A stretch of 21,369 bases of DNA from the IMG/VR virus record IMGVR_UViG_3300005527_000352, positions 1 to 21,369 of that record. The stretch is one strand, 5' to 3'. Below, piece by piece: positions 1 to 21,369 of this stretch (its first letter is position 1; each line of letters starts with the position of its first letter). Source of the DNA: a virus. The notes under the pieces were generated by a model, which saw only the letters and a list, made by a program, of their open reading frames with translations, was not told the DNA's origin and did no database searches. A program made the position numbers and the translations under genes.

Positions 1-147
1 AACACAGAACAAGTGCGCAAGCAACTGAACGTAGCAAAGTTTATTTTGTTCAGAATGATGGAAGAAGATGATGTGCGGGCTCAGTATCGTAAGAAGGTAG
101 CATCGCTCAAGGATATCCCAGCAAATTATGGTAAGGAGACAGTATAA
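1..147 (+). CDS. Hypothetical phage protein, 3' part only
   Basis: Frame 1 is open from the first base and ends at TAA 145-147, giving 48 residues of a protein whose start lies outside the window. The visible part is charged and likely helical (VRKQLNVAKF, RKKVASLKDIP). I do not recognise it. The stop shares its last A with the next start (TAATG), which is the packing used throughout this first cluster and supports it being a real gene end rather than chance read-through. Confidence 0.6.
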   Translation, partial: NTEQVRKQLNVAKFILFRMMEEDDVRAQYRKKVASLKDIPANYGKETV

Positions 148-338
148 TGTATTACGGAATGTTCACAGATGAAGGTAACAGAGTAGTTGACGGTATCGTA
201 ATTGCAGCAAGAGAGCTGATGATGGACTGGGGTAAGGTAGAGGAACTCCTAGCACTTCTAGCAACTCGCGAGGGGTTCGGCGAGGCAACAGACACAGCAG
301 TTCGTGAATATGTTTATGAGGCATTGGAGGGAGTATGA
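147..338 (+). CDS. Small hypothetical phage protein (63 aa)
   Basis: ATG at 147 overlaps the previous stop (TAATG) and is preceded by GGAGA at 135-139, a good ribosome binding site. The 63 aa product is acidic and helical (residues 25-60 are rich in E, L and A) with no membrane segment or Cys motif. An antisense frame at 163-426 is open but has no supporting start context. Function unknown; its place in a chain of ATGA-overlapping genes suggests a translationally coupled early operon. Confidence 0.65.
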   Translation: MYYGMFTDEGNRVVDGIVIAARELMMDWGKVEELLALLATREGFGEATDTAVREYVYEALEGV

Positions 339-481
339 GAATGACCAAAGAAGAGAAAGAGCTGTTCGAGAAGCGATTTCTAGAAGCGATGAAAAAGCGC
401 GAAGATCTAGTTAAAGCAGGTCGCAAGGCACTTAGAGAAGCCCGTATAGAAGCCCGTAGAAAAGCAATGGAGCGAGTATGA
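335..481 (+). CDS. Small highly charged helical protein (48 aa)
   Basis: ATG 335-337 overlaps the preceding TGA (ATGA) and is preceded by GGAGGGAG at 327-334, close to a perfect Shine-Dalgarno. The product alternates Lys/Arg with Glu along its whole length (TKEEKELFEKRF, RKALREARIEARRKAM), so a single long amphipathic or coiled helix is likely. Its next neighbour again starts by an ATGA overlap at 478. Role unknown; small basic phage proteins of this kind often bind host proteins or nucleic acid, but nothing here proves that. Confidence 0.65.
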   Translation: MRMTKEEKELFEKRFLEAMKKREDLVKAGRKALREARIEARRKAMERV

Positions 482-666
482 GATTCCCTAATTTAATGCA
501 AGAAGCAGAAGCAATTATGCAGGCATGGTCAGACTTTACGTTATATGACGCAATAGTGTTCATAGCAGATGACGCACAAGAGTACTCGAAACAGGTCAGA
601 GACGAGCTTGACGAATTGCTAAGTGACGAAGAGTTCTCAATTAACACAGTATGGAGCATAGTATGA
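478..666 (+). CDS. Small acidic hypothetical protein (62 aa)
   Basis: Start ATG 478 overlaps the previous TGA; GGAG at 469-472 precedes it. The protein is acidic, with a DDAQEYSKQVRDELDELL helix in its second half. No known domain recognised. The antisense frame at 432-749 covers the same DNA but lacks a credible ribosome binding site and opposes every neighbour. Operon context with the flanking genes is the main support. Confidence 0.65.
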   Translation: MRFPNLMQEAEAIMQAWSDFTLYDAIVFIADDAQEYSKQVRDELDELLSDEEFSINTVWSIV

Positions 667-809
667 AACAGTATAAAATCTACATTGACAAGCACGATGG
701 CTCGAAGAACTACACCATTTACGCAACATCCCGAGAACAAGCAGTTCAAGTATTTCGATCAACATTCGGATACAAGAACCTCATTGACATCGTAGTGGAG
801 ATTCGCTAA
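663..809 (+). CDS. Small hypothetical protein (48 aa)
   Basis: ATG 663 overlaps the previous TGA (ATGA), after GGAG at 653-656. The product starts MKQYKIYIDKHDG and has an alternating hydrophobic pattern (KIYI, YTIYA, IDIVVEIR) with a helical centre (SREQAVQVF), which looks like a small alpha/beta fold. Unknown function. It ends TAA 807-809, whose last A is the A of the next ATG. Confidence 0.6.
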   Translation: MKQYKIYIDKHDGSKNYTIYATSREQAVQVFRSTFGYKNLIDIVVEIR

Positions 810-940
810 TGGCAGCAATAAAAGACCTTTTAATACGAATACTCGAACTCTACGAAACGGGGTACAGTATTGGGGAGATCTCTGATATAGTACAAATGCC
901 CGTCAGCGTAGTCGAAGACACGATACAGACCTGGGCATGA
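809..940 (+). CDS. Small helix-turn-helix-like protein (43 aa)
   Basis: ATG 809 shares an A with the previous TAA; GGAG at 796-799 is the ribosome binding site. Residues 14-41 (YETGYSIGEISDIVQM then PVSVVEDTIQTW) have the spacing of a helix-turn-helix: a helix, a glycine-containing turn, the GEISDIVQMP helix and a recognition-type helix. This resembles the short HTH segments of transposase or sigma-region-4 type, so DNA binding is a reasonable inference. At 43 aa it could only be a minimal HTH, perhaps acting as a dimer. Confidence 0.6.
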   Translation: MAAIKDLLIRILELYETGYSIGEISDIVQMPVSVVEDTIQTWA

Positions 941-1146
941 TCTCCGGACTCGCATTATTGGTAATAGGCCTTGTTATAGGGTCTCTGTTAGGATCCCACG
1001 TAGGGCATATGATATCGGGTGGGATTCTAGCATTACTACTATTTCACCCGCAGACCCAGGAACTGAGAGAAGTTCTGATCATGACCTACGAGAAGGCCAG
1101 CCCAGAGATTATCAGAACAGCGACGGAAGCCCTACAGAAGCCATAG
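937..1146 (+). CDS. Small membrane protein with glycine-rich helices (69 aa)
   Basis: ATG 937 overlaps the previous TGA. Residues 2-20 (ISGLALLVIGLVIGSLLGS) and about 23-37 (GHMISGGILALLLF) form two hydrophobic segments with small-residue GxxxG-like spacing, as in helix-packing hairpins. The last 30 residues are soluble and charged. It probably sits in the host inner membrane; a holin-like or superinfection-exclusion role is possible but not supported beyond topology. It is the last gene of the first cluster. Confidence 0.6.
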   Translation: MISGLALLVIGLVIGSLLGSHVGHMISGGILALLLFHPQTQELREVLIMTYEKASPEIIRTATEALQKP

Positions 1147-1169
1147 GGGTTTGCTATAGGACCCCCTAT
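1143..1169 (+). terminator. Hairpin at end of first operon, weak terminator candidate
   Basis: ATAGGGG (1143-1149) pairs with CCCCTAT (1163-1169) around a 13-nt loop; an alternative fold pairs TATAGG (1155-1160) with CCTATA (1165-1170). The stem overlaps the stop codon of the last gene of the cluster. There is no run of T after it (AATTATAGTTT), so it is at best an inefficient or Rho-assisted terminator, or a 3'-end stabiliser. Confidence 0.35.
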
Positions 1170-1337
1170 AATTATAGTTTAAGGCTATGGTTCTCTAGAA
1201 GGGATATAGAGCACCTACCCCTTATTCATCCATATTCCGAATCTACTCTATGTCCTCCCCATTTCCATTTTCAAATCTTTTTCCAAAAAAATTTCCCCCA
1301 GAAAAATTTCCCAGAAATCCGCCGCCTAAAATAGTGC
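1147..1337. other. Non-coding spacer with hairpins and homopolymer tracts
   Basis: No credible gene is seen here. It holds the 3' arm of the hairpin above, a second imperfect hairpin (CTCTA 1193-1197 with TAGAG 1207-1211, extended by GGT/ACC), a C/T-rich stretch, and a short imperfect tandem duplication of AAAAATTTCCC...AG at about 1287-1314. The DNA then leads into the promoter at 1338. It separates two clusters of visibly different base composition, so it may be a regulatory or rearrangement junction. Confidence 0.5.
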
Positions 1338-1366
1338 TTGACACAGAGTCCTTTTTATTATATAAT
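1338..1366 (+). promoter_or_regulatory. Perfect sigma70-type promoter
   Basis: TTGACA at 1338-1343 and TATAAT at 1361-1366 are separated by exactly 17 bp. It lies 24 bp upstream of the first gene of the next cluster (ATG 1390) in a non-coding gap, so it very probably drives the small early-type genes from 1390 onward using host RNA polymerase. Confidence 0.85.
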
Positions 1367-1389
1367 CTATTCACATTATAGGAGCTGAT

Positions 1390-1590
1390 ATGGACAAAAC
1401 CGTTAACATTCAATTAACCGGCCCACAAATTGATCTACTCAGAGGTGTCTTATACGAATACTACTCTACACATTCTCCGCACGACGAAAACGAAGAATCC
1501 ATTCGTCTACAATTAGAAGATATCTTAGCCGATGCTGAAACTGAGCATTTCAATAAATTTATGAATTTCTTCAAAAACATCGAGGTTTAA
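1390..1590 (+). CDS. Small acidic hypothetical phage protein (66 aa)
   Basis: First gene behind the 1338 promoter; AGGAG at 1380-1384 precedes ATG 1390. The protein starts MDKTVNIQLTGPQIDLLRGVL, a pattern seen in small phage proteins in which a short beta strand leads into a helix (xVxLTxxQxxLL), followed by an acidic helix (EESIRLQLEDILADAE). No catalytic motif. Function unknown. Confidence 0.75.
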   Translation: MDKTVNIQLTGPQIDLLRGVLYEYYSTHSPHDENEESIRLQLEDILADAETEHFNKFMNFFKNIEV

Positions 1591-1591
1591 T

Positions 1592-1807
1592 ATGTCCTAC
1601 TCTATGTCCCGCCGATATACATCTAAGCTATTAGAAATGATGGATCAGGGCTTACTTACACCCGAGCAAGTAGCCAATATGTGTTTAGCATACATGTCCG
1701 AAGATGATGTAAAAGGTATGGTGCGTTACAATGATATTTTACAAGATGTTGAAAAAGAAATATCCGTGGATCTTACTATAGAGCAAATCAATGCTCTTGA
1801 TTTATAA
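1592..1807 (+). CDS. Conserved small phage protein, YMSEDDVK type (71 aa)
   Basis: ATG 1592 follows the previous stop by one base. The SRRYTSKLLEMMDQGLLTPEQVANMCLAYMSEDDVKGMVR segment resembles a small protein found repeatedly in T4-like cyanophages and related phages, in which a two-helix unit ends in a YMSEDDV-type motif. No function has been assigned to that family to my knowledge. The tail (DVEKEISVDLTIEQINAL) is acidic and helical. Confidence 0.75.
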   Translation: MSYSMSRRYTSKLLEMMDQGLLTPEQVANMCLAYMSEDDVKGMVRYNDILQDVEKEISVDLTIEQINALDL

Positions 1808-1829
1808 TAATTTACATTAAGGAAATACG

Positions 1830-2132
1830 ATGACCAGATCATGTCCTCCATGCGATGGCTTGTGCAATCAGGGTAGAGATTGTCCTGCTACTAAGATAAA
1901 GTTTATCTATGTCGGAGATTATTGGGTACCCTTTCCTTCTTCCGAATACGGTGGTATGTGGGCTGTTATCGCTGCTGACGATCAGGAGTGTGCTGAGATT
2001 TTAGAAAGAAACTCTACCTCTCTGTTTAATAAAGAATACGTCCATGAGATTCTCGATGCCGTGTCGAAGGCTCGGAGATTTGAATTGGCTGGGAGTGTAG
2101 AGTCGGAGCTTGTGAATAGCTTTTTTACTTGA
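1830..2132 (+). CDS. Phage protein with N-terminal four-Cys motif (100 aa)
   Basis: AAGGAA at 1819-1824 precedes ATG 1830. Residues 5-18 carry four cysteines in the pattern C-x2-C-x3-C-x5-C (CPPCDGLCNQGRDCP), a motif seen at the N-terminus of many small phage proteins and suited to zinc binding. The remainder (residues 22-100) has a hydrophobic YVGDYWVPFPSSEYGGMWAV core and a helical C-terminal half. It has no enzyme motif that I can name. A zinc-stabilised nucleic-acid or protein binder is an inference only. Confidence 0.7.
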   Translation: MTRSCPPCDGLCNQGRDCPATKIKFIYVGDYWVPFPSSEYGGMWAVIAADDQECAEILERNSTSLFNKEYVHEILDAVSKARRFELAGSVESELVNSFFT

Positions 2133-2143
2133 GGAAACTGGCC

Positions 2144-2455
2144 GTGAACGTAGAACTGGGAAAAGCTTTTGATCTAATTGAAACCTTGAATGGTATTGCA
2201 CACGACAGAGCGTGGGATACTTGGACAGCAGCAGATGAGATTTCTGATTCGGCGGAAGATGATGAGGACTGGTCTAGGGCCGAAGATATGCGGGAGGAAG
2301 CGTCTGAGGAACAAGCATCGTATTTTAGAGAAGAGTTTAGTTATCTAAGTTCTGAAGAACAAGAGCTGATTGTAAAGTGTTTGTCTTTGTCCGAGGACTT
2401 TAAAGATCAGTTTAAAACATACTATGGCGAGTCTGAGTTTGACGATGAATTCTGA
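2144..2455 (+). CDS. Acidic hypothetical protein (103 aa), GTG start
   Basis: I place the start at GTG 2144 because GAGGA at 2131-2135 sits at ribosome-binding distance from it; an upstream TTG at 2129 is open in frame but would place the Shine-Dalgarno inside the gene. The product is strongly acidic (SAEDDEDWSRAEDMREEASEEQ) and helical, ending ESEFDDEF. Such DNA-mimic-like acidity is common in early phage proteins but is not proof of function. Its end overlaps the next gene. Confidence 0.65.
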   Translation: MNVELGKAFDLIETLNGIAHDRAWDTWTAADEISDSAEDDEDWSRAEDMREEASEEQASYFREEFSYLSSEEQELIVKCLSLSEDFKDQFKTYYGESEFDDEF

Positions 2456-2633
2456 TCTGATTAAACGAATGTCCGATACTGCGAAAAGCAGAGTACCCGA
2501 AGGTCTGTCGGTTGATGCTTGGATTGATAGATATAATAAGGCCCTTGTAGAACTGGTCATTCAAGAATGCATCGATATTGTTCCTTGGGAGTATGAGGCG
2601 GAGATTAAACAACACTTTGGGGTTGAAGAATGA
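2445..2633 (+). CDS. FAELI..HFGVE family protein, copy 1 (62 aa)
   Basis: First of six small paralogues in this region. Its C-terminal half reads ALVELVIQECIDIV then IKQHFGVEE, matching the shared signature [FY]xELIVxEC ... IKxHFG[VI]E. ATG 2445 is preferred to the in-frame ATG 2424 because relatives start MN(E/S)xI and because it cuts the overlap with the preceding gene to 11 nt; neither start has a strong Shine-Dalgarno. This family is recurrent in T4-like phages, often in several copies, with no known function. Confidence 0.7.
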   Translation: MNSDLIKRMSDTAKSRVPEGLSVDAWIDRYNKALVELVIQECIDIVPWEYEAEIKQHFGVEE

Positions 2634-2731
2634 CTATATTAGTTTGGACTACTTTCTTTTTTGGTGTGGCAGTAGGAGTTCTTATATCTATGGGCATAGT
2701 TGCTTACGCTCGCTGGTCGGTGTTATCATGA
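2630..2731 (+). CDS. Membrane miniprotein (33 aa)
   Basis: ATG 2630 overlaps the previous TGA (ATGA) and its own TGA at 2729-2731 overlaps the next ATG, so the frame is locked between two coupled genes. Almost the whole product is one transmembrane helix (TILVWTTFFFGVAVGVLISM then GIVAYARW), with a positively charged residue near the C-terminal end. GGGGTTGAAGA upstream gives a weak ribosome binding site. Role unknown. Confidence 0.6.
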   Translation: MTILVWTTFFFGVAVGVLISMGIVAYARWSVLS

Positions 2732-2952
2732 ACGAACGAATTCGAGAACTTGCTCGCGAGGCAGGATTACCAACTTATAATCCAGATGGTATTCCAACTA
2801 AACTTGAAAAGTTCGCCGAACTAATTATCCAAGAATGTTGTGATCTTATTATGAAAAATCAATATAGCATGGTACCCGGATTTATGGAAAGACTGTCCGC
2901 ATATTCCGAGGTATGTATGCTGAAAGAACACTTTGGAGTTGAAAATGACTGA
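2728..2952 (+). CDS. FAELI..HFGVE family protein, copy 2 (74 aa)
   Basis: Best example of the local family: MNERIRELAREAGLP at the start, EKFAELIIQECCDLI in the middle and LKEHFGVEND at the end. ATG 2728 overlaps the stop of the membrane miniprotein. A longer in-frame opening to 2578 exists but would run through two other genes and starts with TTG, so I reject it. The conserved Cys after the (Q/E)E pair and the terminal HFGVE are the family's hallmarks. No catalytic role is known. Confidence 0.8.
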   Translation: MNERIRELAREAGLPTYNPDGIPTKLEKFAELIIQECCDLIMKNQYSMVPGFMERLSAYSEVCMLKEHFGVEND

Positions 2953-3052
2953 ACGTGAAATGCAGGCTATGTGGGCGGGTATCTTTGAAATAGGTAAGGG
3001 TATTACCTATATTCTTGCCATGATGTGCATGATTAAATATTTGTTCTTTTAA
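2945..3052 (+). CDS. Membrane miniprotein (35 aa)
   Basis: ATG 2945 overlaps the end of the preceding gene; TTGGAG at 2934-2939 lies at ribosome-binding distance. A short polar N-terminus (MTEREMQ) leads into a hydrophobic segment (ITYILAMMCMIKYLFF). Like the 2630 gene it is squeezed between two members of the FAELI family, so gene-for-gene alternation is visible here. Function unknown. Confidence 0.55.
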   Translation: MTEREMQAMWAGIFEIGKGITYILAMMCMIKYLFF

Positions 3053-3054
3053 TT

Positions 3055-3300
3055 ATGAATAATTCATTTGACGATTTGATGTATGAGGCTGGTCTTACAG
3101 TACAGGGGTGCTGGGATCAGATGGATGAATATGATCGTAAAGCTATAATTAAATTCGCCGAGCTAATTGTGCAAAAATGCGTCTCCGAAGCTGCTTTACT
3201 TGGTATGTCCAATTATGAGAATGATGATATTACCTGGGCAGCACTTACCATAGTTAAAAATATCAAATCTCGTTTCGGAGTGGATGATGAAAATAAGTAA
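3055..3300 (+). CDS. FAELI..HFGVE family protein, copy 3 (81 aa)
   Basis: Starts 2 nt after the previous stop. It contains IKFAELIVQKCVSEAA at about residues 34-49 and ends NIKSRFGVDDENK, so the family signature is kept with a Lys before the Cys and Arg for His in the final motif. The N-terminal MNNSFDDLMYEAGL matches the other copies' start. Divergence among copies is high, which argues for old duplications rather than a recent repeat. Confidence 0.75.
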   Translation: MNNSFDDLMYEAGLTVQGCWDQMDEYDRKAIIKFAELIVQKCVSEAALLGMSNYENDDITWAALTIVKNIKSRFGVDDENK

Positions 3301-3526
3301 ACCTGCAAAAGGAATCAAGGGTTTTATTATCAGAACATTCGATGATCCTAAGGACTGGTTCTTTCGTGTATATAATGAAGATCATTCATTTACCGATTAC
3401 CGAATAGAGCACTGTGATCTGGAGGTCACTATTGAATCCGAAGATGCAAATTTTTATGAACTACCAAACCAAGAAAATATTCTCGATTATTCAGAACAGG
3501 TGCTAAATGGAAGATCCCTTTATTGA
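3284..3526 (+). CDS. Conserved phage protein, FRVYNxDxxFTDY type (80 aa)
   Basis: Begins ATGATG at 3284 (ATG 3287 is equally possible) inside the end of the previous gene. The core KGFIIRTFDDPKDWFFRVY followed by FTDYRIEHCDLEVTI resembles a small, mostly beta protein widespread in T4-like phages of aquatic bacteria, always annotated as hypothetical. It interrupts the run of FAELI paralogues. No active-site residues can be named. Confidence 0.75.
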   Translation: MMKISKPAKGIKGFIIRTFDDPKDWFFRVYNEDHSFTDYRIEHCDLEVTIESEDANFYELPNQENILDYSEQVLNGRSLY

Positions 3527-3698
3527 CATTGCTAAAGAAGCACATTATAATATTTACGAAAGTCCGTTGTGGAAAAATACTGGTCGAAGATTTGCCGAAT
3601 CTATAGTTAAACAATGTCTTGACATTATAGATAGCAGTGAAGGTGATATAGACTTTGCAGTTTTTCAAATAAAAAAGAGATTTTTCAATGAAAATTAA
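3507..3698 (+). CDS. FAELI..HFGVE family protein, copy 4 (63 aa)
   Basis: Overlaps the preceding gene by 20 nt. It carries RRFAESIVKQCLDIID and ends QIKKRFFNEN, so the terminal HFGVE has degenerated to RFFNE. A perfect sigma70 promoter (3523-3551) is embedded in its first codons, which may constrain its sequence (residues PFIDIAKEAHYNIY). It is one of the shorter and more divergent members of the array. Confidence 0.7.
   Translation: MEDPFIDIAKEAHYNIYESPLWKNTGRRFAESIVKQCLDIIDSSEGDIDFAVFQIKKRFFNEN
3523..3551 (+). promoter_or_regulatory. Perfect sigma70-type promoter inside a gene
   Basis: TTGACA 3523-3528, 17-bp spacer, TATAAT 3546-3551, all inside the coding sequence 3507-3698. A 12/12 match at ideal spacing is unlikely to be chance, even in AT-rich DNA. 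It would give transcripts for the genes from 3688 onward independently of the 1338 promoter. Confidence 0.7.
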
Positions 3699-4179
3699 TA
3701 AAGAAGACTTAGCAGAACTACTTCGTAATGCTACGTTAGACAAAACTAACGTACAAAAGGTATTTGATGCTGTACGAAGCGGAGAAATGGACTTCGATGA
3801 CTTTTACTACGGTTGGTTAGACAATTTTCGTAATGAGGAATGGGAAAAGGCCTCATCCTTTAACGAATGGAAGGATGCTGTCATTGAACAAACGATGACA
3901 ACGCACATTTATACCGAAGAACACGAGTATGATCCTCGTAAAGCATTGAATGATGTCATCACTTGGCATTGCAAAGTTGCTTTAGATCCAAAAGTTAGTA
4001 GCGATGCCGCTGCTATAGTTGAGGAATGTGCAAAAATTTGTATGAGTCAAGCAGATCGTAAAAATATTAGAAAACGTTTCGGTCTTCCTGTCGAAACTAA
4101 CATTCAATATCCTGGACCAGACCCCCATGGATCAATAACTAGTCAATACACCAGACAATATAATCTTCCGAAGGATTAA
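3688..4179 (+). CDS. FAELI-family protein, long version (163 aa)
   Basis: Overlaps the previous gene by 11 nt. Residues from about 110 contain AAAIVEECAKICM and then NIRKRFGLP, the family signature, but the N-terminal half is much longer than in the other copies (an acidic region DFDDFYYGWLDNF, then a helical segment) and there is an added C-terminal tail rich in Pro, Gly and Gln. It may be a fusion of a family unit with another small phage domain. Function unknown. Confidence 0.7.
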   Translation: MKINKEDLAELLRNATLDKTNVQKVFDAVRSGEMDFDDFYYGWLDNFRNEEWEKASSFNEWKDAVIEQTMTTHIYTEEHEYDPRKALNDVITWHCKVALDPKVSSDAAAIVEECAKICMSQADRKNIRKRFGLPVETNIQYPGPDPHGSITSQYTRQYNLPKD

Positions 4180-4180
4180 A

Positions 4181-4438
4181 ATGCACGAGAAAATTAAAGA
4201 ACTAGCTAATAAAGCAGGTTTTGTGATGTGGGAAGAGGATGAGAAGCCATGGAACGATGATGTCATTGATTGGTCTTCAACTTATGACAAAGAACTTCAA
4301 GAATATACTAAATTAGTTGTGTTGGAGTGTGCAAAAGTTGCCAGACAAGACATTTTATCTCGAAGCGGTATGAATCAGCAGTATGACGGTAGAGTAATTA
4401 CCGAGGACGCAATTAAAAAACATTTTGGTATAGAATAA
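4181..4438 (+). CDS. FAELI..HFGVE family protein, copy 6 (85 aa)
   Basis: Starts one base after the previous stop. MHEKIKELANKAGFVMW at the N-terminus parallels MNERIRELAREAGLP of copy 2; YTKLVVLECAKVAR and IKKHFGIE complete the signature. It has an acidic, Trp-rich insert (WEEDEKPWNDDVIDW) before the core. It is the last member of the array. Confidence 0.75.
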   Translation: MHEKIKELANKAGFVMWEEDEKPWNDDVIDWSSTYDKELQEYTKLVVLECAKVARQDILSRSGMNQQYDGRVITEDAIKKHFGIE

Positions 4439-4439
4439 T

Positions 4440-4808
4440 ATGAGCTACTGTAGATTTTCTTCAGATAATTTTAGAAGTGACGTGTATGTTTACTATGGTG
4501 ATCTTGGATATACTTGCCATGTTGCATCTAGAAAAATTTCTAATATAGATGAATGTCCCGAGATTAGTATTTCTCTTAGTTTAGAGGACAATCAAAAGTT
4601 TATAGAAAGATATAGACAACGGCAGGATTGGATGGAGAATTATGCTAGTCGTATTCCCATTGAACATGAACTTGCCGGCACAACCTTTACAACAGATACC
4701 CCGGATGAGATGGTAGAAGAACTAATTTATTTGCGTGAGCAAGGATTTCATGTGCCACAGAATGCAATAGATATGTTAACGTTACTTGAGGAAAAAAATA
4801 ATGTCTGA
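4440..4808 (+). CDS. Conserved phage protein, MSYCRFSSDN type (122 aa)
   Basis: The start MSYCRFSSDNFRSDVYVYYG followed by a YTCHVASRK-like strand is a signature seen in many unrelated tailed phages. The middle (FIERYRQRQDWMENY) is helical, and the C-terminal third contains DTPDEMVEELIYLREQGFHVP. Homologues are always listed as hypothetical. The start is one base after the previous stop and the gene overlaps the next by 8 nt. Confidence 0.8.
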   Translation: MSYCRFSSDNFRSDVYVYYGDLGYTCHVASRKISNIDECPEISISLSLEDNQKFIERYRQRQDWMENYASRIPIEHELAGTTFTTDTPDEMVEELIYLREQGFHVPQNAIDMLTLLEEKNNV

Positions 4809-5001
4809 TATAAAATATGCATTTCTTATGATATATAATGCAGTCGTTGTTGTTGCCTCGGCGATGTCTGTTTACTATATTTCAGGTTGGATGATCTTTT
4901 TAATCCTTGCAGTTATGCGAGCGGAAATAATGCCTAATGATAGCGTAACGATGAAAACGATTTTGCCAACCACAAAAACTAAAACTGAGGAATCAAATTG
5001 A
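4801..5001 (+). CDS. Small membrane protein (66 aa)
   Basis: I choose ATG 4801, behind GAGG at 4789-4792, rather than an in-frame TTG at 4786. Residues about 5-24 (YAFLMIYNAVVVVASAMSVY) and 26-39 (SGWMIFLILAVMRA) form two membrane segments followed by a polar, Thr/Lys-rich tail. Small phage proteins with a similar KYAFLMIYNAVVV-type start occur in cyanophages. Location is probably the host inner membrane; function is unknown. Confidence 0.7.
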   Translation: MSDIKYAFLMIYNAVVVVASAMSVYYISGWMIFLILAVMRAEIMPNDSVTMKTILPTTKTKTEESN

Positions 5002-5483
5002 GTTTCATACCTACCGAAGAATATAGACAAATTTTACATCATTCTATAAATCTTTGTGTAGATGTTTTATTGAGGTATGATTATAGGTATCTTCTTATAA
5101 AAAGAACAGAAGAACCGTGTAAAGGTGTATATTGGCCTATAGGTGGTCGAGTACATAAACTTGAAACTTCTTTAGATGCAGCCAAACGAAAAATTAAAGA
5201 AGAGATAGGTATAGACTTTACTGCAGAATTAGCTCCAATTGGATTCTATGAGGATGTCTACGAAAAGAATAGTTTCGGTGATGGTCCTTATCATACTCTA
5301 TCAACAGTTTGGTTAGGACATCTGTCCAAAAAAGAATTTAAAAATATAAAATTGGATTCAACCGCTTCCGAATATAAATTGGACAAGCACATGCCGGAAA
5401 GATTCAAAGTACAGACGTTTGCAGACTATGGCAGGCCTTATTGGTATTTGGATTCCATAGGTAAATCTGAAAACAAGGCATAA
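4998..5483 (+). CDS. Nudix hydrolase, GDP-mannose mannosyl hydrolase-like
   Basis: A Nudix fold of 161 aa. The Nudix box lies at residues 50-72: G50, E56, R64, E68, E69 and G71 are present (GRVHKLE ... KRKIKEEIGI), but the usual RE pair is R64-K65. Loss of that Glu is typical of GDP-mannose mannosyl hydrolases (NudD/Gmm), which also share the preceding YWPIGGRV context (canonical YWFVPGGRV) and the following FYEDVYEKNSFGDGPYHT pattern. Those enzymes release mannose or glucose from GDP-sugars. The start is TTG 4998 overlapping the previous TGA, with GAGGA at 4987-4991. The phosphomannomutase gene two positions downstream fits a GDP-mannose link. An ordinary nucleotide-clearing Nudix enzyme is the alternative. 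Confidence 0.8.
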   Translation: MSFIPTEEYRQILHHSINLCVDVLLRYDYRYLLIKRTEEPCKGVYWPIGGRVHKLETSLDAAKRKIKEEIGIDFTAELAPIGFYEDVYEKNSFGDGPYHTLSTVWLGHLSKKEFKNIKLDSTASEYKLDKHMPERFKVQTFADYGRPYWYLDSIGKSENKA

Positions 5484-5486
5484 ATA
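5479..5486 (+). promoter_or_regulatory. T4-late-like promoter box CATAAATA
   Basis: CATAAATA at 5479-5486 is followed by CTAT, so 11 of 13 positions match the T4 late consensus TATAAATACTATT; T4-like cyanophages use a similar relaxed octamer. It overlaps the stop codon of the Nudix gene and lies about 50 nt upstream of the next gene, which is where a late promoter for that gene would be expected. Confidence 0.45.
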
Positions 5487-5489
5487 CTA

Positions 5490-5520
5490 TGTCGGCGCTT
5501 GCCGTGGACATTTATTTTTA
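5490..5520 (+). terminator. Bulged hairpin followed by T-rich run
   Basis: TGTC (5490-5493) plus GGC pairs with GCC (5501-5503) and GACA (5507-5510), with a GTG bulge and a GCTT loop; TTTATTTTTA follows directly. This resembles a modest Rho-independent terminator after the Nudix gene. Because it sits just downstream of the late-like box, it could instead be a stabilising structure at the 5' end of a late transcript. Confidence 0.35.
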
Positions 5521-5533
5521 ATCTGGAGAAATT

Positions 5534-5863
5534 ATGGAAATTATTTTAATCGCTGTTATCTTGGCCCTAGGCGGAGTTTTTTGGTATGCAATATCCAAAG
5601 AAGATAAAGAACGCCGTCATCCACTAGACTCAGTAAAAAACATTTCTGAACTTAAACCGATGCCGATTTTAACTGAAGAAATCAAACCAGAAGCTGCTCC
5701 TGTAGAGCCTCCTCCACCGAGCCCAGTACATGAGCCCGTGGCCGAAGTTATCGCAGAAGAGCCACCCGCAAAACCAAAGAAGGAGAAGAAAATGGCAGCT
5801 AAGAAACCTGAGCCAGCTAAGAAACCTGCACCAGCGAAGGCACCGAAAAAGCCTAAAAAATAA
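5534..5863 (+). CDS. Membrane-anchored Pro/Glu/Lys-rich protein (109 aa)
   Basis: GGAGA at 5525-5529 precedes ATG 5534. Residues 2-20 (EIILIAVILALGGVFWYAI) are a single membrane helix, followed by a charged neck (SKEDKERRHP), a Pro/Glu-rich stretch (about residues 45-80, with PPPPSP) and a histone-H1-like tail of Ala-Lys-Pro repeats (about 80-109). The layout resembles TonB-type periplasm-spanning linkers or spanin-like phage proteins, but there is no TonB domain or lipobox. A good internal Shine-Dalgarno and ATG at 5792 could also give a free 23 aa basic tail. No function can be assigned; a late-like box lies upstream. Confidence 0.7.
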   Translation: MEIILIAVILALGGVFWYAISKEDKERRHPLDSVKNISELKPMPILTEEIKPEAAPVEPPPPSPVHEPVAEVIAEEPPAKPKKEKKMAAKKPEPAKKPAPAKAPKKPKK

Positions 5864-5875
5864 TTTAGGTATTAT

Positions 5876-6592
5876 ATGTATTTTATATTTGACGTGGATG
5901 GCACTCTGACACCAAGCAGAGGAAAAATAGATTCTGACTTCGAGAAATACTTCAAAAAATTTATATCAAAACACCCGGTGGCGCTTGTCACCGGGTCTGA
6001 TCTAGGAAAAACAGTCGAACAGCTTGGTCAAGACATTTTAAAGGCTGTTGATTATTCTTTTAATTGTTCCGGTAATGCAATTTACCAAGGAACTACTCTA
6101 ATAAAAAATTCTGTTTGGACTGCTCCTGAGGATCTTCGAGGATATCTTTTCGAAGTTTTATCAAATTCAAAATATAGATTTAGATATGGCAATCATCTCG
6201 AACAACGTATAGGGATGTTAAATTTTTCCGTGGTTGGCAGAGATGCTGTTGGTGTTCAAAGAAAACATTATTATGAATGGGATCTAAAAACAAAAGAACG
6301 ACAAAAATTATGTGAATACATAAACAATTATTGGAAAGATATTCATGCTGTTGTCGGAGGTGAGACAGGTATAGATATTTTCGAAAGAGGTAGGGATAAA
6401 TCTCAAATCCTAGAGTTTATTCATACGCAAGAAGTGCATTTCTTCGGTGATAGGATGGATCCAGTTGGCAATGATTGGCCTTTGGGTAAAAGAATACTTG
6501 ACGAAAAACGAGGAAAAATATATCATGTTAAAGATTGGAAAGATACCTGGTCTCGATTAAAGTTTTTTGAGGAGATGGGTTATATTAATTAA
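5876..6592 (+). CDS. Phosphomannomutase, eukaryotic (PMM/HAD) type
   Basis: Converts mannose-6-phosphate to mannose-1-phosphate, the precursor of GDP-mannose. The 238 aa protein matches the HAD-fold PMM1/PMM2 family and not the bacterial ManB type: the nucleophile motif FDVDGTLTPSR (D6, D8), VTGSD (38-42), the cap signature RIGMLNFSVVGR (111-122), GGETGIDIF (161-169), K175, and the metal-site motif GDRMDPVGND (191-200). Human PMM2 is about 246 aa, so the length is full. It starts 12 nt after the previous gene and belongs with the Nudix and glycosyltransferase genes beside it. Related HAD sugar phosphatases are the alternative, but the GMLN and PxGND motifs favour PMM. Confidence 0.88.
   Translation: MYFIFDVDGTLTPSRGKIDSDFEKYFKKFISKHPVALVTGSDLGKTVEQLGQDILKAVDYSFNCSGNAIYQGTTLIKNSVWTAPEDLRGYLFEVLSNSKYRFRYGNHLEQRIGMLNFSVVGRDAVGVQRKHYYEWDLKTKERQKLCEYINNYWKDIHAVVGGETGIDIFERGRDKSQILEFIHTQEVHFFGDRMDPVGNDWPLGKRILDEKRGKIYHVKDWKDTWSRLKFFEEMGYIN
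6498..6526 (+). promoter_or_regulatory. Sigma70-like promoter candidate inside PMM gene
   Basis: TTGACG 6498-6503, 17-bp spacer, TATCAT 6521-6526: 10 of 12 consensus bases. It lies in the 3' end of the phosphomannomutase gene, about 80 nt before the next ATG (6604). Weaker than the five perfect examples in the window and possibly chance. Confidence 0.3.
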
Positions 6593-6603
6593 AGGGAGAT
6601 ATT

Positions 6604-6774
6604 ATGTCTACAAAGAAAAGTTCTACACGTGATCCAAATAAAACTAAAACTGGTAAACCTAAGTTGCAATCCTTGTCAGTAAACAATCTACAACAGATGT
6701 TACAAACTGCAAGACCTAAAAATGTCAACACCATTAACAAAGCCATTCTTAAAAAATCCGGAAGAGGTCGTTAA
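6604..6774 (+). CDS. Small basic phage protein (56 aa)
   Basis: AAGGGAGA at 6592-6599 gives a strong ribosome binding site for ATG 6604, and TAA 6772-6774 shares its last A with the next ATG. The product is rich in Lys, Thr and Asn with a basic tail (LKKSGRGR) and a helical centre (VNNLQQMLQTARP). Similar short basic proteins occur in T4-like cyanophages. Nucleic-acid binding is plausible from charge alone. Confidence 0.7.
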   Translation: MSTKKSSTRDPNKTKTGKPKLQSLSVNNLQQMLQTARPKNVNTINKAILKKSGRGR

Positions 6775-7871
6775 TGCCAATCGTTTATAATATGCCCCCT
6801 CCTAGTGAACCTACTTTCATAGATTTAATTAATAGAGCAAGTGGTTCTGCAAATCAAATTGCTCAAAGTATAGCAGCAACTAGCGGAATATCTCAAAATG
6901 AACATCTGTATAATTTAGTTTTACAAAAGAATAAAAAAAATCGGCATCTAAAAGATTCTTTAAAACAAAACTATTCAGGCAAGATTTACTTAACTGATCA
7001 TATTTTTCATGCAGTAAGGCACAAGCCTAAAAATTCTGAAATAGAGTTTTTTAATATGCAAACTGCGCCACAGGCATTTGAGAACTCTGTAGTTATTGTG
7101 AGTAACAATAATGTTATGGTTGACAATAATTTAGATAAATTTATTAACTTATATCTAAATTCGCCTACAAGTGTTTTTGTAGTTTGGGACTTTGACAACC
7201 ATCATTGGTTCGCTCTCTCAGGTATGCTCGCCTCAATAGCTGATCTTTATGTACCTACACATTCAGATAATTTAGAACCATTGTCCAGATATAATAATAT
7301 CATGGCAGGACCTGTTTCTTCAGGTGTTATTCAATGGCCAAAAGAATTTTTAGAAGAAAACAAGGATGTCATTACAAAAACAGAAAGAAGTAATGATCCT
7401 TTGGGTACTCATATTGAATATCCTCAATTTCTATTACGCATGAAGAATCTAAAAATTTTACACAGGACATTGCCAAGTGTTAAATTAGTAGATGGCTCTT
7501 ATCATGGTAGAGAAATGCTAGATAGATTTACAGAATGGTGTTCTCATAAGTCTCATTGGATCGTACCTGTTTTGAATGATGCCCCAATTCGAATATATGA
7601 CGCATTAATTACCGGCGGCATACCTATTGTTCCAAGATCACTCAAATATCATAAAGACGTTGTTGATCTTTGGGATCATATAGTATTTTATGACTACGAG
7701 GATATTCAATCTCCCTGGGAAATTACAAATAAAGCCAATAAGTTGTTTGATTCCCGTGGCGAACAAGGAGTGCTTGACAGACATCGCCTAATCTGTTATA
7801 ATCATCATGTAGATAACAGAGTAGAAACCATTCTAAAGGCGATTGATGATGAATACGGAATTTCAACATAG
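6774..7871 (+). CDS. Glycosyltransferase-like protein (GT-B/exostosin-like)
   Basis: A 365 aa protein. The C-terminal third resembles the donor-binding half of GT-B or exostosin-like glycosyltransferases: NDAPIRIYDALITGGIPIVP (about 275-294) corresponds to the R-x-x-EAL-x-x-G-x-IPV motif, followed by DHIVFYDYEDI and a terminal helix with R at HHVDNR. The canonical Glu of that motif is Asp here (YDAL). The N-terminal part is a less familiar alpha/beta region. It overlaps the previous stop (TAATG). With PMM and the Nudix protein just upstream it could transfer a GDP- or UDP-activated sugar to DNA, a virion protein or a host glycan. A degenerate non-enzymatic homologue is possible. Confidence 0.6.
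   Translation: MPIVYNMPPPSEPTFIDLINRASGSANQIAQSIAATSGISQNEHLYNLVLQKNKKNRHLKDSLKQNYSGKIYLTDHIFHAVRHKPKNSEIEFFNMQTAPQAFENSVVIVSNNNVMVDNNLDKFINLYLNSPTSVFVVWDFDNHHWFALSGMLASIADLYVPTHSDNLEPLSRYNNIMAGPVSSGVIQWPKEFLEENKDVITKTERSNDPLGTHIEYPQFLLRMKNLKILHRTLPSVKLVDGSYHGREMLDRFTEWCSHKSHWIVPVLNDAPIRIYDALITGGIPIVPRSLKYHKDVVDLWDHIVFYDYEDIQSPWEITNKANKLFDSRGEQGVLDRHRLICYNHHVDNRVETILKAIDDEYGIST
7774..7802 (+). promoter_or_regulatory. Perfect extended sigma70 promoter inside a gene
   Basis: TTGACA 7774-7779, 17-bp spacer ending TGT, TATAAT 7797-7802. It is 12/12 with the extended -10 TGN, embedded in the 3' end of the glycosyltransferase-like gene and about 44 nt upstream of ATG 7846. It should start transcripts for 7846 and the genes that follow. 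Confidence 0.75.
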
Positions 7872-8166
7872 TCAGTACAATAACTTTTCCGAATCCGAAA
7901 AAGAAACATTCAAAAAATGGTTACAGGGCTTGCTTGAAACAAGCCTTGTCCATTTGACTTTTACCAAAAAAGATGGTACTATAAGAGAAATGAAGTGTAC
8001 TCTTATGGATAACTATATTCCAAACGTACAAAAAGATTTTGGGGAAGATGCCCCTGTCAAATCCAGATCCAAAGATACAGTTTCTTTTTGGGATATTGAA
8101 TCTGAGGGCTGGCGTTCTTGTCGTTACGATTCTATTACACAAATTAAATTTACTCTAGGAGAGTAA
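7846..8166 (+). CDS. SH3-like beta-barrel phage protein (WYL_2/DUF2693-like)
   Basis: ATG 7846 (or 7849) follows AAGG at 7837-7840; an in-frame TTG at 7843 is less likely. The core LVHLTFTKKDGTIREMKCTL (about residues 34-53) followed by VSFWDIESEGWRSCRYDSI (about 79-97) matches the T4-like phage family formerly called DUF2693, now grouped as WYL_2, an Sm/SH3-like fold. The family is common in T4-like phages and is thought to bind a ligand or nucleic acid, but its role is not established. The gene overlaps the preceding gene by 26 nt and sits directly behind the 7774 promoter. Confidence 0.75.
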   Translation: MMNTEFQHSQYNNFSESEKETFKKWLQGLLETSLVHLTFTKKDGTIREMKCTLMDNYIPNVQKDFGEDAPVKSRSKDTVSFWDIESEGWRSCRYDSITQIKFTLGE

Positions 8167-8167
8167 G

Positions 8168-9289
8168 ATGGCAAAACAAAATGCAATTGCTGCAAAAGCT
8201 GCGGCATCCATGCTAACAGGTATTGAGCCTACAGGTTCAAAACTTGATCCTACGAACGAATCGTATAATGGCCAAATTTTAACAGTCTTCAATTGGTATA
8301 GTGCAGAAAAATCTAGAACTGATGCCTACAAGTACATTCTTGAATATGTAAAAAAGAATCGTAATAAAGATTATAAGACTTTTCAGAAAGTTAACGAAAA
8401 TAAAATCATTACAACTATTGGTTGGCTTGCTCGTCTTTGTACTCGAGGAGCACTGATATCTGAAGAGCATCGTTTACGCTTAGAACAGCATATTGACATT
8501 TTAATTAATACATCATTAGTGCAGGATGCGGTAGAAGATGTGGTGGAGAAAGAAAAAAAGGTTATTGTCAATATTCAAGAAGCAATTAAACAGAAAACCA
8601 AAGAATACATTGGCGAATTAGAAGGTGCCATTGATGACTTTATAAAGTTAGATAAAGAATTTTCACTTTATAACGATTTCAAATCAAGGCAAATCCCCGC
8701 ACCATATGTTCAAGACGTAAAAGAATGGGCTGAAAAGAAGTTAGAAGAATATAATGAAGTTATCGAAGGTAACGACTCACAACTTATAGAAGGGTATTCT
8801 AATTTTAATAAGCGAAAGCTTAAGGCATTAGTTAAACTCTTTGAGCAGTTCATTGAGGACTGCGATTTATATGGTCAGTTTAAAAAGGCTAATCGTAAAC
8901 CGAGAGCTGTTCGAGAAAAGCCTGCAGCACAACAAGTTAAAAGTATAAAATACAAAACAAAGGATGAAGAACTCGGGATCGAATCTGAGCGCCCAATTGA
9001 TGTTGTAGGGGCACAACAGGTTTGGGTTTTTAATACAAAGACTCGTAAGCTTGCAGTATATACTTCAGAATCCACAAAAGGTATGACTGTTAAAGGAACT
9101 ACTTTGCAGAACTGGATGCCCGAGAAATCTAAGCAAAAGACTTTGCGTAAACCCGATGAACAAATTAAGAGTTTGATGTCTTCGGGTAAAGTAAAGTTAA
9201 GAACTTTTATGGATGATATTAAATCTAAAGAACAAGGTGTTAATGGTAGGATAAATATAGATACCGTAATTTTAAAAATAGTGAGGTAA
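8168..9289 (+). CDS. Large conserved T4-like phage protein (373 aa)
   Basis: AGGAGAG at 8157-8163 precedes ATG 8168. The product is mostly helical: an Ala-rich start, FNWYSAEKSRTDAYKYILEYVK (about 41-62), IGWLARLCTRGAL (about 83-95), a long charged coiled region (about 120-240) and a Lys/Arg-rich stretch before a beta-like C-terminal domain (QVWVFNTKTRKLAVYTS, about 285-301). Similar proteins with the IGWLARL-type motif are found in T4-like cyanophages as hypothetical proteins. No enzyme motif. A head- or DNA-associated role is possible from its place next to the 9292 gene. Confidence 0.65.
   Translation: MAKQNAIAAKAAASMLTGIEPTGSKLDPTNESYNGQILTVFNWYSAEKSRTDAYKYILEYVKKNRNKDYKTFQKVNENKIITTIGWLARLCTRGALISEEHRLRLEQHIDILINTSLVQDAVEDVVEKEKKVIVNIQEAIKQKTKEYIGELEGAIDDFIKLDKEFSLYNDFKSRQIPAPYVQDVKEWAEKKLEEYNEVIEGNDSQLIEGYSNFNKRKLKALVKLFEQFIEDCDLYGQFKKANRKPRAVREKPAAQQVKSIKYKTKDEELGIESERPIDVVGAQQVWVFNTKTRKLAVYTSESTKGMTVKGTTLQNWMPEKSKQKTLRKPDEQIKSLMSSGKVKLRTFMDDIKSKEQGVNGRINIDTVILKIVR
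9250..9257 (+). promoter_or_regulatory. T4-late-like box GATAAATA
   Basis: GATAAATA matches 7 of 8 positions of the T4 late octamer TATAAATA and lies 35 nt upstream of ATG 9292, inside the end of the preceding gene. Since 9292 looks like a virion protein, a late promoter here would make sense. An eight-base AT-rich match can easily arise by chance. Confidence 0.3.
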
Positions 9290-9291
9290 CT

Positions 9292-10236
9292 ATGTCCTTT
9301 ATACGATTAACATATTGTCATTTAATTAAAATCATTTTGTCTCAGATTGGTGGCAATCCTTTACAACAAATTTATTCGCAACTAACAAATGGTGTACCAA
9401 CCGTAGCACCGAGAAATGGTTTGATACCTGCAGGATTAACCCAGGTAAAAGAACTAATTGAACAAGTAACAACTGTAATTAATACTGCGCAACAAGCTGC
9501 AGGCAACTTTAATGATACCATTGAAAGAATTGGTACACAATTTTATCAGAATCCAATTGGTACTGTCTTGGATGGTACTAAGAGTACGGCTCAAACAAGA
9601 TTAGATTATGTTAATTCTCAGTTAGCTTTACCCGGTAATTCTGGCAATGCAGATTTGCTCGCAGAAAAATCCGCATTGGAAGCTTTTATTGCATCTTTGA
9701 CAACTTATAGAACTAATACAGATAGTCTATCGGGTATTGGTCAATTATCGGGATCTGCGGCAGCAGGAGGATGTTCTTTACAAGATCTATTAGGCAGCGG
9801 ATGCGTTCCTAATCGAGATGTGCCAGATGTGGATTTACAAAATTTGATATCATCATTAAAACAGGGTGATGCTATTGCTGCAATTAAGGAAGCTATTAGT
9901 AGTGCGACAGGGTATTCTGATTATCAGCAAGCTTTAGCTACATTTCAAGCTACGGTAAATGGGTTTAACACTAATTTTAATAACTTAATTAATAAGGCTG
10001 CAATACGAAGTGCTGTAACATCTCAAATTACTCAGATTGTTTACAATCTACTTTCTGGCTGCGGAAATCAAGTATTTGATTTGACATTGAAGCCTGATGT
10101 GAAAGCTAAACTAACTCCATATACTGCTGCACTAAGTGAAAGTGAAGGATATTACGATAGTTTAGGAAATAGGATTACTATTTCCGATGCTAATGTTACC
10201 CCATTAGGTTCTAATGTTAATGTAGTTATTTTATAA
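9292..10236 (+). CDS. Putative virion structural protein (314 aa)
   Basis: The protein is rich in Gln, Asn, Thr, Ser and Ala with little charge, and has long amphipathic helices (AGLTQVKELIEQVTTVINTA, about 47-66) and a C-terminus of beta type (YYDSLGNRI ... NVNVVIL). This composition is typical of phage structural proteins, and similar proteins annotated as virion components sit near RNase H in T4-like cyanophages. Four Cys residues cluster at GGCSLQDLLGSGC and SGCGN. The hydrophobic first 20 residues (FIRLTYCHLIKIILSQIGG) are odd; a start further downstream cannot be excluded. GAGG at 9282-9285 precedes ATG 9292. Confidence 0.6.
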   Translation: MSFIRLTYCHLIKIILSQIGGNPLQQIYSQLTNGVPTVAPRNGLIPAGLTQVKELIEQVTTVINTAQQAAGNFNDTIERIGTQFYQNPIGTVLDGTKSTAQTRLDYVNSQLALPGNSGNADLLAEKSALEAFIASLTTYRTNTDSLSGIGQLSGSAAAGGCSLQDLLGSGCVPNRDVPDVDLQNLISSLKQGDAIAAIKEAISSATGYSDYQQALATFQATVNGFNTNFNNLINKAAIRSAVTSQITQIVYNLLSGCGNQVFDLTLKPDVKAKLTPYTAALSESEGYYDSLGNRITISDANVTPLGSNVNVVIL

Positions 10237-10249
10237 GGTATTTTTCATT

Positions 10250-11131
10250 ATGATGATCGTTGATTTTAATCAGACCGCTATTTCTAATCTAATGGCTGAA
10301 GTAGGTGGTCGCAATGATATTGAAATTGAAGTTCCTTTGCTTCGCCATATGATTATTAATTCTATTCGGGGATATAAACAAAAGTTTGGAGAAAAATATG
10401 GCGAACTAGTTATTGCTTGCGACAATTATAACTATTGGCGCAGAGAAGAATTTTCGTATTACAAGGCAGGTAGAAAAAAAGCAAGAGAGGACTCTGGCTT
10501 TGATTGGAAGGTCATTTTCGAAGCTCTTAGTATGATACGAGATGAGATCAATGATTACTTCCCGTATAAAGTTATTAACGTCCACGGTGCCGAGGCAGAT
10601 GACATTATTGCAGTATTAGCAGAGTGGTCTCAGACAAATGATTTGACTAGTGGATTATTTGATGAACCAAAACCTTTTCTGGTACTATCCGGGGATCATG
10701 ATTTTATTCAGTTGCAAAAATGGAACAACGTGCAACAATATTCACCGATTCAAAAGAAATTTGTGAAGTCCGACGTTAGCCCTGAGAAATATGCATTTGA
10801 ACATATCATTAAAGGCGATAAGGGCGACGGCATTCCGAATGTTCTATCTGCAGATGATAGCATCGTAAATGGTGTGAGGCAAAAACCAATCACTCAAAAG
10901 AAGTTAGATGAGTGGTTTAAGAATCCTGAACTAATGCCTCAAGATGTAGACTTTAAACAGAATTATCAAAGAAATAAAAAGCTAGTTAATTTTGATAGCA
11001 TACCGGAAAAAGTTAAAACCGCTATCATAAATAGTTATGTAGATCAGCCACAAAAAGATAAAAGTAGGCTGCTTAACTTCTTTGTTCAAAATAGAATGAA
11101 GAACATGATGGAACTTATCGAGGAATTTTAA
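10250..11131 (+). CDS. rnh: RNase H / 5'-3' exonuclease (T4 Rnh-like, FEN family)
   Basis: Removes RNA primers and some DNA 5' of nicks during lagging-strand synthesis. The 293 aa length is close to T4 RNase H (305 aa). FEN-family metal-binding acids are visible in order: D5 (IVDFNQ), D58 (VIACDNY), E115, D117 and D118 (GAEADDII), D149 and D151 (LSGDHDF), and D190/D193 (KGDKGDGIPN, the helix-hairpin-helix region). The arch contains the basic YYKAGRKKAR. The start is ATG 10250 or 10253. Its stop overlaps the next ATG, and the DsbA and ligase genes lie downstream, as in other T4-like replication regions. Confidence 0.9.
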   Translation: MMIVDFNQTAISNLMAEVGGRNDIEIEVPLLRHMIINSIRGYKQKFGEKYGELVIACDNYNYWRREEFSYYKAGRKKAREDSGFDWKVIFEALSMIRDEINDYFPYKVINVHGAEADDIIAVLAEWSQTNDLTSGLFDEPKPFLVLSGDHDFIQLQKWNNVQQYSPIQKKFVKSDVSPEKYAFEHIIKGDKGDGIPNVLSADDSIVNGVRQKPITQKKLDEWFKNPELMPQDVDFKQNYQRNKKLVNFDSIPEKVKTAIINSYVDQPQKDKSRLLNFFVQNRMKNMMELIEEF

Positions 11132-11619
11132 TGAGAACTACTATACCACAAGTATTTGACGAAGTAGAAAAAGCAGCCACTAAAGAATCTAAAATTAAAG
11201 TCTTGCGAGCATATGATCATCCCGTAATTCGAAATATTCTTAGAATGAATTTTGATCCTGCGATAAAAGTTTATTTGCCCGAAGGCGAACCTCCCTTTAA
11301 AAAAGATACTTCAGTTCCAGCGGGATATTCTGAAACTAATTTATTTGCAGAATTCAGACGCTTCTATATTTGGTTAGATCCAAACATCAATCTAACCAGA
11401 GTGAGAAAAGAGCAGTTATTTGTTCAAATGTTAGAGGGTATTCATTGGACAGAAGCGGAACTTGTTTGCTTAGCTAAAGATAAACAATTGGATACAAAGT
11501 ATAAGTCTTTAAAAGATGCTCTAGTTCGAGAAGCCTTTCCGGATCTTTTGCCTGCTGAAGTTAAGGTGCCTGCTAAGATCAAACAACCAAAAAAGAAAGC
11601 TTCTTTGGACGCATCCTGA
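11131..11619 (+). CDS. DUF6433-like conserved phage protein (162 aa)
   Basis: ATG 11131 overlaps the RNase H stop. The segment VLRAYDHPVIRNILRMNFDPAIKVYLPEGEPPFKKD (about residues 25-60) is the hallmark of a family common in T4-like cyanophages and relatives (DUF6433, as best I recall), with no known function. Residues 95-140 are helical, and the tail is Lys/Pro-rich (PAKIKQPKKKAS). The zero-frame product ends at TGA 11617-11619, but a slippery heptamer near its end could direct a second, longer product (see 11589-11756). The position between RNase H and DsbA suggests a replication or late-transcription role, as inference. Confidence 0.75.
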   Translation: MRTTIPQVFDEVEKAATKESKIKVLRAYDHPVIRNILRMNFDPAIKVYLPEGEPPFKKDTSVPAGYSETNLFAEFRRFYIWLDPNINLTRVRKEQLFVQMLEGIHWTEAELVCLAKDKQLDTKYKSLKDALVREAFPDLLPAEVKVPAKIKQPKKKASLDAS

Positions 11620-11756
11620 CCTGGTTCAAAGAAGAGAACCAATTAAATTCCGAACCAAGGGAAACATGGTCAGATATGGGGTCTTTTCCAATAGATCCAA
11701 AGATGGATCCACGAGTTTTTAATCATGGAAAATACAAAGCATTTGACAAATATTAA
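11589..11756 (+). other. Candidate -1 frameshift site and C-terminal extension
   Basis: A AAA AAG at 11589-11595 is in the correct phase for tandem -1 slippage (zero-frame codons AAA AAG). The -1 frame is then open to TAA 11754-11756, adding 53 residues (ESFFGRILTWFKEENQ ... NHGKYKAFDKY) to the first 155, for a 208 aa product. That frame opens after TAA 11574-11576 and has no ATG, GTG or TTG start, so it cannot be an ordinary separate gene. A hairpin (TGGTTC 11622-11627 with GAACCA 11636-11641) lies 26 nt downstream. A one-base assembly error in the A6 run is the main alternative. Confidence 0.55.
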
Positions 11757-11771
11757 TAAAGGTGTTATAAT
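11743..11771 (+). promoter_or_regulatory. Perfect extended sigma70 promoter
   Basis: TTGACA 11743-11748, 17-bp spacer ending AGGTGT, TATAAT 11766-11771, followed by AT. The spacer end and -10 (AGGTGTTATAATAT) are identical to those of the 13678 promoter. It lies 31 bp before ATG 11803 and overlaps the end of the -1 frame extension of the upstream gene. Confidence 0.88.
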
Positions 11772-11802
11772 ATAGTTGTAGCTAAATTGACGGAGTTATA
11801 TT

Positions 11803-12192
11803 ATGACTATGCATTTGGTTGGCCCTTGGTTGTCTACTGCCGGTAAGAAAAAGGGCAAGCAAAAATTTCGTAATGCAGAGCAAGCTCAGAAAGCTCGTGA
11901 CTTAGATAGGAGTTGGCAAGAACTTTTGTCTAGTCATGGTGTGACCAATAACAAATCCAAAAAAGTTTCTAAGTTTACTTCTCGTAAATTAGTTATACCC
12001 AAGGTACCAGAAAATCGTAGCACAAAACACATTAAAAGTGTAGACTCCGGGCACCTTGGTGCGGTTTCTAGTCGTGCGCCGATGCAATATACCGGCGATA
12101 AGATTATGGGCATAGGTACTATGCATAAGTCTAACGCAGTTCCTATTTTTTCAGATAAAGAAGCAAAAGATATTTCTAGTATGAGGCGTTGA
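11803..12192 (+). CDS. Conserved phage protein, MHLVGPWL ... HKSNAVPIF type (129 aa)
   Basis: GGAG at 11792-11795 favours ATG 11803, with ATG 11809 as alternative. The product has a basic N-terminal half (LSTAGKKKGKQKFRNAEQAQKARDL) and a C-terminal motif, YTGDKIMGIGTMHKSNAVPIF (about 96-116), followed by EAKDISSMRR. Proteins with both ends conserved are frequent in T4-like phages of marine and freshwater bacteria and are always called hypothetical. The high positive charge suggests nucleic-acid contact. It overlaps the following gene by one base. Confidence 0.75.
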   Translation: MTMHLVGPWLSTAGKKKGKQKFRNAEQAQKARDLDRSWQELLSSHGVTNNKSKKVSKFTSRKLVIPKVPENRSTKHIKSVDSGHLGAVSSRAPMQYTGDKIMGIGTMHKSNAVPIFSDKEAKDISSMRR

Positions 12193-12965
12193 TGAGAACA
12201 ATCGTTTTAGTTACCGGAGGCTTTGATCCTCTGCACTCCGGACATATTGCATATTTTAAAACTGCAGCTAGTTTAGGTGATACTCTAGTCGCCGGTCTAA
12301 ATTCTGATGATTGGCTTATTCGGAAAAAAGGTAAATTCTTTATGCCTTTCGTAGAAAGACAAAAAATCCTAGACAATCTTCGAATGGTAGATTGGTGCAT
12401 AGATTTTGATGACTCAGATGGTAGCGCAAAAGATGCAATTAGAAAAGTAAGAGAGTTCTGGCCTAGTTCTAAAATCATTTTTGCGAATGGTGGAGATAGA
12501 ACAAGAACAAATATTCCAGAAATGGATATTCAAGATAATAATTTGGAATTTGCTTTTGGTATTGGCGGTGAGGATAAAAAGAATTCTAGCTCTTGGATAT
12601 TAGAAGAATGGAAATCGCCTAAGACAGATCGTCCATGGGGATACTACAGGACTTTACATAACTATGGACAAGAAGTTAAGGTAAAAGAACTTACTGTAGA
12701 GCCAGGTAAGTGTCTTAGTATGCAGAAACATTTTCAACGATCAGAACACTGGTTTGTGGCAGAAGGAACAGCAACTGTATATACTATTGATGCCCGCAAG
12801 ACCGACACGGTACTAAAAGGCATCTATAATAAGTTTGATCATTTACACGTTAGTACTACAGAATGGCATCAACTTTGTAATGAAGGTAATACTCCATTAA
12901 AGATTGTAGAAATCCAATATGGAGATAATTGTATTGAAGAAGATATTGAAAGGAGAACCACATGA
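12192..12965 (+). CDS. Nucleotidyltransferase-cupin fusion (RfaE-C/PMI-II-like)
   Basis: Two domains in 257 aa. Residues 3-130 are a cytidylyltransferase-like nucleotidyltransferase: GGFDPLHSGHIAYF (9-22) holds the HxGH motif (H15, H18), followed by GLNSDDWLIRKKGK and FMPFVERQKIL, as in RfaE/HldE C-terminal and TagD-like enzymes. Residues 145-250 are a cupin like the type II mannose-6-phosphate isomerase domain of ManC: RPWGYY, VKELTVEPGKCLSMQKHF, SEHWFVAEGTATV and WHQLCNEG. The two could make an activated sugar or polyol from a phosphorylated precursor. I take ATG 12192 (GAGG at 12183-12186) over an in-frame TTG at 12189. The substrate is unknown; a mannose link through the phage PMM is inferred. 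Confidence 0.8.
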   Translation: MRTIVLVTGGFDPLHSGHIAYFKTAASLGDTLVAGLNSDDWLIRKKGKFFMPFVERQKILDNLRMVDWCIDFDDSDGSAKDAIRKVREFWPSSKIIFANGGDRTRTNIPEMDIQDNNLEFAFGIGGEDKKNSSSWILEEWKSPKTDRPWGYYRTLHNYGQEVKVKELTVEPGKCLSMQKHFQRSEHWFVAEGTATVYTIDARKTDTVLKGIYNKFDHLHVSTTEWHQLCNEGNTPLKIVEIQYGDNCIEEDIERRTT

Positions 12966-13240
12966 GCATACCATCAAATCCTGCAGATCGTAAAGCAATT
13001 TACGATTGCATGAAAGAAATTAGTGATTCTATGACTCGTATTGAGAGTGAGCGAGATTTCATCAAAAATGCCATCAATACTATTTGCGAGGAACAGAATC
13101 TTTCTAAGAAGACCTTCCGTAAATTAGCGAAGGTATATCACAAGCAGAATTTCCAACAAGAAGTTCAAAGTCATGAAGAGTTTGAAACTCTCTATGAAAC
13201 TATTACACAGACAACTACTATGAGCAAACAATATGCCTAA
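12962..13240 (+). CDS. dsbA: DsbA-like dsDNA-binding/transcription protein
   Basis: AGGAGA at 12951-12956 and an ATGA overlap define the start. The 92 aa helical protein resembles T4 DsbA (89 aa), which binds double-stranded DNA near late promoters: an N-terminal helix with ADRKAIYDCMKEISDSMTRI, then ERDFIKNAINTICEE, and the family-like FRKLAKVYHKQNFQQEV and EFETLYETI. In T4, dsbA lies next to rnh; here four genes separate them. The assignment rests on pattern and neighbourhood. Confidence 0.78.
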   Translation: MSIPSNPADRKAIYDCMKEISDSMTRIESERDFIKNAINTICEEQNLSKKTFRKLAKVYHKQNFQQEVQSHEEFETLYETITQTTTMSKQYA

Positions 13241-13490
13241 ATTCACATTCATTTCCGAGGACTTAGATCTTAATGGTTACAAAACAGGGTCCAAACTAAC
13301 AAAAGAGTTTACCTGTGAAACTTTGGATGCAGTTGTTAAAGAGTTTGATATGTTTATTCGAGGAACCGGATATTCTTTTTTAGGTGAGATTGCAATAGTA
13401 CCAGAAGAAGAAATTGTAATTAATGATGAAAATAACTTCACCCTTAATGAATATGAATATGACCCTAGCAATATTTTGGGGACAGCATGA
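13233..13490 (+). CDS. Small acidic conserved phage protein (85 aa)
   Basis: Overlaps DsbA by 8 nt. The product begins KFTFISEDLD and contains ETLDAVVKEFDMFIRGTGYSF, followed by an acidic C-terminal stretch (VPEEEIVINDENN). A similar small beta-alpha protein with an FxFxxED start and an FLRGxGY-type motif is common in T4-like phages. Function unknown. The antisense frame at 13277-13501 is a shadow. Confidence 0.7.
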   Translation: MPKFTFISEDLDLNGYKTGSKLTKEFTCETLDAVVKEFDMFIRGTGYSFLGEIAIVPEEEIVINDENNFTLNEYEYDPSNILGTA

Positions 13491-13681
13491 TTGCAAATCA
13501 ATTCATTGTAGAAGCCAAATACTTAGATAAGATTAATCGGGTAAAGAGAAAATCTATTTTAGGTGTCTACAAAAATCTTGAAGCCGTTGAAAAAGTCAAA
13601 GAAAAAGCCATTTCTGAAGAGAAAAAATATAAGGTTGTTTTTTCAATAACAACTAATTATGATCCTTTCATTAGAACTTGA
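13487..13681 (+). CDS. Small basic hypothetical protein (64 aa)
   Basis: ATG 13487 overlaps the previous TGA (ATGA). The product is basic and mostly helical (KYLDKINRVKRKSI, NLEAVEKVKEKAISEEKKYK), starting and ending with strand-like segments. I do not recognise it. Its stop TGA 13679-13681 lies inside the -35 box of the ligase promoter. Confidence 0.65.
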   Translation: MIANQFIVEAKYLDKINRVKRKSILGVYKNLEAVEKVKEKAISEEKKYKVVFSITTNYDPFIRT

Positions 13682-13706
13682 CAACTTAATCATTAGGTGT
13701 TATAAT
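13678..13706 (+). promoter_or_regulatory. Perfect extended sigma70 promoter for DNA ligase
   Basis: TTGACA 13678-13683, 17-bp spacer ending AGGTGT, TATAAT 13701-13706. It is 19 nt upstream of ATG 13726, which also has a perfect AGGAGG at 13716-13721. Promoter and ribosome binding site together predict strong ligase expression. Confidence 0.9.
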
Positions 13707-13725
13707 ATGGCTATAGGAGGAAATA

Positions 13726-15051
13726 ATGAGCCAAATTTATAATATTTTTGATCAGCTTGCTTCGGATAATTCTCGCCTTGCGAAAGAGGCGATTCTAATT
13801 AAGAACAAGTCAAACGAAATACTACAACGAGTGTTTTATTTGGCATTAGACCCATTTGTTCAATTTTATATTAGAAAAATTCCGAAGTATGAATCCAATG
13901 CACCTTATTGGGCTTTACAAGAAGGAATGGATCAGCTATCTAGGTTATCCAGCCGTGAGGTAACAGGCAATGCAGCAATTGAACACTTAACTACAGTACT
14001 ATCTAAACTGGAACCTGAGGATGCAAAAATCATTGAGCGTATTATTGCAAAAGATCTCCGATGCGGGGTATCAGAAGCAACAGCAAACAAAATTTGGCCA
14101 GGTCTTGTCTCGACGTACCCGGTTATGTTGGCTTCTGGATACGACCAAAAGCTCGTTGATAAAATCCAATGGCCGGCTCTCGTACAGCTTAAGCTCGACG
14201 GAATGCGATTCAACGCAATTGTTAAAAACGGAGAAGTAGAGTTTAGATCTCGTAATGGCAAAGAGCTTAGTATTCCAAATAAATCTTTCGCAGTTCCTTT
14301 TGTTAAACTAGCAGAACACTATAAACAGGATATGGTGTTTGATGGCGAACTGCTTGTTGCAGATTTTGCAGGCAAACCCGTCAACAGACAAACAGGCAAT
14401 GGTATCTTGTCAAAATCCATCAAAGGAACCATGTCTAATGATGAGGCTTTGCAGGTAAGAGCTACACTATGGGATGCTATATCGTATGAGGATTTCACTA
14501 AGGGCGTTAGTGATGAGGCATACAATATTAGATTAGCTAAAGTATCTAATGCTATATCCCATGTCAAAAGTTTATTCCCACAATTCGGAATCTACATTGA
14601 TCTAGTATGGACTAAAGAAGTAGATAACCTATATACCGCGCAAAGAATTTTTGAGAAGTTTCTTGCTGAAGGTCAAGAAGGTACTATTCTAAAATCAAAG
14701 AATGGTATTTGGGAAGACAAACGATCGAAGGGGCAAATTAAATTTAAGGGTGAACTTGAGTGTGATCTGCGTGTAGTAGATTGGGAAGAAGGCACAGGTA
14801 AAAACAAAGGTCGACTTGGTGCACTGGTATGCGAATCTGACGATGGCAAAATTCGCGTAAATGTAGGATCAGGTTATAGTGACGAACAAAGAGAAGCTTA
14901 TACCAAAAAAGTAATAGGAAAAATTGCTACAGTAAAATATAATGCACGTATACAGGATAAAGGTGGGAATGTTGAGTCCTTATTCCTTCCGGTGTTCATT
15001 GAACTTCGTGAAGATAAAGATATTGCAGATGTTTCTATAAAGATAAAATGA
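13726..15051 (+). CDS. ATP-dependent DNA ligase (T4 gp30-like)
   Basis: Seals nicks between Okazaki fragments and at repair sites. The 441 aa protein is slightly shorter than T4 gp30 (487 aa). Residues 1-140 form the DNA-binding region (with RCGVSEATANKIWPGL at about 112-127); the adenylation motif is LKLDGMR with the AMP-accepting K156; motif III is FDGELLV (205-211); motif IV is EGTILKSKNG; motif V is IKFK. The OB-fold domain follows (ECDLRVVDWEEGTGKNKGRL). All catalytic motifs are intact. It has its own perfect promoter and AGGAGG site and overlaps the HAD gene after it by four bases. Confidence 0.95.
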   Translation: MSQIYNIFDQLASDNSRLAKEAILIKNKSNEILQRVFYLALDPFVQFYIRKIPKYESNAPYWALQEGMDQLSRLSSREVTGNAAIEHLTTVLSKLEPEDAKIIERIIAKDLRCGVSEATANKIWPGLVSTYPVMLASGYDQKLVDKIQWPALVQLKLDGMRFNAIVKNGEVEFRSRNGKELSIPNKSFAVPFVKLAEHYKQDMVFDGELLVADFAGKPVNRQTGNGILSKSIKGTMSNDEALQVRATLWDAISYEDFTKGVSDEAYNIRLAKVSNAISHVKSLFPQFGIYIDLVWTKEVDNLYTAQRIFEKFLAEGQEGTILKSKNGIWEDKRSKGQIKFKGELECDLRVVDWEEGTGKNKGRLGALVCESDDGKIRVNVGSGYSDEQREAYTKKVIGKIATVKYNARIQDKGGNVESLFLPVFIELREDKDIADVSIKIK

Positions 15052-15527
15052 AAATTATTTACATTGACATGGATGGTGTAATAGCAGACTTTAATCGTCG
15101 ATATATTGAGCTTTTCAATCACGAACCTGGCGAAAAACGAGATGAAAAATTTGGTGAGAGGTGGAGAACTTTAATTGATGATGAGCATTTCGCTTCTTTT
15201 GATTGGATGTCCGAAGCACAAAGTCTTCTTTACTATCTAAAGTCTTTGGATATACAAAAAGCGATACTATCTTCTACCGGAGGCTTCAATGATCATAACA
15301 GTATATCCAATCAAAAACAAAAATGGTTAACTGATCGCTCTATTAACTATCCTGCGATCTTTGTTCCTGGCAAACAATATAAACCGGGATATGCAAATAA
15401 AAATTCTTTATTGATTGATGATACATTGAGTATTATTACTGCATTTCAGAAAGCAGGTGGTGCTGCAGTTCATCATACTAATGCAAATGAAACTATACAA
15501 TTTGTAGAGAGTTGGTTAAATGACTGA
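15048..15527 (+). CDS. HAD-type 5'(3')-deoxyribonucleotidase-like protein
   Basis: The 159 aa length and motifs match NT5C-like 5' nucleotidases of the HAD superfamily: motif I DMDGVIADF (D7, D9), motif II SSTGG, motif III Lys in KQKWL and motif IV LIDDT. These enzymes dephosphorylate (deoxy)nucleoside monophosphates and are common in T4-like and other phages, where they may adjust nucleotide pools. The start overlaps the ligase stop (ATGA). The exact substrate cannot be read from the sequence; a sugar phosphatase is the alternative. Confidence 0.82.
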   Translation: MKIIYIDMDGVIADFNRRYIELFNHEPGEKRDEKFGERWRTLIDDEHFASFDWMSEAQSLLYYLKSLDIQKAILSSTGGFNDHNSISNQKQKWLTDRSINYPAIFVPGKQYKPGYANKNSLLIDDTLSIITAFQKAGGAAVHHTNANETIQFVESWLND

Positions 15528-15672
15528 CGAGGAAGCCACAAAAATATACGAGGACATAAGAGCATATTTTGGTAAAGATTGCCCTAATCCAGAGCAAGAA
15601 CCTATAAGGTTCGCACATTATGTAAAATTATATCATTTTTATACTACAAGGAAAACTGATGAGCCTAGTTGA
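15520..15672 (+). CDS. Small conserved phage protein, PIRFAHYVKLY type (50 aa)
   Basis: ATG 15520 lies inside the end of the HAD gene, and its TGA (15670-15672) overlaps the next gene. The product runs EEATKIYEDIRAYFG, then NPEQEPIRFAHYVKLYHFY, a pattern found in small proteins of T4-like cyanophages. Function unknown. A weak Shine-Dalgarno (AGAGAG, 15506-15511) precedes it. Confidence 0.65.
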   Translation: MTDEEATKIYEDIRAYFGKDCPNPEQEPIRFAHYVKLYHFYTTRKTDEPS

Positions 15673-16138
15673 TTACGCAGAAAAAGAATTAGATCGTATT
15701 GGCATGACCGATGAAGATGAATATAATGGTATGATGCGTAAGCATTTGTTACATATGGTAAAAGAGTTTGGAGATGAAGGTCATTCTGGATTCTCTGCTG
15801 GCTATGCGATTCAATGTCTGAAGAAACTATTTAATTTTAAACCATTGTCACCGCTAACGGGTGAAGATGATGAATGGGCAGATATTGGCGGAAACTTATT
15901 TCAGAATAAGCGATGCTCCTCAATATTTAAAGACGCAACCGGAGATGCGTATGATATTGACGGTAGAGTGTTCTGGGAATGGTATACTGATAAGGAGACA
16001 GGAGAAAAATATAAATCCTATTACACCTGCTATGAATCAAGATTACCTGTAACTTTCCCCTATGTTGTACCTGACGAACGTATTGAAGAATATCGTAAAT
16101 CTGATTCAGAGCCACCATCGCCACCACATACTGAATAA
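15659..16138 (+). CDS. Conserved phage protein, EGHSGxSA/PLSPLTG type (159 aa)
   Basis: AAGG at 15649-15652 precedes ATG 15659. The protein contains DEGHSGFSAGYAI (about 39-51), FKPLSPLTGEDDEW (about 60-73), QNKRCSSIFKD, AYDIDGRVFWEW, YKSYYT and VTFPYVVP. This chain of motifs marks a protein found in a very wide range of tailed phages, with no known function. It looks like a mixed alpha (N-terminal) and beta (C-terminal) protein. Not unusual in this copy. Confidence 0.8.
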   Translation: MSLVDYAEKELDRIGMTDEDEYNGMMRKHLLHMVKEFGDEGHSGFSAGYAIQCLKKLFNFKPLSPLTGEDDEWADIGGNLFQNKRCSSIFKDATGDAYDIDGRVFWEWYTDKETGEKYKSYYTCYESRLPVTFPYVVPDERIEEYRKSDSEPPSPPHTE

Positions 16139-16149
16139 GAATTGATATA

Positions 16150-16455
16150 ATGAGTTATACTAATAACTACCTAACAGATTCCGTAGATGTCACTTACAAA
16201 GATATACCCATAGGTGGTAAACTTGTAATCGCTCAGAAGATTGTAACTAGTCTTGAGATGTCCCAAATGAATGAGTCGAATCTAAAAACATGGATAAAAG
16301 AAAATCTTGCGATGAATCTTGTTCGAAGCATGATTGACAATAATTTTATAGAATTTACTAAAATGACTTCTTCCCAGGACTATAGCGTGAAGTTTTCTGC
16401 AAGATGCTATTTGGCCCCATCAGACGAGGTTAAGATTTTGAGAACATTACTATGA
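16150..16455 (+). CDS. Conserved T4-like phage protein (101 aa)
   Basis: The product has a beta-rich start (YTNNYLTDSVDVTYKDIPIG), a helical middle (ESNLKTWIKENLAMNLVRSMI) and a final strand pair (SVKFSARCYLAPSDEVKIL). The C-terminal pattern, a short strand followed by PxDxVxxLR, is seen in small proteins of T4-like phages from aquatic hosts. Function unknown. The ribosome binding site is weak, so initiation may rely on read-through from the gene before. Confidence 0.65.
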   Translation: MSYTNNYLTDSVDVTYKDIPIGGKLVIAQKIVTSLEMSQMNESNLKTWIKENLAMNLVRSMIDNNFIEFTKMTSSQDYSVKFSARCYLAPSDEVKILRTLL

Positions 16456-16477
16456 TATTTTCTGCACAAATTAATAA

Positions 16478-16499
16478 ATATCTCGGGAGACCGAGATAT
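16478..16499 (+). promoter_or_regulatory. Start-codon hairpin with GAGA tetraloop
   Basis: ATATCTCGG (16478-16486) pairs perfectly with CCGAGATAT (16491-16499) around the GNRA-type loop GAGA (16487-16490). The stem holds the A and T of the start codon at 16498, and the Shine-Dalgarno (GGGAGA, 16485-16490) spans stem and loop. This would block initiation until melted or bound, like T4-type translational operators. Confidence 0.7.
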
Positions 16500-16770
16500 G
16501 AGCGCAACAATTTACACATTTCCGGACAGATACACCCGATGGTTCAACGGGTACAAAATTTCATTATATAATGAAGAGGAGATCTTTATTACTGTTTCTG
16601 TAATGAATATTTTTGGTAATCTTAAAGAACGAATCACAGACTCTACTATAGAAAAGTGTGATCCATATGATATTATACATTGCTTATCAGAAGCAAAATC
16701 CTCTAATATGTTCTCTTTAAGAACAAAACAAATAATCAATAAGATATTGAGGTCTATCGAACCCGCATGA
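16498..16770 (+). CDS. Hypothetical protein under hairpin control (90 aa)
   Basis: ATG 16498 sits at the base of the 16478-16499 hairpin. The product starts with a beta-like segment (TIYTFPDRYTRWFNGYKISLYN, then EEIFITVSVMNIF) and ends in helices (PYDIIHCLSEAKS, LRTKQIINKILRSI). I do not recognise the family. Its RNA leader, not the protein, is the notable part; autoregulation by the product is one possibility. It overlaps the next gene by an ATGA. Confidence 0.65.
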   Translation: MSATIYTFPDRYTRWFNGYKISLYNEEEIFITVSVMNIFGNLKERITDSTIEKCDPYDIIHCLSEAKSSNMFSLRTKQIINKILRSIEPA

Positions 16771-17306
16771 ATATATTCTATCTACATAATGATCCTGTGA
16801 AGTGTGCTGAACTACATAACGATAAACATGTAGTTAAGATGATTTTAGAGTATGGGCAATTAATGTCTACTGCACATAGAGTACTTGACGGTACTCCCTA
16901 CTACGGTAAAACCGCAAACGGAAGAAATATTAAACGTTGGTTATTGGATGACGAACGTGAACCTGTCCTATGGAAAGCTAGCCACATAAACCATCCATCA
17001 GGTATTTGGACCAGAGCATCCTCAGAAAATTATACATGGCTAAATTCTTTATGGTTAAGTCTTTTAGGTGAGTATACCTTTAGATATGGCAAGAATCATT
17101 CTGCAGAAAGAATGGCGATGTATTTTAAAAGATTACCGAATAACATTCCGCAAGGAGTATTTACTGAACCTACTCCTGCTATGCCTGATAAATACAAAGT
17201 ACCTAGTAATAGTATTCAATCCTATAAAAATTATTACATAGGAGACAAGCAACACTTAGCTTCATGGAAAAAACGATTCGTGCCTAGTTGGTATGTAACT
17301 ACTTGA
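16767..17306 (+). CDS. Conserved phage protein, NIFYLHxDP/DKHVVKM type (179 aa)
   Basis: ATG 16767 overlaps the previous TGA. Motifs in order: MNIFYLHNDPVKCAELH (1-17), DKHVVKMILEYGQLMSTAHR (19-38), HINHPSGIWTRASSENYTWL (74-93), EYTFRYGK (102-109), and SYKNYYIGDKQHLASWKKR with VPSWY at the end. Conserved His, Lys and Asp in the second motif look catalytic. The family is widespread in T4-like and other phages and is usually annotated as hypothetical. I have seen glycosylase-type labels applied to it but cannot confirm them from sequence. Confidence 0.75.
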   Translation: MNIFYLHNDPVKCAELHNDKHVVKMILEYGQLMSTAHRVLDGTPYYGKTANGRNIKRWLLDDEREPVLWKASHINHPSGIWTRASSENYTWLNSLWLSLLGEYTFRYGKNHSAERMAMYFKRLPNNIPQGVFTEPTPAMPDKYKVPSNSIQSYKNYYIGDKQHLASWKKRFVPSWYVTT

Positions 17307-17315
17307 AAGGAAATT

Positions 17316-17708
17316 ATGGAAACTCATAAACTTCAGCTTGAAGAAGGTTTTGAAGATCATCGCGGTAAAATTTTACCCATCGTTCATGACTTCGCAAATG
17401 TACAAATGATTTGGTCAAAGAAAGGCGCTTTACGTGCCAATCATTATCATAAAACAGATACACACACTTGTTTTTTAGTAACAGGTACTATGGATTACTA
17501 TTGGCGTAATCACGGTGAAACTAAAATTCACAAAGAACAGTTCGTAGCAGGAGATCTTTTTAAGACAGGTCCTTTAATTGATCATGAGATGGTTTTTACT
17601 GATGATTCAACTATGGTTGTAGTGTCCGAGCATAAAAGAGATGCTATGACATATGATGAGGACATTGTTAAGATTACTCCATTGCACGAACAATATGAAA
17701 ACGTATGA
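17316..17708 (+). CDS. Cupin sugar isomerase-like protein (FdtA/WxcM-like)
   Basis: AAGGAAA at 17306-17312 precedes ATG 17316. The 130 aa protein has a single cupin barrel: DHRGKI (14-19), then the metal-type motif RANHYHKTDTHTCFLVTGTM (about 40-59) with H43, H45 and H50, a second motif GDLFKTGPLIDHEMVF, and an ETKIHKE strand. It resembles WxcM/FdtA-like dTDP-keto-sugar isomerases and other sugar cupins. It opens the nucleotide-sugar operon and overlaps the methyltransferase gene by 14 nt. It could isomerise a 4-keto sugar; a simple sugar-binding cupin is the alternative. Confidence 0.78.
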   Translation: METHKLQLEEGFEDHRGKILPIVHDFANVQMIWSKKGALRANHYHKTDTHTCFLVTGTMDYYWRNHGETKIHKEQFVAGDLFKTGPLIDHEMVFTDDSTMVVVSEHKRDAMTYDEDIVKITPLHEQYENV

Positions 17709-18828
17709 TGTATGCCGCTGCTGCGGAAATGATAAGTTAGAGCCTTGGTTATCCTTACCGGATTCTCCGGTAGCCAATGCTTTATTCTATGAACCTAACT
17801 ATGACAAGTTTCCCTTAGAACTAAATTATTGTTCTAACTGCGGACATTTGCAGTTAGCCTCTGCACCTGAACCAAATACAGTATTCTCAACCTACAGATA
17901 CAAGTCAGGTGTTTCTAATTCATTTAGAAATCATTTTGCTGAATATGCTAACACCGTATCTGGTTTTTATGATACCCCAGGTTCGGTTTTGGAAATTGGT
18001 AGTAATGATGGGTACTTGCTGCAGCAATTTAAAGATAAAAAGTGGATTGTATATGGTGTTGAACCATCAGAATATCTAAAACGAGATCATGTAGAAAATA
18101 AAATTCCTGTCTACACAGATTTCTTCAGCACAAAGTTAGTCGATAACAATGAATGGAGAAATTACTTCGATGTAGTATGTGCTAATAATGTTCTAGCACA
18201 TATTCCTGATATGCATGATGTGATGGAAGGCATTTCTATGGCTCTAAAGCCAAATGGTCTTCTTGTTGCAGAGTGTGGGCATCGTGATGGAATTTCTTCG
18301 GGTAAATATCTTGACAATGTTTATCATGAACATATTGATTATTACACACCACATTCATTCTCAAAATTATGCGAGGCACATGGGCTAGTTGTTGAAAGCG
18401 TACACATGATTAACACTCATGGTATTAGCTTCAGAGCATATGTTAGGAAAAAAGAAGGAACTTCTGAGATACCTTTAGAATCTCTAGATTCGAATTCATT
18501 TGAAAATGTCGTTGACTTAATTGCAGCTCGCCAAACTAAAATGAAGCAATTAATCGGAGATAGACAATTTATTGCATATGGAGCAGCAGCTAAAGCAGTC
18601 ACCGCTCTTTATACTTTAGATATGGTTGATGAAAAACTTATCGGAGTAGTTGATGATAATGAGTTAAAGCAGGGTTGCTATTTCCCCGGAACAAATATCA
18701 TGATTACCCAGCCAGAGAACATGGATAAGAATGCTCTAGTATTAATTACAGCATGGAATGTTTACGAAGATATTAAGCGTAAACTTGTAGAACGTGGACA
18801 TACTGGAGAAATTCTTTGCATGCAGTAA
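17695..18828 (+). CDS. Sugar C-methyltransferase, zinc-motif type
   Basis: SAM-dependent methyltransferase of 377 aa with the three-part layout of sugar C-methyltransferases (TylC3/NovU/CloU type): an N-terminal zinc motif with Cys 7, 10, 46 and 49 (CRCCG ... CSNCG), a Rossmann SAM domain with SVLEIGSNDGYLLQQF (97-112) and DVVCANNVLAHIPD, the YHEHIDYYT motif (210-218), and a C-terminal domain with IAYGAAAKAVTALYTLDM. Such enzymes methylate a carbon of an NDP-4-keto sugar, giving branched sugars. I start it at ATG 17695; a longer in-frame opening from 17653 would only add cupin-overlap codons. It is coupled to the cupin before it and the oxidoreductase after it. Confidence 0.88.
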   Translation: MKTYDVCRCCGNDKLEPWLSLPDSPVANALFYEPNYDKFPLELNYCSNCGHLQLASAPEPNTVFSTYRYKSGVSNSFRNHFAEYANTVSGFYDTPGSVLEIGSNDGYLLQQFKDKKWIVYGVEPSEYLKRDHVENKIPVYTDFFSTKLVDNNEWRNYFDVVCANNVLAHIPDMHDVMEGISMALKPNGLLVAECGHRDGISSGKYLDNVYHEHIDYYTPHSFSKLCEAHGLVVESVHMINTHGISFRAYVRKKEGTSEIPLESLDSNSFENVVDLIAARQTKMKQLIGDRQFIAYGAAAKAVTALYTLDMVDEKLIGVVDDNELKQGCYFPGTNIMITQPENMDKNALVLITAWNVYEDIKRKLVERGHTGEILCMQ

Positions 18829-19553
18829 TTTATGGATCAGGTAAATGGTCTCAGTTACTACAAATTAAACTTAAATCATTTGGATTTGAATCTATTCTTA
18901 TAGGAAATAATCCTCTGGCAACAAAGTTTACCAGAGAAAATGTTTCTAATCAAAAACAAAGAATACCTGTTTTTATAGCATCTGCAACTAAAGATCATCT
19001 TGCAGATATTATTCATTCGAGTAGATTCAATCCAAATATTATTTTTGTAGAAAAAGGATTCTCTGATGCTAAAGAAAAACTAGCTGCCAAGGATTGGTCT
19101 GTTTCCAAGCGAATTCCTATCTTTATCTTAAGTCAGTATAGGTATTCAAAAGTTTTTGATATTTTGGAACCCTTTAAAGAAAATATAATTAGCATTTTAC
19201 ATGACTGGACTATAGAAAAGGGATTGATTTCTGAATGGATTCCTCATATAATGTCCATTGACAATTATATAAAAGGTAGCGATAATCAATTTTATGTTTC
19301 TAATGCGGGTAGTTATCTAATAGATAAAATTTCCAGTTTTAGAATAAAACATGGAGAAATGCGAGAATTAAAAACCATAGTTAAAACCGCAGATGAGACT
19401 ATTGTTTTAACATTTGGGGCAAACAACAGCATTCACATAAAAAGTAAACACGGGGTCGATGCATTTTCAACATTTGAGAATGAGGATTGTATTACCTCAC
19501 AACTAAAAGACATTATAATAAACACTGAGAATTTACGTTTAGAAAGGCTATAA
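18816..19553 (+). CDS. Compact Gfo/Idh/MocA-like oxidoreductase
   Basis: Begins at TTG 18816 (GGAG at 18805-18808), inside the end of the methyltransferase gene; no in-frame ATG is near. The start HAVIYGSGKWSQLLQIKLKSFGF resembles a Rossmann NAD(P) site with GxGxW in place of GxGxxG. PVFIASATKDHLADII and then IFVEKGFSD follow, where the Gfo/Idh EKP motif is EKG. LSQYRYSKVFDIL and EWIPHIMSIDNYI correspond to the family's later motifs. At 245 aa it is about 90 residues shorter than usual. It probably reduces or oxidises the NDP-sugar made by its neighbours, but the altered motifs leave activity uncertain. Confidence 0.65.
   Translation: MHAVIYGSGKWSQLLQIKLKSFGFESILIGNNPLATKFTRENVSNQKQRIPVFIASATKDHLADIIHSSRFNPNIIFVEKGFSDAKEKLAAKDWSVSKRIPIFILSQYRYSKVFDILEPFKENIISILHDWTIEKGLISEWIPHIMSIDNYIKGSDNQFYVSNAGSYLIDKISSFRIKHGEMRELKTIVKTADETIVLTFGANNSIHIKSKHGVDAFSTFENEDCITSQLKDIIINTENLRLERL
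19258..19286 (+). promoter_or_regulatory. Near-perfect sigma70 promoter inside a gene
   Basis: TTGACA 19258-19263, 17-bp spacer, GATAAT 19281-19286: 11 of 12 consensus bases, inside the oxidoreductase gene and about 270 nt upstream of the decarboxylase start. It could boost the last sugar gene separately. Confidence 0.45.
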
Positions 19554-20552
19554 ATGAAACTCTTAATTTTGGGCGTTGACGGATTTATTGGTTATCACCT
19601 CACTGATTCTATTTTAAAAGATGATAATTTTAAAGATTGGTCTATTACTGGTATAGATTTAAACACTGCAAGAGTAAATATGTTACCGCAGGATAGCAGA
19701 TTTACTTTTCACAAAGCAGACATCATGAAAGACAGAGATCTCGTAGATTCTCTTATTCATGAATGCGATGTTGTTATGCCCTTGGTAGCAATTGCTACTC
19801 CAAAACTTTATGTGGAACAACCTCTTAGAGTATTTCAATTAGACTTTGAGGAAAACTTGCGAGTTATTAAACTTGCCCATGCTTTGAACAAAAGAATTAT
19901 TTTCCCATCCACATCTGAGGTATATGGTAAGAGTACCGCACCTTTTGATGAGGATAGTTCTGATCTGGTATATGGTCCTATTAAGTATTCCCGTTGGATT
20001 TATGCTTGCTCTAAACAATTATTGGATAGAGTAATTTTCGCAATGAATCAAGATAGTCCTTTTAGGTTCACTTTGTTCCGACCATTTAACTGGGTAGGTC
20101 CTTATTTGGATTCGCTGGAGTCTACATCTGAAGGTTCCTCTCGTCTAATTACTCAGCTTATGGGTGATGCTATTCAACGTAAAGAAGTTACATTAGTCGA
20201 TGGTGGCCACCAGAAAAGATGTTTTACAGATGTTAGAGATGGCGTAGATGCACTGAAACTTATTTTATTGAATGAGGATAAGTCTAACGGAAAAATCTTT
20301 AACGTAGGCAATCCTTGGAATAATCTATCTGTACGAGATGTTGCTGTTCTATTGATCGATCGAATGAAGAGCAGAGGCGTTATTGATAATGCAGATATTA
20401 AAGTTAAGTCCAGCGGAGACTTCTATGGTTCGGGCTATCAAGATGTTACCAGCAGAGTTCCTAGTATTAACGCAATTGGCAATGCTTTGGGGTGGGCACC
20501 TAAATATACTTTCCCCGATTCACTTGAGAATATTTTAGATTCCTTACAGTAA
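19554..20552 (+). CDS. UDP-glucuronate decarboxylase, ArnA C-terminal-like (SDR)
   Basis: A 332 aa extended SDR starting right after the previous stop. It closely resembles the decarboxylase half of ArnA, which oxidises and decarboxylates UDP-glucuronate to UDP-4-keto-pentose: GVDGFIG (7-13, NAD site), MPLVAIATPKLY with PLRVFQLDFEENLRVI (75-105), FPSTSEVYG (117-125; S121, E122), WIYACSKQLLDR (148-159; Y150, K154), FRPFNWVGP, GGHQKRCFTDVRDG and GYQDVTSRVPSI (R301 at the ArnA Arg619 position). All expected catalytic residues are present. The formyltransferase half of ArnA is absent. Related UDP-xylose synthases are the nearest alternative. Its stop overlaps the Pho-box-like array. Confidence 0.88.
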   Translation: MKLLILGVDGFIGYHLTDSILKDDNFKDWSITGIDLNTARVNMLPQDSRFTFHKADIMKDRDLVDSLIHECDVVMPLVAIATPKLYVEQPLRVFQLDFEENLRVIKLAHALNKRIIFPSTSEVYGKSTAPFDEDSSDLVYGPIKYSRWIYACSKQLLDRVIFAMNQDSPFRFTLFRPFNWVGPYLDSLESTSEGSSRLITQLMGDAIQRKEVTLVDGGHQKRCFTDVRDGVDALKLILLNEDKSNGKIFNVGNPWNNLSVRDVAVLLIDRMKSRGVIDNADIKVKSSGDFYGSGYQDVTSRVPSINAIGNALGWAPKYTFPDSLENILDSLQ

Positions 20553-20582
20553 CCTTACAGAATTGTTTCAGTTTTGTTGCCT
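20543..20582 (+). promoter_or_regulatory. Pho-box-like array, four 7-bp units at 11-bp period
   Basis: CTTACAG (20543-20549), CTTACAG (20554-20560), GTTTCAG (20565-20571) and GTTGCCT (20576-20582) are spaced by 4-bp linkers, giving an exact 11-bp period. PhoB boxes have the same design (CTGTCAT units, 4-bp linkers). Unit identity to the E. coli consensus is only partial (4 of 7), but the arrangement and the pstS gene behind it support a PhoB-family operator. The first unit covers the end of the decarboxylase gene. Confidence 0.6.
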
Positions 20583-20584
20583 TA

Positions 20585-20653
20585 TAGATATTTCGTCATA
20601 ATATAATTATGGCGCTATAATTCATATAGGAGAAAAATATGACGAAATATCTA
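20585..20653 (+). promoter_or_regulatory. 16-bp inverted repeat hiding the pstS start codon
   Basis: The arms 20585-20600 and 20638-20653 are perfect complements (TAGATATTTCGTCATA and its reverse complement) around a 37-nt loop. The right arm includes the pstS ATG and next four codons; the Shine-Dalgarno AGGAG (20628-20632) lies in the loop. RNA starting upstream of 20585 would fold and mask the start; RNA starting after about 20610 lacks the left arm. Confidence 0.75.
20602..20609 (+). promoter_or_regulatory. pstS promoter -10 / late-like box
   Basis: TATAAT at 20602-20607 lies within the loop of the inverted repeat, about 20 bp after the last Pho-box-like unit, and has no good -35, as expected for an activator-dependent promoter. 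The same bases read TATAATTA, 7 of 8 with the T4 late octamer. A second TATAAT is at 20616-20621. Confidence 0.5.
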
Positions 20654-21369
20654 ATGGCATTACTTTTAGCAGCATCATCTGTAGTATCAGCAGCAGAATT
20701 TACCGGAGCAGGTGCAACATTCCCATTCCCAATTTATGCTAAGTGGGCAGAGGCATATAAAGCTCAAACTGGCATTGGTCTAAATTATCAATCAATCGGC
20801 TCGGGCGGTGGCATTCGTCAAATCAAAGCAAAGACAGTTGATTTTGGCGCAAGTGATATGCCATTGAAGAAAGAAGAATTAGACAAAGAGGGTCTTGTTC
20901 AGTTTCCAGCAATCATTGGTGGTGTTGTACCAGTTTATAATCTTGATGGTATCGATGCTGGTAAACTAAAGTTGACACCCGATGTTATCGCAAACATTCA
21001 TCTAGGTAAAATTACTAAATGGAATGATAAAGCAATTGTAGAATTAAATCCTGGTGTAAACTTACCTGCAATGAATATCACAGTTGTACATCGTGCTGAC
21101 GGTTCGGGTACAACATTCATCTGGACCAATTTCTTAGGCAAAGCCAACGCAGACTTTCAAAAGACTGTAGGTGAAGGCACAGCAGTTAAATGGCCAACGG
21201 GTGTAGGTGGTAAAGGTAATGAAGGTGTTGCCGCACAGGTTCAGCGTATCAAAGGAGCATTTGGTTATGTCGAATACGCATACGCAAAACGCAACAAGAT
21301 CCCTTACGCAGCATTGAAGAATCGTGATGGTAACTTTGTATTGCCTGATGATAGCACATTCAAAGCAGC
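20639..21369 (+). CDS. pstS: Phosphate ABC transporter substrate-binding protein PstS (5' part)
   Basis: Periplasmic phosphate-binding protein that feeds the host PstCAB transporter; many phages of phosphate-poor waters carry it. AGGAG at 20628-20632 precedes ATG 20639. A Sec signal peptide is clear (TKYLMALLLAASSVVSAAEF, cleavage after VSA). Mature motifs: GAGATFPFPIYAKWA, IGSGGGIRQI, VDFGASDMPL and the phosphate-site HRADGSGTTFIWTNFL. 243 codons are seen before the window ends; the C-terminal third is missing. It has its own control region rather than relying on the sugar operon upstream. Confidence 0.95.
   Translation, partial: MTKYLMALLLAASSVVSAAEFTGAGATFPFPIYAKWAEAYKAQTGIGLNYQSIGSGGGIRQIKAKTVDFGASDMPLKKEELDKEGLVQFPAIIGGVVPVYNLDGIDAGKLKLTPDVIANIHLGKITKWNDKAIVELNPGVNLPAMNITVVHRADGSGTTFIWTNFLGKANADFQKTVGEGTAVKWPTGVGGKGNEGVAAQVQRIKGAFGYVEYAYAKRNKIPYAALKNRDGNFVLPDDSTFKA

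Follow-up and report, generated by a model that had tools for sequence, protein, structure and literature searches.

The DNA analysed was IMG/VR record IMGVR_UViG_3300005527_000352, a viral stretch of 21,369 nt which is referred to here in its entirety as the window. Between positions 2445 and 4438 its plus strand carries six members of a single protein family, designated c1-c6. A member of this family is 60-90 aa long and is built from three conserved joints and two variable cassettes of ~15-40 aa, in the order J1 (MNERIxELAxQAG), V1, J2 (KFAELIVREC), V2 and J3 (IKEHFGVE). At DNA level the joints read ATG AAC GAA CGA ATT .. GAA CTT (J1, MNERIxEL), AAG TTC GCC GAG TTG ATT GTG CGG GAA TGT (J2, KFAELIVREC) and CAT TTC GGA GTT GAA GAA TGA (J3, HFGVEE). 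The features of the region are as follows, with E values obtained from a family profile free of window sequences.

2445..2633, plus strand: c1, family member of 62 aa (E 2.1e-9)
2541..2570, plus strand: core joint J2 of c1, diverged to ALVELVIQEC
2619..2632, plus strand: end joint J3 of c1, GGGG followed by ATGA at 2630, where the next ORF begins in overlap with the c1 stop
2630..2731, plus strand: mini-ORF between c1 and c2, 33 aa, hydrophobic by eye, its stop overlapping the c2 start as ATGA
2728..2952, plus strand: c2, canonical member of 74 aa (E 7.6e-22)
2809..2838, plus strand: core joint J2 of c2, KFAELIIQEC, AAGTTCGCCGAACTAATTATCCAAGAATGT; J2 is conserved at the DNA level family-wide
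2935..2948, plus strand: end joint J3 of c2, GGAG at 2935-2938, with the next ORF starting as ATGA at 2945 in overlap with the c2 frame
2945..3052, plus strand: mini-ORF between c2 and c3, 35 aa, hydrophobic by eye
3055..3300, plus strand: c3, family member of 81 aa (E 1.6e-12)
3151..3180, plus strand: core joint J2 of c3, KFAELIVQKC, AAATTCGCCGAGCTAATTGTGCAAAAATGC
3277..3287, plus strand: end joint J3 of c3, GGAG at 3277-3280, then an overlapping ATG at 3284
3284..3526, plus strand: ORF of 80 aa between c3 and c4, of a different kind and no family member
3507..3698, plus strand: c4, diverged member of 63 aa (E 8.9e-7)
3688..4179, plus strand: c5, 163 aa (E 1.5e-4)
4181..4438, plus strand: c6, family member of 85 aa (E 8.5e-14)

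An earlier profile had contained the window's own genes, and the search was repeated with a profile of 553 relatives from which the window and its overlapping contigs were excluded (Z=1000, filters off). This profile found 6/6 genes (E 7.6e-22 to 1.5e-4), while the best of 12 reversed controls reached E 6.4 and the genes neighbouring c1-c6 gave no score. As all six matched far better than the reversed controls, their likeness is above chance in every case, c5 being the weakest. The profile comparison confirmed the six genes as true relatives forming one family, as the first-pass annotation had proposed from their shared core and end motifs. Its description of the array also agreed with what was found: the hydrophobic miniproteins interleaved with the members correspond to the two mini-ORFs at 2630-2731 and 2945-3052, neither of which had a Pfam match; the member with a decayed end is c4, whose end joint has degenerated to KKRFFNEN; and the member fused to a long N-terminal half is c5, in which ~100 aa unrelated to the family precede a part that matches just the C-terminal half of a member, followed by a C-terminal tail. 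The 80-aa ORF at 3284..3526 gave no score with the family profile and no PHROG match.

Canonical joints are kept in the window only by c2 and c3, having drifted in c1, c4, c5 (weak core and end joints, AAIVEECAKIC..IRKRFGL) and c6. The N-terminal motif MNERIxELAxQAG, the third conserved block, is clear in c2 and partial in c1, c3 and c6. Relatives of single cassettes were found elsewhere in the family. The V1 of c2 (LPTYNPDGIPTKLEK) has identical copies in loci L005, L008 and L010, where it is joined to V2 cassettes other than that of c2. The V1 of c3 is 81% like that of L151, L154, L158 and L161 and its V2 is 48% like that of L162, L024, L171 and L178, the pairing of the two occurring in none of these eight; judged by the relatives of its cassettes, c3 is a chimera. 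The V1 of c1 resembles that of L054:4152 (57%) and, by eye, L040, with no close relative of its V2 found among the family cassettes, and the V1 of c6 is 48% like that of L105:10399. For c5 the sole related locus found was a near-identical contig.

Distribution and predicted fold of the family

The family is large and widespread in uncultured phages, and it is unnamed. All but one of its sequences come from metagenome assemblies, and the core cysteine was kept in 92% of the first 296 members. Searches of 51 members against Pfam and PHROGs gave no family common to more than two of them (best E 0.0014 and 0.016, respectively), and six proteins searched against NCBIfam matched no named family (best E 0.036). 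Among the window genes the best Pfam and PHROGs matches were those of c3, to Uteroglobin (E 0.0023) and phrog_5443 (E 0.0054), both below the threshold for membership. The family is almost absent from GenBank phages: tblastn found none with c2 (E limit 0.01) or a member from L023 (limit 0.1), a single metagenomic spring phage with a member from L064 (E 0.02), and chance-level matches in 13 Bacillus phages with a member from L163 (E 2). Nine loci were found in bacterial genomes, eight of them on contigs of less than 9 kb, and these are probably stray viral contigs. Fusions of members are few, with none to a known domain. A literature search of open-licence papers returned no published description of the family.

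AlphaFold2 models of c2 (mean pLDDT 81; helices at 3-11, 24-47 and 52-69) and c3 (mean pLDDT 82.9; helices at 4-12, 25-52 and 59-74) support a shared three-helix fold, the conserved blocks being the best-predicted parts of both. The first-pass annotation had named structure prediction as a check for unrelated folds, and two three-helix models of pLDDT 81 and 83 speak for relatedness. Comparison with the PDB gave a best E of 0.055 by sequence and no fold match with Foldseek (best E 1.3); the best sequence match, to PARP14 fragments, was rejected as not believable for a 20-residue helix. In BFVD the best matches (E 1.7e-3, then 1.0e-2) all lacked a function, the named ones being from uncultured Caudovirales phages.

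Re-pairing of cassettes V1 and V2

Cassette pairings were compared among 557 members, 96 of the 653 unique members being left out as incomplete or as scoring below 5/9 in the core. V1 was shared at 70% or above by 551 pairs, in 516 of which V2 was below 35% and in 28 at least 70%. The converse held for the 482 pairs sharing V2 at this level, with V1 below 35% in 445 and at least 70% in 28. A high-identity fragment is thus shared between otherwise unrelated proteins in 516 and 445 pairs. By the same measure, control ORFs (2,669 others in these loci, 50-110 aa long) were re-paired in 1/428 and 12/451 pairs. In these comparisons V1 and V2 were shown to assort almost independently, such that one cassette hardly predicts its partner. 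The sample is biased toward cassettes used as queries, which was corrected in part by dropping locus-recruiting members (two query members, c2 not among them, were identified for removal, and genes at locus position 6001 were likewise left out); the 421 members kept gave 110 pairs sharing only V1, 121 sharing only V2 and 9 sharing both. When cassettes were clustered at 60%, 75/75 multi-member V1 families and 97/97 V2 families had at least two partners; pairs resembling each other in V1 as well as V2 had been thinned from this set, so that the pair counts are the fairer measure. The Chao1 estimate of the pool at this clustering is ~1,200 V1 and ~1,000 V2 cassettes.

A reciprocal case was found in two adjacent genes, A and B, of loci L104 and L099, whose flanks are 84% and 79% identical. 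V1 matched in place (0.87 and 0.92), whereas V2 matched crosswise (0.83 and 0.90, against 0.48 and 0.54 in place). To judge by these identities, the syntenic gene pair has swapped its V2 cassettes reciprocally.

One could suppose that these are ordinary homologues whose loops diverge very fast, with no exchange at all. Loops of small helical proteins do change fast, and most cassette families at 60% are singletons (285/364 for V1 and 264/364 for V2). Fast divergence, however, cannot yield one V1 with many V2 partners and the reverse, as seen throughout the thinned set, nor the exchange between L104 and L099; unless the re-pairing counts and this exchange are artefacts, they refute it, and we give it practically no credence. 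An artefact would arise if the conserved core of 27-30 bp had led assemblers to fuse reads of unrelated origin, the core being short and present in many copies per sample in a family nearly all metagenomic. Such chimeras would leave identical cassettes, yet the DNA of the shared cassette reached 98% identity in only 10/516 and 13/445 swap pairs, with medians of 81% and 87%. The flanks of swap pairs were mostly without similarity (397/516 and 286/445), the same gene recurred in separate samples (L018, L019 and L020), and the L104/L099 exchange has diverged since it took place, so that we regard assembly chimeras as very improbable. In pairs sharing V1, codon positions 1 and 2 were ~0.97 identical and the third ~0.77, which places the cassettes under constraint.

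Joints as DNA

In pairs sharing V1, DNA identity was at chance level before the ATG and ~0.9 inside the cassette, and it fell back to chance level immediately past the Cys codon; pairs sharing V2 gave the mirror image, with identity ending at the stop. Third codon positions placed the V1/V2 boundary at KFAEL. In these alignments the exchanged stretches were shown to start and stop at the joints, so that a short conserved sequence lies at each exchange point. Codon choice within the joints differed from that in the cassettes of the same genes: GCC for core Ala (78% against 20%), GAG for core Glu (83% against 24%), TTG for core Leu (81% against 25%) and CGA for Arg of the start joint (87% against 17%). 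J2 retains codons ending in G or C in loci whose third positions are 31% G+C. As far as codon usage can tell, the joints were shown to be conserved as DNA, beyond what the protein demands.

J3 has a feature of its own. Its Gly codon is GGA in 446/478 members, against 495/1,926 elsewhere, and its stop overlaps the start of the next gene as ATGA in 340/478. Read together with the overlaps, J3 was shown to carry the putative Shine-Dalgarno sequence, or ribosome binding site (RBS), of the next gene in most members. The gene following an ATGA overlap (n=388) was a family member in 100 cases and another ORF in 288; with this RBS and overlap, nearly any gene starting in ATGA can come next while the chain stays translated. 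The C-terminal motif may be so invariant at least partly because of the embedded RBS. The first-pass annotation took this invariance to hint at a structural or binding role, and that reading needs amending, since the motif is at least in part a nucleic-acid signal. More generally, an invariant protein motif need not mean a binding site, as it may encode an RBS.

The DNA conservation of all joints could also stem from a role in translation or RNA control, through start context, embedded Shine-Dalgarno sequences or internal signals, recombination being a by-product. Besides the RBS in J3, the Asn2 and A-starting second codon that suit the ATGA overlap favour it, as does a weak pairing between joints in predicted RNA, slightly in excess of shifted controls (1.80 pairs, with 0.60 expected). 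J2, however, lies in mid-gene, far from gene starts and with no known internal gene, yet has the strongest codon bias, and we consider this account unlikely, if the most serious of the alternatives. Conservation of J2 and J3 could also serve some other DNA or RNA role, a point that counts against our best explanation.

Arrays, the route of exchange and known systems

The first-pass annotation saw in the six genes a local expansion. Within a locus, however, members resembled each other no more than they did members of other loci (mean identity 0.163 and 0.163 for V1, 0.128 and 0.133 for V2). Sharing at 70% within a locus was seen 6 times for V1, where 3.5 were expected, and 3 times for V2, where 3.1 were expected. 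The arrays thus draw on a cassette pool that loci share and did not arise by recent tandem duplication. The alternative then offered, a subunit set, would make the members virion or replication subunits forming a hetero-oligomer in each phage, as the several different members per transcription unit and their common scaffold might suggest. In the 30 large contigs (105-374 kb), however, the number of copies varied between 1 and 17, making a fixed set unlikely, and many neighbours are of other kinds (288/388 after an ATGA overlap). We judge this reading to be highly doubtful.

Site-specific recombination of the shufflon, invertible tail-fibre or integron type would instead make the joints sites of a dedicated, possibly host-encoded enzyme, in keeping with joints that are conserved as DNA and coincide with the exchange points. 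Against it, tyrosine integrases and serine recombinases above cut-off were each found in 0/30 large contigs (one serine recombinase match lay below cut-off). All 296 members in 81 sources lay on one strand within each source, with no exact reverse-strand J2 in 236 sources, which speaks against inversion. The joints, moreover, encode conserved helices and differ from one another, leaving this reading improbable. RecA/UvsX matches, circumstantial to the exchange route, were present in 19/30 large contigs and absent from 11/30, and RecT was found in 0/30, these contigs being possibly fragments.

Taking this together, we think it likely that the family consists of three-helix proteins whose V1 and V2 are re-paired at J1-J3, forming an accessory repertoire remodelled by homology-driven exchange. 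As to route and target, we infer that exchange would proceed by homologous or homeologous recombination through joints of 15-35 bp, during co-infection or between array members, and would use the phages' own UvsX/RecA-type machinery. The conserved helices would form a common scaffold presenting V1 and V2 as two variable contact surfaces, and the product would be an accessory protein acting on host or rival-phage targets; re-pairing would yield new specificities with fold and reading frame preserved. The arrays, on this reading, are samples from a common cassette pool. With no fold match in the PDB, structural support for the contact surfaces is limited to the helix positions. We more tentatively envisage, at somewhat less than even odds, a combinatorial diversification system for small proteins common to freshwater phages, many of them T4-type, in which an open pool of perhaps at least 1,000 V1 and V2 cassettes is re-paired via joints kept identical as recombination homology. 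The joints would be scaffold and recombination code at once, the RBS of the last would keep any downstream gene translated, and the products would be effectors that can be redirected at new targets in hosts or competing phages. That V1 and V2 are exchanged, the main feature of the family, did not figure in the first-pass annotation. The diversification which that annotation suggested is supported, and its direction against varying host targets is a reasonable guess.

Several known systems resemble the family in part. Shufflons, invertible tail-fibre segments and integron cassettes, like the family, swap cassettes at conserved sites and do so by a site-specific recombinase; the family differs in its single orientation, and no such recombinase was found above cut-off in its 30 large contigs. 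Variation by diversity-generating retroelements is adenine-directed, whereas the family's cassettes vary in length and whole sequence. PeSLs of T4-type phages, reportedly described by Arbiol in 2010 and Comeau in 2014, are said to be mobile intergenic promoter and stem-loop cassettes that move whole genes; the joints of the family lie in coding sequence and transfer gene segments, all 266/266 exact J2 17-mers falling inside family genes. HsdS, the type I restriction specificity subunit, is several hundred residues long and exchanges its TRDs by recombination within conserved regions. Its layout, given in a section of PMC12707154 as TRD1-CR1-TRD2-CR2, likewise has two variable domains between conserved helical regions, whose re-pairing creates new specificity. 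HsdS, however, binds DNA within an enzyme complex, while the family's proteins have 60-90 residues and occur in many copies per phage; with no sequence or fold match for the family in the PDB, the analogy is one of layout only.

Domain mosaicism also concerns fragments common to otherwise unrelated phage proteins. The sections of Smug et al. 2023 (PMC10684548) that define it by sequence set a minimum of 50 aa for the fragment in common, a length that the family's cassettes do not reach; the cases treated there concern receptor-binding proteins, endolysins and replication proteins, with no three-joint family among them. Short conserved stretches at phage module borders are proposed as sites of homologous recombination in part of PMC3029335, which also calls boundary sequences non-identifiable at most borders, and relaxed homologous recombination in phages is treated in part of PMC3945230. 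The family shares such short exchange points and adds its own traits, in that one joint is intragenic and all are codon-conserved. Homologous recombination at short boundary sequences has been proposed as a source of mosaicism; the family offers hundreds of intragenic exchanges at defined joints whose DNA conservation can be measured, natural events on which boundary-sequence recombination becomes directly testable. Combinatorial diversity is here packed into ~75 residues, invisible to screens requiring 50-aa fragments, and the list of conserved cassettes could lead to their targets through ordinary binding and toxicity screens.

The six window genes and their relatives

The first-pass annotation had grouped six genes of the window as divergent paralogues by their shared FAELI and HFGVE ends. 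Our positions for these genes (c1 to c6) agree with those it gave, and their kinship was found to go beyond chance: a profile of 553 relatives, with the window and overlapping contigs left out, detected all six with E-values of 7.6e-22 to 1.5e-4 (search space 1,000). The best reversed control reached E 6.4 against the family profile, and the window genes neighbouring the six gave no score with it.

2445-4438, + strand: c1 to c6, the six family genes
4440-4808: first gene past the array, with a match to phrog_13573 (E 1e-15) and a weak one, under cut-off, to Pfam mSLOG (E 0.017)
20639-21369: gene for a PstS-like phosphate-binding protein, judged by eye from its translation and cut by the contig end

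The family consensus is MNERI[RK]ELAEQAG - V1 - KFAELIVREC - V2 - IKEHFGVE, in which V1 and V2 are variable cassettes set between a start joint (J1), a core joint (J2) and an end joint (J3). The structure prediction suggested by the earlier annotation was run with AlphaFold2 on the c2 and c3 monomers and gave three helices in each despite their unrelated cassettes (mean pLDDT 81.0 and 82.9, respectively), with the core on the long middle helix. The weakest profile match was c5, which holds the C-terminal half of the family only and had no relatives beyond one near-identical contig.

A search of IMG/VR with one member as query returned at least 494 confirmed relatives among at least 598 stretches; further queries returned 424, 12 and 148, at most 80 being retained from each. 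The analysed set covered 236 sources and 846 member domains, of which 653 were unique as DNA and 557 complete enough. No family covering the members was found in Pfam, PHROG or NCBIfam. Amongst GenBank phages, the single convincing relative was an unannotated ORF of a spring-water phage genome (MW202520.1, L238:1501-1749). It has a family-like beginning, MNDRIKELAEQAG plus RFAEL, and a C half that differs from the family (VRQDERKSCANI...), and its sequence reads as if J1-V1-J2 had been fused to the C half of another family. Thirty large contigs selected for holding a member carried 1 to 17 copies each, with more than one in 28, and 20 of them encoded a T4-type major capsid gene (a strong match in 19 of those). 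The densest array found, in L055, comprised 15 members within 12.3 kb.

Re-pairing of V1 and V2

Among the relatives inspected, a single V1 joins several V2 and a single V2 joins several V1. In the 557 members, 551 pairs shared V1 at >=70%, and their V2 was <35% in 516, >=70% in 28 and intermediate in 7; V2 was likewise shared by 482 pairs, with V1 at <35% in 445, >=70% in 28 and intermediate in 9. When 2,669 other small ORFs from the same loci were halved at mid-length as a control, the other half was <35% in just 1 of 428 and 12 of 451 pairs. To reduce retrieval bias, members lying where a locus had been retrieved, or resembling a query gene, were dropped; the remaining 421 gave 110 pairs sharing V1 only, 121 sharing V2 only and 9 sharing both. 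Similar flanks were absent in most swap pairs, that is, those sharing one cassette with the other <35% (397 of 516 sharing V1 and 286 of 445 sharing V2). We have very little doubt that the re-pairing is real.

Of the window genes, c2 and c3 show this pattern. The c2 V1 recurs unchanged in L005, L008 and L010, there with other V2, and c3 has its V1 in L151, L154, L158 and L161 and its V2 in L024, L162, L171 and L178. Remoter V1 relatives were found for c1 (57%) and c6 (48%); no close match was present among the relatives for c4, nor for V2 of c1, c2 and c6.

In 179 V1-sharing pairs with DNA identity >=0.85, identity was at chance level up to the ATG, high across V1 and back to chance immediately past the Cys codon. 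In 255 V2-sharing pairs, it was at chance ahead of the core, high from the core onward and at chance past the stop. Within the core, third positions of V1-sharing pairs stayed at the unrelated-pair level until about the third or fourth codon, and those of V2-sharing pairs were linked from the fourth codon (Leu) onward. In L104 and L099, two different contigs, a pair of adjacent members has matching surroundings (84% and 79% identity in the flanks), with V1 in place (0.87, 0.92) and their V2 partners reciprocally exchanged (0.83 and 0.90 crosswise vs 0.48 and 0.54 in place). Assembly chimeras are a most improbable source of the re-pairing, because the L104 and L099 sequences diverged after their exchange and near-identical shared cassettes are rare (10 of 516 and 13 of 445 swap pairs).

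Exchange route, role and known systems

Matches to RecA/UvsX occurred in 19 of the 30 large contigs, and neither a tyrosine integrase nor a serine recombinase over cut-off was found in any of the 30; cassettes would therefore probably be exchanged by homology-driven recombination. De Paepe et al. show homology-driven, divergence-tolerant mechanisms to be the main source of phage mosaics; this result, which concerns Rad52-like recombinases of temperate phages, lends support, short of proof, to a homologous route in T4-type phages. The protein itself might act as an accessory effector and present two variable surfaces, a role with less support than the recombination route and better called possible than probable.

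HsdS likewise has two variable domains between conserved helices, and boundary-sequence mosaicism works like the cassette exchange of this family; by the membership criteria considered, the family would belong to neither. It qualifies as a case of phage domain mosaicism, but lies under the size limit used by Smug et al. (PMC10684548).

Conservation of the joints as DNA

The joints are conserved at the DNA level. Codon choice in the core differed from that in the cassettes of the same genes (in brackets) for Lys AAG at 84% (34%), Phe TTC 71% (22%), Ala GCC 78% (20%), Glu GAG 83% (24%) and Leu TTG 81% (25%), as it did in the start joint for Asn AAC at 84% (29%) and Arg CGA 87% (17%). This bias persisted in loci with cassette third positions of 31% G+C. 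Third-position identity in V1-sharing pairs was 0.90 for J1, 0.77 for J2 and 0.66 for V1 itself. In V2-sharing pairs J2 (0.75) was not above V2 (0.75), which counts against the simple reading since J2 is then not more conserved than the shared V2; the J2 level is, however, unchanged in unrelated pairs.

Embedded ribosome-binding sites and ATGA overlaps are common in compact phage genomes, and in most members J3 is such a site for the next gene. The HFGV Gly codon was GGA in 446 of 478 members vs 495 of 1,926 Gly codons elsewhere, and in 340 of these members the next ORF began with an ATGA overlapping the stop, the usual distance to the Gly codon being 11 nt (330 cases). GGA was used in 383 of 399 members with a start 8-17 nt away vs 57 of 70 without a near start (p 6e-5). 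The motif Phe codon was TTC or TTT, and the constraint on J3 is therefore partly at the protein level. Unusual in J3 is that one stretch serves as the ribosome-binding signal, as a fixed motif of the protein and as a point of exchange.

The J2 and J3 consensus have TTCG(CC)GAGTTGA in common, in the same direction on either side of V2; this likeness may have arisen by chance or may hint at a shared origin. In the predicted RNA of 150 members, pairing of the start joint with the core joint exceeded the level in shifted controls about threefold (1.80 vs 0.60 expected pairs), a small effect.
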